DNA from: Flavobacterium turcicum
GTDB lineage: Bacteria; Bacteroidota; Bacteroidia; Flavobacteriales; Flavobacteriaceae
NCBI RefSeq assembly: GCF_011365745.1
Contig: NZ_JAAOBY010000008.1
Coordinates: 62,001 to 126,000 of the forward strand
DNA length: 64,000 bases
Direction: 5' to 3'
Both the position numbers and the translations under genes were made by a program. This document shows positions 1 to 64,000 of the stretch, piece after piece (positions within the stretch are counted from its first letter, which is position 1; the number at the start of each line of letters is the position of its first letter). A model generated the notes under the pieces. The model was given only the letters and a program-made list of their open reading frames with translations, was not told the DNA's origin and did no database searches.

Positions 1-313
1 TTTCGCGTTTGCTTCGTTCTCTTGAAATCTTCACCGCTAATTCGTCTAAATCTTTTTCAGCTGTAAAAAATTCGCGTCGTTCGCCCGCTTTGTATTCCTT
101 GTAAACAATTCCCCAGTCCATCAAGGCTCGTAAATTCATGGAGGCATTGCCGCGAGAAATTTGTAATTCCTCCATAATGTCTTCCATCGAAACGGCCTCG
201 TGTGAAACCATCAAAAGCGCATGAATTTGAGCCATGGTTTTGTTTATTCCCCATTGACTGCCTAATGCACCCCAGGTTTGAACGAATTTATTTTTTGCTT
301 CTTTGAATTTCAT
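1..313 (-). CDS. GbsR/MarR-type HTH transcriptional regulator (partial)
   Basis: This is the N-terminal part of a DNA-binding regulator; the gene runs off the left edge of the window. The start is the ATG at 313, giving a protein that opens MKFKEAKNKFVQTWGALGSQ. About 104 residues are visible. They contain a winged helix-turn-helix of the GbsR/MarR type: a stretch around residues 40-65 reads EDIMEELQISRGNASMNLRA, which is the recognition-helix region, followed by a wing with a basic, Glu-rich segment. GbsR-like proteins are small dimeric regulators, often of osmolyte or membrane functions. The target here is unknown because the downstream gene is out of view. It is read away from the M3 peptidase region and separated from it by a repeat-like element and a terminator. 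Confidence 0.75.
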   Translation of the reverse strand, partial: MKFKEAKNKFVQTWGALGSQWGINKTMAQIHALLMVSHEAVSMEDIMEELQISRGNASMNLRALMDWGIVYKEYKAGERREFFTAEKDLDELAVKISRERSKRE

Positions 314-431
314 TTGTGGATTTTATTGTTTTTCAAACGGTCAAATGCAAATCGCATAGATGCTCATTGTCATAGTGTAAAGATAAATAATGTTTTCGAA
401 CTTTCAATAAAAAATGAAAGTTTATTTTCTT

Positions 432-527
432 TTTGGGCGTTCCCTTGCAGGTCGGGCTTTCCGTTTCAAGTCCTCGCTGCGTCGTTCCTCCTTGCTGTGG
501 GCTTTTCACTGCAATCCCTAACGCAAA
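432..527. repeat. Candidate dispersed intergenic repeat with inverted ends
   Basis: The 285-base gap between the regulator and the M3 peptidase is locally GC-richer than its AT-rich surroundings. The element starts near GGGCGTTCCC (435-444) and ends near CCCTAACGC (516-524), so its ends are roughly inverted (GCGTT / AACGC). It also holds related inner segments (TCGGGCTTTCCG and GGGCTTTTCACTGC). I recall similar GGGCGTT...CCCTAACGC elements scattered between genes in Flavobacterium genomes; that is memory, not a search. There is only one copy in this window. No open reading frame here looks real. Confidence 0.45.
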
Positions 528-532
528 TCCCA

Positions 533-568
533 TTAAAAAAGTCGAGATATTGCTACCTCGACTTCCTT
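533..568 (-). terminator. Rho-independent terminator of the M3 peptidase gene
   Basis: An 8-bp stem AAGTCGAG (539-546) pairs with CTCGACTT (557-564). On the minus strand it is followed by a run of six T, which fits termination of transcripts reading out of the peptidase gene that ends at 599. Confidence 0.75.
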
Positions 569-598
569 TTATAACTTACTATGTGTTTTAACATTGAA

Positions 599-2623
599 CT
601 ATAGCAACCCAGCACGCTTCAACAACGCATCTGCTTTTGGTTCTTGATCTCTGAATTTTTTATATAATTCCATTGGTAATTCGGTACCACCTTTAGAAAG
701 GATATTGTCTTTGAATTTTGTAGCAACTTCTTTATTGAAAATTCCTTTTTCTTGGAAATAAGCAAACGCATCGGCATCTAAAACTTCGGCCCATTTGTAA
801 CTATAATATCCAGAAGAATAGCCACCTTGAAAAATATGTGAAAACGAGGTACTCATGCAATTTTCGGCTACATCAGGATACAAACTTGTGCCTTCCATAG
901 CTTGTTTTTCAAAAGTTTTTACATCTTCAATCGCTTGCGATTTTCCGTGATAAGTCATGTCCAAAAGTCCAAAACTGATCTGTCTTAATGTTGCCATTCC
1001 TTCTAAGAAACTCGCGCTTTCTTTGATTTTTTCTACGTATTCTTGAGGGATAACTTCACCCGTTTCATAATGTTTTGCAAACAATGCCAATGCTTCCGGT
1101 TCGTAGCACCAGTTTTCCATTACTTGGCTTGGCAATTCCACAAAATCCCAATAAACTGAAGTTCCAGACAAACTTGGATACGTTGTATTGGCTAACATTC
1201 CATGTAACGCATGGCCGAATTCGTGGAATAAGGTCGTTACTTCATTGAAAGTTAATAAAGATGGTTTAGTCTCTGTTGGCGGTGTGAAATTACAAACAAT
1301 CGAAACATGTGGTCTTTCATTGATACCGTTTTTGATGGATTGCGATTTGTATGATGTCATCCAAGCACCATTTCGTTTTCCTTTTCTTGGAAAAAAATCA
1401 GCATAGAAAACAGCAACCAATTGTCCTTCGAAATCCAACACTTCAAAAGTTTGCACATCTTCATGATATTTGTCAATATCAAAAACTTCTTTGAATGTAA
1501 TTCCGAACAGTTTTTCAGCAATAGTAAATGCGCCATTCAACACGTTTTCTAACTTGAAATAAGGTTTTAAAATCTCATCATCAAAGTTGAATAATTTTTG
1601 TTTCAATTTTTCAGAATAATAAGCGCCATCCCATTTCTCTAATTGATCAATTCCGTCTAGGTCTTTTGCGAAAGCGGTTAACTGAGCAAACTCTTTTTGA
1701 GCAGCAGGTTTCGCTTTTTCTAGTAAATCATTCAAAAAAGAAAGTACTTTTTCAGGATTTTGAGCCATTCGTTCTTCCAAAACAAAATCAGAATGTGATT
1801 TGTATCCCAATAAATTAGCGCGTTTATGACGCAATGCTACAATTCGTTTTACGTTCTCTTTATTATCGAATTCGTTGTTTTGAAATGATTTTTTTCCGGC
1901 AGCAATGGAAATTTCCTTGCGTAATTCACGATTATCAACATACGTCACAAAAGGCAAGTAACTAGGAAAATCTAAAGTAAAAACCCAACCATCTAAGTTT
2001 TTAGATTTTGCCAAACTTGCGGCCATTTCTTTGGTGCCATCAGGCAAACCTTTTAAATCCTCTTCGTTGGTGATATGTAATTGATAGTTGTTGGTTTCAG
2101 CCAAAACATTTTCGCCATACGTTAATTTAATTTTGGCTAATTCGGTGTCGATATCGCGTAATTTCAATTTGTCTTCTTCATTCAATAAGGCTCCATTTCT
2201 AGAAAATCCTTTGAATTTTTTGTCTAATAAAGTGGCTTGCTCTGCAGTTAATATCAACGAATCTTTTTGATCATAAACGGATTTAACTCTTTTGAACAAA
2301 TCTTCGTTTAAGGCAATATCATTACTAAACTCAGTCAACAATGGAGAAACTTCTTGAGCAATTTTTTGCATTTCGTCATTAGTTTCAGCCGAATTCAAAT
2401 TGAAGAAAATCGAAGATAATCTATCCAATTGTTCACCAGCAAAATCTAAAGCAACAATCGTGTTTTCAAATGTTGTAACATCAGAATTGGTAGTGATGGC
2501 ATTAATTTCAGCTTTTGCAGCAGCGATGTTTTCGATAAAAGCAGGTTTGTAATCTTCTAGTTTTATTGCCGAAAATGGTGCTGTATTGTGTTTGGTATTG
2601 AATGTTGAGGTAAGTGTTTTCAT
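599..2623 (-). CDS. dcp: M3 family zinc metallopeptidase (peptidyl-dipeptidase Dcp / oligopeptidase A type)
   Basis: A 674-residue M3-family peptidase that cleaves short peptides, usually in the cytoplasm. The zinc site is complete: HEFGH at residues 467-471 supplies two histidine ligands and the catalytic Glu468, and Glu496 in VELPSQ is the third ligand. The substrate-loop glycines and tyrosines near GGYSSGYYSYKW (about residues 610-625) are also present. The frame stays open upstream to 2704, but the ATG at 2623 (MKTLTSTFN) is the better start: the extra upstream residues are basic, come from a palindromic non-coding element and overlap the toxin gene. Length fits Dcp/PrlC proteins. The gene lies 41 bases downstream of the toxin gene on the same strand and ends at a clear terminator. 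Whether it is a dipeptidyl carboxypeptidase or an endopeptidase cannot be told from sequence alone. Confidence 0.93.
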   Translation of the reverse strand: MKTLTSTFNTKHNTAPFSAIKLEDYKPAFIENIAAAKAEINAITTNSDVTTFENTIVALDFAGEQLDRLSSIFFNLNSAETNDEMQKIAQEVSPLLTEFSNDIALNEDLFKRVKSVYDQKDSLILTAEQATLLDKKFKGFSRNGALLNEEDKLKLRDIDTELAKIKLTYGENVLAETNNYQLHITNEEDLKGLPDGTKEMAASLAKSKNLDGWVFTLDFPSYLPFVTYVDNRELRKEISIAAGKKSFQNNEFDNKENVKRIVALRHKRANLLGYKSHSDFVLEERMAQNPEKVLSFLNDLLEKAKPAAQKEFAQLTAFAKDLDGIDQLEKWDGAYYSEKLKQKLFNFDDEILKPYFKLENVLNGAFTIAEKLFGITFKEVFDIDKYHEDVQTFEVLDFEGQLVAVFYADFFPRKGKRNGAWMTSYKSQSIKNGINERPHVSIVCNFTPPTETKPSLLTFNEVTTLFHEFGHALHGMLANTTYPSLSGTSVYWDFVELPSQVMENWCYEPEALALFAKHYETGEVIPQEYVEKIKESASFLEGMATLRQISFGLLDMTYHGKSQAIEDVKTFEKQAMEGTSLYPDVAENCMSTSFSHIFQGGYSSGYYSYKWAEVLDADAFAYFQEKGIFNKEVATKFKDNILSKGGTELPMELYKKFRDQEPKADALLKRAGLL

Positions 2624-2635
2624 AATTTTATTTGA

Positions 2636-2661
2636 AGGGACAAGTCGGGACCTGTCCTTAC
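2636..2661. repeat. Palindromic REP-like element between toxin gene and dcp
   Basis: A 26-base near-perfect palindrome: the arm AAGGGACAAGTC pairs with GACCTGTCCTTA around a 2-base centre, with one internal and one terminal mismatch and one G.T pair. It sits between the toxin stop (2665) and the dcp start (2623) and is GC-rich compared with its flanks. It lacks a following T run on the minus strand, so it does not look like a classical terminator. I recall similar GACAGGTC...GACCTGTC palindromes as dispersed repeats in Flavobacterium; unverified here. Confidence 0.5.
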
Positions 2662-2664
2662 GTT

Positions 2665-2952
2665 TTAAAGTTTTAAATTTTCTAAATCTTGGTACGTATT
2701 CCAAAATCGGAGTAATTCTATGGTGTTAGAATTTATTCTGTAATAAAGCGTTATTTGTTTCGTAATTACAACTTTGTTTACGTTTTTGTAATTTGTAGAA
2801 ATAAATTCAATGTTGTTATTTACTAATAGAGCAATTGTGTTGTCTACTTTGTCTATAAAATTTACAACATCTTGAAATGACCATTCAGCTTCAAGATAAT
2901 CAATGTTTTGCCAATAGTCTTTTTTAGCTAGTGGCGCCCAAATAACAATCAC
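2665..2952 (-). CDS. RelE/ParE-family toxin of a type II toxin-antitoxin pair
   Basis: A 95-residue protein with the compact alpha/beta ParE/RelE layout: an N-terminal strand (VIWAPLAKKDYW), two helices with conserved Trp and Asp residues, then beta strands ending in LYYRINSNTIELLRFWNTYQ, the usual C-terminal region of Bacteroidetes ParE-like toxins. Such toxins act on DNA gyrase (ParE) or ribosome-bound mRNA (RelE); the target cannot be assigned here. The start codon is GTG, and its G at 2952 is also the last base of the antitoxin stop (TAGTG overlap), so translation is probably coupled. A small overlapping pair in antitoxin-toxin order supports the call. It lies between purE and dcp, all on the minus strand. 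Confidence 0.85.
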   Translation of the reverse strand: MIVIWAPLAKKDYWQNIDYLEAEWSFQDVVNFIDKVDNTIALLVNNNIEFISTNYKNVNKVVITKQITLYYRINSNTIELLRFWNTYQDLENLKL

Positions 2953-3179
2953 TATTTGAAATATTTTGAATAGCGATTTCTGGTTTCCTCCATGACCATA
3001 TCATGAGCAATCCCTTCCTTATTTTCTAAAGAAAAAATCGCTGCATCGATGGCTGTCTTTTGTTTTTCGGTTAAAGTAGATTTAGACTGGATCAAATGAA
3101 TAATTTCTTCAATTAATTTTGGGTTTTCAATATCCAAAATAACTTTGGCTAACTCAATTTTTGAAGTGTGAATATTCAT
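2952..3179 (-). CDS. Antitoxin of the ParE/RelE-type pair
   Basis: A 75-residue, mostly helical, charged protein directly upstream of and overlapping the toxin gene by one base. The N-terminal part (about residues 1-35) contains the ILDIENPKLIEEIIHLI segment common in small Bacteroidetes antitoxins. The C-terminal half (EGIAHDMVMEETRNRYSKYF) is the part likely to wrap around the toxin. No classical ribbon-helix-helix or HTH DNA-binding domain is obvious, so autoregulation is uncertain. The gene starts 23 bases after the purE stop. A near-match to the -7 box (TATCTTTA) lies in that gap, so the pair may have its own promoter or be read through from purKE. Confidence 0.8.
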   Translation of the reverse strand: MNIHTSKIELAKVILDIENPKLIEEIIHLIQSKSTLTEKQKTAIDAAIFSLENKEGIAHDMVMEETRNRYSKYFK

Positions 3180-3202
3180 AGTTTTCTTTTTAATAAAGAT
3201 AA

Positions 3203-3685
3203 TTATTTTTTCAATTCAGATGCTGCTTTATCAACAGCTTGTTTTAATCCTTCTTTATAAAAAATGATTTTGTCTAACACGCAGTTGTCATGACTACCTA
3301 TGATTTGTGCAGCAAGGATTCCGGCATTTTTGGCTCCGTTAAGCGCTACTGTTGCTACGGGAACACCACCAGGCATTTGAAGTATTGACAATACCGAATC
3401 CCAGCCGTCAATAGAATTGCTCGATTTTACAGGAACGCCAATAACAGGAAGTGGCGACATAGAAGCTACCATTCCGGGTAAATGCGCCGCACCACCAGCA
3501 CCAGCAATGATTACTGAGATACCGCGATTGTGTGCGTTTTTACTAAAATCAAATAATTTTTCAGGAGTTCTGTGTGCCGAAACGATATCAACTTCAGTTT
3601 CGATATCAAATCCTTTTAATATGTCGATGGCTTCTTGCATTACTGGCATATCCGAAATGCTTCCCATTATGATGGCTACTTTCAT
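3203..3685 (-). CDS. purE: N5-carboxyaminoimidazole ribonucleotide mutase PurE
   Basis: PurE converts N5-CAIR to CAIR in de novo purine synthesis, the step after PurK. The 160-residue protein is the normal class I PurE length. Family motifs are clear: MGSISD at residues 7-12, the catalytic SAHRTPE region near residue 40, the GAGGAAHLPGMVAS loop, and VPVKSS. It is the second gene of a purK-purE pair on the minus strand, separated from purK by a 110-base gap that holds an inverted array of 8-base repeats. The frame is intact. Confidence 0.97.
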   Translation of the reverse strand: MKVAIIMGSISDMPVMQEAIDILKGFDIETEVDIVSAHRTPEKLFDFSKNAHNRGISVIIAGAGGAAHLPGMVASMSPLPVIGVPVKSSNSIDGWDSVLSILQMPGGVPVATVALNGAKNAGILAAQIIGSHDNCVLDKIIFYKEGLKQAVDKAASELKK

Positions 3686-3697
3686 TATTTTTTGTTT

Positions 3698-3791
3698 AAA
3701 GATTTAAAGATTTAAGAATTTAAAGATTTTAGAGTGGAATTTTAAATTTTGTTGCAAACCAATCTTTCAATCTTTCAATTTTTCAATCTTT
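3698..3791. repeat. Inverted array of 8-base repeats between purK and purE
   Basis: Left arm 3698-3729 is four head-to-tail octamers (AAAGATTT, AAAGATTT, AAGAATTT, AAAGATTT). Right arm 3760-3791 is four octamers of the complementary type (CAATCTTT, CAATCTTT, CAATTTTT, CAATCTTT). The arms are the same length and could fold into a roughly 32-bp imperfect stem with a 30-base loop in the purK-purE transcript. In both arms the third unit is the divergent one. Confidence 0.75.
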
Positions 3792-3795
3792 TAAT

Positions 3796-4947
3796 TTATG
3801 AAATCACTCTTATACTATTCTTAACTTCTTCTGCAATTCTTCTCGCTTCAACCATATTCTCATTTACAATTGTAACATGACCCATTTTTCGGAAAGGTCT
3901 TGTTTCTCTTTTGCCGTAAATGTGAGGTGTAACGCCATCAATTGCCATTATTTTTTCAATGTTTTCGTAAACTACTGGACCCGAAAAACCTTCTTCGCCA
4001 ACCAAATTTACCATAATTCCGGCAACTTTGCTATCCGTATTTCCTAAAGGTAAGTCTAAAATGGCGCGTAAATGATTTTCAAATTGAGAGGTGTAACTTG
4101 CTTCAATAGAATAATGTCCGGAATTGTGTGGTCTTGGAGCGACTTCATTGACTAAAATTTCATCGTCTTGGGTTTGAAACATTTCTACAGCTAATAATCC
4201 AACGTGATCAAACGCTTCAGAAACTTTTAATGCTATTTCGATTGCTTTTTGCGCCACGTTATCATCAATTCGGGCGGGACAAATCACATATTCAACTTGA
4301 TTGGCCTCGGGATGAAATTCCATTTCAACCACCGGATATGTTTTTACTTCGCCCGAAGCAGAGCGAGTTACAATTACTGCTAATTCATTTTTAAAAGGAA
4401 CCATTTGTTCTGCGATGCATTCAACATCTGCTAATTTTAATAAGTCAATCGTGGAGCGGCATACTTTTACACCATTGCCATCATAACCAAATTCGGCGCA
4501 CTTCCATACAAAAGGAAAATCCAATTCGTCTTTTTCCAAAGCTTTCTTCAAAGCGTTTAAATCGACAAAACGTTGGTGTGGCGCAGTGGGGATGTTATGT
4601 TCAACATAAAAATCTTTTTGTTTGCCTTTGTTTTGAATTTGTTGCAAAGTACGTGGTGATGGATAAATAGTCAGTCCCTCGTTTTCTAATTGCAATAAGG
4701 CTTCAAGATTTACTAGTTCTATCTCAAAAGTTAATACATCGACCATTTTACCAAATTGATAAACGGTGTCGTAATCCATTAAATTGCCTTTGTAAAATTT
4801 ATTACATGCCATTCGGCAAGGAGCTTCATCACTTGGGTCTAAAACATAAGTTTGAATGTCAAATTTACGGGTGTCGGCTAGCATCATTTTACCAAGTTGC
4901 CCTCCACCAAGGATACCAAGAGTGAAATTAGTAGAAAAATAATTCAT
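3796..4947 (-). CDS. purK: N5-carboxyaminoimidazole ribonucleotide synthase PurK
   Basis: PurK is an ATP-grasp enzyme that carboxylates AIR with ATP and bicarbonate to give N5-CAIR, the substrate of PurE encoded just downstream. The 383-residue protein starts with the Rossmann-like LGILGGGQLGKMM and contains ATP-grasp segments (FVWKCAEFGYDGNG, then ELAVIVTRS), the VEMF segment and the metal-binding NEVAPRPHNSGHYSIEA. Length and motifs are normal for PurK. It is the first gene of the minus-strand purKE unit and has a consensus -7 box upstream (4968-4975). Confidence 0.97.
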   Translation of the reverse strand: MNYFSTNFTLGILGGGQLGKMMLADTRKFDIQTYVLDPSDEAPCRMACNKFYKGNLMDYDTVYQFGKMVDVLTFEIELVNLEALLQLENEGLTIYPSPRTLQQIQNKGKQKDFYVEHNIPTAPHQRFVDLNALKKALEKDELDFPFVWKCAEFGYDGNGVKVCRSTIDLLKLADVECIAEQMVPFKNELAVIVTRSASGEVKTYPVVEMEFHPEANQVEYVICPARIDDNVAQKAIEIALKVSEAFDHVGLLAVEMFQTQDDEILVNEVAPRPHNSGHYSIEASYTSQFENHLRAILDLPLGNTDSKVAGIMVNLVGEEGFSGPVVYENIEKIMAIDGVTPHIYGKRETRPFRKMGHVTIVNENMVEARRIAEEVKNSIRVIS

Positions 4948-4967
4948 AGTGTAGTTGTATGTTTACG

Positions 4968-4975
4968 CAAAGATA
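4968..4975 (-). promoter_or_regulatory. -7 promoter box of purK
   Basis: TATCTTTG on the minus strand matches the Bacteroidetes TAnnTTTG consensus exactly and ends 20 bases before the purK ATG. No clear -33 TTG lies at the usual spacing. The 256-base region 4948-5203 between purK and hpt otherwise shows no recognisable riboswitch or operator. Confidence 0.6.
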
Positions 4976-5150
4976 CCGTATCTGTTTCAATTGATAAAAT
5001 GCAAATTTTGGTTGTTTGTTTTTTAAGTTTTGGATTTATTTTGGGAAAGTATTTGATTTTACAGAACAACTTATTTTGCTTTTTATTACTACAATTACGG
5101 GCTCAAATTCATAATTTTAAGAGGAGCACAATTCTTCTTTTTTTAATGGC

Positions 5151-5179
5151 TTGAGTCAAGTAAGAAATTGCTATCTTTG
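5151..5179 (+). promoter_or_regulatory. Promoter of the hpt-adk transcript
   Basis: TTG at 5151-5153, an 18-base spacer, and TATCTTTG at 5172-5179 fit the Bacteroidetes -33/-7 consensus (TTG, about 19 bases, TAnnTTTG). The box ends 24 bases before the hpt ATG, giving a leader of about 20 bases. It diverges from the purK promoter. Confidence 0.75.
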
Positions 5180-5203
5180 CCCATTATTTTAAACCTAAAA
5201 ATA

Positions 5204-5734
5204 ATGATACAACTTCACGATAAACAATTTGTTCCGTTCATTTCGGCTACAGAAATAGAGTTTGCTATTGCTAAAATGGTGTCGCAAGTAGAGGCAGATT
5301 TTGCTGATGAAACACCCGTTTTTGTTGGAGTGTTAAATGGTGCTTTCATGGTAGTTGCTGATTTTATGAAGCAGTATAAAAAACCGTGCGAAGTGTCGTT
5401 TATCAAAATGGCATCTTACGAAGGAACAACTTCTACCAATGAGGTGAAACAATTAATTGGTGTTAATCAAGATTTGACAGGCCGCAGTGTGATTGTTATC
5501 GAAGACATCGTTGATACTGGTAACACTTTAGTAGAATTGAAAGAATTGTTTAAAAAACAAAATGTGAAGCATTTTAAAATTGCAACACTTTTTTTTAAAC
5601 CTGAGGCCTACAAAAAAGATATCAAAATTGATTACGTAGGTATTCGTATCCCAAACAAATTTATTGTAGGGTACGGTTTAGATTATGATGGATTAGGCAG
5701 GAATTTACCTGAAGTTTATAAATTAAAAGAATAA
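5204..5734 (+). CDS. hpt: Hypoxanthine phosphoribosyltransferase
   Basis: A 176-residue purine salvage enzyme that joins hypoxanthine (and usually guanine) to PRPP to make IMP/GMP. The PRPP-binding signature VIVIEDIVDTGNTL is intact, as are the early GVLNGAFMVVADFM segment and the C-terminal VGYGLDYDGLGRNL. The ATG at 5204 (MIQLHDKQF) is chosen over the in-frame ATG at 5168 because the earlier one lies upstream of the -7 box at 5172-5179. adk follows after 12 bases, so the two form a purine nucleotide unit that faces away from purKE. Confidence 0.95.
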   Translation: MIQLHDKQFVPFISATEIEFAIAKMVSQVEADFADETPVFVGVLNGAFMVVADFMKQYKKPCEVSFIKMASYEGTTSTNEVKQLIGVNQDLTGRSVIVIEDIVDTGNTLVELKELFKKQNVKHFKIATLFFKPEAYKKDIKIDYVGIRIPNKFIVGYGLDYDGLGRNLPEVYKLKE

Positions 5735-5746
5735 CGAAACAACAAC

Positions 5747-6319
5747 ATGACGAACATAGTTTTATTTGGAAAACCGGGTGCAGGTAAAGGAACTCAAGCT
5801 GAGTTTTTGAAAGAAAAATATAAATTAACACACATCTCTACTGGCGATGTGTTTCGTTTCAACTTAAAAAATGATACCGAATTAGGCAAACAAGCCCGCG
5901 TATTCATGGATGCAGGTGATTTGGTACCTGACGAATTGACAACTAAAATGTTAATTGATGAGGTAAATAAGCACCCAGATACGAATGGCGTTTTGTTTGA
6001 CGGTTATCCAAGAACAATTGCTCAAGCTGAGGCTTTGGATGTTTTTTTAGAATCAATTGGATCAAAAGTAGCGGCTACAATTGCACTTGAGGCTGATGAT
6101 GAAATTTTGGTACAACGCCTTTTAGAACGTGGTAAAACAAGCGGACGTGTAGACGACCAAGATGAGGAAAAAATCAGAAATCGTTACCAAGAATACAACG
6201 AAAAAACAGCTCCTTTAATGGACTACTACGATGCACAAAACAAGTTTTATGCAGTAAACGGAATAGGCTCTATTGCCGAAATTACGGAGCGCGTAAGTGC
6301 CGTAATTGACCAATTGTAA
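5747..6319 (+). CDS. adk: Adenylate kinase (short-LID form)
   Basis: Adenylate kinase interconverts AMP, ADP and ATP. The P-loop GKPGAGKGT is at residues 8-16, the AMP-site STGDVFR follows, and FDGYPRTIAQA is the central conserved segment. At 190 residues this is the short type: the region after LLERGKTSGRVDD goes straight to EKIRNRYQEY and lacks the Cys-containing LID insert of 214-residue bacterial enzymes. This form is usual in Bacteroidetes. The gene is 12 bases downstream of hpt. Confidence 0.96.
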   Translation: MTNIVLFGKPGAGKGTQAEFLKEKYKLTHISTGDVFRFNLKNDTELGKQARVFMDAGDLVPDELTTKMLIDEVNKHPDTNGVLFDGYPRTIAQAEALDVFLESIGSKVAATIALEADDEILVQRLLERGKTSGRVDDQDEEKIRNRYQEYNEKTAPLMDYYDAQNKFYAVNGIGSIAEITERVSAVIDQL

Positions 6320-6367
6320 TTTGATTGCTTTGGCAAAACACACTATATCAACCAACTTATATCTACT

Positions 6368-7642
6368 TTGGAAATACTCATAATATTTTTGCTAATCCTT
6401 CTTAACGGTGTTTTCTCTATGTCGGAGATCGCTTTGATTTCGGCTCGAAAAAACCGCCTTGAAACCGCTGCAAAAAAAGGGAATAAAAGCGCTAAAATCG
6501 CACTTGATTTAGCCAACTCTCCCAATAAATTTTTATCGGCAGTGCAAATTGGAATTACCCTTATCGGAATTCTTACGGGTATTTATAGTGGTGATAAAAT
6601 CACACAAGATGTTGAACTATTCGTGAGTGGATTTGATTTGCTCAAGCCTTATGCTCAGCCAGTTGCTGTAGGTGTTGTGGTAGTAATTTTAACGTTTTTC
6701 TCTTTGGTTTTAGGAGAGTTGTTGCCAAAACGTATCGGACTTAATCATCCCGAATCTATCGCCAAAGCAGTAGCCTTACCAATGAAAATTGTTTCGATTG
6801 TAACGGCTCCGTTTATTTGGTTGCTTACCACGTCGACAGATTTTTTATTGAATCTGTTGCAAATAAAACCAACAGCAGATGGTAAAGTAACCGAAGAAGA
6901 AATAAAAGCTATCATTAAAGAAGGTACTGAAGGGGGCGAAGTTCAAGAAATTGAACAAGATATTGTAGAGCGTGTTTTTCATATTGGTGATCGTAAAATC
7001 AATTCGTTAATGACGCATCGCAAGTCGGTTGTTTTTCTACCGCTTCATGCCGATAAAGAAAAGGTTAGAGAGTTCATGTTGAAAGAACTACACTCTATCT
7101 ACCCAGTTTTTAATGACAATTATGATGATATTGTTGGGGTTGTGAATTTGAAAAATATCTTTTCGAATTTCGAAAATGATAATTTTAATTTAGCTAATAT
7201 CATGACAGAGGCGCCATTTATGATGGAGCAAACTACGGCCTACGTAGCGCTAGAAAATTTCAAAAAATCAGGAATTCACTACGCTTTTGTTTCTGATGAA
7301 TATGGTGTTTTTCAAGGAATAATTACTTTGAATGACATCTTGGAAGCGCTAGTTGGTGATGCAGCCGATTTTTATAAGGATGATTTTCAATTGATAGAGA
7401 GAGAAGATGGCAGTTGGTTAGTTGACGGTCATTATTCACTGCATGATTTTTTAACTTATTTCGAATTGGATGAGCTCATTAACGATTACGAAGTAACTAC
7501 CGTCAGTGGTTTGATTATGACTGAGTTATCTCATATTCCGAAACAAGGAGAGAAATTAATTTGGCAAAAATTTGAGTTAGAAGTCATCGATATGGATGGT
7601 GTTAAGATTGATAAAGTAATGGTAAAATCCATTAATGTTTAA
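6368..7642 (+). CDS. CNNM/hemolysin-family membrane protein with CBS pair and CorC_HlyC domain
   Basis: A 424-residue inner-membrane protein. The N-terminal about 170 residues are a CNNM (DUF21) transmembrane module with the conserved FSMSEIALISARKNRL segment and several hydrophobic helices. A linker with EEEIKAIIKEGTEGGEV leads to two CBS motifs (about residues 215-335), then a C-terminal CorC_HlyC domain ending near residue 424. Relatives are proposed Mg2+/Co2+ transport or homeostasis proteins; the hemolysin name is historical. The start appears to be TTG at 6368: the frame is open back to the adk stop, no ATG occurs before the conserved first helix, and starting at the later ATG would delete that helix. 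It lies between adk and obgE. Confidence 0.88.
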   Translation: MEILIIFLLILLNGVFSMSEIALISARKNRLETAAKKGNKSAKIALDLANSPNKFLSAVQIGITLIGILTGIYSGDKITQDVELFVSGFDLLKPYAQPVAVGVVVVILTFFSLVLGELLPKRIGLNHPESIAKAVALPMKIVSIVTAPFIWLLTTSTDFLLNLLQIKPTADGKVTEEEIKAIIKEGTEGGEVQEIEQDIVERVFHIGDRKINSLMTHRKSVVFLPLHADKEKVREFMLKELHSIYPVFNDNYDDIVGVVNLKNIFSNFENDNFNLANIMTEAPFMMEQTTAYVALENFKKSGIHYAFVSDEYGVFQGIITLNDILEALVGDAADFYKDDFQLIEREDGSWLVDGHYSLHDFLTYFELDELINDYEVTTVSGLIMTELSHIPKQGEKLIWQKFELEVIDMDGVKIDKVMVKSINV

Positions 7643-7725
7643 GAATAAATTGAGTTAAATAGCAAGGTAAACTGCTTGTAAAAAGCAAAATACTAAAGGA
7701 ATATTTAACGGTAAAAAAAAAGAAA

Positions 7726-8727
7726 ATGACAGAAGGAAATTTTGTAGACTACGTAAAAATATATGTTTCATCCGGTAAAGGTGGTAAAGGATCTACGCAC
7801 TTGCACCGTGAGAAATTTATTCAATACGGTGGTCCTGATGGAGGTGATGGAGGTCGTGGAGGACACGTTTATATAGTAGGAAACAAAGGATTGTGGACTT
7901 TATTTCACCTAAAATTTGCCCGACACATTAAAGCTGGAAATGGCGGAGATGGTAGTGGCGACAGAAGTACGGGTGCTGATGGTGAAGACAAATACCTCGA
8001 AGTGCCTTTGGGGACGGTAGTAAAAGATAAAGAAACAGGTGAGATTTTATTTGAAATAACCGAAGATGGTGAAAAAAGAATATTGTCTCGAGGTGGAAAA
8101 GGGGGATTAGGAAACTGGCATTTTAGAAGTTCAACCAATCAAACACCACGATATGCGCAGCCAGGTTTGCCAGGCGTAGAGATGGATGTTATTTTAGAAT
8201 TGAAAGTTTTAGCTGATGTTGGTTTAGTAGGTTTTCCTAATGCAGGAAAATCGACTTTATTATCAGTTTTGACTTCGGCTAAGCCAAAAATTGCTGATTA
8301 TCCTTTTACCACGTTAAAGCCTAATTTAGGTATTGTGGCTTACAGAGATTTTCAATCATTTGTTATTGCTGATATTCCGGGAATTATTGAAGGCGCTGCC
8401 GAAGGTAAAGGATTGGGGCATTATTTTTTACGTCACATTGAGCGCAACTCGACTTTATTATTTTTGGTGCCTGTTGATACCCCAGATATTAAAGGCGAAT
8501 ACGATATTTTGGTAAACGAATTGACCAAATACAATCCAGAAATGCTAGATAAAGAACGTTTGTTAGTAATTTCTAAGTGCGATATGCTAGATGATGAATT
8601 GAGAGCAGAATTAAAAACAGAATTAGACGCTTCGTTTAAAGATATTCCGTATATGTTTATTTCGTCTGTAGCGCAGCAAGGACTTACCGAACTAAAAGAT
8701 AAATTATGGAAAATGCTTAATGATTAA
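7726..8727 (+). CDS. obgE: GTPase ObgE/CgtA
   Basis: A 333-residue ribosome-associated GTPase involved in late 50S assembly and stress signalling. Residues 1-160 form the Gly-rich Obg fold (many GGxGG segments such as [13 protein letters not shown]). The G domain follows with G1 [11 protein letters not shown], a switch [18 protein letters not shown], and a divergent G4 SKCD. The protein ends after the G domain, so the C-terminal OCT domain of E. coli and Bacillus Obg is absent, as is usual in this phylum. A strong terminator follows. Confidence 0.96.
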
Positions 8728-8747
8728 GCTATTTTCTATTTCTATTC

Positions 8748-8778
8748 AAAAAGGATTTCAGTACTGAAATCCTTTTTT
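8748..8778 (+). terminator. Bidirectional terminator between obgE and the glycosyltransferase gene
   Basis: AAAAAGGATTTCAG (8748-8761) is a perfect inverted repeat with 8764-8777 around a TA centre, with A and T tails on both sides. It lies between converging genes and can serve both strands. Confidence 0.85.
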
Positions 8779-8809
8779 GGTTTAAAATAGTTTTGTTCTA
8801 GGATTATTG

Positions 8810-9799
8810 TTAATCGTGGTAAGTGTCAAATAAATATTGCAGCGTGTTTGTGATAGAATTGGCCGGCATCTTAGGATAAATGGTCGAGGCGTTCAGCCAA
8901 TTTTCGATTGTGATTTCAAAATCTTTTCCTACATCGTAGCGCAGAGGTACGCCTAGTTGTTGTAAAGCAGCAGCATTACACTCTTGCTCGTAATGGTTGC
9001 GAATGGGTATGCTGAGTATCTTTTTACCCAAATGCAACGCCTCAGCAGGTGTTTCAAAACCACCACCGGTAATGATTCCGTGACAATGAATAAGACTGTG
9101 GTTGAATAGTTGCTGATTGACTGGGAAATAGGTAATATTTCGGAGTGTATAGGCTTCCTTGATATCTCCTAAAAACCAATGAAAATGTACTGTAGGCATT
9201 TTATTAAAGGCTTTTTCTAAACATTCTTTGTCAAAAGAAGGAAGATAAACCGTAATATGTTCTTGGTCTTTTGGTTCTGCATTTACAATTTCATCTTTGA
9301 TGATCGGCGGATGTATGAACGTATCGTACTTTTCAAAATGCAAACCAATGTGCTTAGGCGATGGTGCGTAGTGCTTTAAAATCAGTTCTCCCATGACACT
9401 TTTCTTTTCAGGTCGTGGGGTTTTCTCAGAGATAAAACTAGCTTGGTGTCCAAATTGTACCGAATGCACTTTTTGAATTTTACAAGCTAAAGCTGTAACA
9501 GAATCAAAATCGTTGATGACAACATCGTAATTTTTTAAAGGTAAACTACTAGCGTCTTTATAAATTTGTAAAGGTCGAAAATTTTTAGCAATGTTCCAGT
9601 AATGAAGTCCTCCGCAAGTGCTATAATGCAAACTACATCCTTTACTTCTAAACGCAACAGGCAAATTAATATCGAGGCTTGCATTGTTTCCGCTTAAAAA
9701 AAAATCTACTTCGCCAAACTTTTTTAAGTACGGATACAGTTGTGTTGCTCTGCTAATGTGGCCGTTTCCTGTGGCCTGTATGGCATAAAATATTTTCAT
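8810..9799 (-). CDS. GT-B fold glycosyltransferase (MurG/GT28-like)
   Basis: A 329-residue protein with the two-domain GT-B layout. The N-terminal IFYAIQATGNGHISRATQ is the glycine-rich acceptor-side loop. The C-terminal domain carries the nucleotide-sugar signature GIITGGGFETPAEALHLGKK followed by SIPIRNHYEQECNAAALQQLG, which resembles MurG-like and monogalactosyldiacylglycerol-synthase-like enzymes. Donor and acceptor cannot be named. It is 44 bases downstream of the LpxH-like gene on the same strand, so a role in an envelope lipid or glycolipid is a fair inference. No membrane segment is evident. Confidence 0.82.
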   Translation of the reverse strand: MKIFYAIQATGNGHISRATQLYPYLKKFGEVDFFLSGNNASLDINLPVAFRSKGCSLHYSTCGGLHYWNIAKNFRPLQIYKDASSLPLKNYDVVINDFDSVTALACKIQKVHSVQFGHQASFISEKTPRPEKKSVMGELILKHYAPSPKHIGLHFEKYDTFIHPPIIKDEIVNAEPKDQEHITVYLPSFDKECLEKAFNKMPTVHFHWFLGDIKEAYTLRNITYFPVNQQLFNHSLIHCHGIITGGGFETPAEALHLGKKILSIPIRNHYEQECNAAALQQLGVPLRYDVGKDFEITIENWLNASTIYPKMPANSITNTLQYLFDTYHD

Positions 9800-9843
9800 A
9801 AATAAGGAATTTATTTAATCTTTTCTGGAAATATGATGACTTG

Positions 9844-10659
9844 TTACGCTAAAATTTTAGAGACAATATCAGTTGCGACTTGATTTTCTTGTAAATCATC
9901 GGTCATAAAATCTGTTTTTCGATAGTGGTAAATGCGCCATTTTTCTTTTCGATATTCTAATGCCGTCAAATTTTCAACCCAGTCGCCACTATTCAAATAC
10001 AGCACTTGTCCGTTCTCATTTTTGACAATCTTTTTTTGTGGCATGTGAATGTGTCCACACACTACATAACTGTATTTTTTTTCAATAGCGATTTCTGCCG
10101 CCGTTGTCTCAAAATTGGATACAAAAGCAACTGCTTTTTTGACACTATTTTTTATCGTTTTTGAAAAGCTTCGTTTCTCTTTACCCATCGATACCAAAAT
10201 CCAATTGATAAAACTGTTAATTAAAATCAGCAAGTCATAGCCTTTACCTCCGAGTTTAGCTACTATTTTGGCGTAGCCTTGCGTTGAAGAGTCAAACACA
10301 TCGCCGTGAAAAATCCATGCTTTTTGTCCGTCAAGGTCTAATACCAGTTTGTCAACCAGTTCTAAATTCCCAAGTATAAAATCAGAATATTTTCGGAGTG
10401 CTTCGTCATGGTTTCCGGTAATGTAGATTACACGAGTTCCCATATTCGACATTTTAATAATGTAACGCAGTACTTCCATGTGTGCAGCCGGAAAGTAACT
10501 TTTGCTAAAGCTCCACATGTCAATAATGTCGCCATTTAAAACTAAAATTTTAGGCTTAATGGATTTTAAATAATGGAGTAGTTCTTTGGCGTGGCAGCCA
10601 TACGTACCAAGGTGAACATCACTGATAACAACTAAAGGTATTTTTCGCTTTCTTTTCAT
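9844..10659 (-). CDS. UDP-2,3-diacylglucosamine diphosphatase-like metallophosphoesterase
   Basis: A 271-residue calcineurin-like phosphoesterase. All metal motifs are present: DVH at residues 14-16, GD at 43-44, GNHD at 82-85, a later HGD, and GHIH in VVCGHIHMPQ near residue 200. Sequence and size match the LpxH-like proteins commonly annotated as UDP-2,3-diacylglucosamine hydrolase in Bacteroidetes, which would act in lipid A assembly at the inner membrane. Distant relatives act on other nucleotide or lipid diphosphates, so the substrate is not certain. It is the first gene of a pair with the glycosyltransferase. Confidence 0.82.
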   Translation of the reverse strand: MKRKRKIPLVVISDVHLGTYGCHAKELLHYLKSIKPKILVLNGDIIDMWSFSKSYFPAAHMEVLRYIIKMSNMGTRVIYITGNHDEALRKYSDFILGNLELVDKLVLDLDGQKAWIFHGDVFDSSTQGYAKIVAKLGGKGYDLLILINSFINWILVSMGKEKRSFSKTIKNSVKKAVAFVSNFETTAAEIAIEKKYSYVVCGHIHMPQKKIVKNENGQVLYLNSGDWVENLTALEYRKEKWRIYHYRKTDFMTDDLQENQVATDIVSKILA

Positions 10660-10788
10660 AAAAAGTTTTTACGAATGTACTCTTACAATGTTATGCCAAT
10701 GTTGGTTTAGCGTTATGATTTAGAATTGCAGCTGTTTTTGAGTTTGTTAGCAGTTTTTTAATGGAGTTGCTCTTGTAAATTGGATGAA

Positions 10789-10823
10789 AAAAATCCGTTT
10801 CCTGCACGAGAAAACGGATTTTT
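10789..10823 (-). terminator. Terminator after the alpha-2-macroglobulin gene
   Basis: AAAATCCGTTT (10790-10800) pairs with AAACGGATTTT downstream, with a loop of about 11 bases. On the minus strand the stem is followed by a T run. It lies 21 bases beyond the macroglobulin stop at 10844. Confidence 0.8.
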
Positions 10824-10843
10824 GAAAGGGAAATTAATTTACT

Positions 10844-13800
10844 TTATTCTTTAACGTTAACTCTAATTCCTTTGGTATGGCTAGTATATTCTGGAGCGTA
10901 CATGCTTTGAATGGTCGAAATTCCGTTCGAAAAATCGCCTTTGTTGTTCACGCGAACAGTATATTCCAAAACATATGTTCCTTTGTCAATCTTATCAAAA
11001 AAGAAATGGGTTGCCGCATCTTTGATACTTTGATAAAATCCTAATCCACCTTTGTATTGATAGGCAGAAAGCACATCGGTAGGCTCAAAACAAGACGCTC
11101 GCATGTCTTTTAGATGTACAAATTCCATAGGCTCTTTGGCGTTTATTATCAATCGAACGGTAACCAAATCACCAATTTGTAGCGGATTTGCAGCAGTGAT
11201 TTTGTTTAATTGTTTGCCATTTGCCGTATCCGTGTTGAGATACAATTCTTTTAATGCAGTGAGGTTTTGATTATCGCTGCTTTTAATTTGATCTAAATCT
11301 TCAAAATATTGCCAATAAATTCCGCCATAACCTGGAACATTTGATTTGTTTTGAATGCTGATATTAGCCATTTCTTTTTTGATTTCAGCTGCTTTCCAAG
11401 TAAGTTTGAGGTATCCTGTTTCGGCTTCTTTCTCTGTTTCGGAGCGTTTTTTGGTCAGTATTTTTTCGTCTCCAATTTTAATGACGGTATTGTCTTTGAC
11501 ACTCAGCCAATCTGTGCCTTGCATGAGTAATGCATAGATTGCCTCAGTAGTTGATTTTGTGGTTGGCCAATTTTTTGTTTGTTTGTTTTTGAGCAACCAA
11601 ACTTTCATGTCATCAACGGCTTTTTTATCGTTTGTCACTTCTGTGAAAACTTCAATGAGCAAAGCTTGTGTTTCAATAGGAGCTTGATACCAATACCAAC
11701 CTGATTTGTTGGCAATCCAATACATACCCCAATCTTCATTGTTCGAGGCTGTTTCCCTTAAGCTTTCGATTATCTTTTTGGCACTTTCTTGTTGTCCAAA
11801 ACGATGTAATGTTAGTGCAGCTAAGCCCTTTTCATACAAAGAATAAGTCAGCCATTCTTTTTTAACAGCATCAAGATATTTGTTGATGGTTTTAGTCAGC
11901 ATTTCCGGAGTTGGATTTGTTTTGAGGAAAAAACTTCTGCTGTACAAATAATGTAATTCAGTGTATGGGTTGCGCCAAATCAAAGCGGAATTATTAGCAG
12001 CGTTATTATTATGGCTTTGCAAAAACTGTTGGTCTAAGTACGGTACCGCTGTCTTTGTAATTGTGCTGATACTTGCAGTAGTTTTTTCGTCAGAACTTAA
12101 TTTTTGTAAGTGACCTAAACCAGCTACAATATGTCTGGTAATGTATTCATTGGCATCGCTGCCATCAAACCAAGCAAATCCACCTGATGATTTTTGTTTT
12201 TGTTTTAATTTGTCAAATGTTGCTTCCTGAGATCCTTTCATTTTTTCTAAATCAAAAAGAGCGGCTAGTCTTTGCTTTTTTTCTTCTTCAGAAGTAGCAT
12301 CACGGAGCCAAGGTGTTTCGGCCAAAATAATGGATTTGAGAGTTTCATTAGTTTCTAAGGGACTGTTTTTAGTTCCCTTTTGACGCCAATTATCAAAAAC
12401 TTGCGCAATTTTTGGGTTGCTGTTGATAATGTTAGTGGCTAGTGCGTTAGCATAAAAACGAGCGAAGGTTTGTTCAGCACATTCGTGCTCGTATTCCATC
12501 AAATAGGGCAATGATTGTATGGCAAGCCAAGTAGGATTTGAAGTATATTCAAAGGTGAATTGATGGTTTTTTAAAGTAGATGAAGAGTTGTTTTTTAAGT
12601 TCGTAAAGGTATATTCTTTCTTAGAATTGTTTCTAACCCAAACCGGAATACTCTCTGTGACAAGCATGTTGTTTGTTAAAACGGGTACAATATTTTCCTC
12701 GCCATCTGAAAAATCTCCTGCTTTAGCCAAAATTTTATACTGTACACCTTGCAAACCTTCTGGAATGTAGATTTTCCAGCTTACCGTGGTATTACCAAAG
12801 GGAGCAATTGTAAAGTTTTTGGTCGGTTTACTATTTGCCATTTTTAAATCAATTGGCTGCATATTTGTGGCATCATACAATTGAAAAATTGCAATTCCAA
12901 CTTTTGGATCTTTTGTGATGTTGGCAATTTTGGCAGTAATGCTGATACTGTCTTTTTCTCTAAAAAAACGAGGTAGGTTAGGGGTTACCATTAACTCTTT
13001 TTGAGTAACAACTGTTTTTTCTAAAAAGCCAGAAACGGCTTCTTTATTGTGCGCCATCAAACGAAGTTTCCAAGCCGTTAGGGCTTCAGGTGAAGTAAAT
13101 GAAAATTGTACTTTGCCCTTGGCATCACTTTGCAAATGCGGATAAAAAAAGGCAGTTTCAGATAAGTTAGTTCTTGCTTTTACTTGAGTTAAAGCTTGCA
13201 TTGCATTTTTTGTGGTAATTATGATGACTCCGTTTTTGCCCTTGTCGCCGTATAAGGCAGTGGCTTTAGTATCCTTCAGGACTTCAACATTTAGTATGTC
13301 AGCTGATGGAATATCCTTAATTTGTTCCATGCTCATAGGTACACCATCAACGATACAAAGCGCATTTAACTGTGCCGAGGTATTAGCCGCTCCGCGAATG
13401 ATGATTTTTTCGGATTTAGTCATTGTCGGCTTGACAAACTGAATTTGGTCTACTTTTGTAGCAGGTGGATATACCACTTCTTGAAGTGCTCCTGCGGTAC
13501 CCGTGACCCTAGGTTCTACAGTTAGTACTGCATCAGGGTCTCCTTTAATTATTTCACTTCCAAGTTTTTTATCTTTTATTTCATAGTAAGACGGTCCGTT
13601 TCCATAAGTTGATTCATTAAAATTAAAGCCAAACCATTTTAGGCGAGTAACTTCATTTAGAAGATTTAAGGGATTGTAATCTAAATTTAAATTCTGAAAA
13701 TAGATATCCGTATTCTCAAATCCTAAACCTGTTTTGAAGTAGATATTATTTCTACTAAAGTTATTAAAATTTAATGCCTCCCATGGAGCTTTGGTAAACT

Positions 13801-16800
13801 GGTCTAAAGAGCTGTCATACATTGAAGCCAAAATTTCAGCTTCTTGAAGAGTGTTTGATGATTTGATTTGAAAAGACCAATTTTCATTACTTCCTGGCTC
13901 AATTTTATTTCTAAAACTTTCTACTGAAAATTCTATTTTAGGTTCCTCAGACTTTAATTCTACTTCTAGTTGTTCTATAAAATATTGGTTCTCAAATACA
14001 CTTTGGAAACCAACTTTGAGTGACTTTTCGAAATCCTTTTGAAGAGGAATAGTAACTGTAGCTTGATGGTTTTTTAAAACAATGTTTTGTTCGTAAAAAG
14101 TACCGTTTTTATAATTGGCACTTGTAAGAATATGTAATGAGTCAACTACTGAGTGGATCTCAATGGTTGCAAAACCATCGTTTTTTGGGTCTTTGTTGAT
14201 TTGCTTAATTGTAAATAACTTATTGGGGCTATACTTGTCTTTGCTTTGTATAATTGAGAAATCAGAAATAGTTTCGATAGGGTTTTCAAAACTATCTTTT
14301 GCCGAAAATACAACCTTATAGTTTCCAGATTGATAATTAGTTATGAAATCGAGTGCGATATTTTTGTCCTTTTCAGTATCTATTTTTTTTGAAAACAGTA
14401 AAATTTCAGTTGGTTTTTTTGATGTTTCAGAATGGTTAATTTCGTAAGGAAATAATTTTTCAAATTCGGAATCCGAAATAGTAGCAATTTCGGGTTTAGT
14501 GAAAACTCTAGATTTGAATTTATTTTCAAACGGACTTACTTAATACAATTTAATTGCTCCTTTTGTAGCTTTAAATTCTCCATTTAAATTTGTGCTACTC
14601 AGGTTGATTTCATTTTTGTTTTTCGTTTCAATCCTGTTTGCTATAAATGCATTCAATACCAAATCATGGTAACCTACTTTAATCGTGGTAACGGCAGTAT
14701 GTGTTTCTCCATTAATATCAGTAACGCTTGCGTTTATTCTATAATTAAAAACAGGAAGCTGTTCCTTACTCGCATTTTTAGACGGCTTTGCAGTGAAATC
14801 AATCACAAATTTGCCTGAAGCATCTGTTTTAGTTTCGCTACTAATTAAAGTTTCTTCTGGCTCATAACTATAATAATTCCTGAAAGAATTCGTGAAGCGA
14901 GTTATGGTGTAGGTTACTTTGGCATCCGAAATAGTGCTTCCTGCAAATGCTTTGGCAGTGCCTTTTACTGTAACCTGTTGATTAACTTGAAAGCTTTCTT
15001 TTTTAGGTTCGAAAGTAACTTCAAACTTTGGTCGTTTGTATTCTTCTACTCTAAAATAAGTAGATGAGTTTTCTAAAGTAACATTTTCTAACAAAGGTTG
15101 TTCATCTCCTGTAATGTCAGAAAACATATTTTTGGTGTAAGCTGCAGGGTGTTTTGCTTGTATTCTAAAACTTCCTGTCAAGCCTGTTTTTGGTAAAATA
15201 AATTCACCAGAAAAAGAACCAAACTCATTTGTGGAAACCTCAATATCTTTAAAGTTGTTGTCATTAGAGTCTTGAATGGTAACTAGAAAAGAAGTATTGG
15301 GAACAACATTCGATTTGTTATTCTTTTTTTGAATAGCAATTCCTTTGAAATAAACCGTCTGTCCTGGTCTGTAAATAGCCCGGTCCAGGTAAAATTCAAC
15401 TTTTCTAACAATTTTTTTATCTTCTATTTTTTTATAATCATAACTGTTGTTTAAATATCCCTTTTGGATAAATAGGGTGTCATTTTTGGTTGAGAATTGT
15501 ATATAACTATTAGCATAATTGTCTTTTTCTTTTGGGTGAAAAGCGAGTCCATTTTTATCTGTTTTTAGGGTTTTATTTAACAATTTGATAGTGACATTTT
15601 CTAATGGTGTTCCTGTTTTTCTATCTAAAACTGTGTAATATTCCGTGTTATCTTTTGTATTTGCTAAGACTGAAATATTTGAAACTGTTATGGTTTCAAA
15701 CCCAAATCCTTTTTTCTCTTTAGAGTTACTATCACTTTCGAAATAGACTAGATAATTACCTGTTTCTAATTGTGGTAAAAGTACCTCGGTGGTGTACTCA
15801 AAATAATCTTTTTTGTCAATGAGTTCGTAGCTTTTTGTTATAAAAGGTTTATTATTAGCTACAATGTAGTTTGCCAAACTATCACTTTTTTGGTATTTTT
15901 GGTAAAATTCTTCCTTTTTGTTATTACTTATTTTAAAAAAAGAAACCTTTAAATTATTGGTGTTTCTATATCGAATGAATGCTCTTGTGTTTTCTTTATT
16001 GTAAATGTTTTGTTGGAGTTCAACTTGAATGGTTTTTGACAGTAGTTTTTCTTTGGCTTGTTGAGCCAGTTTGAAGGTGTTTGAACTATCATTAGTTTTT
16101 AAAACGCTTTCTAATTCGGCTAAAGCTTTATTATTATAATCAGGATGTACCTCTTTTGAAGCTAGATTTGCATAAGTTTTGGCTTTTTCTAATTGAATTT
16201 TTTGTGATTGAATATTCTCACTTGGTAGTGTTTCAAGGTTAACTAATGCAGTCAGTAAGTTTTCATCAGATTTTACAAGATAGTTAGAACAAAATAGTAC
16301 ACGTTCTAATTTGTTTTCAATAGTTGGTGCATCAGCTTCTAGCTTTTGATACAAGGAAAGCACCTTTTTTAAATTTTCATCTTCGATAAAATTAATGTTT
16401 AATTTTAAAAAGGCATCAGTGTTTCCTAATAAATTATTTTTATAAGCTTCAAATTGTTTCGCATCAAACTGCCATTCATATATTTTTGTTTGGTAAAAAG
16501 TAATGTTCTCTTTTAGCAGGTACTCAAACAGATTTTCTTTTTTTAATTTCTCTAAATTAAAAAAATTAAAAACCGCTTCATAATTGGTTAGAGGAATTGC
16601 TTTTAAAACGGACTCGTTTTCTAATGTTTTTTCGAATATTTTGTCAATGTCTTCTGAAGTATTGTAATTATTAACTGTTGCACTATCAATTAGATTTACG
16701 CTATTTTCATTTTCGACTGAGGATGAATCCACAACGGCTACCCCAAAGTTTTCATATTCTTCGTTATAATCGCTCAAACACTTTGCATAAACTAAATTCA

Positions 16801-17098
16801 AAATTGCTTTTGTAGGTATGCTGGCGGTCTTAATTTCAGTTTTAAGATTATGAATGATTTGACTTTTTGCATCTTCTTCAAGAACCTGCAGGTATTTTGA
16901 TTTGTAAAAAAAGCATTTGATAATTTGCTCCTCGTTCTTATTTTGAACTGCTTTTTTATAAATTTTATCAACGAGTACAGAGGCTGATTTAATTTTACCC
17001 TGATTTTCGTTTGCAAGAACTTCTTGCCATTTTTTGTCAAATTGTTGCGATTGCATTACTGTGCAGGTTAAAAGCAAGAATAAAAGAATACCTCTCAT
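10844..17098 (-). pseudogene. Alpha-2-macroglobulin-like protein with TonB-plug-like domain, interrupted by one in-frame stop
   Basis: This is one reading frame of about 2,084 codons broken only by a TAA at 14540-14542 (codon 853). Translation on both sides is continuous in the same frame, with no frameshift. The 5' part (852 residues) has a type I signal peptide (MRGILLFLLLTCTVMQSQ), a long N-terminal region, an MG2-type segment near residue 565 (FYLDRAIYRPGQTVYFKG), and FRVEEYKRPKFEV near 685. After the stop the match continues with VSPFENKFKSRVFTKPEI. It goes on through a plug-like domain at about 1195-1305 (IIIRGAANTS, CIVDGVPMS, ILNVEVLKDTKATALYGDKG, GVIIITTK), the A2M core, and an intact thioester motif CAEQ at codons 1540-1543 (12470-12481). 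Relatives are periplasmic or surface-exposed protease traps. As written, only the first 40 percent would be made, without the thioester. The stop could be a real nonsense mutation, a base-call error, or a read-through site. Confidence 0.85.
14540..14542 (-). other. In-frame TAA interrupting the macroglobulin gene
   Basis: The reading-strand context is ATT AAA TTG TAT TAA GTA AGT CCG. One base change (for example AAA, CAA or GAA to TAA) explains it. Codons on both sides encode family-like sequence in the same frame, and no start codon or ribosome-binding region that could restart the 3' half is evident. Confidence 0.85.
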
Positions 17099-17191
17099 AA
17101 ATGAAGTTTTGTTTTAATAAAAAAGTTTTTCTCAAAAAGAATACTATAAAAGCAGTGTATTTTCTTCTTTTTTTGATGTAAGCTCCTAAAT

Positions 17192-17232
17192 AAAAAAGCA
17201 ATCTCCTTAACTGAATTAAGAAAATCGCTTTT
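17192..17232 (-). terminator. Minus-strand terminator of the Mpo1-like gene
   Basis: About 17 paired positions (17194-17210 with 17216-17232) and a 5-base loop. On the minus strand all pair if G.U is allowed, and a T run follows. On the plus strand three of these pairs become C.A mismatches, so the element is directional for the gene ending at 17280. Confidence 0.7.
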
Positions 17233-17279
17233 GTAAAGTTTAGTAAGTTAAAAAAAAGTAACTAGGGTGTGGTATTGCG

Positions 17280-17741
17280 TTACTTGCTGGCAAATACCGA
17301 ATGAATAACCCAAGCAGGTCCAATCAACAAAAATTGTAAATCCTTTATGAAGGAAGGTTTTTTACCTTCAATTTTATGTCCGTAAAACTGACCAATCCAA
17401 CCAACTGAAAAGACAATTACAGAGAATAACAATAAAGAAATAAATTGCGCAACAATAAAATTCCCTACTAGGCAAATAGCTGAAAACAGTAGCATTTTTA
17501 ACCCCATGCTGAACGATAATCTAAAGTAAAAAAGCAAGACAAAAATAAGAACTACAAAAGCCCAATTAGCAGTGATAGGGTGTATAGCTGCCAGTGGAGC
17601 AAGTATTTCGTTAGGGAAAGTCATGACCAAACCTACCACCGAAAAGAAAATTACAGGTACACAAATATAATGGATTTGCTTGTTTGTCACATTTTGATGA
17701 CTTACACTGTATTCCTCGAACCAAGTTTGTAACGATTTCAT
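17280..17741 (-). CDS. Mpo1-like (DUF962) membrane protein
   Basis: A 153-residue membrane protein with about four hydrophobic segments. The N-terminal signature MKSLQTWFEEYSVSHQNVTN and IHYICVPVIFFSVVGL is characteristic of the DUF962/Mpo1 family. Yeast Mpo1 is an iron-dependent dioxygenase of 2-hydroxy fatty acid alpha-oxidation; the bacterial role is not established. The ATG at 17741 is used rather than an upstream in-frame start at 17786, because family homology begins there. It is a single gene, flanked by its own terminator and by a divergent TPR gene. Confidence 0.85.
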   Translation of the reverse strand: MKSLQTWFEEYSVSHQNVTNKQIHYICVPVIFFSVVGLVMTFPNEILAPLAAIHPITANWAFVVLIFVLLFYFRLSFSMGLKMLLFSAICLVGNFIVAQFISLLLFSVIVFSVGWIGQFYGHKIEGKKPSFIKDLQFLLIGPAWVIHSVFASK

Positions 17742-17964
17742 AAACTGATGTTTTGAGCTAATGTAATAAAAAGTTATTAAAATCATAAAATCACCATTAA
17801 TTTTTTAGGGCGTCAGACTTTTCAATACTGAGATTCCAGATATTTGGCAAGGACTTTGCAAACTATGTTTGTAATTCCTTTTTTCAAAGAAGAGGATTTC
17901 GAAGCGCATTCAGTTTAAAAAGGGATTGCTTTTTAAATTGTTGCTCTTATTTATTTTAATTACC

Positions 17965-17972
17965 TATTTTTG
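17965..17972 (+). promoter_or_regulatory. -7 box very close to the TPR gene start
   Basis: TATTTTTG matches TAnnTTTG and ends only four bases before the ATG at 17977. If used, the start of transcription would coincide with the start codon and the mRNA would be leaderless. The T-rich local sequence means a chance match is possible. Confidence 0.4.
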
Positions 17973-17976
17973 AATT

Positions 17977-18675
17977 ATGAAACAATTTCTTTATTTACTT
18001 TTATTGCTGCCAGCGATGATATGGTCTCAGTCTAATTTTGATAAAGCAGAAAAACTCTTCAAAGAAGGCAAATACAGTCAAGCCGAAGAAGTTTTTTTAT
18101 CTTGTTTAAAAAACAATCCAAACGATTTAAAAGCAATCGAGTATTTAGGAGATATTGCAGGTCAAAATAAAGATTGGGATAAAGCGATATCCTATTACAA
18201 AAAATTAAAGGTAAGCAAGCCCTCAGAAGCGAATTACTTTTATAAATACGGCGGAGCCTTGGGGATGAAAGCAAAAGAAGCAAATAAGTTTAGGGCGTTG
18301 GGAATGATTGATGAGGTAAAGTCTTCGTTTGAAAAAGCAATAGCACTCAACCCGAAACACATCGATTCAAGATGGGCTTTGATAGAATTGTACATTCAAT
18401 TACCCGGAATAGTAGGAGGGAGCGAGTCAAAAGCCATTAAATATTCGAATGAGTTGTTGCGCTTGTCACCTGTAGATGGATATTTGTCGCGCGGGCACAT
18501 TGAAGAGTATTTTAAGCGCTATAAAAATGCCGAAGTACAATATAAAAAAGCCATACAGGTTGGCGGTTCAAAAACCAGTTATCAAAAGTTAGCTAGTTTG
18601 TACAAAAACAAAATGCGCGAACCAGAAAAAGCAAAAACTATTTTAGAAACCTATTCGAGCAAACAACAAGATTAA
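17977..18675 (+). CDS. Secreted tetratricopeptide-repeat protein
   Basis: A 232-residue protein with an N-terminal signal peptide (MKQFLYLLLLLPAMIWSQ) and then TPR units: FDKAEKLFKEGKYSQAEEVF (about 21-40), KDWDKAISYYKKLKVSKPSE, SSFEKAIALNPKHIDSRWAL, and YKNAEVQYKKAIQVGG near the C-terminus. TPRs are protein-interaction scaffolds; the partner is unknown. Mature protein should be periplasmic. It opens a plus-strand run that continues with mpl 42 bases downstream. Relatives occur in Flavobacteria as uncharacterised TPR proteins. Confidence 0.8.
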   Translation: MKQFLYLLLLLPAMIWSQSNFDKAEKLFKEGKYSQAEEVFLSCLKNNPNDLKAIEYLGDIAGQNKDWDKAISYYKKLKVSKPSEANYFYKYGGALGMKAKEANKFRALGMIDEVKSSFEKAIALNPKHIDSRWALIELYIQLPGIVGGSESKAIKYSNELLRLSPVDGYLSRGHIEEYFKRYKNAEVQYKKAIQVGGSKTSYQKLASLYKNKMREPEKAKTILETYSSKQQD

Positions 18676-18717
18676 AAAATGCTTGTTTAAGCCAATAATT
18701 ATAAACTCAATTTCAGA

Positions 18718-20073
18718 ATGCGTACACATTTTATAGCTATCGGAGGCAGTGCCATGCACAATCTTGCTTTAGCCTTACACAACAAAGGATATCAAGTAAC
18801 AGGTAGCGACGATGCTATTTTTGAACCTTCAAAATCACGTCTAGAAAAAAAAGGAATTTTGCCTGTTGAATTAGGTTGGTTTCCTGAAAAAATCACACAA
18901 GATATTGATGCCGTAATTTTAGGAATGCATGCTAAAGCAGACAATCCTGAATTGTTAAAAGCACAAGAATTGGGTTTAAAGATTTACTCTTACCCAGAAT
19001 TTTTATACGAGCAGTCTAAAAATAAAACGCGCGTTGTAATTGGTGGTTCTCACGGAAAAACAACCATTACATCGATGATTTTACATGTAATGCATTACCA
19101 TGACATTGCAGTCGATTATATGGTGGGTGCACAATTAGAAGGTTTTGATACGATGGTACATCTCACCGAAGAAAATGATTTTATCGTACTCGAAGGCGAT
19201 GAATACTTGTCGTCACCTATTGATCGCCGGCCAAAATTTCATTTATACCAGCCGAATATTGCTTTGATTTCAGGTATTGCTTGGGATCACATTAACGTGT
19301 TTCCAACGTATGAAAATTACGTTAATCAATTTGAGATTTTCATCGAAAAAATAACCAACGGAGGTATTTTAGTTTACAATGAAAATGATTCGGAGGTAAA
19401 ACGAGTAGCTGAAGCGGCAACTAATCCTATCCGTAAAATGGCATACAGCACTCCTGATTACACAGTTGCTGACGGAGTAACTTTATTAGAAACCCCTGAT
19501 GGAGCGATGCCTATTGCAGTTTTTGGCGCTCATAATTTGAATAATTTAGCGGGAGCCAAATGGATTTGCCAAAATATGGGCGTGGATGAAGCTGATTTTT
19601 ATGAAGCCATTGCTAGTTTTACAGGAGCTTCTAAACGTTTAGAAAAAATAGCCGAGGGAAAAGGCAAAGTAGCTTACAAAGATTTTGCGCATTCGCCAAG
19701 TAAAGTGGCCGCAACAACAAAGGCAGTAAAAGAACAATATCCGAACAGAAAACTGGTGGCTTGCTTAGAGTTGCATACCTACAGTAGTTTGAATGCTGAA
19801 TTTTTAAAAGAATATGAAGGTGCACTAAATCACGCTGATGTAGCTGTAGTTTTTTATTCGCCAGATGCGGTAAAAATTAAACAGTTAGAAGAGGTGACTT
19901 ACGAGCAAATTGCCAAGGCTTTCAATCGCGAAGATTTAGTGATTTACACTAATCCACAAGATTTTAAAGACTATCTATTTAATCTTGATTTAGACAATTC
20001 AGCTTTGCTGTTGATGAGTTCAGGCAATTATGGCGGATTGAATTTTGATGAGGTAAAACAAATTATCCAATAA
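18718..20073 (+). CDS. mpl: UDP-N-acetylmuramate:L-alanyl-gamma-D-glutamyl-meso-diaminopimelate ligase Mpl
   Basis: Mpl attaches recovered tripeptide to UDP-MurNAc in peptidoglycan recycling. The 451-residue protein is a Mur ligase. Residues 1-20 carry the MurC/Mpl-type dinucleotide-fold loop (IGGSAMHNLALALHNKGY), the ATP loop is GGSHGKTTITSM (about 105-116), a DEYLSSP segment follows, and the C-terminal domain has the FAHSPSKV motif typical of Mpl. The FAHSP region and AMHNLA rather than GMSGIA near the start argue for Mpl over MurC. No other wall genes are adjacent. Confidence 0.9.
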   Translation: MRTHFIAIGGSAMHNLALALHNKGYQVTGSDDAIFEPSKSRLEKKGILPVELGWFPEKITQDIDAVILGMHAKADNPELLKAQELGLKIYSYPEFLYEQSKNKTRVVIGGSHGKTTITSMILHVMHYHDIAVDYMVGAQLEGFDTMVHLTEENDFIVLEGDEYLSSPIDRRPKFHLYQPNIALISGIAWDHINVFPTYENYVNQFEIFIEKITNGGILVYNENDSEVKRVAEAATNPIRKMAYSTPDYTVADGVTLLETPDGAMPIAVFGAHNLNNLAGAKWICQNMGVDEADFYEAIASFTGASKRLEKIAEGKGKVAYKDFAHSPSKVAATTKAVKEQYPNRKLVACLELHTYSSLNAEFLKEYEGALNHADVAVVFYSPDAVKIKQLEEVTYEQIAKAFNREDLVIYTNPQDFKDYLFNLDLDNSALLLMSSGNYGGLNFDEVKQIIQ

Positions 20074-20083
20074 TTCAAAAAAG

Positions 20084-20542
20084 ATGAATACGTTGTATCG
20101 TTTAGAAAATACCAATAGTGATAATCCTGATTTCAGAAAATTAGTGAGCTTGTTAGACCAAAGCTTGTGGGAAACGTATCCTGAACTAAAAGCGGATTAT
20201 TGGGGCAACAACATTATTGAATTCAATCCGAATGTTGTGTTGGTATTTCGAAATGATGTAGCGGTAGCCTGTGCTTGTTTTAAAAAGTACGATACCAATT
20301 CGGTCGAAATTAAACGAATGTTTGTGAGTCCTGAGCATCGAGGTTTCGGACTTGCGCAGCACATGTTGCAGGAGTTAGAAAAAAATGCAGCAGCTTTAGG
20401 ATTCACAAGTTTAATTTTAGAAACGTTGGTGAAGCAAACGGCAGCTATTGCTTTATATAAAAGTTTTGGCTTTGATGTAGTAGAGAATTATCCTCCGTAC
20501 GAGAGCCGAGATTTAAGTGTTTGTATGCGTAAAACAATTTAA
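20084..20542 (+). CDS. GNAT-family N-acetyltransferase
   Basis: A 152-residue GNAT enzyme. The acetyl-CoA-binding motif A is seen as VEIKRMFVSPEHRGFGLAQH (RGFGLA pyrophosphate loop, about residues 70-90). A hydrophobic LILETLVKQTAAIALYKSFGF follows, the usual motif B region. The acetyl acceptor cannot be predicted. It sits 10 bases after mpl and 11 before radC, probably in the same transcript. Confidence 0.85.
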   Translation: MNTLYRLENTNSDNPDFRKLVSLLDQSLWETYPELKADYWGNNIIEFNPNVVLVFRNDVAVACACFKKYDTNSVEIKRMFVSPEHRGFGLAQHMLQELEKNAAALGFTSLILETLVKQTAAIALYKSFGFDVVENYPPYESRDLSVCMRKTI

Positions 20543-20553
20543 AGGATATTCAA

Positions 20554-21249
20554 ATGGGGGAGCAATCTTTTTTTCCGATTACCAATTGGTCCGAAGACGA
20601 TAAACCTCGGGAAAAATTAATGCTCAAAGGCAAAAGCGTCCTAAGTGATGCAGAGCTAATTGCCATTTTGATTGGATCGGGTAGTCGTAACGAATCGGCT
20701 GTTGCTTTGAGCAAACGGATTTTAGCTAGTGTCGATTCTAATTTGAATGCACTTGGGAAATTATCTTTGGCACAATTAACCCAGTTCAAGGGAATAGGCG
20801 AGGCAAAAGCAATTGCCATTATTGCTGCTTTAGAATTAGGAAGAAGAAGACGTGCAGAGGAAGCGACAGAGCTCACCAAAATAACCTCGAGCAAAATTAT
20901 TTTTGAGATCATGCAACCCATCATTGGCGAATTGCCGCACGAAGAGTTTTGGGTGATTTACATGAATAATTCTAACAAAGTAATTTATAAATCGCAACTC
21001 AGCAAAGGAGGAATCACAGGAACCTTGGTCGATGTTCGATTGGTTTACAAAATGGCACTCGAAATGGGAGCAACAGCTTTAATACTGTGCCACAATCATC
21101 CATCGGGAACTTTAGTGCCGAGTGACGCCGACAAACATATTACTAAAAAAGTAAAAACAGCAGGCGAAAGTCTCGAAATAAAAGTGTTAGACCATCTTAT
21201 TGTAACTGAAAGAAGTTATTTTAGTTTTGCTGACGAAGGATTAATGTAA
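20554..21249 (+). CDS. radC: RadC-family JAB/MPN domain protein
   Basis: A 231-residue RadC protein. The N-terminal half contains a helix-hairpin-helix segment (LTQFKGIGEAKAIAIIAALELG). The C-terminal half is a JAB/MPN metalloprotease-like domain with the HNHPSG motif and a downstream Asp (SDAD). It was once linked to DNA repair in E. coli, but later work did not support that and its real function is unclear. Full length, with no inactivating change seen. It lies between GNAT and yjjG in a tight plus-strand cluster. Confidence 0.93.
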   Translation: MGEQSFFPITNWSEDDKPREKLMLKGKSVLSDAELIAILIGSGSRNESAVALSKRILASVDSNLNALGKLSLAQLTQFKGIGEAKAIAIIAALELGRRRRAEEATELTKITSSKIIFEIMQPIIGELPHEEFWVIYMNNSNKVIYKSQLSKGGITGTLVDVRLVYKMALEMGATALILCHNHPSGTLVPSDADKHITKKVKTAGESLEIKVLDHLIVTERSYFSFADEGLM

Positions 21250-21257
21250 ATTGCACC

Positions 21258-21947
21258 ATGAAAAATACCACAATTACAGATGTTTTTTTTGACCTTGATC
21301 ACACCTTGTGGGATTTCGATAAAAACTCAGAACTTACATTTGAAAAAATATTTAAAAATCGTTTTCCAGAAGTACATACAGCACATTTTATTGAGCAGTA
21401 TGTTCCTATTAACCAAGAATGTTGGAAATTGTATCAGTTTGACAAAATTACGCACGACGAATTGCGTTATAACAGATTAAAGCTGTCCTTTGATGCTATT
21501 GGTTATCATATTTCTGATGCTGACATTGAAATCGTAGCGAACGATTATATTGCTCTTCTACCAGAGAACAATCATTTATTTGAAGGAGCTTTTGAAATTT
21601 TAGATTACCTTTCCGATCGCTATCAACTTCATATTATTACCAATGGTTTTGCCAAAGTGCAAGAAAAAAAGATGGCTAACGCAAATTTAGTCAAGTATTT
21701 TAAAACCTTAACCAATAGTGAATTGGCGGGTGTAAAAAAACCAAATACTGCTATTTTCGAATATGCTTTAGATGTAGCAAAGACCTCAAAAGAGCGTAGT
21801 GTGATGATTGGTGATAGCTTGGAGGCGGATGTTTACGGAGCGCTAAATGCTGGTTTAGATGCAATTTATTTTAATGAAGCAAAACTAAAAGTTCCTAATG
21901 ATATCAAACATGTAACTCATTTATTAGACCTTAAAAAACATTTATAA
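21258..21947 (+). CDS. yjjG: YjjG-family noncanonical pyrimidine nucleotidase
   Basis: A 229-residue HAD-superfamily phosphatase. Motif I DLDHTLWDFDKNS, motif II ITNGF, the motif III lysine in GVKKPN, and motif IV IGDSLEADVYGA are all present, with the helical cap between. YjjG dephosphorylates odd or damaged pyrimidine nucleotides and so cleans the nucleotide pool. The family match, including DHTLWDF, is good. Only 8 bases separate it from radC and 2 from the next gene. Confidence 0.88.
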   Translation: MKNTTITDVFFDLDHTLWDFDKNSELTFEKIFKNRFPEVHTAHFIEQYVPINQECWKLYQFDKITHDELRYNRLKLSFDAIGYHISDADIEIVANDYIALLPENNHLFEGAFEILDYLSDRYQLHIITNGFAKVQEKKMANANLVKYFKTLTNSELAGVKKPNTAIFEYALDVAKTSKERSVMIGDSLEADVYGALNAGLDAIYFNEAKLKVPNDIKHVTHLLDLKKHL

Positions 21948-21949
21948 TC

Positions 21950-22708
21950 ATGAAAAAATATTTCTTAGTTGCCCTGATGTTGGTTTGTAGCTTGTCTAAA
22001 GCGCAGTCTATCAACGATTACAAAGCAGTTATTGTTCCTGTTAAATATGATTGGCTTAAACTTGATAATCAATACCGACTCAATACTTTGACCAAGTTTA
22101 ATTTAGAAAAAGCAGGATTTACGGCGTTTTACAATAAAGAAAGTATACCAAGTAGTTTTAATGATCGTTGTAATTTATTATATGCTACAGTTCTTAATAA
22201 AAGTAGTTTTCTAGTTACTAAATTAGTTGTACAATTAAAAGATTGCAATGAAAAGGTAATTTTTGAGTCCGAAGTTGGAAAGAGCAAGGAGAAAGATTAT
22301 AAAGTCGCTTACACGGAATCTTTAAATGAAGCGTTCGAATCGATTTTAGCGTTAGGATATCAGTATAGTGGTACATCAGTAGTTGCTCAAGAAACAGTTG
22401 TCGCAAAACCGGCGGAGCAAATGAGCGCTCCAAAGTCGAGCGAGGTTGTTGTTGCTCCTGCTGCTTCCACAGCGTCTGTGACTTCGGGTGCTGATTTGTT
22501 GTATGCGCAAGCAACAGCGACTGGGTTTCAATTGATTGATAGTACTCCGAAAGTAGTGATGAAATTAATGAAAACTTCTCAGCCTAACTCATTTATTGCA
22601 ATCAAGGGAGAATTGCAAGGTTCTTTACTTTTAAAAGACGGACAATGGTATTTTGAATATTATAAAAATGATTTCTTACTATCCGAAAAAGTAAACGTAA
22701 AATTTTAA
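21950..22708 (+). CDS. Secreted protein of unknown function
   Basis: A 252-residue protein not recognised as any named family. A signal peptide (MKKYFLVALMLVCSLSKAQ) is followed by a globular segment (about 20-150) beginning INDYKAVIVPVKYDWL. Then comes an Ala/Pro/Val/Ser-rich low-complexity linker (about 150-180) and a short C-terminal domain ending in YFEYYKNDFLLSEKVNVKF. The layout suggests a periplasmic or surface protein with two small domains. It is the last gene of the mpl-radC-yjjG cluster, 2 bases after yjjG, and is followed by a strong terminator, so co-transcription is likely. Confidence 0.75.
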   Translation: MKKYFLVALMLVCSLSKAQSINDYKAVIVPVKYDWLKLDNQYRLNTLTKFNLEKAGFTAFYNKESIPSSFNDRCNLLYATVLNKSSFLVTKLVVQLKDCNEKVIFESEVGKSKEKDYKVAYTESLNEAFESILALGYQYSGTSVVAQETVVAKPAEQMSAPKSSEVVVAPAASTASVTSGADLLYAQATATGFQLIDSTPKVVMKLMKTSQPNSFIAIKGELQGSLLLKDGQWYFEYYKNDFLLSEKVNVKF

Positions 22709-22730
22709 GTTTCACAATTATCACACAATA

Positions 22731-22762
22731 AAAAAGCCAGAATAATTTCTGGCTTTTTTTTT
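22731..22762 (+). terminator. Terminator after the plus-strand mpl-yjjG cluster
   Basis: GCCAGAA (22736-22742) pairs with TTCTGGC (22747-22753) around a TAAT loop, flanked by A and T runs. It lies between converging genes and may also serve rarA. Confidence 0.85.
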
Positions 22763-22765
22763 GTT

Positions 22766-24043
22766 TTAATATCCGTATTTGTCCTTCCAGCGATTTTTTA
22801 AAAATTCACGAATACTGTTTTCTCTCGAGTTATTCCCAGGAACATAAATTGGAGTATTGCTCAATGCATCAGGTAAGAATTCTTGTTCTGCAAAATTATT
22901 GGCGTAATCATGAGAGTATTTGTATTCTTCTCCATAACCAAGTTCTTTCATAAGTTTGGTTGGTGCATTTCGCAAATGAATTGGAACGGGTAAATCCCCA
23001 GTTTGTTTGACGAGTTGCTGCGCCGTACCAATGGCCAGGTAAGATGCGTTACTTTTTGGCGAAGTAGCCAAATAAACTGCACACTGACTAAGTATAATTC
23101 TACTCTCAGGATAGCCAATAGTGCTTACGGCCTGAAAAGTGTTATTCGCCATGATAAAAGCCGTAGGGTTAGCGTTACCAATATCTTCACTCGATAAAAT
23201 AAGCATCCGTCTTGCAATAAATTTTACATCTTCGCCACCTTCGATCATTCGTGCTAGCCAATACACGGCTCCATTAGGATCGCTTCCGCGAATGGACTTG
23301 ATAAAAGCGGATACAATATCGTAATGCTGTTCACCTGTTTTATCGTACAAAACAGTATTTTGTTGTACGAGCGAAAAAACGAGATCATTGGTTATGTTAA
23401 CATTTTCAGATGCTGAGGCATTAATCACTAGCTCAAAAATGTTCAATAATTTTCGACCATCGCCACCAGAAAGTCGCAGTAAAGCTTCTGTTTCTTGTAA
23501 AACAATATTTTTGGTTGCGAGTATTTTGTCTTGTTTGATGGCGCGTTCCAACAAAGATTCTAAATCTTTTTTTGTAAAAGCATTTAAAATATAAACCTGA
23601 CAACGCGACAAAAGTGCAGGAATTACTTCAAAGCTCGGGTTTTCAGTTGTAGCACCAATAAGTGTAATCCAACCTTTCTCGACAGCGGCTAACAACGAAT
23701 CCTGCTGCGATTTGCTAAAGCGATGAATCTCATCAATAAAAAGGATAGGGTTTTTAGCTGTAAATAGTCCGCCACTTTGCTTGGCTTTTTCAATCACATC
23801 TCTAATATCTTTTACACCAGAATTTATAGCGCTCAAGATATAAAACGGACGTTTTGATTCTTGTGCTATGATCTGTGCCAAGGTAGTTTTACCCGTTCCA
23901 GGCGGTCCCCAAAATATTAAAGAGGGAATACTGCCACGGTTGATCTGTTGCGTTAATGACCCTTCAGGTCCTACAAGGTGTAGTTGGCTGATGTAATCCT
24001 CCAGTTTTTGAGGGCGAATGCGTTCTGCAAGTGGAGCTTCCAT
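22766..24043 (-). CDS. rarA: Replication-associated recombination protein RarA (MgsA)
   Basis: A 425-residue AAA+ ATPase that acts at stalled replication forks. Residues 1-20 resemble the conserved [17 protein letters not shown] start of RarA. Walker A is [12 protein letters not shown], Walker B is LFIDEIHRF, and sensor 1 is [12 protein letters not shown]. The C-terminal tetramerisation/lid region has [18 protein letters not shown] and the YPLR-like segments of the family. Length is normal. It is a single gene on the minus strand. Confidence 0.95.
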
Positions 24044-24317
24044 TGACGTTTGTTTGCTTACAAATCGCTCACTTTTGGGAAAATGTAACGATTTAAATTA
24101 AAATGTAAAATTACTATTTTTATTAAAAGTGAATGATATTTGAAGTCTATATGTTCAATGATTTAATAGTGCGGATTGATATGACGCTTGTCTTTATTAG
24201 AAATTTAAAAATGGTTTTTCTCATAATAATTAGTTTTATATTGTATTGCTGACAAAATAGCACGCTTGATGGTGTTGGATACATTTTTGAAGTATAATCT
24301 CTATAATTCAATTTGAA
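24044..24317. other. Non-coding region between rarA and the rhomboid gene
   Basis: A 274-base AT-rich gap between divergent genes. It should hold both promoters, but no exact TAnnTTTG box with a -33 partner was found on either strand. No convincing coding frame or RNA gene was seen. Confidence 0.4.
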
Positions 24318-25109
24318 ATGGATAAAGATTTTAGATACACTCATAAAGTATTCTGGTTTCCTTTTGCTTTTGTTTTTGCGATTTGGTTGGTTTATTGGTT
24401 ACAAATTCGATTCGATTTTGATTTTGTAGAAAATGGAATTTTGCCTCGAACAGCTTCAGGTTTGCAAGGAGTGCTGTTCAGTCCATTTATTCATGCTGAC
24501 TTGGAACATCTGTATAACAATACAATTCCGTTGATTGTTTTGTTGGCTGCGATACAGTTTTTTTATGCAAGTCAAGCAAACAAGGTGATTGTACTTGGAA
24601 TCTTAGGTTCAGGACTGTTGACATGGTTAATTGGTCGGTCGAGTTACCATATTGGCGCTAGCGGATTAATCTATGTATTGTTCAGTTTTATTTTTTTTAA
24701 AGGAATTCAAACTAGATATTACCGATTAGTAGCACTCTCATTAGCTATCATTGTTGTGTATGGTGGGTTGGTTTGGTACGTTTTTCCTATGCCTGACGGT
24801 ACAGAAGGGCAGTCTGTTTCCTGGGAAGGGCATTTGTCTGGATTGCTAACGGGCTGTTTCTTGGCGGTTAGTTTTGCAACGCCAAAGTTTAAAAAAACAC
24901 CAAAATACGAATGGGAAAAACCGGACTATGACCCATCCGAAGATAAGTTTATGCAACGGTTTGATGCTGATGGAAATTTTGTGAACTTACCACCTATTGA
25001 AGAGCTAGAAATAATTGATGAACAACCTACAAGTTTATTTTATTTTACTTCAAATGCATTGGTAGTATATCATGTAAAACAAAAAAATGAACTAGAGCCG
25101 GAGCAATAG
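24318..25109 (+). CDS. Rhomboid-family intramembrane serine protease
   Basis: A 263-residue membrane protein with about six hydrophobic helices in the first 190 residues. The catalytic dyad is visible: Ser115 in HIGASGLIY and His172 in SWEGHLSG. The HADLEHLYNN loop near residue 60 is the conserved rhomboid L1/TM2 entry. Residues 195-263 form a charged cytoplasmic tail (YDPSEDKFMQRFDADGNF) common in Flavobacterial members. The substrate is unknown. It is a single gene converging on rlmB. Confidence 0.9.
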   Translation: MDKDFRYTHKVFWFPFAFVFAIWLVYWLQIRFDFDFVENGILPRTASGLQGVLFSPFIHADLEHLYNNTIPLIVLLAAIQFFYASQANKVIVLGILGSGLLTWLIGRSSYHIGASGLIYVLFSFIFFKGIQTRYYRLVALSLAIIVVYGGLVWYVFPMPDGTEGQSVSWEGHLSGLLTGCFLAVSFATPKFKKTPKYEWEKPDYDPSEDKFMQRFDADGNFVNLPPIEELEIIDEQPTSLFYFTSNALVVYHVKQKNELEPEQ

Positions 25110-25137
25110 TTCATTTTATATATTGTGATTTTAGTAT

Positions 25138-25872
25138 TTATTGACGTTGTCTCACCGCTTCATATAAGAAAGCACCACAAGCTACAGACACATTTAATGA
25201 TCCTATGGTTCCAAACATTGGTAGTTTAGCTTTTTCATCAACTAGTTTTAAAACAGATGGGTTTACACCTCTATCCTCAGAACCCATGATGATAGCCACT
25301 GGCTCATTTAAGGCTATATCGTAGATGTTTTGGTCCGTTTTCTCAGTGGCTGCGACTGTCTTTATTCCGCTAGCTTGCAGTAAAAAAAGCGCGTCTTTAA
25401 TATGTTCTACTTTACAAATTGGAATGTTAAAAACTGCTCCTGCTGAGGTTTTAACAGTGTCACCATTTACAGGTGCTGAACCTGCTTTTTGAACAATTAT
25501 TCCATTAACACCAGTGCATTCTGCGGTTCTAATAATTGCACCAAAATTACGTGCGTCAGATATTTGATCTAATATCAAAAACAAAGGCTTTTTGCCGTTT
25601 TCAATTACAGTTTCAATTAATGTTTCTAAGTCAAAGAATGAAATAGGAGAGATGGTAGCCACCGCACCTTGATGATTGTTTGGTGTTAAGCGGTTGAGTT
25701 TTTCGACAGGAACGTAAGAGAAGTTAATATTACCGCGCTTCATGACTTTCATTAAGTCTTTCATGAGTTCGCTACTAGCTTCTTTTTGAATGTATACTTT
25801 GTCAACCGTTGCGCCAGATTGTATGGCTTCGATTATTGCTCTTATTCCAAATATTTGATGTTCTTTTTCCAT
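25138..25872 (-). CDS. rlmB: 23S rRNA guanosine-2251 2'-O-methyltransferase RlmB (TrmH family)
   Basis: A 244-residue SPOUT methyltransferase. The N-terminal about 75 residues are the L30e-like substrate-binding domain (HQIFGIRAIIEAI...). The SpoU domain has motif 1 LDQISDARNFGAIIRTAE, motif 2 IIMGSEDRGVNP and motif 3 IGSLNVSVACGAFLYE, which forms the knot and binds S-adenosylmethionine. This suits RlmB, which modifies G2251 in the 23S P-loop. A close TrmH-family paralogue with another target cannot be excluded. A -7 box lies right at the start codon. Confidence 0.88.
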   Translation of the reverse strand: MEKEHQIFGIRAIIEAIQSGATVDKVYIQKEASSELMKDLMKVMKRGNINFSYVPVEKLNRLTPNNHQGAVATISPISFFDLETLIETVIENGKKPLFLILDQISDARNFGAIIRTAECTGVNGIIVQKAGSAPVNGDTVKTSAGAVFNIPICKVEHIKDALFLLQASGIKTVAATEKTDQNIYDIALNEPVAIIMGSEDRGVNPSVLKLVDEKAKLPMFGTIGSLNVSVACGAFLYEAVRQRQ

Positions 25873-25876
25873 GAGG

Positions 25877-25884
25877 CAAAGATA
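25877..25884 (-). promoter_or_regulatory. -7 box abutting the rlmB start codon
   Basis: TATCTTTG on the minus strand matches TAnnTTTG and ends four bases before the rlmB ATG, so a transcript from it would have almost no leader. Its upstream half overlaps the T run of the terminator hairpin belonging to the neighbouring Sus locus. Confidence 0.5.
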
Positions 25885-25885
25885 T

Positions 25886-25917
25886 AAAAAAAAACCACCC
25901 CGAAAAAGGGGTGGTTT
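25886..25917 (-). terminator. Terminator of the first Sus locus
   Basis: CCACCCC (25895-25901) pairs with GGGGTGG (25908-25914), extended by A/T pairs. On the minus strand a run of nine T follows. The 7-bp core is the same as in the terminator of the second Sus locus. Confidence 0.88.
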
Positions 25918-25940
25918 TAGTTGTAAAATTCATCACTTTT

Positions 25941-26894
25941 TTAGCGTGTAAAGATTGCTGGCCAGTTGGCTCCGCCTTGTCTTGTAAGTGTAGTTGTACC
26001 TGAATCGTTATAAGTACTTCTCCAGTTTAAAGTAATTGTGTTGCCTGAAGCAGCTGTAATGGTGTAAGTGTATGAGTCACCATATTGGTCTGTACCACTG
26101 GCAACTAAATTATTACAAAACCAAGTAACTCTTGAGCCAGCACTGTTCGCTGGATTGTCACCGTAGCACGAAGATCCGAACATTCCAAATGATAAATCAC
26201 TTATAGCGTAAACGCCTGGTGTTGCAGTCTCAGTAAATCGAACGGTTCCAGATACTGATGTCCCGCAAGCCGCTCCTGCAGCCTTCATGTTTGTAGTAAC
26301 GTACGTATGCGTACCAGCTAGACTCTCTGTTATAGGACAAACCACATTGGCACTGTACTGAAATGGAGATGCAAAATAAGCGCCTCCAACTACGTTGGTG
26401 TTTGAATTAGATCTTGTAAATACACGCCCGTCTTTTAAAACTTGTGCCAAACGAATTACAAATTGATCTCCACCAGTGTACTGTGCATCAGTTAAGCCAA
26501 GTTTAGTTTTCAATTCTGCTATAGTTACACTGATAACAGCTTGAGGTAATTCCCTTGTTCCAGCTGTAAAGTTTGCTGCCGCAATTGATTTAAGTAGTCC
26601 TTCAGCTTTTGGATTTGTACCATTTCCGGCAGAATTGTCAACAAATGAAACGTAAACATCAACTCTTTCAGTATCCTTGCCATCGTTTTTGTCTTGAACT
26701 TCTAGGGTTACTTGAAACTTAGCGTTTGCATCTCCAAGAGCGATACTAGGGTTGTCTACTTTAATTGTGCGAAGTGCTCCACCACCATTTACAGTGTTTT
26801 CTAAAACAAAGTCTACAGGATTATCTCCCTCACTACATGAGAATAAATAAGTAGATAGAACTACAACGCTAAGGTATTTTATTAATTTTTTCAT
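25941..26894 (-). CDS. Lipoprotein of the first SusCD locus (third gene, unknown family)
   Basis: A 317-residue lipoprotein with signal sequence MKKLIKYLSVVVLSTYLFSC; the lipobox is LFSC with Cys20. After the Cys the mature chain has a Ser/Gly/Asn-rich start and then beta-rich sequence with many Thr/Asn residues. Four or more Cys lie in the second half (CPITESLAG, GAACGTSV, SSCYGDN, FCNN). It occupies the position of SusE/SusF-type surface ligand-binding lipoproteins, 12 bases downstream of the SusD-like gene, and closes the locus before a terminator. The ligand is unknown and I did not recognise a named domain. Confidence 0.8.
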   Translation of the reverse strand: MKKLIKYLSVVVLSTYLFSCSEGDNPVDFVLENTVNGGGALRTIKVDNPSIALGDANAKFQVTLEVQDKNDGKDTERVDVYVSFVDNSAGNGTNPKAEGLLKSIAAANFTAGTRELPQAVISVTIAELKTKLGLTDAQYTGGDQFVIRLAQVLKDGRVFTRSNSNTNVVGGAYFASPFQYSANVVCPITESLAGTHTYVTTNMKAAGAACGTSVSGTVRFTETATPGVYAISDLSFGMFGSSCYGDNPANSAGSRVTWFCNNLVASGTDQYGDSYTYTITAASGNTITLNWRSTYNDSGTTTLTRQGGANWPAIFTR

Positions 26895-26906
26895 GATTTA
26901 TTTTTT

Positions 26907-28577
26907 TTAGTTACCAAATGGGAAACCTGTTTCAGGATTAGTATCCCAGAAAACACGTTGCGTTACTTTAGCTTTCTGTTTAATGTTTGGATTAGTACCA
27001 GTTACATCTGCGGGATATAAGAATGAACGAATGAAACCATCTGCTTTTTCGTCTATGTTTGGTTGAATTCTTCTAGGAAATCCCGTTCTGCGGTAGGCAT
27101 TGTAAGCATCTGTACCATTTCCAAAAAGTGATATAAAAAACTCTGTAATTACAACATCTAGTCTTTCGGCGTTACTTGTTGCAGCATTATATTTGTCTGT
27201 TACAGCATTTATATAATTTGTGTCTGCGCTTAAAGCTGGTGCAAAAGAGGCAATTGCAGTTTTATCCCTATTAATAAATCCTCTTACTTTAGTCAAGGAT
27301 TTTTGGATACCTGCGGTCATAAATGCTCTAGCATCACCAGTCCCTCCTGTAGATAGAGCTGCTTCAGCTCTCCAAAAATCAACTGTAGATGCTAATACGA
27401 TTGGCGTTATACCACCTCCAGCAGCACCAAACGTAAGGCCGTTTATTGCTCTAAAAGTATTGTCATCAAATTTACCACCAGCTGGATAAACACCAACAGC
27501 AGTACGTTTTTGCCTGTCATTTGGAATTCCTTCGTCATTTCCATGATCTCTTCCCCAATATCCTTGGTCAGAGTCAATACGACAATATACATAACCGCCA
27601 GCTGCATAGTGTGCAGGTGCAGGCTCTACAGTACATCTTAAATCTTGCTCACTCACAGGAACTGTGTTTACTTGTCTGTAGAAGTAGTATCTCATTCTTG
27701 GATCCTGAGTTGTTTTTCCGTTTTTCATTTCATTCATCAACCAGTTAGCTTGGTAACCATCTTCTATTCCTGAAGGAGTGTAATTGGCAATGTAAAGCGG
27801 ATGTCTGGAGTCAGGATTTGAATTGCTAATACCCCAGTTAAATTCAAAATCCTCTCCTGCACCAATGAAAGAACCTGATGAAATAATGGCATTGAATTTA
27901 GTTATTGCAGTTGGATCAACAAGTTTAGACTGTAAATAGATTTTTAATTTTAAAGTATTTGCTAATTTAATCCAAGTCGCCCAGTTTTTGTTATAATAGA
28001 AATCTATTGCGGGAGAAGCTGTTGAAGTTGCATTGAAATTTAAAATTGCTTTATCTAATAATGTTAAGGCTGCAGCATATACATCTTTACCAGCGTCCAG
28101 TTTTGGAGTAAGGTTTGTTGTGCTTACTGCTTCAGAGTAAGGAATATCTCCAAAATAATCTACAAGAGTCACAATGGTGTATGCCTCGATTACCTGACCT
28201 ATAGCGATGTGCTTGGTTAAACCTTTTTCTTCAGCAATAGGAGCTATTAAACGATTGTTTTTCAAAATTACTGCATAAGCACTTGCCCAAGTACCGTTAA
28301 ATGTGCTTGCCGAGTAGGCGTCATCTTGATAACTTCTACCAAACATGTATTTTAATCGGCTCACTTCTGCTCCAACTGTACCGAAACTTTGCATTGCTAC
28401 TGCAAACTCTGTTTGTACTTTGTTTAATAATAAGTCTGGATTGGCTGCAGTTTCCGGTAATGCGTTCGGATCTTCTGTTAATTCAAGGTTTGTGGTTTCG
28501 CACGAGGAGAAAGTCACGATACTTATTAATGCAATAAGTAAACCTGCTGTTTTTAATATTTTTTTCATAATGTTCAT
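26907..28577 (-). CDS. SusD/RagB-family surface lipoprotein
   Basis: A 556-residue SusD-like lipoprotein, the lid and ligand-binding partner of the SusC channel. The signal peptide ends in VTFSSC with the lipid-modified Cys at about residue 26. The mature part is the helical SusD fold, with LVDYFGDIPYSEA, KLANTLKLKIYL (TPR-like helices) and a C-terminal RRTGFPRRIQPN segment seen in many SusD-like proteins. It resembles the SusD-like_2 branch. The start at 28577 (MNIMKK) is kept because the paralogue also begins MNI. It is 9 bases downstream of the SusC gene. The substrate cannot be inferred. Confidence 0.92.
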   Translation of the reverse strand: MNIMKKILKTAGLLIALISIVTFSSCETTNLELTEDPNALPETAANPDLLLNKVQTEFAVAMQSFGTVGAEVSRLKYMFGRSYQDDAYSASTFNGTWASAYAVILKNNRLIAPIAEEKGLTKHIAIGQVIEAYTIVTLVDYFGDIPYSEAVSTTNLTPKLDAGKDVYAAALTLLDKAILNFNATSTASPAIDFYYNKNWATWIKLANTLKLKIYLQSKLVDPTAITKFNAIISSGSFIGAGEDFEFNWGISNSNPDSRHPLYIANYTPSGIEDGYQANWLMNEMKNGKTTQDPRMRYYFYRQVNTVPVSEQDLRCTVEPAPAHYAAGGYVYCRIDSDQGYWGRDHGNDEGIPNDRQKRTAVGVYPAGGKFDDNTFRAINGLTFGAAGGGITPIVLASTVDFWRAEAALSTGGTGDARAFMTAGIQKSLTKVRGFINRDKTAIASFAPALSADTNYINAVTDKYNAATSNAERLDVVITEFFISLFGNGTDAYNAYRRTGFPRRIQPNIDEKADGFIRSFLYPADVTGTNPNIKQKAKVTQRVFWDTNPETGFPFGN

Positions 28578-28586
28578 GTGTGTTTT

Positions 28587-31500
28587 TTAGAAAGAAGCTT
28601 TTATACTAAAACCATATCTTTTACCGCTCGGCCCGTTTAAGAAATCGAAACCTCTTCCGTTTCCTACTCCGGTACCAACAACGTTTGGATCAAAATTTAC
28701 GCCTTTTGGAGTGTTGAATGCGTTATAGTACAAGTTATAACCTGCTACGCTAAAACTAAGTGAACCGAAAGGTGTTTTTTCTAAAAATTTAGTTGGTAAT
28801 GTGTAGCCCAATGATACCTCGTTTAAACGTACTACAGATCCGTCGTAAACGCTAAGTTCGTCCGGTCCGAAAGCAATATTGTTAAAGTAGTATGTTGAGT
28901 TGTTGATTTGAATATCGTTTGGTGTTCCGTCTTCTTTTACGCCAGGTAAAATGAACGTTTGTAATCTGTCAACAGTATCGGTAGTTAAACCTCTACCTAG
29001 CAACGCGGCAGTAGTTTGTGAGTAAACGTCACCACCACTTACATAGCTTATCAAGAAGTTTAGATTAAAATTCTTGAAAGTGAATGTGTTGGTAGTATTC
29101 AAAGTAAAGTCAGGATTTGGGTTTCCAATGATGAATGGACCTGCTTCAATAGCGTAATCACCCACGCTGTTAACTACAAAATTACCATTAGCATCTCTTT
29201 TAACTCTAGACCCAACCATAACGCCAACTTGTTGGCCTTCGATAGCTTGGTTACCTAGGTTGGTAAAACCAGCCGTTGTAATTCTTTCTAATTCACCAAG
29301 ATCTTTTACAATCATTTCTCCCTTGAAAAAGTTTGTTGATAAGTCCCAATTGAATCCTTTATCGTCATTTTTAACTAGGTGAAGATCAAGTTCAATCTCT
29401 AAACCATTACCTTTCAATAGTCCAATATTAGTAAAAGTAGACAAGAAACCACTTGATGGATCAATAGGTGTTTCGGTAATTAAATTTTTTGTTTCTCTTA
29501 AAAAATAGGAAGCATTTAAGCCAATTCTGTTATCGAAAAATTTCGAATCAAATCCAAATTCGTATTCACTAAGTAATTCAGGTCGTAGGTTGCTATTTCC
29601 TAAGCGTGAACTTGCCTGTTGTGAAGCGCTTATGACGCCGTTAATGTCTGAAAATGCTCTAGGATTTCCTTCAATAGTATTAGCAACTGGATATGAATCT
29701 GCGAATCCGGCAGAAGTTCCATAACTAGCACGTAATTTTAAGAAGTTTAATCCTTTGTTACTTGTCATTGAAGAGAAAGCTTCTGTTGGAATAAAAGAGA
29801 TGCTTCCTGCTGGGTAAATTATACTGTTGATAAACGTGTTAGAAACCCAGTCTTTTCGAGCTGACAAATTTACATACAAGTATTTTTGATAATTGAACTC
29901 AGCCAATCCATAAATACCAACGATGTTTTTGTTTTCGGTATATTGAATAGGTGATTGAGTGCTAAAGTTGTAATGTCTTTGAATTCCAAAAACTTGTTGG
30001 CCTTCACTAAATACTCCTTGTCTGTCATAAGATTGATATCTTGAAGTAGCACCCGCAGTAAAGTTAAGTCCAATTTCGTCTGTTAAATCATAGTTTCCAT
30101 TTAGCATCAAGTTGTGATCCCAGATCAAATTGTTGTTGTCAACTGTTCTATAGTTTCCTAAAACCGGTCCTCTAGGAGCACCAACATTTGTATAAGAGCT
30201 ATTTCTTTCGTTATAGAAGTCAAATCCTAAACGGTAGTTTAATTTTAAGTGGCTGTTTATTTCATACTCCAATGCAGTGTTTCCAAATGTTCTGTGCGTT
30301 AATTGGTTTATTGATGAGTTGTTAAGAGTCCAATATGGATTCACAATATCGTTTCCAGAACGATAGCTTAAGTTTGCTCCAGTTATAGGATGCTGTGATG
30401 GCCAGTTTTGCAAATCAACATTTCGAGGTGTGTAGAAAATATCAGCAAAAATAGACAAACCTGAACCGGCAACACCTGAACCGTTACTTCTTGCTACTGG
30501 TGGAGTTGTGAAATCAGTTCTTGAGAAATTCATTGTTCCGCTTATGGTAAATTTATTACTCAATTTAGATCTTCCTCCCGCACTAAATGAAGTTCTTTGC
30601 AAAACATTTCCAGGAGTAAACCCTTCATCATTTAAGTTTCCAAAGTTGAAATTGTAAGAAGTGTTTCCGTTTTCAGATGCACCTGCTAAGTTTACACTAG
30701 TATTAACTACAGCTCCAGTTCTAAAAAAATCTTTGACGTTATTAGTGGCAGGTTTATATGGTATACGTAAGCCTTGGTATTCTGGAAAAACAGACGCTAG
30801 TGCAGGTCTACTATAAGGGTGTAAAATGGTTCCATCGGCGGCGATACCTGATCCTGTTGCTGCATAGCCACCTAAGCCATCTTTATAAAATCCTGGTCCC
30901 CAGTTTGAAAAGAAGTTTCCATATGCTTGGTCGAATCCATTTCCAAAAGTATTTTGATAATCTGGTAAAGAAGCTATTTCATTAAAAAACAAGGATTGGT
31001 TTACTGTTATTTCATTTTTCTTACTTCCTTTTTTAGTTGAACCACCTTTGGTAGTGATTAAAATTACTCCATTTCGTCCTGCTGTACCATATAGGGTAGT
31101 GGCAGCATAACCTTTTAGGATATTTACGTTTGCGATGTTATTAGGATCTAAGTCAAGAAAACGGCTTGACCCTGAGTTTCCATCGGCAAAGTTTCCAGAT
31201 GCATTTGTATCACTTGAGAATGGAACTCCATCCACAATGAATAATGGCTGTGTATTTCCAGAGATTGAATTCAGTCCTCTAATGTTAATACTTGTACCAG
31301 AACCAGAAATACCACTGGTTTGGTTGATGATAACACCGGATGCTTTTCCAGTTAAAACCCTGGCTACATCGCCCTCAGCTCTTTGTTCAATTGCTGCAGA
31401 TTTGATTTCACTAACGGCATAGCCAAGTGATTTTTTCTCTCTTTTAATACCTTGTGCAGTTACTACTACACTTTCAAGTTCTGTAGTTTCGTTCTGCATT

Positions 31501-31778
31501 TTAACATTTAGGTTTGCTGATTTCGCAACAACCTCCTGATTTTTCATCCCAATAAAACTGAACAAAATGATGCTAGTTGGGCTTGCTTTGATAGAAAATT
31601 TTCCGTCAAAGTCAGTTTGAGTTCCGGTTGTGGTTCCTTTGACTAAAACACTTACGCCTGGTATTGGCATGCCTGAATTGTCCGTCACAGTTCCCGAAAC
31701 TGCTCTCTCTTGCGCAAAGGTTAGTTGCGCTAGTAGTACTGTTAGTAGTACTAAAAATCCATTGAACTTTAGTTTCAT
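28587..31778 (-). CDS. SusC/RagA-family TonB-linked outer membrane protein
   Basis: A 1,063-residue TonB-dependent outer-membrane transporter. The order is signal peptide (to about residue 22, ending TFAQ), then a carboxypeptidase-regulatory-like domain (VSGTVTDNSGMPIPGVSV..., about 25-95). The plug domain follows (about 115-235, with IRGLNS, FIVDGVPFSS, NILKGYAATTLYGTAGRNGV), then a 22-strand beta-barrel ending in a C-terminal Phe (FSIKASF). It forms a lidded channel with the SusD protein downstream. Its N-terminal 100 residues closely resemble the second SusC in this window, while barrels diverge. Expression probably starts from the conserved block at 31803-31836. Confidence 0.95.
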   Translation of the reverse strand: MKLKFNGFLVLLTVLLAQLTFAQERAVSGTVTDNSGMPIPGVSVLVKGTTTGTQTDFDGKFSIKASPTSIILFSFIGMKNQEVVAKSANLNVKMQNETTELESVVVTAQGIKREKKSLGYAVSEIKSAAIEQRAEGDVARVLTGKASGVIINQTSGISGSGTSINIRGLNSISGNTQPLFIVDGVPFSSDTNASGNFADGNSGSSRFLDLDPNNIANVNILKGYAATTLYGTAGRNGVILITTKGGSTKKGSKKNEITVNQSLFFNEIASLPDYQNTFGNGFDQAYGNFFSNWGPGFYKDGLGGYAATGSGIAADGTILHPYSRPALASVFPEYQGLRIPYKPATNNVKDFFRTGAVVNTSVNLAGASENGNTSYNFNFGNLNDEGFTPGNVLQRTSFSAGGRSKLSNKFTISGTMNFSRTDFTTPPVARSNGSGVAGSGLSIFADIFYTPRNVDLQNWPSQHPITGANLSYRSGNDIVNPYWTLNNSSINQLTHRTFGNTALEYEINSHLKLNYRLGFDFYNERNSSYTNVGAPRGPVLGNYRTVDNNNLIWDHNLMLNGNYDLTDEIGLNFTAGATSRYQSYDRQGVFSEGQQVFGIQRHYNFSTQSPIQYTENKNIVGIYGLAEFNYQKYLYVNLSARKDWVSNTFINSIIYPAGSISFIPTEAFSSMTSNKGLNFLKLRASYGTSAGFADSYPVANTIEGNPRAFSDINGVISASQQASSRLGNSNLRPELLSEYEFGFDSKFFDNRIGLNASYFLRETKNLITETPIDPSSGFLSTFTNIGLLKGNGLEIELDLHLVKNDDKGFNWDLSTNFFKGEMIVKDLGELERITTAGFTNLGNQAIEGQQVGVMVGSRVKRDANGNFVVNSVGDYAIEAGPFIIGNPNPDFTLNTTNTFTFKNFNLNFLISYVSGGDVYSQTTAALLGRGLTTDTVDRLQTFILPGVKEDGTPNDIQINNSTYYFNNIAFGPDELSVYDGSVVRLNEVSLGYTLPTKFLEKTPFGSLSFSVAGYNLYYNAFNTPKGVNFDPNVVGTGVGNGRGFDFLNGPSGKRYGFSIKASF

Positions 31779-31802
31779 TATTTAATTGTTTTGATTAGTG
31801 AA

Positions 31803-31836
31803 GCAAAACTCTTAATTATTTGTTAACTTTCCTAAT
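31803..31836 (-). promoter_or_regulatory. Conserved upstream block of the first Sus locus
   Basis: A 34-base block 25 bases before the SusC start. It matches the block in front of the second SusC gene at 31 of 34 positions and lies at exactly the same distance from the ATG. Read on the minus strand it holds TTAGGAA, then GTTAA, then TTAAGAGTTTTGC. It lacks a TAnnTTTG box. This is a candidate promoter, possibly for an alternative sigma factor. Confidence 0.6.
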
Positions 31837-32216
31837 TAAAATGTAATAATTTGTTTTTTAACAAAAATTATTGTGATTAATGGTATTAATTGTGATTTAC
31901 AATGTTTTTAATGTAAGGTAAATTTTACCTCAGGGCTTTTACTTCTACTGGTTACCCTTGTTTTTTGCGCTGATGGCAATTATATGTCAAAAGGTTTCGG
32001 ATTTGAAATTGTGAGTTAGGTATTGATTTTTTTTTGAAGTAATTTTTGTTTTTTAGTGTTATTTTGCAATTGAATTTTATTTTCATTTATGGCTTGATGT
32101 AGGCTTTATTTTTAAGGTAATTTTGGATTGGTATTTAAATGTTTTTTTTTGGGTTACAAAGTAGTTTGGCTTTGGTTTACAGCATTTTTAACTTCTGTTT
32201 TTCGAAGGTTATGGTC
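31837..32216. other. 380-base non-coding region upstream of the first Sus locus
   Basis: AT-rich sequence between the first SusC promoter block and the second locus terminator. Visible items are a perfect 7-bp inverted repeat AGGTAAATTTTACCT (31916-31930) and a repeated TTGTGATTA/TTGTGATTT spaced 19 bases (31871, 31890), both possible operator-like sites. T-rich tracts follow. No credible gene was seen on either strand. Confidence 0.4.
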
Positions 32217-32244
32217 AAAAAAAAACCACCCCGATAAGGGGTGG
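32217..32244 (-). terminator. Terminator of the second Sus locus
   Basis: CCACCCC (32226-32232) pairs with GGGGTGG (32238-32244) around a 5-base loop, and a run of nine T follows on the minus strand. The core stem is identical to that of the first Sus locus terminator. Confidence 0.88.
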
Positions 32245-32269
32245 CTTATTAATCAAAATCAAGAGTTGA

Positions 32270-33166
32270 TTACTCTAATCTACGAATTACTTCATAGAAT
32301 TCTCTTGGTGCAGCTGGATTGTATCCAACAGTAAGTTTAATGACGTCTTTTCTGTTGTTTGTTCTTTCGACAACATTAGAAGTCCCACATTTAGAAAGTG
32401 TCAAACTTGATGGATTTGTTTCACAAGAAATTGCTGCAACACCGTTTAATAATGTTGGTGCTCCTGTGAATGGGTCCTTTGTTAAAACAGTTACTTTGTC
32501 ATTTGCATCAACTGTAAAATACCAGTTGTTTCCAGGGAAATTACCAACATATTCAGTGTGCTTGTATAAAGTTTCGCTTAACGCTTCAATTACACGTGTC
32601 GCTCCAACTGGTGAAGCACTGCTTGGAGTATTTACTCCAATTCTGAAGTAAGTCCCTTCTAGCACTTCGTATCTTCCAGCTAAGCTGTTAGCTCCAAGTG
32701 CTTTCACAGTAATAGTAATCGTATTGATTTCCGCAACTGACTCTGATGAATCAACGATTTCTAAAACAATATCTTTAAAATCAAACGGTACCAAACCAGC
32801 AGTTAGAATTTTTACAGATGCTTGAGCGCTTGTTTGCCCTGCAGGAATTGTAAATGTTTTCACAGGTAGTTCAAATTCTACTCCTTCTTTTGCTTCTGAA
32901 GTAGATTTTGTAGCTATAGTTACGGTAACATCTCTGTCTAAAGCAACGTTTTTACCGCCTGCATAAGAGATGTCAAAACTAAACGTTTTAGGAGTGTTTG
33001 CTGCATCTTTAATGATGTTCACTTCCGCTTCCGTTTGTGTAAATGTTGTCAAAACTGGACCTTTTCCAAAGTCTGTTTCGTCTTGGTCTAAAATAGCATC
33101 ACATGAAGTAAAAGATACTGCAAGTACGATCGCTGCTATGGTTTTAGATAATAAATACTTTTTCAT
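32270..33166 (-). CDS. Lipoprotein of the second SusCD locus (third gene)
   Basis: A 298-residue lipoprotein. The signal peptide (MKKYLLSKTIAAIVLAVSFTSC) ends in the lipobox FTSC with Cys22, followed by acidic residues (CDAILDQDETD), which fits surface export in Bacteroidetes. Residues 40-155 look like an Ig-like/Calx-beta-type beta domain (VTVTIATKSTSEAKEGVEFE, FTIPAGQTSAQASVKI), and the C-terminal half is a separate beta-rich domain. It is in the SusE position, 11 bases after the SusD gene, and probably binds the transported substrate on the cell surface. Little clear similarity to the third gene of the first locus is seen, although the position is the same. Confidence 0.82.
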   Translation of the reverse strand: MKKYLLSKTIAAIVLAVSFTSCDAILDQDETDFGKGPVLTTFTQTEAEVNIIKDAANTPKTFSFDISYAGGKNVALDRDVTVTIATKSTSEAKEGVEFELPVKTFTIPAGQTSAQASVKILTAGLVPFDFKDIVLEIVDSSESVAEINTITITVKALGANSLAGRYEVLEGTYFRIGVNTPSSASPVGATRVIEALSETLYKHTEYVGNFPGNNWYFTVDANDKVTVLTKDPFTGAPTLLNGVAAISCETNPSSLTLSKCGTSNVVERTNNRKDVIKLTVGYNPAAPREFYEVIRRLE

Positions 33167-33177
33167 AATTATATATT

Positions 33178-34674
33178 TTATTTCCAGAATGGATTATCAT
33201 TGAATGCTGATGCAGCTGTTTGTGCAGGTACATTTTGAGAGTTTCTTGAAATCTCAGAAGAAGGATATAAAAGTCTTACTGGTCTCTTTCCTCCACCTTC
33301 TGCGGGTTGTGGTAAGTTTGCAGGGAAACCAGTTCTTGTTTTCTCAATCCATAATTCAATAGAAGATGTACCGTTTAATGCAACCCATTTTTGGGTAATA
33401 ATAGCTTGAACTTTGTTTGGCGATGAATCCCAAGAAACATTAGGGATATCTTGTGCTAAATAAGTTGTTGCAGCAGTAGTTGCATTAGGAACAGCTAATC
33501 TTGTAAATGAAGCACGTACTGCTTGTTCGTATTTCGCTTTTGCTGCAGCATCGCCACCAGCGATATAACCTCGAGCAATTGCTTCAGCTTGAAGTAATAA
33601 ACTTTCTGGTAACGACATAATTGTTTGGTTTTGTGCCGCACTTACCAACAAGCCAGGTCCTACTTTCGCAAGGTCTTTTGATGTGAATCCAGTTCCAGGT
33701 AGAGTAGTTGATTGAGGTGCACCTTTAAAAGCGCCTCCAGTTGTAGCTCCAGCATAAAGTCTAGATAATCTTGGATCATTCGTAGTAGTTAAGTATCCAA
33801 CAGTATAGTCAGATGCTACAGTAAAATCTCCTCTGTCAGTTTCTAAACCTGTTATCGGTCTTCTGAAGTATCCGAAAAATGGACTTTGTTTGTTAGTGTC
33901 ATCTACATAAATTGGATTGGTGAAGATATCACTAGTGATGTATCCAGCCCCATTGGCATCAATTGTTGCAATTTGTGCACGAATGTAAGCATCTTGGTTG
34001 GTGTTGCTTAAACGTACTAACATTCTTAACTTGATAGTATTTGCAAATTGTGCCCATTTTGTCATATCACCGCCGTTCATAATGTCCTTTGCAAGAGGGT
34101 TTTCAGCATTTGCAGGCAAATTTAGTGATAGTGTCGCAGCTGCAGTTAATTCGTCAATAACAGCTTTGTAGACAGTTTGTGCATCATCGTACTTTGGCGT
34201 TATTAAATTAAGTCTTTGATTTGCCTCTGAATAAGGCACATTTCCGTAAAGGTCAACTAAGTATTGGTATTGGTAACCTTTCAAAATAGTTGCAATAGCT
34301 TTGTATGCGCTGTAATCAATATTTGAGCCTTCGTATTTTTGTACGTATGTTAAGTCTCTGAAAATAGATCCGTAAGATGTTTCAAAAATCGTAGCGTAAA
34401 ATCCAGAATTTACCGTGTATCTAGCGAACTCTTGATTTGACGACCAGTTAGATGGGGTAGCCCAGTTGTATGCGAAATATTGACCTAAGTAGGTCATTTC
34501 GGTTGCATTCAATCTTGCAAGTGTATTTTGTGCTGCCGGTAAGGTTAACCCTGGGTTTGAGTTATCTGGATTATTTGGATTGGTGTCTACATCTAAATAA
34601 TCACTGCAACTTGCAGTCATCACGGCTGCTAATGTTAGCAGTGTACATGATTTAATGATTTTTACTATGTTCAT
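33178..34674 (-). CDS. SusD/RagB-family surface lipoprotein (second locus)
   Basis: A 498-residue SusD-like lipoprotein. The lipobox is TASC, followed by SDYLDVDTNPNNPDNSNPG, a very typical SusD opening. Helical repeats include YQYLVDLYGNVPYSEA and WAQFANTIKLRMLVRL, matching the other SusD in the window (LVDYFGDIPYSEA, WIKLANTLKLKIYL). The C-terminal part has IELWIEKTRTGFPANLPQP. It forms the lid for the SusC channel encoded 11 bases upstream. The ligand is unknown. Confidence 0.93.
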   Translation of the reverse strand: MNIVKIIKSCTLLTLAAVMTASCSDYLDVDTNPNNPDNSNPGLTLPAAQNTLARLNATEMTYLGQYFAYNWATPSNWSSNQEFARYTVNSGFYATIFETSYGSIFRDLTYVQKYEGSNIDYSAYKAIATILKGYQYQYLVDLYGNVPYSEANQRLNLITPKYDDAQTVYKAVIDELTAAATLSLNLPANAENPLAKDIMNGGDMTKWAQFANTIKLRMLVRLSNTNQDAYIRAQIATIDANGAGYITSDIFTNPIYVDDTNKQSPFFGYFRRPITGLETDRGDFTVASDYTVGYLTTTNDPRLSRLYAGATTGGAFKGAPQSTTLPGTGFTSKDLAKVGPGLLVSAAQNQTIMSLPESLLLQAEAIARGYIAGGDAAAKAKYEQAVRASFTRLAVPNATTAATTYLAQDIPNVSWDSSPNKVQAIITQKWVALNGTSSIELWIEKTRTGFPANLPQPAEGGGKRPVRLLYPSSEISRNSQNVPAQTAASAFNDNPFWK

Positions 34675-34685
34675 TTTTTAATGTA

Positions 34686-37600
34686 TTAAAAAGTTAAGTT
34701 TAGGTTTACCCCAAATTGTCTTGTTGGTGGAGTTTGTGCTTGAGTACCAACTCCTACTGCATTTCCTGTAGTGAAGTTAAATTCAGGGTCTGTAGTTGTA
34801 TTTTCTTTTGGTCTTAAGGTAAGTAAGTTTCTACCAAAGAAACCAATGCTCAATGCATCGATACCTGCTTTTTTAATGAAATCAGAATTGAAGTCATAGT
34901 TCAAAGAAACCTCTCTTAGTTTTAGTGTAGTTGCATCAACAACATAGTTTTCTTTTACAGTGTTGTATTCGTCCCAGAAAGCATTTCCTCCGCTTGCAGT
35001 CAAACGGTTGTTGTTTGCAACAAATCCACCATTTCCATCAGAGTAAGATGAGTTAGGGAATACGAAAGGTTGTCTTCCTGCTGAGGCGCTGTGCTCTGTT
35101 AATCCAGTAAATTCCAAGGCATCATTTAGATTGTTGTAAAATACGTGTCCTGTTCTGTAGTCAGCAACAGCATACAAGGTCCAGTTTTTATAGGTAAGCG
35201 TAGTGTTTAAGCCTACAATGTATTTAGGAGCAGTTTGCCCTTGTGTTCTGTTTTGAGAATCTTTGATTGGGTTACCGTTGTCGCCAACAATTACTCTTCC
35301 TTCAGAATCTCTCAAGTATGAACTAGTTTTGATTAAAGGATAAGGTTGTCCTACTTTTGCAACAATTTCTGCGTCAGCAAAACCTCCGATACTTACTTCT
35401 TCAACTCCGTCAAACAAAGATTTTACTTCAGATTTAATTCCAGAGTAATTTACTCCCATTTTCCAACCAAAATCAGCTGTCTTTATGATTGTTCCTTTTA
35501 AATCAAGTTCTAAACCTCTGTTTTCAATTTCACCGATGTTAGTCAAGATGCTTGAAGCTCCAGATGCTAATGAAGTGTTGATTGGAACAATTTGGTCAGT
35601 CGTGTTAGTTTGGTAAATGTTACCATTGAAAATTAATTTGTTATTGAATAATCCCATTTCAATACCGAATTCTTTTGATAAAGTAAATTCAGGGCTTAAG
35701 TTTTGATCAGGATCTCTTGCGCCCTGAGAAAGTCCAGTTGCTCCTGTGAAAGGAAATCCTGGAGGTGTGGTGAAAATGTTTTTTGTAGCGTAAGGTTGCG
35801 CGTCGTTACCACTCTTTGTAACGTTCAAAGTTGCTTTTAAGTTATCAATTCCTTTTTCGCTTTTAATTCCAGGGAATGCCTCAGATACAAGGAATGATAA
35901 ACCAGCACCAGGATAAAAGAAAGATCTATTTTGAGTTGGTAAAGAAGAAGACCAATCATTTCTAGCTGTAGCTGTAAGGAATAAATACTCTTTATAGCCT
36001 AATGTTAATTCTGAATAAACACCTTGTCTTCTGAATAAAAATTTATCTTCACCTCCTTGTAATTCGCCCGATCTTGTTCCAACATTGTAAAAATCAGGAA
36101 CTGATAGATTAGATCCACCAACATTTACACTTGCTGACGACGTCAATCTTGTGTTTGCACCTGCTGTTACTTTAAGGTTGAAGTCTTCGCTTAAGTTTTT
36201 GTCGAACTTTAAGATGATATCGTTGTTTAAACGCTGACCCAATCCAATTCTTGAAGCGGTACTAGCTCCATAAGGATCCATTGAAGCGTATGTGTTTGCT
36301 AATTCGAACTCGTAAGTAAATGCTCCGAATTGTCTTTTGAAATCTTCTGAAAATGAAGTGTATCCTGTATTCACAGATAATGTTAAATAGTCTGTAAATT
36401 TGTAATCAATGTTCGAAAGTACATTGAACTCAGTGTAATCGTTTTTCTCTCTTTGAGTGTCAAGAATGAAGTAAGGGTTTTCATAGAATCTGTAAAAAGA
36501 TACCTCGTTTCTAGTAAATTGCCCTGTTCTCCAGTTTTTCATTTGGTCCAAAGGAATGTGTAATGGCGTATTTAATACGTTCCAGTATACTGGTCTTCCT
36601 TGTCTTCCTGCTGTTTCACTCACTTGGTTTGAGTGTGCTCTAAAGAAACTTACGTTTCCACCAACAGTTAATTTGTTGTATTTTCTGCTACCTTTTAAAC
36701 GTACGTTTGTTCTGTTGTACGTGTCGTTTGGTACAGTTCCTGTTGTATTTGTTTGGTCAATAGAGAATAAAAAGTCACTATTTTCGTCACCACCTTTAAA
36801 TGTGATACCGTGTCTAGCAGAAACTCCTGTGTCAAAAAAGTTACGGATATTGTTTTTTACAGGTGTAAAAGGAACTTGCCATACTGATCCGTCATCTAAT
36901 GTTTCACTTGCGTCAACTAGTCTTCCGTCAAAACGAGGTCCCCAGTTTACGTTTTCCAATGGGTAAAGTGTTCCGTCAGGGAATCCACCAACTCCAAATT
37001 CGCTTTGTACTTTTGGTAAGTAAGCTACTTGCTCCAACTGTAATGAACTGTTGTAGTTGATAGAAAGTTTACCACTTCCTTTTTTAGTTGTGATGATCAT
37101 AACCCCGTTTGCAGCTTCAGCACCATACAATGCAGATGCGTTAGCACCTTTCAGGATTGTTACGTTGTCAATGTCATTTGGGTTAATTCTGTCAAGTACT
37201 CCTCTTGCAGATGGGAATCCGTCAATAACGATCAATGCTTCGTTGTTACCTAACAAAGATCTGTTACCTCTAAGTACAACTCTTGTACTTGGATTTACAC
37301 CATTGTTTACAACGTTAACTTGCAAACCAGAAACTTTACCAGATAATGCTGTAGCAACGTTTACGGCTCTTGTTTTAGTTAAATCTTCACTTTTGATGTT
37401 TTCTACCGCGTAAGAAAGTTCTTTCGGTTTTCTTTTGATACCCATTGCGGTAACAATTACACCTTCAAGTTCAACTGAGTCATCTTTCAGTGTAATTTTT
37501 AAATTTGTTGAACTAGCAGCTAGCTCTTGGGTTTTCATCCCAACGTAGCTAAATACTAATACTTGACTTGCACTTGCTTTGATAGTAAATTTTCCATCAA

Positions 37601-37769
37601 AATCAGTTTGTGTTCCAGATTTTGTTCCTTTAACCAATACGCTTACTCCTGGTATAGGTAAGCCTGCATTGTCAGAGACAACTCCTGAAACCGCTCTCTC
37701 TTGCGCAAAAGTTATCTGCGCCATTAGTGCTAATAAAAGCACTAAGATTCCATTGAACTTTAGTTTCAT
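34686..37769 (-). CDS. SusC/RagA-family TonB-linked outer membrane protein (second locus)
   Basis: A 1,027-residue TonB-dependent transporter. It has a signal peptide to about residue 22 (TFAQ), a carboxypeptidase-regulatory-like domain (about 25-95), a plug (about 115-230, with VVLRGNRSLLG, IVIDGFPSARG, VTILKGANASALYGAEAANG) and a barrel ending NLNLTF. The first 100 residues are strongly similar to the other SusC, including MKLKFNG and ERAVSG. It starts its own locus of three genes, with its promoter block in the 85-base gap after the Omp85-like gene. The transported molecule is not predictable; no degrading enzyme is nearby. Confidence 0.95.
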   Translation of the reverse strand: MKLKFNGILVLLLALMAQITFAQERAVSGVVSDNAGLPIPGVSVLVKGTKSGTQTDFDGKFTIKASASQVLVFSYVGMKTQELAASSTNLKITLKDDSVELEGVIVTAMGIKRKPKELSYAVENIKSEDLTKTRAVNVATALSGKVSGLQVNVVNNGVNPSTRVVLRGNRSLLGNNEALIVIDGFPSARGVLDRINPNDIDNVTILKGANASALYGAEAANGVMIITTKKGSGKLSINYNSSLQLEQVAYLPKVQSEFGVGGFPDGTLYPLENVNWGPRFDGRLVDASETLDDGSVWQVPFTPVKNNIRNFFDTGVSARHGITFKGGDENSDFLFSIDQTNTTGTVPNDTYNRTNVRLKGSRKYNKLTVGGNVSFFRAHSNQVSETAGRQGRPVYWNVLNTPLHIPLDQMKNWRTGQFTRNEVSFYRFYENPYFILDTQREKNDYTEFNVLSNIDYKFTDYLTLSVNTGYTSFSEDFKRQFGAFTYEFELANTYASMDPYGASTASRIGLGQRLNNDIILKFDKNLSEDFNLKVTAGANTRLTSSASVNVGGSNLSVPDFYNVGTRSGELQGGEDKFLFRRQGVYSELTLGYKEYLFLTATARNDWSSSLPTQNRSFFYPGAGLSFLVSEAFPGIKSEKGIDNLKATLNVTKSGNDAQPYATKNIFTTPPGFPFTGATGLSQGARDPDQNLSPEFTLSKEFGIEMGLFNNKLIFNGNIYQTNTTDQIVPINTSLASGASSILTNIGEIENRGLELDLKGTIIKTADFGWKMGVNYSGIKSEVKSLFDGVEEVSIGGFADAEIVAKVGQPYPLIKTSSYLRDSEGRVIVGDNGNPIKDSQNRTQGQTAPKYIVGLNTTLTYKNWTLYAVADYRTGHVFYNNLNDALEFTGLTEHSASAGRQPFVFPNSSYSDGNGGFVANNNRLTASGGNAFWDEYNTVKENYVVDATTLKLREVSLNYDFNSDFIKKAGIDALSIGFFGRNLLTLRPKENTTTDPEFNFTTGNAVGVGTQAQTPPTRQFGVNLNLTF

Positions 37770-37793
37770 TTTTTAATATTTTGAATTAGTCTC

Positions 37794-37827
37794 GCAAAAC
37801 TCTTAATAATTTCTTAACATTCCTAAT
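37794..37827 (-). promoter_or_regulatory. Conserved upstream block of the second Sus locus
   Basis: The partner of the block at 31803-31836: 31 of 34 positions identical and again 25 bases before the SusC ATG. Minus-strand reading: TTAGGAA, GTTAA, TTAAGAGTTTTGC. The downstream leader is also similar between loci. No TAnnTTTG box is present. Confidence 0.6.
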
Positions 37828-37854
37828 AATAGTAAAACCATTTAGTGTTAAAAT

Positions 37855-39540
37855 TTAAAATTTAACATTGTAGCTCAAGTGAATTATGCTGTTTTGAAAA
37901 TTGAATTTTTCTTCTAACGTTGCTCCGTTTGCAAACGCTAGTCTTAAAAGTCCGTTTGATGTTTGAAGTCCGATCCCGAAACCAGTGCCTAGTCTTGATG
38001 TAGTGTTGTTGCTTGACAATGAGAAGGATTCGTCTTTTGCGAGGCTATAGTCTAAAATACTGTGAAAGTACAATTGAGTGTTTAGGGTGGTTCTGAATTC
38101 AGTTTGTAGCACAGTTGCCATTGATGCTTGTAGACTATTTTCGTTAAACCCTCTTAAACTGTTAAATCCGCCAAAACGGTATAATTCATTTTGTAAAATA
38201 TTTTCGCTTCGTAATAAATAGCTATTTGATTGTAAAATGATATTATTTTTTTGAGATAGTGTTATGTTGTAGGTCCAGTTGATGCTTGTCGAAAATTGTT
38301 TTTGTGTTTCTGGGTTCGATGTGTTATTTAAGTCTCTCTTTCCTAGGCCGAAATTTACTGATAGTTGATTCGGTTCTGTATTGTTTGGTCGTTTAGTAGT
38401 GTCTTTGTAGTTATATCCGATAGTTAAAAAGGAGTTTGAATAGTCTTTTATAGTTGCGCTGTTTATGTTTTGGATGTCACTTGATGTTGTGGTTTGGTAT
38501 CCCACTGTTATTTTTTGTTGTGATTTTATTTCATAGGTTGCAGCGATCATTGTTTTGGTATTTTGAAACGTGCTGTCTTGTCTAAATAAGTTTAACTCTG
38601 TTTTTAGACCGATTGGAGAGTTGAAAATAAATGGTAATTCAACGCTTGCGTCAAATGTTTTTTGATCTTGACCGTCGCTTTTCCAATTGATTTGAATTTT
38701 TTCGCCTCTTTTAAGTATGTTTTGTAATTCGATGTTAGCATATCCGTTGAGTTGAATTTTTTGAGCATCGTTATTTCGAAATCCGATAAAGCCATCGAAA
38801 GTGTTTGCGTTTTGTTTTTCTAGGTAGACATACACTGCAGTTGAATCGGTTGTAAGTAGTACTTCTGGGTATTTGCTGTTTTGTGCAAATCCTAATGTTT
38901 CAAATTGGTTGTATATGTTGGTTAATGTTTCTCTATTGTAGGTTTTGTTTAAATATTTCTTTTTGATTTGAGTCAAGAGATTTTTTGGTAGTTGCAGATT
39001 GTTTGCTTTTTCTACAGTGATATTCGTTAATTTTCTACTCGAGCTTTTGTAAATTTCAAGTTCAGCTTGCAGATAATTTTTCTTTCGTTCGATGTTCTTA
39101 AGTCTTATATTTGCAAGTGCATTGCCTTTTTGCTCAAAAGTTGTAAGTATGCTATTTAAAAACAAGTCTAAGTTTTCGTAGGCTAGAAGGTGTGATTTTT
39201 TAGTTTTGCTAAAAGGAGGTATTTCAAAATTAGTGGGTGCAAATATGGTGATGTATTCGATTTTATCCCCCAAATAGATAGTGCTATTGTATACACTGTC
39301 ATTTATCTTCACTGCTGTTTGAACATTGCTATCTAAAAATCCTTTTTTGATTAATTGCTGGTTGATCGTGTTAACTCTTTTTTCGATGGACTGAAGGTTT
39401 GTATGTTTCTTCAGGCCGAGTAAAGAGTCTGGTAGTATTTTCTTTTCGGATGTCGCTGTTTTGAATTGTAGATAAAGTGGTTGCGCACTCATTGTGGTTG
39501 TACAAAGGAGAAAAAGCAGCAGCAATAAATTATTTTTCAA
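37855..39540 (-). CDS. Omp85/BamA-TamA-like outer membrane barrel protein
   Basis: About 561 residues from the TTG at 39540. A signal peptide (KNNLLLLLFLLCTTTMSAQ) is followed by about 230 residues with POTRA-like segments (for example TYNRETLTNIYNQFETLGFA) and then a C-terminal barrel. The barrel carries the Omp85 loop motif as FGGFNSLRGFNE (RGF) and ends in YNVKF. It is shorter than BamA, so it is more likely an accessory Omp85 protein. The frame is open further upstream without any ATG. The TTG at 39597 falls inside a -7 box, so translation must start later; the TTG at 39540 gives a sensible signal peptide. It lies upstream of the second SusC gene on the same strand. Confidence 0.8.
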   Translation of the reverse strand: MKNNLLLLLFLLCTTTMSAQPLYLQFKTATSEKKILPDSLLGLKKHTNLQSIEKRVNTINQQLIKKGFLDSNVQTAVKINDSVYNSTIYLGDKIEYITIFAPTNFEIPPFSKTKKSHLLAYENLDLFLNSILTTFEQKGNALANIRLKNIERKKNYLQAELEIYKSSSRKLTNITVEKANNLQLPKNLLTQIKKKYLNKTYNRETLTNIYNQFETLGFAQNSKYPEVLLTTDSTAVYVYLEKQNANTFDGFIGFRNNDAQKIQLNGYANIELQNILKRGEKIQINWKSDGQDQKTFDASVELPFIFNSPIGLKTELNLFRQDSTFQNTKTMIAATYEIKSQQKITVGYQTTTSSDIQNINSATIKDYSNSFLTIGYNYKDTTKRPNNTEPNQLSVNFGLGKRDLNNTSNPETQKQFSTSINWTYNITLSQKNNIILQSNSYLLRSENILQNELYRFGGFNSLRGFNENSLQASMATVLQTEFRTTLNTQLYFHSILDYSLAKDESFSLSSNNTTSRLGTGFGIGLQTSNGLLRLAFANGATLEEKFNFQNSIIHLSYNVKF

Positions 39541-39594
39541 TTGAGTTTGTATTTTATGATGAGCCAGAAATCTTATTTTCTCCCTTTTCGAAAT

Positions 39595-39602
39595 CAAATT
39601 TA
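39595..39602 (-). promoter_or_regulatory. -7 box of the Omp85-like gene
   Basis: TAAATTTG on the minus strand matches TAnnTTTG exactly. Its last three bases are the TTG that would otherwise be taken as the first possible start of the gene. A transcript would begin near 39590, leaving a leader of about 50 bases before the TTG at 39540. Confidence 0.55.
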
Positions 39603-39721
39603 TGACATTTTTGGTCTCAGTTAGTATGTTTTTGAATGTTAAAATAAGAAAATGATTGTCATTGTTAGTTAAAGATCTTTGACTTACAATTATTTGCTCT
39701 TAAAAATAAATTCAAATGATG

Positions 39722-39751
39722 TTGTAATCTCAAAAAAAATAAATACATTTG
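39722..39751 (+). promoter_or_regulatory. Promoter of the rpsL-rpsG-fusA-rpsJ operon
   Basis: TTG (39722-39724), 19 bases, TACATTTG (39744-39751): a full Bacteroidetes -33/-7 pair. The leader of about 50 bases includes a short CCCG...CGGG hairpin (39756-39770) before the rpsL ATG at 39805. It diverges from the Omp85 promoter. Confidence 0.8.
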
Positions 39752-39804
39752 CAACCCCGTAAAAAGCGGGAATTTAATATAATAAGAAATTTTTAGTATT
39801 AATT

Positions 39805-40188
39805 ATGCCAACAATTCAACAATTAGTAAGAACAGGAAGAACTCAGATAACTAAGAAGAGTAAATCGGTTGCTTTAGATTCTTGTCCTCAAAGAAGAGGG
39901 GTTTGTACGCGTGTTTACACTACAACACCAAAAAAACCAAACTCTGCAATGCGTAAAGTTGCGCGTGTACGTTTGACAAATGGTAATGAAGTGAATGCTT
40001 ACATCCCAGGTGAAGGACACAATCTACAAGAGCACTCGATAGTATTAGTTAGGGGTGGAAGGGTAAAAGATTTACCAGGAGTTAGATATCACATCGTTCG
40101 TGGTGCACTTGATACGTCAGGAGTAGCAGGAAGAACGCAAAGAAGATCTAAGTACGGAGCAAAACGCCCAAAAGAAGCAAAAAAGTAA
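39805..40188 (+). CDS. rpsL: 30S ribosomal protein S12
   Basis: S12, 127 residues, helps form the decoding centre of the small subunit and is the usual site of streptomycin resistance. Conserved segments [16 protein letters not shown] and [17 protein letters not shown] are unchanged, including the lysines normally altered in resistant mutants, so the predicted state is sensitive. First gene of the str-type operon, with its own promoter. Confidence 0.99.
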
Positions 40189-40198
40189 TTTAAAGTTT

Positions 40199-40233
40199 GT
40201 ATGTAGCAAGGCCTGATGGTTTTGCATGCGTAT
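40199..40233 (+). promoter_or_regulatory. Possible hairpin in the rpsL-rpsG intercistronic region
   Basis: Within the 66-base gap, 40199-40209 can pair with 40222-40233 (11 pairs, three of them G.U, one bulged A) around a 12-base loop. In E. coli, S7 represses translation through the rpsL-rpsG spacer, so the position is suggestive, but the fold is weak. Confidence 0.3.
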
Positions 40234-40254
40234 CTATTTTATTAAAAAAAAGAC

Positions 40255-40731
40255 ATGAGAAAAAGAGCGGCAAAGAAAAGACCACTTTTACCAGATCCAA
40301 GATTTAATGATCAACTGGTAACACGTTTCGTAAACAACTTAATGTGGGATGGAAAAAAATCGACAGCGTTTAAAGTATTTTATGATGCAATTGACATCAT
40401 TGAGTCTAAAAAACAAGATGCTGAAAAATCATCACTAGAAATCTGGAAAGATGCATTAACAAATGTTATGCCTCACGTAGAGGTTCGTTCACGTAGAGTG
40501 GGTGGAGCTACATTCCAAATTCCAATGCAAATTCGTCCAGATAGAAAAATTTCTATGGCGATGAAATGGTTAATTCTTTATTCAAGAAGAAGAAACGAAA
40601 AGTCAATGGCTCAAAGATTAGCATCAGAGTGTTTAGCTGCTGCTAAAGAAGAAGGAGCTGCTGTTAAGAAAAGAATGGATACTCACAAAATGGCAGAAGC
40701 TAACAAAGCTTTCTCTCACTTTAGATTTTAA
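40255..40731 (+). CDS. rpsG: 30S ribosomal protein S7
   Basis: S7, 158 residues, starts assembly of the 16S 3' domain and lines the E site. The MRKRAAKKRPLLPDP start, VRSRRVGGATFQIP and the C-terminal helix DTHKMAEANKAFSHFRF are standard. It is 66 bases after rpsL, an unusually long gap for this operon with a possible hairpin, and 10 bases before fusA. Confidence 0.99.
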   Translation: MRKRAAKKRPLLPDPRFNDQLVTRFVNNLMWDGKKSTAFKVFYDAIDIIESKKQDAEKSSLEIWKDALTNVMPHVEVRSRRVGGATFQIPMQIRPDRKISMAMKWLILYSRRRNEKSMAQRLASECLAAAKEEGAAVKKRMDTHKMAEANKAFSHFRF

Positions 40732-40741
40732 TTCGTAAGAA

Positions 40742-42898
40742 ATGGCTAGAGACTTAAAATATACAAGAAATATTGGAATTGCTGCTCACATTGATGCTGG
40801 TAAAACAACTACAACTGAGCGTATCCTTTTTTATACTGGTAAATCACACAAAATAGGTGAAGTACACGATGGTGCTGCAACTATGGACTGGATGGCTCAG
40901 GAGCAAGAAAGAGGTATTACTATTACTTCTGCTGCTACAACTTGTGAGTGGAATTTTCCAACTGAGCAAGGTAAAGTGTTGCCAGAATCTAAACCGTACC
41001 ACTTTAACATTATTGATACTCCTGGTCACGTTGACTTTACCGTAGAGGTAAACCGTTCACTACGTGTATTAGATGGTTTAGTGTTTTTATTTAGTGCTGT
41101 AGATGGTGTTGAGCCACAATCAGAAACTAACTGGAGACTAGCTGATCAATACAGAGTTCCACGTATGGGATTCGTTAATAAAATGGACCGTCAAGGATCT
41201 AACTTTTTGGCAGTTTGTCAGCAAGTAAGAGACATGTTAAAATCAAATGCTGTAGCGATCACTTTGCCAATTGGTGAAGAGAATGATTTTAAAGGTGTTG
41301 TTGATTTGGTTAAAAACCAAGCTATCGTTTGGCATGATGCTACTCAAGGGGCAACTTTTGATATCATTGATATTCCAGCTGATATGGTTGACGAAGTGAA
41401 AGAGTACAGAGATATTCTTATCGAAGCAGTAGCTGATTACGATGAGAATTTACTTGACAAGTACATGGAAGATCCAGATTCTATTACAGAAGAAGAGATC
41501 AATAATGCACTTAGAGCTGCAACTATGGATATGGCTATTATCCCTATGATTGCTGGTTCTTCTTTCAAAAACAAAGGAGTTCAGTTTATGTTAGATGCAG
41601 TATGTAAATACTTGCCATCTCCAATGGATAAAGAAGGTATTTCAGGAATTCACCCTGATGATGCTGAATTATTAGAAGAAGATCAAACTCAAATCTTGCG
41701 TAAGCCAGATGTTAAAGAGCCTTTCGCTGCTTTGGCATTTAAAATTGCTACTGACCCATTCGTAGGTCGTTTAGCATTCTTCCGTGCTTACTCAGGTCGT
41801 TTAGATGCTGGTTCTTACGTATTGAATACACGTTCTGGTAACAAGGAGAGAATTTCTCGTATCTACCAAATGCACGCGAACAAACAAAACCCAATCGAAT
41901 ATATCGAGGCAGGTGATATTGGAGCGGCAGTTGGATTTAAAGATATCAAAACTGGAGATACATTGTGTGATGAGAAACACCCAATTATTCTTGAGTCAAT
42001 GAAATTCCCTGCGCCGGTAATTGGTATCGCTATTGAGCCAAAAACTAAAGCTGACGTTGATAAAATGGGTATGGCTTTAGCTAAATTAGCTGAAGAGGAT
42101 CCAACATTTACAGTGAGAACTGATGAGGCTTCGGGACAAACTATTATCTCAGGTATGGGTGAGCTTCATTTAGATATCTTGGTTGATAGAATGAAGCGTG
42201 AATTCAAGGTTGAAGTAAACCAAGGTGAGCCTCAAGTTGAATACAAAGAAGCTTTTACAAGATCAGCTCAACACAGAGAAACTTACAAAAAACAATCTGG
42301 AGGACGTGGTAAATTCGGTGATATCGTATTTAGACTAGAGCCTGCTGATGAAGTTGATGGTAAAGTACCTGTTGGATTACAGTTTGTAAATGAAGTAAAA
42401 GGTGGTAACGTTCCTAAAGAATATATTCCTTCTGTAGAAAAAGGTTTCCGTGAGGCTATGAAACAAGGTCCTTTAGCAGGATACCAAGTAGATAGTTTGA
42501 AAGTTACTTTATTAGATGGATCTTTCCACCCTGTGGATTCTGATGCGCTTTCTTTTGAATTAGCGGCAAGAATGGGTTATAGAGAAGTAGCTAAAGCTGC
42601 TGGAGCTGTAATCTTAGAGCCAATCATGAAAATGGAGGTTATTACACCAGAAGAAAACATGGGAGATATTGTGGGTGATATTAACCGTCGTAGAGGTCAA
42701 GTGAATGATATGGGTGACAGAAATGGAGCTAAAACTATCAAAGCTGATGTGCCATTATCTGAAATGTTTGGATATGTAACAACATTAAGAACATTGTCTT
42801 CAGGTCGTGCGACTTCAACAATGGAATTTTCTCACTATTCAGAAACGCCTTCTAATATTTCAGAGGCAGTAATCAAAAAAGCAAAAGGAAACGCTTAA
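40742..42898 (+). CDS. fusA: Elongation factor G
   Basis: EF-G, 718 residues, drives translocation and helps ribosome recycling. G1 [13 protein letters not shown], the [11 protein letters not shown] switch [10 protein letters not shown] and NKMDRQG are intact, and domains II-V follow at normal length. Its position between rpsG and rpsJ with 10-11-base gaps is the standard str operon arrangement. Nothing unusual was seen. Confidence 0.99.
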
Positions 42899-42909
42899 TC
42901 TTTAAGAAA

Positions 42910-43215
42910 ATGAGTCAAAAAATCAGAATAAAATTAAAATCTTACGATCACATGTTGGTAGACAAGTCTGCTGAGAAGATTGTAAAAACAGTAAAAACTA
43001 CTGGTGCTGTTGTAACTGGTCCTATTCCGTTGCCAACTCACAAAAAATTGTTTACAGTATTGCGTTCACCGCACGTAAACAAAAAAGCAAGAGAGCAGTT
43101 TGAAGTAATGTCATACAAGAGATTGATTGATATTTATTCATCTTCATCAAAAACTATTGATGCTTTAATGAAACTTGAATTGCCAAGTGGAGTAGAAGTT
43201 GAAATAAAAGTATAA
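42910..43215 (+). CDS. rpsJ: 30S ribosomal protein S10
   Basis: S10, 101 residues, a 3' domain protein of 16S rRNA and, in E. coli, the NusB partner in antitermination. The [21 protein letters not shown] and [20 protein letters not shown] segments are typical. Here it is the last gene of the str-type operon; a strong terminator 17 bases downstream separates it from rplC. Confidence 0.99.
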
Positions 43216-43232
43216 TTTTTTTATATTTTAAT

Positions 43233-43267
43233 AAAAAAAGCGAAACAGAAATGTTTCGCTTTTTTTT
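43233..43267 (+). terminator. Terminator after rpsJ
   Basis: AAAAAAAGCGAAACA (43233-43247) pairs perfectly with TGTTTCGCTTTTTTT (43252-43266) around GAAA. It is a strong intrinsic terminator that splits the ribosomal gene run. Confidence 0.92.
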
Positions 43268-43485
43268 ATGTTCTTTTATTTACTTTTTGTGTTATATTTT
43301 TACTAAGTAAAATTTAGTAATCCCTTGTTATTCGGGTGTTTTCATGGTTTTTCTCAACTTTATTTTTGCTTTTTTTGACTGGCGAATACTGTTTTTGTCG
43401 CCTGATTTTTCATGGCAAAGTTTTTTGTTTTCTGTTTTTTGTTTTCTTTAATTGTGATAATGAGGGATTTAATTTTTGTAACTGT
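43268..43485. other. Non-coding spacer between rpsJ and rplC
   Basis: T-rich sequence with short inverted bits (TACTAA...TTAGTA at about 43303-43321). A 64-codon plus-strand frame (43336-43530) is Phe/Cys-rich, reflects poly-T composition and runs through the rplC promoter, so it is not called. Nothing else was seen. Confidence 0.4.
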
Positions 43486-43516
43486 TTGGTATATTCGATT
43501 TTAATATATACTTTTG
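43486..43516 (+). promoter_or_regulatory. Promoter of the rplC-rplQ gene run
   Basis: TTG (43486-43488), 20 bases, TACTTTTG (43509-43516) fits the Bacteroidetes consensus. The predicted start is at about 43520, leaving a leader of about 65 bases before rplC. Confidence 0.75.
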
Positions 43517-43517
43517 C

Positions 43518-43561
43518 ACTCCCTGTTTGAAAGCTTCTGTTGTTTTCAAATTGAAGGGAGT
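43518..43561 (+). promoter_or_regulatory. Hairpin in the rplC operon leader
   Basis: ACTCCCT (43518-43524) pairs with AGGGAGT (43555-43561), and TTTGAAA (43526-43532) pairs with TTTCAAA (43544-43550): a two-part 14-bp stem at the 5' end of the predicted mRNA. There is no T run after it, so it is not a terminator. It is a candidate binding site for an autoregulatory ribosomal protein such as L3 or L4. Confidence 0.5.
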
Positions 43562-43585
43562 TTTAGTAATTAATAATTAATATTT

Positions 43586-44203
43586 ATGTCTGGGTTAATT
43601 GGTAGAAAAATCGGCATGACTAGTATTTTCGACGAAAACGGGAAAAACATTCCTTGTACAGTAATCGAAGCAGGTCCATGCGTTGTTACCCAAGTCAGAA
43701 CCAAAGGTGTTGACGGGTATGAAGCGTTGCAACTAGGTTTCGATGACAAAAACGAGAAACATTCCACAAAAGCGGCTTTAGGTCACTTTAAAAAAGCGGG
43801 AACTGTTGCTAAGAAAAAAGTCGTTGAATTCCAAGATTTTGCAACTGAACAAAAATTAGGAGATCTTATTGATGTTTCTATTTTTGCTGAAGGAGAATTT
43901 GTAGATGTACAAGGTGTATCTAAAGGTAAAGGTTTTCAAGGGGTTGTAAAACGTCACGGTTTTGGTGGTGTTGGTCAAGCAACTCACGGTCAACACAACC
44001 GTTTAAGAGCGCCAGGTTCTGTGGGAGCTTCTTCTTATCCATCTAGAGTATTCAAAGGAATGCGTATGGCTGGTAGAATGGGAGGAGACAATGTAAAAGT
44101 TCAAAACCTTAGAGTTTTAAAAGTAGTTGCTGAGAAGAACCTACTTGTTATTAAAGGATGTGTTCCTGGTCATAACAACTCTTATGTAATCATTCAGAAG
44201 TAA
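43586..44203 (+). CDS. rplC: 50S ribosomal protein L3
   Basis: L3, 205 residues, binds near the peptidyl transferase centre. [18 protein letters not shown] at the start and the [17 protein letters not shown] and [12 protein letters not shown] segments are standard. First gene after the new promoter and hairpin leader. Its stop overlaps the rplD start by one base (TAATG), so translation is probably coupled. Confidence 0.99.
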
Positions 44204-44832
44204 TGGAAGCAAAAGTATTAGATTTCAACGGAAAAGATACTGGAAGAAAAGTGCAACTTTCTGATTCAGTATTTGGTATCGAACCAAACAAACACGCTGT
44301 ATACCTTGATGTGAAGCAATATCTTGCTAATCAAAGACAAGGAACGCACAAAGCTAAAGAAAGAGCTGAAGTAGCGGGAAGTACACGTAAGATTAAAAAA
44401 CAAAAAGGAACTGGTACTGCTCGTGCGGGTAGTGCAAAGAATCCATTGTTTAAAGGTGGTGGAACTGTTTTTGGACCAAGACCAAGAAGTTATTCATTCA
44501 AATTGAATAAAAGCTTGAAGCGTTTGGCAAGAAAATCGGCTTTCTCACTTAAAGCTAAAGAGTCAAACATTATCGTTCTTGAAGACTTTAATTTTGAAAC
44601 TCCAAACACTAAAAATTTCATTAACGTTTTGAAAGCTTTAGAGTTAGAAAATAAAAAATCATTATTTGTATTGGGTGATACCAATAAAAATGTATATTTG
44701 TCCTCACGTAATTTGAAGGGTTCAAATGTCGTAAGTAGCTTAGAATTAAGTACTTATGATATTTTAAATGCTAATAATTTAGTTCTTTTAGAGAGTTCTT
44801 TGGAGGTAATTGAAGAAAATTTAAGTAAATAA
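44203..44832 (+). CDS. rplD: 50S ribosomal protein L4
   Basis: L4, 209 residues, has an extended loop lining the exit tunnel (KKQKGTGTARAGSAKNPLFKG region, about residues 65-90). In E. coli it represses the S10 operon; whether it acts on the rplC leader here is inference only. Overlaps rplC by one base. Confidence 0.99.
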   Translation: MEAKVLDFNGKDTGRKVQLSDSVFGIEPNKHAVYLDVKQYLANQRQGTHKAKERAEVAGSTRKIKKQKGTGTARAGSAKNPLFKGGGTVFGPRPRSYSFKLNKSLKRLARKSAFSLKAKESNIIVLEDFNFETPNTKNFINVLKALELENKKSLFVLGDTNKNVYLSSRNLKGSNVVSSLELSTYDILNANNLVLLESSLEVIEENLSK

Positions 44833-44838
44833 TAGGAC

Positions 44839-45129
44839 ATGAGCATCATAATTAAGCCTATAGTAACGGAAAAAGTAACCAAAGAAAGTGAAGTTTTAAA
44901 CCGCTTCGGATTTGTTGTGAACAGAAAAGCAAACAAAGTTGAGATTAAGAAAGCTGTTGAAGCTGCTTATGGAGTAACTGTTTTGAGTGTGAACACAATG
45001 AACGTAAGACCGGATAGAACTACAAAATACACTAAAAGTGGTTTGATCAGTGGAAAGACAAATGCAATCAAAAAAGCAATTGTTCAAGTACAAGAAGGAG
45101 AAACAATTGATTTTTACAACAATATCTAA
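44839..45129 (+). CDS. rplW: 50S ribosomal protein L23
   Basis: L23, 96 residues, sits at the tunnel exit and is a docking site for trigger factor and SRP. IIKPIVTEKVTKESE and the NRFGFVVNRKANKVEIKKAVE segment are standard. It follows rplD after 6 bases. Confidence 0.98.
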   Translation: MSIIIKPIVTEKVTKESEVLNRFGFVVNRKANKVEIKKAVEAAYGVTVLSVNTMNVRPDRTTKYTKSGLISGKTNAIKKAIVQVQEGETIDFYNNI

Positions 45130-45135
45130 GATAAA

Positions 45136-45960
45136 ATGTCAGTAAGAAAATTAAAACCTATTACCCCAGGTCAGCGATTTAGAGTTGTGAATGGTTATGA
45201 CGCCATTACAACTGATAAGCCGGAACGCTCTTTGATAGCGCCGATAAAAAACTCTGGAGGTAGAAATAGTCAAGGAAAGATGACCATGCGTTATACGGGT
45301 GGTGGTCACAAGCAGAGATATCGTATTATTGATTTTAAACGTGCTAAGGATGGTATTCCTGCTACGGTAAAATCAATTGAGTACGATCCAAATCGTACTG
45401 CTTTTATCGCATTGTTGGCTTACGCTGATGGTGAGAAAACATATATTATTGCACAAAACGGTTTGAAAGTTGGTCAGAAATTAGTTTCTGGTCCAGAATC
45501 TCAACCTGAAATTGGTAATACTTTGCCTTTAAGTAGAGTTCCACTAGGAACTGTTATCTCTTGCATCGAGTTACGTCCAGGTCAAGGAGCAGTAATCGCT
45601 CGTTCAGCTGGTACTTTTGCTCAGTTAATGGCAAGAGATGGAAAATATGCAACAATTAAAATGCCATCTGGAGAAACAAGATTGATCTTGTTGACTTGTT
45701 CGGCTACAATTGGAGCTGTATCGAATTCAGATCATCAATTAGTAGTATCAGGAAAAGCTGGTAGAACTAGATGGTTAGGAAGAAGACCTAGAACAAGACC
45801 TGTTGCAATGAACCCTGTCGATCACCCAATGGGTGGTGGTGAAGGACGTTCTTCTGGTGGACATCCACGTTCAAGAAATGGAATACCAGCTAAAGGTTAT
45901 AGAACTCGTTCTAAGAAAAACCCGAGTAATAAGTATATCGTAGAACGTAGAAAGAAATAA
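45136..45960 (+). CDS. rplB: 50S ribosomal protein L2
   Basis: L2, 274 residues, is needed for subunit joining and peptidyl transferase activity. The C-terminal [20 protein letters not shown] includes the conserved histidine loop. Length is normal. 6-base gaps on both sides. Confidence 0.99.
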
Positions 45961-45966
45961 TAAGAT

Positions 45967-46245
45967 ATGGCACGTTCATTAAAAAAAGGACCTTTCGTTC
46001 ATTATAAGTTAGATAAGAAAGTTCAGGAAAACATAGCAGGTGGAAACAAAGGAGTGGTTAAGACTTGGTCTAGAGCTTCTATGATTACTCCAGATTTTGT
46101 TGGTCAAACTATCGCAGTTCACAACGGTCGTCAATTTGTACCGGTATACGTAACTGAGAACATGGTAGGTCACAAATTAGGAGAATTTTCACCAACTAGA
46201 TCTTTTAGAGGTCATGCTGGAGCAAAAAATAAAGGTAAAAAATAA
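45967..46245 (+). CDS. rpsS: 30S ribosomal protein S19
   Basis: S19, 92 residues, contacts tRNA in the head of the 30S subunit. [17 protein letters not shown], the [17 protein letters not shown] segment and [14 protein letters not shown] are standard. Confidence 0.99.
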
Positions 46246-46251
46246 GAAGCA

Positions 46252-46665
46252 ATGGGAGTTCGTAAAAGAGAAACAGCAGATGCGAGAAAAGAGGCTAATA
46301 AGTCTATTGCTTTCGCAAAATTGAATAACTGCCCTACTTCACCTAGAAAAATGCGCTTAGTAGCGGACTTGGTAAGAGGTCAGAAGGTAGAAAGAGCACT
46401 TAACATTTTGAGATTTAGTTCTAAAGAAGCTTCAAGAAAATTAGAAAAATTATTATTATCTGCGATCAACAACTGGGAGCAAAAAAATAGTGAAGCTAGT
46501 TTAGAAGAAGCTGGATTATTTGTTAAGGAGATCCGTGTAGATGGTGGTATGATGTTGAAAAGACTTCGTCCAGCACCACAAGGAAGAGCACACAGAATAA
46601 GAAAACGTTCCAACCACGTAACAATCGTGTTAGGAGCTATCAATAACACACAAAGCAATTCTTAA
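46252..46665 (+). CDS. rplV: 50S ribosomal protein L22
   Basis: L22, 137 residues, lines the exit tunnel with its beta-hairpin ([20 protein letters not shown]). It is about 20 residues longer at the N-terminus than E. coli L22 ([18 protein letters not shown]), a difference common in this phylum. 6 bases after rpsS. Confidence 0.98.
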
Positions 46666-46670
46666 GCAGC

Positions 46671-47429
46671 ATGGGACAAAAGACAAATCCAATTGGAAAT
46701 AGACTTGGTATCATCAGAGGATGGGACTCAAACTGGTATGGTGGAAATGATTACGGTGATAAATTAGCCGAAGATCACAAAATCAGAAAGTATATCCATG
46801 CTCGTTTATCAAAAGCTAGTGTATCTAAAGTAATCATCGAGAGAACTTTGAAACTTGTAACCGTTACTATCACTACTGCTAGACCTGGTATAATTATCGG
46901 AAAAGGCGGACAAGAGGTAGACAAGTTGAAAGAAGAACTTAAGAAAGTTACTGACAAAGAGGTTCAAATCAATATTTTTGAAATCAAAAGACCTGAGCTT
47001 GACGCGTATCTAGTTGCTACAAGCATCTGTCGTCAAATCGAAAGCAGAATTTCTTACAGACGTGCAATTAAAATGGCTATTGCTGCTTCTATGCGTATGA
47101 ACGCTGAAGGTATCAAAGTTTTAATTTCTGGTCGTTTGAATGGTGCTGAGATGGCTCGTTCAGAAGGTTTCAAAGAAGGTAGAATTCCTCTATCAACTTT
47201 CAGAGCTGATATTGATTATGCTTTGGCAGAAGCTCATACTACTTATGGTAGAATGGGAATCAAAGTATGGATCATGAAAGGTGAAGTTTATGGAAAGAGA
47301 GATCTTTCTCCACTAGCCGGAATGGACAAAAAACAATCTGGTGCCGGTGGTAAAGGTGGTGATTCTCCAAGAGGAGATAGAAAGCCTTTCAACAAAGGTG
47401 GAAAGCCAGACGCTCGTAAACGAAAGTAA
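46671..47429 (+). CDS. rpsC: 30S ribosomal protein S3
   Basis: S3, 252 residues, forms part of the mRNA entry channel. The KH-type segment [18 protein letters not shown] is intact, and the C-terminal domain is followed by a Gly/Lys/Arg-rich tail (about residues 222-252), longer than in E. coli. Five bases after rplV. Confidence 0.99.
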
Positions 47430-47447
47430 TTTTTAAAGTAAAGAAAA

Positions 47448-47873
47448 ATGTTACAGCCTAAAAGAACAAAGTACCGTAAGGTACAAAAGGGTAAAATGAA
47501 AGGGAATTCTCAAAGAGGGCACGAACTTTCAAATGGAATGTTTGGAATTAAATCTGTACATGAAGATGGAATGTTCTTAACCTCTCGTCAAATCGAGGCT
47601 GCGCGTATTGCTGCAACTCGTTACATGAAAAGAGAAGGACAATTATGGATTAAAATATTTCCAGACAAACCTATCACTAAGAAGCCTTTAGAGGTACGTA
47701 TGGGTAAAGGTAAAGGAGCAGTTGAGTATTGGGCTGCTGTTGTTAAACCCGGAAGAATTATGTTTGAAGTTGGAGGAGTACCTTTGTCAGTTGCAAAAGA
47801 GGCGTTACGTCTTGCGGCTCAAAAGCTTCCAGTAAAAACTAAGTTTGTCGTAGCTAGAGATTTCGAAGCATAA
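47448..47873 (+). CDS. rplP: 50S ribosomal protein L16
   Basis: L16, 141 residues, lies near the A site and helps place t[22 protein letters not shown] and the [19 protein letters not shown] segment, which in E. coli includes the arginine hydroxylated by RoxA, are typical. Confidence 0.99.
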
Positions 47874-47884
47874 TCTATATTATT

Positions 47885-48070
47885 ATGAAACAATCAGAAA
47901 TAAAAAATCTTTCTGCAGCAGAGTTGCAAGAGAAGCTTAGCCAGACTAAGAAAACCTATGCTGATCTAAAAATGGCTCACGCTATTTCACCAATTGAGAA
48001 TCCACTTCAAATTAGAATTGTGAGAAGAACAGTTGCAAGATTAGCTACCGAACTTACTAAAAGACAATAA
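47885..48070 (+). CDS. rpmC: 50S ribosomal protein L29
   Basis: L29, 61 residues, a two-helix protein at the tunnel exit next to L23. KQSEIKNLSAAELQEKL and RIVRRTVARLATELTKR are typical. Small, but in the conserved position between rplP and rpsQ. Confidence 0.97.
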   Translation: MKQSEIKNLSAAELQEKLSQTKKTYADLKMAHAISPIENPLQIRIVRRTVARLATELTKRQ

Positions 48071-48087
48071 CTGTAGTCTGCTGAAAG

Positions 48088-48348
48088 ATGGAAGAAAAAA
48101 GAAATTTAAGAAAAGAGAGAATTGGTGTTGTAACTTCTGACAAAATGGACAAGTCTATTGTTGTTGCTGAAGTACGTAGAGTAAAACACCCATTATACGG
48201 TAAGTTCGTGTTGAAAACTAAAAAGTATCACGCACACGACGAAATGAACGACTGCAATGTTGGAGATACAGTAAGGATTAGTGAAACACGTCCTTTGAGT
48301 AAAACAAAATGTTGGAGGTTAGTTGAAATCTTAGAAAGAGCTAAATAA
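48088..48348 (+). CDS. rpsQ: 30S ribosomal protein S17
   Basis: S17, 86 residues, an OB-fold early assembly protein of the 16S 5' domain. [20 protein letters not shown] and [20 protein letters not shown] match the family. Two bases separate it from rplN. Confidence 0.98.
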
Positions 48349-48350
48349 TT

Positions 48351-48719
48351 ATGGTACAACAAGAATCAAGACTAAAAGTAGCAGATAACACTGGAGCAAA
48401 GGAAGTTTTAACTATCCGTGTTTTAGGAGGTACTAAAAGAAGATATGCCTCTGTTGGTGACAAAATTGTAGTTTCTATCAAAGATACTGCTCCTAACGGA
48501 AGCGTTAAAAAAGGAGCTGTTTCAACTGCAGTTGTTGTACGTACCAAAAAAGAAGTAAGAAGAGCCGATGGTTCATACATCAGATTTGATGATAACGCTT
48601 GCGTTTTATTAAATGCTGCTGGTGAAATGAGAGGTACTCGTGTTTTTGGTCCAGTAGCAAGAGAACTTCGTGAAAAACAATTCATGAAAATTGTATCATT
48701 AGCACCAGAAGTGCTTTAA
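48351..48719 (+). CDS. rplN: 50S ribosomal protein L14
   Basis: L14, 122 residues, forms an intersubunit bridge and is the docking site of Rsf[20 protein letters not shown] and the C-terminal [15 protein letters not shown] are standard. Confidence 0.99.
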
Positions 48720-48730
48720 TTCGTTTTAAG

Positions 48731-49045
48731 ATGATAAAGCTAAAAATTAAATCAGGTGACATCGTAAGAGTAATTGCTGGAGATCACAAAGGTGCTGAAG
48801 GTAAAGTTTTACGTGTTGACCGCGAGAAAAACAAAGCAATTGTTGAAGGTGTAAATATGGTTTCTAAACATACGAAACCAAGTGCAAAAAGCCCTCAAGG
48901 TGGTATTGTAAAGAAAGAGGCTCCAATTCAAATCTCTAATATTTCTCTTATTGATCCTAAAACTAAGGAAACAACAAGAGTAGGTGTAAGAGTTGAAGGA
49001 GATAAGAAAGTAAGATTTTCAAAAAAATCTAATCAAGTACTATAG
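48731..49045 (+). CDS. rplX: 50S ribosomal protein L24
   Basis: L24, 104 residues, a KOW-domain assembly initiator near the exit tunnel. [20 protein letters not shown] is the KOW motif. Two bases before rplE. Confidence 0.98.
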
Positions 49046-49047
49046 TA

Positions 49048-49599
49048 ATGGCGTATATACCTAGACTAAAAGAAGAATATAAGAGCAGAGTAATTGCTGC
49101 TCTTAAAGAGGAATTCGGATACGTAAACGTAATGCAGGTTCCAAAATTGGACAAAATCGTTTTAAGTAAAGGAGTTGGTGCAGCTGTATCTGATAAAAAA
49201 CTTATCGACTATGCAGTTGAAGAGTTAACAAAGATCACTGGACAGAAAGCAGTTTCTACAATTTCAAAGAAAGACGTTGCGTCATTTAAATTGAGAAAAG
49301 GAATGCCAATTGGAGCAAAAGTAACTTTGCGTGGTGAAAGAATGTATGAGTTTTTAGATAGACTTATCACTTCAGCTTTACCACGAGTAAGAGACTTTAG
49401 CGGAATTAAAGCTACTGGTTTTGATGGAAGAGGTAATTATAACCTTGGAGTTTTAGAGCAAATCATTTTCCCTGAAATTGATATTGACAAAGTTAACAAG
49501 ATTTCAGGAATGGATATCACTTTTGTAACTACTGCTAAAACAGATAAAGAAGCAAAGTCTCTATTAACAGAATTAGGATTACCTTTTAAAAAGAATTAA
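49048..49599 (+). CDS. rplE: 50S ribosomal protein L5
   Basis: L5, 183 residues, binds 5S rRNA and forms the central protuberance. [41 protein letters not shown] and [19 protein letters not shown] are standard. In E. coli the S8 repressor site of the spc operon is near the rplE start; no comparable structure was noticed here, but one is seen further down before rpsH. Confidence 0.98.
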
Positions 49600-49602
49600 G
49601 AC

Positions 49603-49872
49603 ATGGCTAAAGAATCAATGAAAGCCCGTGAGGTGAAGAGAGAAAAAACAGTAGCAAAGTATGCTGAGAAAAGAAAAGCTTTGTTAGAAGCTGGAGATTT
49701 CGTAGGTTTGCAAAAGTTACCAAAAAACGCTTCCCCAGTTCGTTTGCACAATCGTTGTAAATTAACAGGTAGACCAAGAGGATATATGCGTCAATTCGGT
49801 ATTTCACGTGTTACTTTCCGTGAGATGGCAAACAACGGATTGATTCCAGGTGTTAAAAAAGCATCTTGGTAA
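49603..49872 (+). CDS. rpsN: 30S ribosomal protein S14 (zinc-independent form)
   Basis: S14, 89 residues, in the 30S head. The [20 protein letters not shown] segment has a single Cys, so this is the zinc-independent (C-minus) form of S14. Three bases after rplE; a 124-base structured gap follows. Confidence 0.98.
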
Positions 49873-49873
49873 T

Positions 49874-49978
49874 ACGCAAGAGATTGCGTTCTGATACAGA
49901 CTTGACTTTGTGTTAAGTCTGTATTATTGATATTTATAAATTGGTTTAAGGTTCAATAAATAGTTTATTGAAAACCAA
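49874..49978 (+). promoter_or_regulatory. Three-hairpin non-coding region between rpsN and rpsH
   Basis: Three stems tile the 124-base gap. Stem 1: ACGCAA/TTGCGT (49874-49879, 49884-49889) with a GAGA tetraloop. Stem 2: ATACAGACTT/AAGTCTGTAT (49894-49903, 49915-49924), 10 bp. Stem 3: TTGGTTT + TCAATAAA pairing with TTTATTGA + AAACCAA (49941-49978), 15 bp with a 5-base bulge and a TAG loop. The last ends 18 bases before the rpsH ATG. A leader-like control site for S8 is a reasonable guess. Confidence 0.55.
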
Positions 49979-49996
49979 GACCGCAAATTAATACAT

Positions 49997-50395
49997 ATGT
50001 ATACAGATCCGATTGCTGATTATTTGACAAGAGTTCGTAATGCTGTGGCTGCAAACCACAAAGTTGTAGAAATTCCTGCATCTAATCTAAAAAAAGAAAT
50101 AACTAAGATCCTTTTCGATCAAGGTTACATCTTGAGTTACAAATTTGAAGACAACGCTGTTCAGGGGTCTATCAAAATTGCTTTGAAGTATGATAAAGAT
50201 ACTAAGGAGTCAGTAATTAAAGATATCCAGAGAATTAGTAAACCAGGTTTACGTAAATACTCAAGTTCTGCTAATATCCCAAGAATCCTTAATGGATTAG
50301 GAATTGCAATTGTTTCAACTTCAAAAGGGTTGATGACAGGTAAGCAAGCGAAGCAGTTAAATGTGGGTGGTGAAGTAATTTGTTACGTATACTAA
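49997..50395 (+). CDS. rpsH: 30S ribosomal protein S8
   Basis: S8, 132 residues, binds 16S helix 21 and is the known feedback repressor of the spc operon in E. coli. [16 protein letters not shown] and the C-terminal [21 protein letters not shown] are standard. It is preceded by the longest and most structured gap within the run from rplC to rplQ. Confidence 0.99.
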
Positions 50396-50413
50396 TTTAA
50401 AGACTATAATAAG

Positions 50414-50956
50414 ATGTCAAGAATAGGTAAAAATCCAATTGTAGTTCCTGCTGGTGTAACTGTTGAAGTTGCTAATGGCATTATTACAGTTAAAGGAAAA
50501 AATGGTCAACTAACTCAGGAGTTTTCGGACGTTACTGTTACGGTTGAAGATGGTACGGTTCAAGTGAGCAGATCATCTGATCACAAAGATCAAAGAGCAA
50601 AGCACGGTTTATACAGATCATTAATCAACAATATGATTGTTGGTGTTACTGATGGTTTTACTAAATCATTAGAATTGGTTGGAGTAGGTTACAGAGCTTC
50701 TAACCAAGGACAAAAATTAGATTTAGCATTAGGTTTTTCGCACAATATTATTTTAGAGATTGCTCCAGAGGTAACTTTAGAAACTATATCTGAAAAAGGT
50801 AAAAACCCAATTGTTAAGTTAACATCATTTGACAAACAACTTTTAGGTCAAGTAGCTGCGAAAATCAGAGGTTTCCGTAAGCCAGAGCCATATAAAGGAA
50901 AAGGTGTTAAATTTGTGGGTGAAGTATTAAGAAGAAAAGCAGGTAAATCAGCTTAA
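50414..50956 (+). CDS. rplF: 50S ribosomal protein L6
   Basis: L6, 180 residues, two related domains near the factor-binding site. [18 protein letters not shown] and the C-terminal [14 protein letters not shown] are standard. 18 bases after rpsH. Confidence 0.99.
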
Positions 50957-50967
50957 AAAATAAGATT

Positions 50968-51318
50968 ATGTCATTAACAAAACCTGAAAGAAGACAACGT
51001 ATTAGATTCAGAATTAGAAAGACAATTAGTGGTACTGCTACTAATCCAAGACTATCTGTTTTTAGAAGTAACAAAGAAATTTACGCTCAATTAATTGATG
51101 ATGTGAATGGAGTTACTTTATTGGCAGCTTCTTCAAGAGAAAAAGAAATAGGTAACGGTACGAACATTGAAGTGGCTACTGCAGTTGGAAAACTAGTTGC
51201 AGAAAAAGCTTTAAAGGCTGGTATAGAAGTAGTAACTTTCGATAGAGGAGGATACTTGTACCACGGTCGTATTAAATCATTAGCAGAAGGCGCAAGAGCG
51301 GCTGGACTTAAATTCTAA
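50968..51318 (+). CDS. rplR: 50S ribosomal protein L18
   Basis: L18, 116 residues, a 5S rRNA-binding protein of the central protuberance. [17 protein letters not shown] and [19 protein letters not shown] are standard. 11 bases after rplF. Confidence 0.99.
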
Positions 51319-51324
51319 TATAGT

Positions 51325-51852
51325 ATGTCTAATAGTAAATACAAGAATGTAGAGTTAGTAAAACCAACTGGTCTTGAATTAAAAGATCGTTTGGTAAGTG
51401 TAAATCGTGTTACTAAAGTTACAAAAGGTGGTAGAGCATTTGGTTTTTCTGCGATTGTAGTTGTAGGTGATGAAAACGGAGTAGTTGGACACGGATTAGG
51501 AAAATCTAAAGATGTTTCTGAAGCAATTGCGAAAGCAGTAGAAGATGCAAAGAAAAACTTAGTGAAAATTCCTTTGAACGGTCAATCTGTTCCTCACGAA
51601 CAAAAAGGTAAATTTGGTGGTGCACGTGTATTTTTAATTCCTGCCTCTCATGGTACTGGAGTTATTGCTGGTGGAGCTGTTCGTTCAGTTTTAGAGTCAG
51701 TAGGTATTCATGATGTATTATCAAAATCTCAAGGATCTTCAAATCCTCACAACGTAGTTAAGGCGACTTTTGATGCTTTATTACAAATGAGAAGTGCTTA
51801 CACTGTTGCAAAACAAAGAGGCGTTTCTTTAGAAAAAGTTTTTAAAGGTTAA
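51325..51852 (+). CDS. rpsE: 30S ribosomal protein S5
   Basis: S5, 175 residues, at the mRNA entry and involved in decoding accuracy. The dsRNA-binding segment [19 protein letters not shown] and the [16 protein letters not shown] loop are intact. 6 bases after rplR. Confidence 0.99.
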
Positions 51853-51864
51853 TTCAAGGAAATT

Positions 51865-52047
51865 ATGGCTAAATTATTAGTAAAACAAGTTAGAAGCAAA
51901 ATCAACTGTCCGCTTTCTCAAAAAAGAGGATTAGAAGCTTTAGGTCTACGTAAGATGGGACAAGTTGTAGAGCATGATTCAAACCCTACAATCCTTGGGA
52001 TGATAAATAAAGTTAAACACTTAGTTTCTGTTGAAGAAACTAAATAA
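51865..52047 (+). CDS. rpmD: 50S ribosomal protein L30
   Basis: L30, 60 residues. [20 protein letters not shown] and [17 protein letters not shown] match the short bacterial form. Small but in the conserved position between rpsE and rplO. Confidence 0.97.
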
Positions 52048-52058
52048 CAAATACTGTT

Positions 52059-52511
52059 ATGAATTTAAGTAACTTACAACCTGCTGAAGGTTCTACACAT
52101 AATCAAAATAAGAGATTAGGTAGAGGAGAAGGTTCTGGAAAAGGTGGTACTTCTGCAAGAGGTCACAAAGGAGCAAAATCTCGTTCTGGTTATTCTAAAA
52201 AGATTGGTTTTGAAGGAGGGCAAATGCCACTTCAAAGACGTGTACCTAAGTTTGGTTTTACAAACATCAATCGTAAGAACTACGAAGGTGTAAATCTTGA
52301 TACACTACAACTTTTAGTTGATAATGGTGTTATTACAGATACTGTTGATATGACAGTTTACGTTGCTAACCGTTTGGCTACTAAAAATGAAATCGTTAAG
52401 ATTTTAGGTAGAGGTGAATTGAAAGCAAAATTAAAAGTAACCGCTCACAAATTTACTGCTACTGCAAAAGCTGCTATTGAAGCTGCTGGTGGAGAAGCTG
52501 TAACAATGTAA
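52059..52511 (+). CDS. rplO: 50S ribosomal protein L15
   Basis: L15, 150 residues, a late-assembly protein. The Gly/Lys/Arg-rich N-terminal extension (KRLGRGEGSGKGGTSARGHK) and the FEGGQMPLQRRVPKFGF segment are standard. 13 bases before secY. Confidence 0.99.
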   Translation: MNLSNLQPAEGSTHNQNKRLGRGEGSGKGGTSARGHKGAKSRSGYSKKIGFEGGQMPLQRRVPKFGFTNINRKNYEGVNLDTLQLLVDNGVITDTVDMTVYVANRLATKNEIVKILGRGELKAKLKVTAHKFTATAKAAIEAAGGEAVTM

Positions 52512-52524
52512 TTTTTCAATTAGT

Positions 52525-53871
52525 ATGAAGAAATTTATTGAATCAATAAGTAATGTTTGGAAGATTGAAGAACTAAAGAATAGAATCTTGATGACAATCG
52601 GATTACTCTTAGTTTATCGTTTTGGAGCACAAGTTACCCTACCAGGTATTGATGCTTCAGAGTTAGCTAATTTAGCTGGGCAAACTAAAGAAGGAATTGG
52701 TTCAATTCTTGATATGTTTACAGGAGGCGCATTTTCCCAAGCATCAGTTTTTGCTTTGGGAATTATGCCTTATATTTCTGCATCTATTGTGGTTCAGTTG
52801 ATGGGAATTGCTATTCCTTATTTACAAAAACTTCAAAGTGATGGAGAGAGCGGTAGAAAAAAGATCAATCAAATCACACGTTGGTTAACTATTGGTATTA
52901 CGCTTGTTCAAGGTCCTACTTACATTTATAATTTGTATAGAACTTTGCCAGCTAAAGCCTTCTTATTAGGGTTCAACTCTTTTGAATTTTTATTCTCTTC
53001 AGTTGTAATTTTAGTTACAGGTACCATTTTTGCAATGTGGTTAGGAGAAAAAATTACTGATAAAGGTATTGGTAACGGAATCTCTCTATTGATTATGGTT
53101 GGTATTTTGGCTCGTTTGCCACAGGCATTCATTCAAGAGTTTACTACAAGGGTAACCAATAATAATGGTGGTCCAATGCTTTTAGTAATCGAAATTATTG
53201 TTTGGTTGTTAGTTATCATATCATGTGTCCTTTTAGTTATGGCTGTGAGAAAGATCCCTGTTCAGTACGCTCGTCGTACAACTTCTGGTGATTTTGAACA
53301 GGACATGCTTAACGGAAATAGACAATGGATTCCATTGAAGCTTAATGCATCTGGTGTAATGCCAATTATATTTGCACAAGCTATTATGTTTATTCCTGCT
53401 GCACTTGCAGGTTTGTCTAAATCTGATGCCTCACAATCTATTGTTGGTGCTTTTAGTAACATGTTTGGATTTTGGTATAATTTAGTTTTTGCAACATTGA
53501 TTATTGTATTCACTTTCTTTTATACTGCCATTACGGTTCCTACAAACAAGATGTCAGATGATTTGAAGCGTAGCGGTGGTTTTATTCCAGGTGTTAGACC
53601 AGGTGTTGAAACTTCTGATTACCTAGACAAGGTGATGTCCTTAATAACTTTTCCAGGTTCTTTATTTCTTGCCTTAATCGCTGTGTTCCCGGCAATTGTT
53701 GTAAGTGTTATGGATGTTCAGCAATCTTGGGCAATGTTTTTTGGAGGTACTTCATTAATAATTATGGTTGGAGTAGCTATTGACACAATGCAGCAAATCA
53801 ATTCATATTTGTTGAATAAGCATTATGATGGTTTAATGAAAAGTGGTAAAAATAGAAAAGCGGTAGCTTAA
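52525..53871 (+). CDS. secY: Preprotein translocase subunit SecY
   Basis: SecY, 448 residues, the ten-helix channel of the Sec translocon in the inner membrane. Hydrophobic segments are evenly spread, and conserved loops include [29 protein letters not shown] and KIPVQYARR. Normal length and position after rplO. Exports the signal-peptide proteins encoded elsewhere in the window. Confidence 0.99.
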
Positions 53872-53875
53872 TCTT

Positions 53876-54091
53876 ATGGCAAAACAATCAGCAATAGAAC
53901 AAGACGGATCAATCATCGAAGCATTATCTAATGCGATGTTCCGTGTAGAATTAGAGAATGGGCATATTGTAATTGCGCACATTTCAGGAAAAATGCGAAT
54001 GCATTATATTAAATTGCTTCCGGGTGATAAAGTAAAACTAGAAATGAGCCCTTATGATTTGTCTAAAGCAAGAATTACTTATAGATATTAA
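53876..54091 (+). CDS. infA: Translation initiation factor IF-1
   Basis: IF-1, 71 residues, an OB-fold protein that binds the 30S A site during initiation. [38 protein letters not shown] and [15 protein letters not shown] are standard. Four bases after secY. Confidence 0.98.
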
Positions 54092-54103
54092 AGGATATTC
54101 AAA

Positions 54104-54220
54104 ATGAAAGTTAGAGCTTCAGTAAAAAAGAGAAGTCCCGAGTGCAAAATTGTGCGAAGAAAAGGGAGATTGTACGTAATAAACAAAAAGAATCCTAGAT
54201 TTAAACAAAGACAAGGATAA
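54104..54220 (+). CDS. rpmJ: 50S ribosomal protein L36 (zinc ligands lost)
   Basis: A 38-residue gene in the gap between infA and rpsM. The protein begins [20 protein letters not shown] and ends NPRFKQRQG, clearly L36. Zinc-type L36 has Cys at about 11, 14 and 27 and His at 33. Here only Cys14 remains; the others are Ser, Asn/Lys-type residues and Phe, so the zinc ribbon is lost. This appears normal for Flavobacteria. 12 bases after infA, 2 before rpsM. Confidence 0.97.
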
Positions 54221-54222
54221 TT

Positions 54223-54597
54223 ATGGCAAGAATAGCAGGGGTAGATATCCCAAAAAATAAGAGAGGTGTTATTGCACTAACCTACATCTTCGGATTAGGT
54301 AGAAGTAGAGCTGTTGAGATTTTAGATAAAGCTCAAGTAAGCCAAGATAAAAAAGTTCAAGATTGGAATGATGACGAGATCGGAGCAATTCGTGAAGCGG
54401 TATCAGCTTTTAAGATTGAAGGAGAATTACGTTCTGAGGTTTCTTTAAACATCAAACGTTTAATGGATATTGGATGTTACAGAGGTATTCGTCATAGAAC
54501 TGGTCTTCCGTTAAGAGGACAAAGAACTAAAAACAACTCTAGAACAAGAAAAGGTAAAAGAAAAACTGTTGCTAACAAGAAAAAAGCAACTAAATAA
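54223..54597 (+). CDS. rpsM: 30S ribosomal protein S13
   Basis: S13, 124 residues, in the 30S head with intersubunit bridges and a tail near the P-site t[23 protein letters not shown] and [20 protein letters not shown] are standard. Starts 2 bases after rpmJ. Confidence 0.99.
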
Positions 54598-54605
54598 TAA
54601 GTAAT

Positions 54606-54989
54606 ATGGCTAAAGCAACTGCAAAAAAACGTAAAGTTATCGTTGAATCAACGGGAGAAGCTCATATTTCTGCTACCTTCAATAACATCATCATTTCTTT
54701 GACTAATAAAAAAGGTGAAGTTATTTCTTGGTCATCAGCTGGTAAAATGGGCTTTAGAGGTTCTAAAAAGAACACTCCATACGCAGCTCAAATGGCAGCA
54801 GAAGACTGTAGTAAAGTAGCTCTTGAAGCTGGACTTAAAAAAGTGAAAGTATATGTTAAAGGACCAGGAAACGGACGTGAGTCTGCTATCCGTTCTTTGC
54901 ACAATGGTGGAATTGAAGTGACTGAAATCATTGATGTTACTCCAATGCCTCACAACGGATGTCGTCCTCCAAAAAGACGTAGAGTATAA
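54606..54989 (+). CDS. rpsK: 30S ribosomal protein S11
   Basis: S11, 127 residues, lies in the platform near the E-site m[22 protein letters not shown] and the C-terminal [17 protein letters not shown] are standard. A 96-base gap with a hairpin follows. Confidence 0.99.
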
Positions 54990-55019
54990 TACTCAAAACT
55001 AAAGTAAATAGTATAACCT

Positions 55020-55072
55020 AGATTGAATATAAGATTATCGAAGGATCAGACCTGAATTCATAATCTCAATCT
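55020..55072 (+). promoter_or_regulatory. Hairpin in the rpsK-rpsD gap
   Basis: AGATTAT (55032-55038) pairs with ATAATCT (55060-55066), and outer AGATT (55020-55024) pairs with AATCT (55068-55072); inner GAA/TTC and TCA/TGA pairs are possible. The structure ends 13 bases before the rpsD ATG. S4 is a known translational repressor in E. coli and Bacillus, so a control role is plausible. Confidence 0.45.
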
Positions 55073-55085
55073 TAAACAATTTAAA

Positions 55086-55691
55086 ATGGCAAGATATACT
55101 GGTCCTAGCACAAGAATCGCTCGTAAATTTGGCGAGGCAATTTTCGGAGACGATAAAGCTTTCGAAAAAAGAAATTATCCACCTGGACAACACGGGATGG
55201 CTAAAAAAAGAGGTAAAAAATCTGAATATGCTGTTCAATTAATGGAAAAGCAAAAAGCTAAATATTCTTATGGAATTTTAGAAAAACAATTCAGAAATTT
55301 ATTCGAAAAAGCGTCAGCTACTAAAGGTGTTACTGGTGAAGTTCTTTTACAATTGTGTGAGTCTAGATTAGACAACGTTGTATACAGAATGGGTATCGCT
55401 CCATCTAGAAGAGGTGCTCGTCAAATCGTTTCTCACCGTCACATCACGGTGAATGGTGAAAATGTAAATATTCCTTCTTACCACTTGAAACCAGGTGACG
55501 TAGTTGGTGTTCGTGAAAAATCTAAATCTATAGAGGCTATCGAACGTTCTTTATCTAATTCAAGTCATGTTTATGAGTGGATTACTTGGAACAATGAAAC
55601 TAAATCTGGAACTTTTGTTACTGTACCAGCTAGACTTCAAATTCCAGAAAACATTAAAGAACAATTAATCGTAGAGTTGTACAACAAATAA
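55086..55691 (+). CDS. rpsD: 30S ribosomal protein S4
   Basis: S4, 201 residues, starts assembly of the 16S 5' domain and regulates its own operon in model bacteria. [20 protein letters not shown] is the usual Bacteroidetes start, and the S4 RNA-binding domain [20 protein letters not shown] is intact. The zinc-binding Cys of some S4 proteins are absent. A structured 96-base gap precedes it. Confidence 0.99.
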
Positions 55692-55712
55692 TAATTGACT
55701 TAGTCGAAATTT

Positions 55713-56705
55713 ATGGCAATATTTAATTTTCAGAAGCCCGATAAAGTTATCATGATCGATTCAACCGATTTTGAAGGTAAATTTGAATTTAGACCTTTAG
55801 AACCTGGTTACGGATTGACTGTTGGTAATGCACTTAGAAGAGTTTTGCTTTCTGCATTAGAAGGTTATGCAATTACATCTGTCCGCATAGAAGGTGTAGA
55901 TCATGAGTTTTCTACTATTTCAGGAGTTGTTGAAGATGTTACCGAAATTATCTTAAATCTAAAGCAAGTACGTTTCAAACGTCAAATTGAGGATATAGAT
56001 AATGAATCAGTTACAATTTCTGTTTCAGGTAAAGATCAGTTAACAGCTGGTGATTTTCAAAAATTTATTTCAGGTTTCCAAGTTCTTAATCCAGAGCTTG
56101 TAATCTGTAATTTAGATAGCAAGATCAAACTTAATTTCGATTTAACTATTGAAAAAGGTAGAGGATACGTTCCTGCCGAAGAGAATAAAAAACAGAATGC
56201 TGCAATTGGAACGATTTTTACTGATTCTATCTTTACACCAGTAAAGAATGTAAAATACGCTATTGAAAACTTCCGTGTAGAGCAAAAAACAGATTATGAA
56301 AAATTAGTTTTTGAAATTAAAACTGATGGTTCAATCAATCCAAAAGATGCTTTAACTGAGGCTGCAAAAGTTTTAATTCACCATTTCATGTTATTCTCGG
56401 ATGAAAGAATTACACTCGAGGCCGACGAAATTGCACAAACAGAATCGTATGATGAAGAATCATTACACATGAGACAATTGCTTAAAACTAAGCTTGTTGA
56501 TATGGATCTTTCTGTAAGAGCATTAAATTGCTTGAAAGCGGCTGAAGTTGATACACTTGGTGATTTAGTATCGTTCAATAAAAATGATCTAATGAAATTC
56601 CGTAATTTTGGTAAAAAATCTTTAACGGAACTAGATGAACTAGTTGCAATTAAGAATTTGAACTTCGGTATGGATTTAGCTAAATACAAACTAGATAAAG
56701 AATAA
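55713..56705 (+). CDS. rpoA: RNA polymerase subunit alpha
   Basis: RpoA, 330 residues. The N-terminal domain (about 1-230) starts polymerase assembly ([20 protein letters not shown]), and the C-terminal domain (about 260-325, [20 protein letters not shown]) contacts activators and upstream promoter DNA. Normal length and place in the alpha operon, 21 bases after rpsD. Confidence 0.99.
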
Positions 56706-56768
56706 ATTACTTCATATTTTGATCTCCAAAGCGGATAGTATCAAGATGAAAGTATAAAAAAACACGTC

Positions 56769-57257
56769 ATGAGACACGGAAAAAAATTCAATCACTTAAG
56801 CAGACAGACTGCACATAGAAAATCTATGTTAGCAAATATGGCTTGTTCTCTTATCGAGCACAAACGTATTAATACTACTGTTGCTAAAGCAAAAGCGCTT
56901 AAACAATTTGTTGAGCCTTTAATTACAAAGTCAAAATCTGATACTACACACAACCGTCGTATTGTTTTTGCTTACTTACGTAGCAAGTATGCTGTAACTG
57001 ATTTGTTCAGAGATGTAGCAGCAAAAGTAGGAGACCGTCCAGGGGGATACACTCGTATCATTAAGGTTGGAAATCGTTTAGGGGATAACGCTGATATGGC
57101 AATGATCGAACTAGTTGACTTCAATGAACTTTACAATGGTGGTAAAAAAGAAGTTAAAAAAGCTAAAAGCCGTCGTGGTGGTAAAGCTAAAAAAGCGGAT
57201 GAAGCTACAGAAGCTCCAGTTGCTGAGACTGAAACAACTACTGATTCTGCTGAGTAA
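56769..57257 (+). CDS. rplQ: 50S ribosomal protein L17
   Basis: L17, 162 residues. The first 120 match the family ([35 protein letters not shown]). The last 40 are a Lys/Arg then Glu/Thr/Ala-rich tail ([20 protein letters not shown] onwards), longer than in E. coli and common in this phylum. Last gene of the ribosomal run; a terminator follows. Confidence 0.98.
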
Positions 57258-57285
57258 TTATGAGAATAATTGTTCAATAAAAATC

Positions 57286-57320
57286 AAGGATAAGCTACTC
57301 GTAGTTTATCCTTTTTTTTT
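57286..57320 (+). terminator. Terminator of the ribosomal gene run
   Basis: AAGGATAAGCTAC (57286-57298) pairs with GTAGTTTATCCTT (57301-57313), 13 pairs including one G.U, with a following T run to 57320. Confidence 0.9.
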
Positions 57321-57433
57321 ACCATTTTGTGAACAAATCTTTATCCTTTTAAAATCAAAGGTTTATTAGTTGGGCTCTAAAACTTGTTAGGAGTCGCGCT
57401 AAAATTTATCATATTTAAATTCATAAACTACTA

Positions 57434-58531
57434 ATGAAATACACAACACAACAAAAAGCTATACTTCTACTAAGTGACGGAACTATTTTTCATGGAAAAT
57501 CTATCGGGATTTCAGGGAAAACCTTCGGAGAGGTTTGTTTTAATACGGGAATGACTGGTTATCAAGAAATTTTTACCGATCCTTCGTATTTTGGGCAAAT
57601 AATGGTAGCTACTAATGCACATATCGGTAACTATGGGGTTAATGAAGCAGAGGTTGAATCTGATGGAATCAAAATTGCTGGGCTGGTATGTAAAAACTTC
57701 AGTTTTAATTACTCGAGAGTAGATGCTGAAGGTAGTTTAGAAGATTATTTTATCAAGCACAATTTGATTTCGATTTCTGATGTGGATACTAGAGCGCTTG
57801 TAAGTTACATCCGTGATAACGGTGCTATGAATGCTGTTATTTGTACTGACGGTACTTCTGTGGAAGAGTTGAAAGCTGAATTAGCAGCTGTTCCTGATAT
57901 GAAAGGACTAGAACTGGCATCGAAGGTATCAACTAAGGAACCTTATTTTTATGGAGATGAAAACGCTACGTATAAAGTTTCAGCTTTAGATTTAGGAATC
58001 AAAACCAACATTTTGCGCAACTTAGCAAAAAGAGACTGTTACATAAAAGTTTTTCCTTTTGATTCCTCTTACGAAGAACTAGCTGCTTTTGAGCCAAATG
58101 GGTATTTCTTATCTAATGGGCCTGGTGATCCTGAGCCTTTGGATGGTGCCATTGCTGTTGCAAAAGCCATTATCGCTGATAACAAACCATTGTTCGGTAT
58201 ATGTTTGGGACATCAAATTATAGGTTTAGCCAATGGAGTTTCAACTTATAAAATGTTCAACGGTCATCGTGGTATCAATCATCCGGTACAAAATTTAGTT
58301 ACTGGAAAAGGTGAGATTACTTCGCAGAATCATGGTTTTGCTGTTAGTAAGGAGGAATTGGATGCCAATGAGGCTCTCGAAATTACACATTTACACCTAA
58401 ATGATGGTACCGTTGCAGGAATGCGTATGAAAGATAAAAACTGTTTTTCTGTTCAATACCATCCTGAGGCTAGTCCGGGACCACATGATTCATCGTATCT
58501 TTTTGATCAATTTATTCAAAATATGCAATAA
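57434..58531 (+). CDS. carA: Carbamoyl-phosphate synthase small subunit
   Basis: CarA, 365 residues, releases ammonia from glutamine for carbamoyl phosphate (pyrimidine and arginine synthesis). The N-terminal domain has the GMTGYQEIFTDPSYFGQI segment. The C-terminal class I glutaminase has the nucleophile Cys in FGICLGHQ and the HPE pair in YHPEASPGPHDS. carB is not next to it, so the large subunit must be encoded elsewhere. Confidence 0.97.
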   Translation: MKYTTQQKAILLLSDGTIFHGKSIGISGKTFGEVCFNTGMTGYQEIFTDPSYFGQIMVATNAHIGNYGVNEAEVESDGIKIAGLVCKNFSFNYSRVDAEGSLEDYFIKHNLISISDVDTRALVSYIRDNGAMNAVICTDGTSVEELKAELAAVPDMKGLELASKVSTKEPYFYGDENATYKVSALDLGIKTNILRNLAKRDCYIKVFPFDSSYEELAAFEPNGYFLSNGPGDPEPLDGAIAVAKAIIADNKPLFGICLGHQIIGLANGVSTYKMFNGHRGINHPVQNLVTGKGEITSQNHGFAVSKEELDANEALEITHLHLNDGTVAGMRMKDKNCFSVQYHPEASPGPHDSSYLFDQFIQNMQ

Positions 58532-58718
58532 TCATTATGTATTTGATTTATGGAATTGGTCTATCTTTCAGTTAGGCCTTTTTTTTGCTTTCGTGATTAT
58601 TTTCACTTTCGAAAAAAATAGGTTCTTAAAAATTAGTAAATGCATTATTTCTCAAATATTTATATCGTTTTCGTTAATAACATTCATTTTTTTCATTCCA
58701 TCGTTTCGAAAGATAGAA

Positions 58719-58726
58719 TATATTTG
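58719..58726 (+). promoter_or_regulatory. -7 box of eno
   Basis: TATATTTG matches TAnnTTTG and lies 27 bases before the eno ATG. The -33 region is only a weak match. The rest of the 222-base carA-eno gap is T-rich; a 90-codon frame overlapping the carA end (58485-58757) is not supported. Confidence 0.6.
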
Positions 58727-58750
58727 TATTTTAAATTTTAAAAATTTTAG

Positions 58751-60046
<1,296 letters not shown>

Positions 60047-60065
60047 TTCTTACCTGTTTCTTTTA

Positions 60066-60100
60066 AAAAGCCATTCGCTCCTAGTGAATGGCTTTTTTTT
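60066..60100 (+). terminator. Terminator after eno
   Basis: GCCATTC (60070-60076) pairs with GAATGGC (60086-60092), extended by A/T runs on both sides. Confidence 0.88.
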
Positions 60101-60155
60101 ATTTTATTTAACAATTTCATTATGGGATTCTCTTTTTATTTAGTGTGTAATTCCC

Positions 60156-60163
60156 TAAATTTG
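60156..60163 (+). promoter_or_regulatory. -7 box of gltA
   Basis: TAAATTTG matches TAnnTTTG and ends 39 bases before the chosen gltA ATG at 60203. It also supports that ATG over an in-frame ATG at 60122, which would lie upstream of the promoter box. Confidence 0.6.
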
Positions 60164-60202
60164 AGAAATTATTATTTAAAAAAGTTTATTTTCAATTATA
60201 TT

Positions 60203-61486
60203 ATGTCAAAGATAGCAACATTAGAGATTGATGGAAAAAAAATTGAGTTACCTGTAATTGTAGGTAGTGAAAATGAAGTGGCCATCGATGTGAACAAATT
60301 ACGTGATTTAACAGGTGTAATCACACTCGATCCAGGTTATAAAAACTCAGGCTCTTGCAAGAGTGATATTACCTTTTTGGATGGTGAGTTAGGAATACTT
60401 CGTTATAGAGGATATGCTATTGAAGATTTGGCTGAAAAAGCAGATTTCTTAGAAGTATCTTACCTATTAATTTTTGGAGAACTTCCAACTGCCGATCAAT
60501 TAGCGCATTTTGAAAATGATATTCGCAAATACACGCTTGTAAATGAGGAAATGAAAAACATCATTGATGGATTTCCTAAAACGGCTCACCCAATGGGTGT
60601 TTTAGCTGCTTTAACGAGTGCATTAACGGCGTTCAACCCTAAATCGGTTAACGTTGAAAACGAAAAAGAAATGTATGAGGCAGTTTGTAAAACAATGGGT
60701 AAATTCCTTGTTATTGCTACTTGGACATATAGAAAGAGTATGGGTTATCCGTTGAATTATTACGATAATACAAAAGGATACGTTGAAAACTTTATGCGTT
60801 TGATGTTTGAATTACCAACAGGTCCTTACTCAGCAAATCCTGTAGTGATTGATGCATTAGATAAATTATTTATTTTGCATGGTGACCACGAGCAAAACTG
60901 TTCTACATCTACAGTACGTATGGTAGGTTCGTCACACGCTGGTTTGTTTGCTTCTATCTCTGCAGGCGTTTCAGCACTTTGGGGGCCATTACACGGAGGA
61001 GCTAATCAAGCTGTTTTAGAAATGCTTGAAGAAATTCACAAAAACGGTGGAGATGCGGATAAGTATATGGCTAAAGCCAAAGATAAAAATGATCCTTTCC
61101 GTTTGATGGGCTTCGGACATAGAGTGTACAAAAACTTTGACCCACGTGCTAAAATCATTAAAAAAGCGGCTAACGAAGTATTAGCGACCCTTGGAGTAGA
61201 GGATCCTATTTTGGCAATAGCCAAAAAATTAGAAGAAGCAGCTCTTGAAGATGAGTACTTCAAATCAAGAAACTTATATCCTAATGTTGATTTCTATTCA
61301 GGAATTATCTATAGAGCATTAGGTATTCCTACTGACATGTTTACTGTTATGTTTGCAATTGGTCGTTTGCCAGGTTGGATCGCACAATGGAAAGAAATGC
61401 GCGAAAATAAAGAACCGATTGGGCGTCCAAGACAAGTGTATACTGGTCATCCATTGAGAGAATTTGTTGCAACAGATAAAAGATAA
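60203..61486 (+). CDS. gltA: Citrate synthase (type II)
   Basis: Citrate synthase, 427 residues, joins acetyl-CoA and oxaloacetate to enter the TCA cycle. Catalytic segments HGDHEQNCSTSTVR, LWGPLHGGANQAVLEML and GFGHRVYKNFDPRA are intact. The N-terminal beta domain (ATLEIDGKKIELPVIVGSE) marks the hexameric bacterial type. The ATG at 60203 starts at family homology. A terminator follows directly. Confidence 0.98.
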   Translation: MSKIATLEIDGKKIELPVIVGSENEVAIDVNKLRDLTGVITLDPGYKNSGSCKSDITFLDGELGILRYRGYAIEDLAEKADFLEVSYLLIFGELPTADQLAHFENDIRKYTLVNEEMKNIIDGFPKTAHPMGVLAALTSALTAFNPKSVNVENEKEMYEAVCKTMGKFLVIATWTYRKSMGYPLNYYDNTKGYVENFMRLMFELPTGPYSANPVVIDALDKLFILHGDHEQNCSTSTVRMVGSSHAGLFASISAGVSALWGPLHGGANQAVLEMLEEIHKNGGDADKYMAKAKDKNDPFRLMGFGHRVYKNFDPRAKIIKKAANEVLATLGVEDPILAIAKKLEEAALEDEYFKSRNLYPNVDFYSGIIYRALGIPTDMFTVMFAIGRLPGWIAQWKEMRENKEPIGRPRQVYTGHPLREFVATDKR

Positions 61487-61495
61487 AATCAGTTT

Positions 61496-61528
61496 AAAAA
61501 GCTTCACTAATTGGTGAAGCTTTTTTTA
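61496..61528 (+). terminator. Terminator after gltA, overlapping the next promoter
   Basis: AAAAAGCTTCAC (61496-61507) pairs with GTGAAGCTTTTT (61514-61525) around a 6-base loop. The end of the T run joins the -7 box of the next gene. Confidence 0.88.
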
Positions 61529-61534
61529 TATTTG
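61527..61534 (+). promoter_or_regulatory. -7 box of the DDAH-like gene
   Basis: TATATTTG matches TAnnTTTG. It overlaps the end of the gltA terminator and ends 17 bases before the ATG at 61552. The -33 position would fall within the terminator hairpin. Confidence 0.6.
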
Positions 61535-61551
61535 CCAAAAGCTAAAAATAC

Positions 61552-62466
61552 ATGTTAAAGTTAAATATCAAAACTGAAACTTCGCGGCTTCGAGCGGTAG
61601 TTTTAGGATCTGCAGTGAGTAACGGCCCAACTCCGAAAGCAGCCGAAGCTTATGATCCCAAATCATTAGAACATATTTTAGCTGGAACCTATCCTATCGA
61701 AGCAGATATGGTTCAAGAAATGAATGCATTTGATGCAGTTTTAAAAAAATATGAAGTTGAAGTTTATAGGCCAGAATGTATTGAAAACTACAATCAAATT
61801 TTTACCAGAGATATCGGGTTTGTAATTGATGATGTTTTTGTAAAGTCGAATATTCTACCCGATCGCGAACGCGAATTAGACGCCATAAATTATATCATTG
61901 ACCAAATGGATCCGCTAAAAGTAGTGCGTCCTCCCGAAGAAGTGCATATTGAGGGTGGTGATGTAATGCTTTGGAATGATTACATTTTTATCGGGACATA
62001 CAAAGGAAGTGACTATGCAGATTATATTACTGCTCGCACCAATGGTTTAGGTGTTCAGTTTATTGAGGATTTGTTTCCTTATAAAAAAGTGAAAGATTTT
62101 GATTTAGTTAAATCAAAAATAGAAGCTAGAGATAATGCACTACATCTTGATTGCTGTTTTCAACCTGTTGGGAAAGACAAAGGGATTATCTACAAAAATG
62201 GTTTCAGAGAAGAAGCAGACTATGTTTTTTTGGTTGATCTTTTTGGAAAAGAAAATCTTTTTCACATCACAAGAGACGAAATGTACCACATGAATTCAAA
62301 TATTTTTTCAATTGATGAAAAAGTAGTAGTTTCTGAACGTAATTTTACACGATTAAACAATTGGCTGCGTTCACATGATTTTATCGTTGAAGAAATTCCA
62401 TATGCTGAAATTGCCAAACAAGAAGGACTATTACGTTGTTCAACTTTGCCTCTAATTAGAGAATAA
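61552..62466 (+). CDS. Dimethylarginine dimethylaminohydrolase / amidinotransferase-family protein
   Basis: A 304-residue pentein-fold enzyme acting on guanidino groups. The catalytic set is visible: FTRDIGF near the N-terminal third, EGGD with Glu134, His198 in ALHLDC, and the nucleophile Cys296 in LLRCSTLPL. This fits DDAH or a related arginine deiminase/amidinotransferase that hydrolyses or transfers from arginine or methylarginine. The exact substrate is not certain. It is followed closely by a second pentein enzyme of the CtlX type, possibly in one transcript. Confidence 0.82.
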   Translation: MLKLNIKTETSRLRAVVLGSAVSNGPTPKAAEAYDPKSLEHILAGTYPIEADMVQEMNAFDAVLKKYEVEVYRPECIENYNQIFTRDIGFVIDDVFVKSNILPDRERELDAINYIIDQMDPLKVVRPPEEVHIEGGDVMLWNDYIFIGTYKGSDYADYITARTNGLGVQFIEDLFPYKKVKDFDLVKSKIEARDNALHLDCCFQPVGKDKGIIYKNGFREEADYVFLVDLFGKENLFHITRDEMYHMNSNIFSIDEKVVVSERNFTRLNNWLRSHDFIVEEIPYAEIAKQEGLLRCSTLPLIRE

Positions 62467-62533
62467 ATAATGGTTTCAATGTTCAATGTTTGTAAAAGAA
62501 CATTTTGAACTGACGGACTTTAAAATAAGATAT

Positions 62534-63469
62534 ATGAAACAAACTACCAATTCCATAGTAATGATTCGTCCGGTGGCATTCCGAATGAACGAACAAACAG
62601 CTGTCAATAATTATTATCAAAAAGTAATCGATGGCTTGTTGCCAGCGACAGTTAATGCAAAAGCGCAACAAGAGTTTGATGCTTTTGTAGAAAAGTTACA
62701 AGCCGTAGGAATTGACGTTACTGTGGTCGAAGACACGCTGAGTCCTGATACACCAGATAGTATTTTTCCAAACAACTGGATTTCTTTCCATGAAAATGGT
62801 GATGTAGTTATGTATCCCATGTTTGCTGAAAATCGTCGTTTAGAACGCCGCGAAGATTTATTTGATGTGCTAGAAGATAAAGGATTCGTAATTCAAGAGG
62901 TCATGGATTACACATCAGCAGAAGAAGATGGCTTTTTCCTAGAAGGAACCGGAAGCATTGTATTAGATCGTACAAACGGAAAAGCATATTGTGCGCTTTC
63001 TCCGAGAGCTGATGAGGAATTGTTTATCGAGTTTTGCGAGGATTATGATTTTGCTCCTGTTATTTTTGAAGCCTATCAAACTGTTGGTGAAGAGCGTAAA
63101 TTGATCTATCATACTAATGTTATGATGTGTATTGGTGAAACTTTTGCAGTCATTTGTGCTGATTGTATCGATGATAAGAAAGAGCGCAAAATGGTTTTAG
63201 ACAATCTAAAAGAAAGTGGCAAAGATGTTATTTTGATTACAGAAGATCAAATGAATAATTTTGCAGGAAACATGTTAGAACTGCGTGGTACTTATGATAA
63301 ACGTTTTGTGATCATGAGTGCTGCTGCGCACCAAGCCTTGACTGCAAAACAAATTGCTCAATTAGAAAAACATGCAGAAATTTTGAGTTCTAGTTTAGAT
63401 ACAATTGAAGCCTGTGGCGGAGGAAGTGCCCGATGTATGATGGCAGAGGTTTTTTTGCCAAAAGAGTAA
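62534..63469 (+). CDS. ctlX: CtlX-family citrulline utilization hydrolase (pentein superfamily)
   Basis: A 311-residue protein matching the CtlX/amidinotransferase group. Seen are SIVMIRPVAFRMNEQTAVNN at the start, the FPNNWISFHENGDVVMYPM segment, FLEGTGSIVLDR, HTNVMMCIGE with the likely catalytic His, and the C-terminal CGGGSARCMMAEVF, where Cys301 is the probable nucleophile. The ATG at 62534 (MKQTTNS) is used rather than an in-frame ATG at 62486, because the conserved start follows it. The CtlX role in citrulline use comes from other bacteria; here it is inference. It follows the DDAH-like gene. Confidence 0.82.
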   Translation: MKQTTNSIVMIRPVAFRMNEQTAVNNYYQKVIDGLLPATVNAKAQQEFDAFVEKLQAVGIDVTVVEDTLSPDTPDSIFPNNWISFHENGDVVMYPMFAENRRLERREDLFDVLEDKGFVIQEVMDYTSAEEDGFFLEGTGSIVLDRTNGKAYCALSPRADEELFIEFCEDYDFAPVIFEAYQTVGEERKLIYHTNVMMCIGETFAVICADCIDDKKERKMVLDNLKESGKDVILITEDQMNNFAGNMLELRGTYDKRFVIMSAAAHQALTAKQIAQLEKHAEILSSSLDTIEACGGGSARCMMAEVFLPKE

Positions 63470-63485
63470 CTATATAAAATCATAT

Positions 63486-63526
63486 AAAAAAAGGGATTGG
63501 CTGTTAAAAAAGCGAATCCCTTTTTT
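63486..63526. terminator. Bidirectional terminator between ctlX and the MarC gene
   Basis: AAAAAAAGGGATT (63486-63498) pairs with AATCCCTTTTTT (63515-63526), with an inner GC/GC pair and one G.G mismatch. A and T tails on both sides suit the converging genes. Confidence 0.82.
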
Positions 63527-63527
63527 A

Positions 63528-64000
63528 TTACACTAAGTTGCTTTTTATAATATTGATAATCGCACTAACGATATATTGAATTCCAATAGCGATTACAATA
63601 AAGCCAATAATTCTTGAAATAGCAACAATACCGGATGCTCCAAGAAAATTTGCTAAGTAATGCGCGCTGCGTAGAATTATAAAAATGACCACCGCAATCG
63701 CTAAAATTGCAAAGCAAGAGATTATAATTTCAAGTGTAGAATTGTGTTCTTGGTAAAAGGCAATTAGTAAGGAGATAGACCCAGGACCTGCAAGCATTGG
63801 AATAGCAAGCGGAGTTAAAGCAATATCATTTCGTTTTTGAGCTTCATTTTCTACTTTTTTGTTGATTCCTCGTTTTTTGGTGAATTTACCCGATAGTAAC
63901 GAAAAGCCAGAACTAACAATGATAATTCCACCCGCAATTCGAAGTGCGTCAATGCTGATTCCAAAAAACAGTAAAACGTATTGACCAATAAAAAACGAGA
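63528..64000 (-). CDS. MarC-family integral membrane protein (partial)
   Basis: The C-terminal about 157 residues of a MarC (UPF0056) inner-membrane protein; the start lies beyond the right edge. The signature LTPLAIPMLAGPGSISLLI is present, followed by hydrophobic helices (IIISCFAILAIAVVIFIIL, SRIIGFIVIAIGIQYI). Family function is uncertain; the link with multiple antibiotic resistance was not confirmed. The visible frame is intact up to 64000. Confidence 0.9.
   Translation of the reverse strand, partial: SFFIGQYVLLFFGISIDALRIAGGIIIVSSGFSLLSGKFTKKRGINKKVENEAQKRNDIALTPLAIPMLAGPGSISLLIAFYQEHNSTLEIIISCFAILAIAVVIFIILRSAHYLANFLGASGIVAISRIIGFIVIAIGIQYIVSAIINIIKSNLV

Follow-up and report, generated by a model that had tools for sequence, protein, structure and literature searches.

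A single in-frame stop codon, probably a recent nonsense mutation, in a mosaic macroglobulin gene of Flavobacterium turcicum

Introduction

A long reading frame of Flavobacterium turcicum that encodes a large macroglobulin is interrupted by one stop codon, which raises the question of whether the gene has been inactivated, whether its protein is still made in some other form, or whether the stop codon is an error in the sequence. The task ascribed to bacterial macroglobulins is the trapping of foreign proteases. In PMC4007534 large extracellular alpha-2-macroglobulins are counted with the large accessory proteins that Bacteroidetes have, and what that paper discusses is the loss of such proteins in insect endosymbionts, not the present gene.

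The DNA analysed, called the window below, was a stretch of 64,000 nucleotides (positions 62,001 to 126,000 of contig NZ_JAAOBY010000008.1, assembly GCF_011365745.1). A first-pass annotation, made from the letters of the window, had reported the split gene and had listed recent nonsense mutation, base error, phase variation by reversion and programmed read-through as possible causes. In the comparisons G000 denotes the F. turcicum genome and G129 (L091) that of its sister F. erciyesense F-328.

The interrupted reading frame

Re-reading of the open reading frames confirmed that the minus-strand frame from 17098 to 10844 (2,084 codons) is open except for one internal TAA, at codon 853. The assignment of both sides to one family in the first-pass annotation was borne out by Pfam, MG2 being found 5' of the stop codon and Plug, A2M and bMG10 3' of it, and the 3' part was found, as had been described, to carry an intact thioester motif and a plug-like domain (Table 1). 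By eye, a hydrophobic signal-like stretch was present at the N-terminus of the 5' open frame. The locus is one orthologous gene for a probably exported Flavobacterium thioester (CXEQ) macroglobulin, in which the plug sits between the bait-region-like and A2M domains. Its neighbours encode Mpo1-like, metallophosphoesterase and glycosyltransferase proteins, and no near match to the gene was obtained when a plasmid collection was searched.

Table 1. Features of the interrupted gene and of related loci (positions are those of the window unless preceded by a locus label)
Feature	Position	Strand	Remarks
5' open frame	14540..17098	-	ATG start, 852 codons (852 aa) and TAA; N-terminal region, MG2
In-frame TAA, codon 853 of full frame	14540..14542	-	Sense codon in 29/29 aligned relatives
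Frame continued past TAA	10844..14539	-	1,231 codons and normal stop; bait-region-like part, plug, A2M domain, thioester, bMG10
MG2 (PF01835), codons 569-652	15143..15394	-	Above Pfam cut-off
Bait-region domain (PF07703), codons 967-1097	13808..14200	-	18.2 bits, below the 22.7-bit Pfam cut-off
SusC/RagA-like TonB plug (PF07715), codons 1221-1291	13226..13438	-	Pfam and PDB SusC homologues
A2M domain (PF00207), codons 1315-1398	12905..13156	-	Above Pfam cut-off
Thioester motif CAEQ, codons 1540-1543	12470..12481	-	3' of TAA
bMG10 (PF17973), codons 1954-2070	10889..11239	-	Above Pfam cut-off
Exchanged segment, about codons 73-1229	13413..~16880	-	Contains TAA; ~60% DNA identity to F. erciyesense inside, ~95% on both sides
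Tandem macroglobulin copies	L101 5919-19117; L107 4282-17382		Similar 3' modules, divergent middles
Distal canonical macroglobulin (HGCVEQ), intact, and PBP1C-like neighbour gene	L105 4384-10065 and 11102-13477		

With the Type I bacterial alpha-2-macroglobulins (E. coli ECAM, Salmonella SaA2M) the gene shares CXEQ, MG2, A2M and bMG10; for the bait region there was a weak match, below the cut-off. It differs from ECAM and SaA2M in the SusC-like plug inserted before the A2M domain, and from the Type I proteins in not adjoining PBP1C and in having no TED, bMG3, bMG5 or bMG6 above the Pfam cut-off. A sequence search of the PDB gave no direct match to bacterial A2M; SusC homologues and human A2M (E 0.054) were found. 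The plug is a likeness to the SusC/RagA TonB-linked outer membrane proteins, as is the CarboxypepD_reg-like domain that precedes it in the long forms of the gene (e.g. that of F. erciyesense), and a match to TIGR04056 covered model positions 3-220 at a score below that model's cut-off. Unlike SusC/RagA proteins, the gene has N-terminal modules only, embedded in a macroglobulin, and no barrel was found. Codons 880-1420 were modelled using AlphaFold2 (mean pLDDT 55, with blocks above 70 mainly in the bait-like and plug parts), and Foldseek searches with this low-confidence model returned complement C3/A2M-like folds and others at low TM, which lends weak support only.

The CXEQ motif was present in 43 of 48 homologous 3' rows (F. 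turcicum included; three rows duplicate others). It was absent from the 3' modules of L078, L082, L084, L097 and L103, in which the rest of the module was retained; these are possible thioester-less macroglobulin forms.

The neighbour of the distal macroglobulin encodes Transgly, Transpeptidase and BiPBP_C domains. A macroglobulin next to PBP1C is given as the Type I arrangement in a number of bacteria in a passage of PMC5764988.

The stop codon site in related genomes

A stretch of 467 codons around the TAA was matched in 49 of the 121 genomes of the genus, F. turcicum included (E < 1e-29 in 46 of the 121), and the site was aligned for the 29 best of the 48 matching relatives, 120 relatives having been searched. 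The codon opposite the TAA was aromatic in 21 of these 29 and a sense codon in the remainder, and none was split here. The first-pass annotation had named a counter-case, namely that the relatives might all have two separate genes; since all 29 are open across the site, that case fails and the locus is one split gene. The frame stretch compared was free of stops in 26 of the 29 (one was cut by a contig end), two (L004 and L022) had one stop each elsewhere in the frame, and L009 had a broken 5' part.

Among the matches listed, at least 30 short-form and at least 66 long-form copies that were contiguous, full-length and above 1,600 bits were counted by hand. Exactly one internal stop, TAA or TAG, was present in 4 of these 96 copies, those of G000, G105 and G131 (short form) and G054 (long form), at positions that correspond to codons 853, 1072, 1929 and 1145 of the F. 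turcicum gene. Two of the three other genomes, G105 and G131, are metagenome-assembled. Beyond the 96 copies, two frame changes were found in G096 and one each in G288 and G059, and the fragmented genome G149 had stops within a partial match. Broader searches gave matches in 398 of 398 and in 299 of 299 genomes; these were rejected as a measure of the presence of the gene, the weak matches being probably TonB/SusC plug proteins.

The distal macroglobulin was used as a control. Its 104 main rows, of which a few were partial, contained no stops; a frame break was found in one genome (G156), and stops in one small second piece in G149. With the F. turcicum gene left out, single stops numbered 3 in 95 copies among the matches listed as against 0 in 104 for the distal paralogue (p = 0.11), and lesions of any kind 6 in 98 among the matches listed as against 1 in 104 (p = 0.06). 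The split gene may thus be lost more often than the distal paralogue, these figures being suggestive only.

Age of the stop codon

The last 852 codons of the frame were compared with the intact gene of F. erciyesense and gave dS 0.184, dN 0.023 and dN/dS 0.125 (46 nonsynonymous and 87 synonymous changes). Among 42 other ORFs of 150 aa or longer dN/dS ranged from 0 to 0.144 and only two exceeded 0.125; the 3' module evolves faster than most of its neighbours, so that the test for constraint has less contrast here than in a typical gene.

Changes downstream of the TAA were polarised by the other rows. To the F. turcicum branch were assigned 15 nonsynonymous and 21 synonymous changes, as against 15 and 20 to the branch of the intact F. 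erciyesense gene, and 14 and 37 were assigned to neither. Had this half of the gene been neutral since the split, about 186 changes would be expected on the branch. In simulations, neutrality over 10% of the branch gave counts as even as these in about 5% of runs, and over 20% in 0.1%. The even amino-acid counts therefore indicate a lesion younger than roughly 10% of the divergence of the sisters. The first-pass annotation had called the event recent, and the polarised substitutions, which show no loss of constraint on the F. turcicum branch 3' of the TAA, agree with it. The absence of relaxed constraint among these nonsynonymous changes would nevertheless also follow from a gene that still functions; three readings of the TAA accord with the counts, namely a recent origin, an error, or continued production of the full protein.

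Consequence of the stop codon

The explanation preferred here, with a probability of about 0.7, is a single recent nonsense mutation by which the gene was freshly inactivated, with no time to decay, in a strain for which it looks dispensable. Translation would end at the TAA before the bait-like domain, the plug, the A2M domain, the thioester and the C-terminal domains. In the known bacterial macroglobulins, according to passages of PMC4498604 and PMC5764988, cutting of the bait region by a protease exposes the thioester, by which the protease is captured. In the present gene the TAA precedes the bait-like domain and all that follows it, so that by analogy the 852-residue product should have no activity as a trap of the thioester kind. 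The first in-frame starts after the TAA are codons 1090 (TTG) and 1093 (ATG), so that the 3' half would have no plausible start with a signal peptide and a rescued C-terminal half would be expected to stay intracellular. The suggestion in the first-pass annotation that the event was not inactivating is unlikely on this account.

The gene looks dispensable because it is patchy in the genus, because independent lesions occur in some genomes, and because F. turcicum has an intact canonical macroglobulin. In its single stop, intact orthologues and freedom from decay it resembles recent bacterial nonsense pseudogenes; unlike the typical case it is strongly mosaic. As one genome of the species was compared, the TAA may be a colony-level mutation. 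The stop itself is an ordinary recent lesion, and matters little beyond correct annotation.

A base-call or assembly error, with the real gene intact, has a minor but real chance of being the cause, and would agree with the lack of decay of any kind beside the TAA. Against it, of the 44 ORFs of 150 aa or longer in 60 kb of the sister genome, 42 were complete and without a stop in the window; of the remaining two, one was cut by the window end and only the split gene was interrupted. The assembly (3.40 Mb in 23 contigs, 99.95% completeness) also carries the gene mid-way along a 167 kb contig, and inspection by eye showed no long homopolymer or repeat unit at the stop codon.

It is improbable that the lesion reflects on/off switching, or selection under which an exposed protein is often lost. 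In favour of this reading, six other genomes have independent lesions (a single stop in three, frame changes in the other three), as against the one frame break among the rows of the distal paralogue. These lesions are few, however, some are in metagenome-assembled genomes, and their excess is not significant when the F. turcicum gene is left out. Plain substitutions are not known to switch at a high rate, and the phase variation proposed earlier lacks the repeat unit or long run that was looked for at the site.

Read-through of the stop codon, programmed or by a suppressor tRNA, with production of the full-length protein, would explain why the frame past the TAA is open and constrained, and is very improbable nonetheless. 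The single stops of four genomes lie at four different codons, and the relatives have a sense codon at the site. A UAA with G as the next base is not known to be leaky. Transfer RNA genes were sought among 333 first-look candidates, of which 150 were scored; the 43 Rfam tRNA matches obtained were covered by 42 stretches run through ARAGORN, and no UUA anticodon was found among the genes that it named in these stretches, the weakest match (C9:14-77) not being called. Reassignment or suppression of UAA was rejected on these grounds, and the programmed read-through that had been entertained at first is not supported.

The making of two proteins, one an N-terminal fragment that is exported and the other a C-terminal half with a start of its own, is the least credible reading: a 995-aa 3' ORF does begin at a TTG at 13831, but the available starts lie 237 and 240 codons beyond the TAA, the ATG is the nearly invariant Met of a conserved SMYDSSLDQ stretch, the C-terminal half has no signal peptide, the four promoter-like matches were no excess over the mean of 4.9 in shuffled sequences, and no aligned relative is split here, for which reasons an internal restart was rejected.

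Exchange of the middle segment

Whatever the cause of the stop codon, for which a fresh nonsense mutation is preferred, the gene around it has a mosaic history. Positions 5115-63998 of the window (about 59 kb) aligned to F. erciyesense in two long blocks at 95.5% and 94.8% identity, and the only break was the exchanged segment inside the macroglobulin gene. The first-pass annotation does not mention this exchange, which a second genome is needed to reveal. Protein identity was 47% (46.8%) in this segment and 94.8% in the 3' module, and Obg and Mur ligase beside the gene were 99.7% and 99.3% identical. Among 990 pairs of gene copies the F. turcicum/F. erciyesense pair had the largest gap between middle and 3' module. 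Pairs with 3' modules at least 85% identical had middle identities from about 45% to 97%, a spread that fits replacement and not only a faster rate.

The pair L071/L072 was a reverse mosaic, with 97.5% identity in the middle and 88.4% in the 3' module.

The 3' tree joined F. turcicum and F. erciyesense as sisters (100/100), with L092 and G131 adjoining them (97/93). In the tree of the middle segment F. turcicum paired with G105 (100/100) in a group of ten rows (100/99) that included L092 and the short form of G131, and F. erciyesense lay elsewhere, on a long branch beside the long form of G131 (93/90). Given this conflict the change was probably on the F. erciyesense side, which would leave the TAA in the older version, although the long branches make this unsure. 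A sharp break in identity within collinear DNA and conflicting middle and 3' trees, both found here, are marks of segment exchange by homologous recombination. The best match to the middle of the F. erciyesense gene among 45 rows was 54%, and no second copy of the gene was seen in either G000 or G129. The linker also differs, being CarboxypepD_reg and plug in the long form and plug only in the short form of F. turcicum; the 3' edge of the exchange lies near codon 1229, inside the plug.

Two macroglobulin copies in a row were found at this locus in G139 and G323. In the G139 pair identity was 90-98% at the 5' end (with 200 bp upstream counted in), mostly 80-96% across the 3' module, and 54-79% in the part that lies between; the two 3' modules paired in the tree (92/90) but the middles did not. 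This suggests either that gene conversion has held the ends alike or that the copies share their ends and one received a divergent middle. The copies of G323 were 80-92% identical in the 3' module and only 70-72% at the 5' end, which tells against a general retention of like 5' ends. The pattern seen in F. turcicum and F. erciyesense would result either if each had lost a different one of two tandem copies or if a foreign middle had been imported by way of homologous ends.

Exchange of the N-terminal/bait module seems to be the way in which this locus evolves. We tentatively propose, as a possibility that we do not favour strongly, a chromosomal module-swapping macroglobulin in which the extreme 5' end and the thioester/C-terminal module, kept alike between sister species and between tandem copies, would act as recombination arms and wholesale swaps of the divergent MG/bait/plug part would change the target range in one step, stop codons being another outcome of the same fluctuating selection. 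If true, bacteria would have, in a recognition half that is swapped beside a reactive half that is kept, a counterpart to immune genes that diversify antigens or baits. No macroglobulin with a SusC-like plug, and no swapping of MG/bait/plug modules, was met in the papers searched, all from the open-licence part of PubMed Central, which is weak evidence that the arrangement is undescribed.

Elsewhere in the window, at 33178-39492, three neighbouring ORFs had dS of 0.40-0.61 to F. erciyesense, where about 0.2 is usual, and perhaps these were also exchanged.
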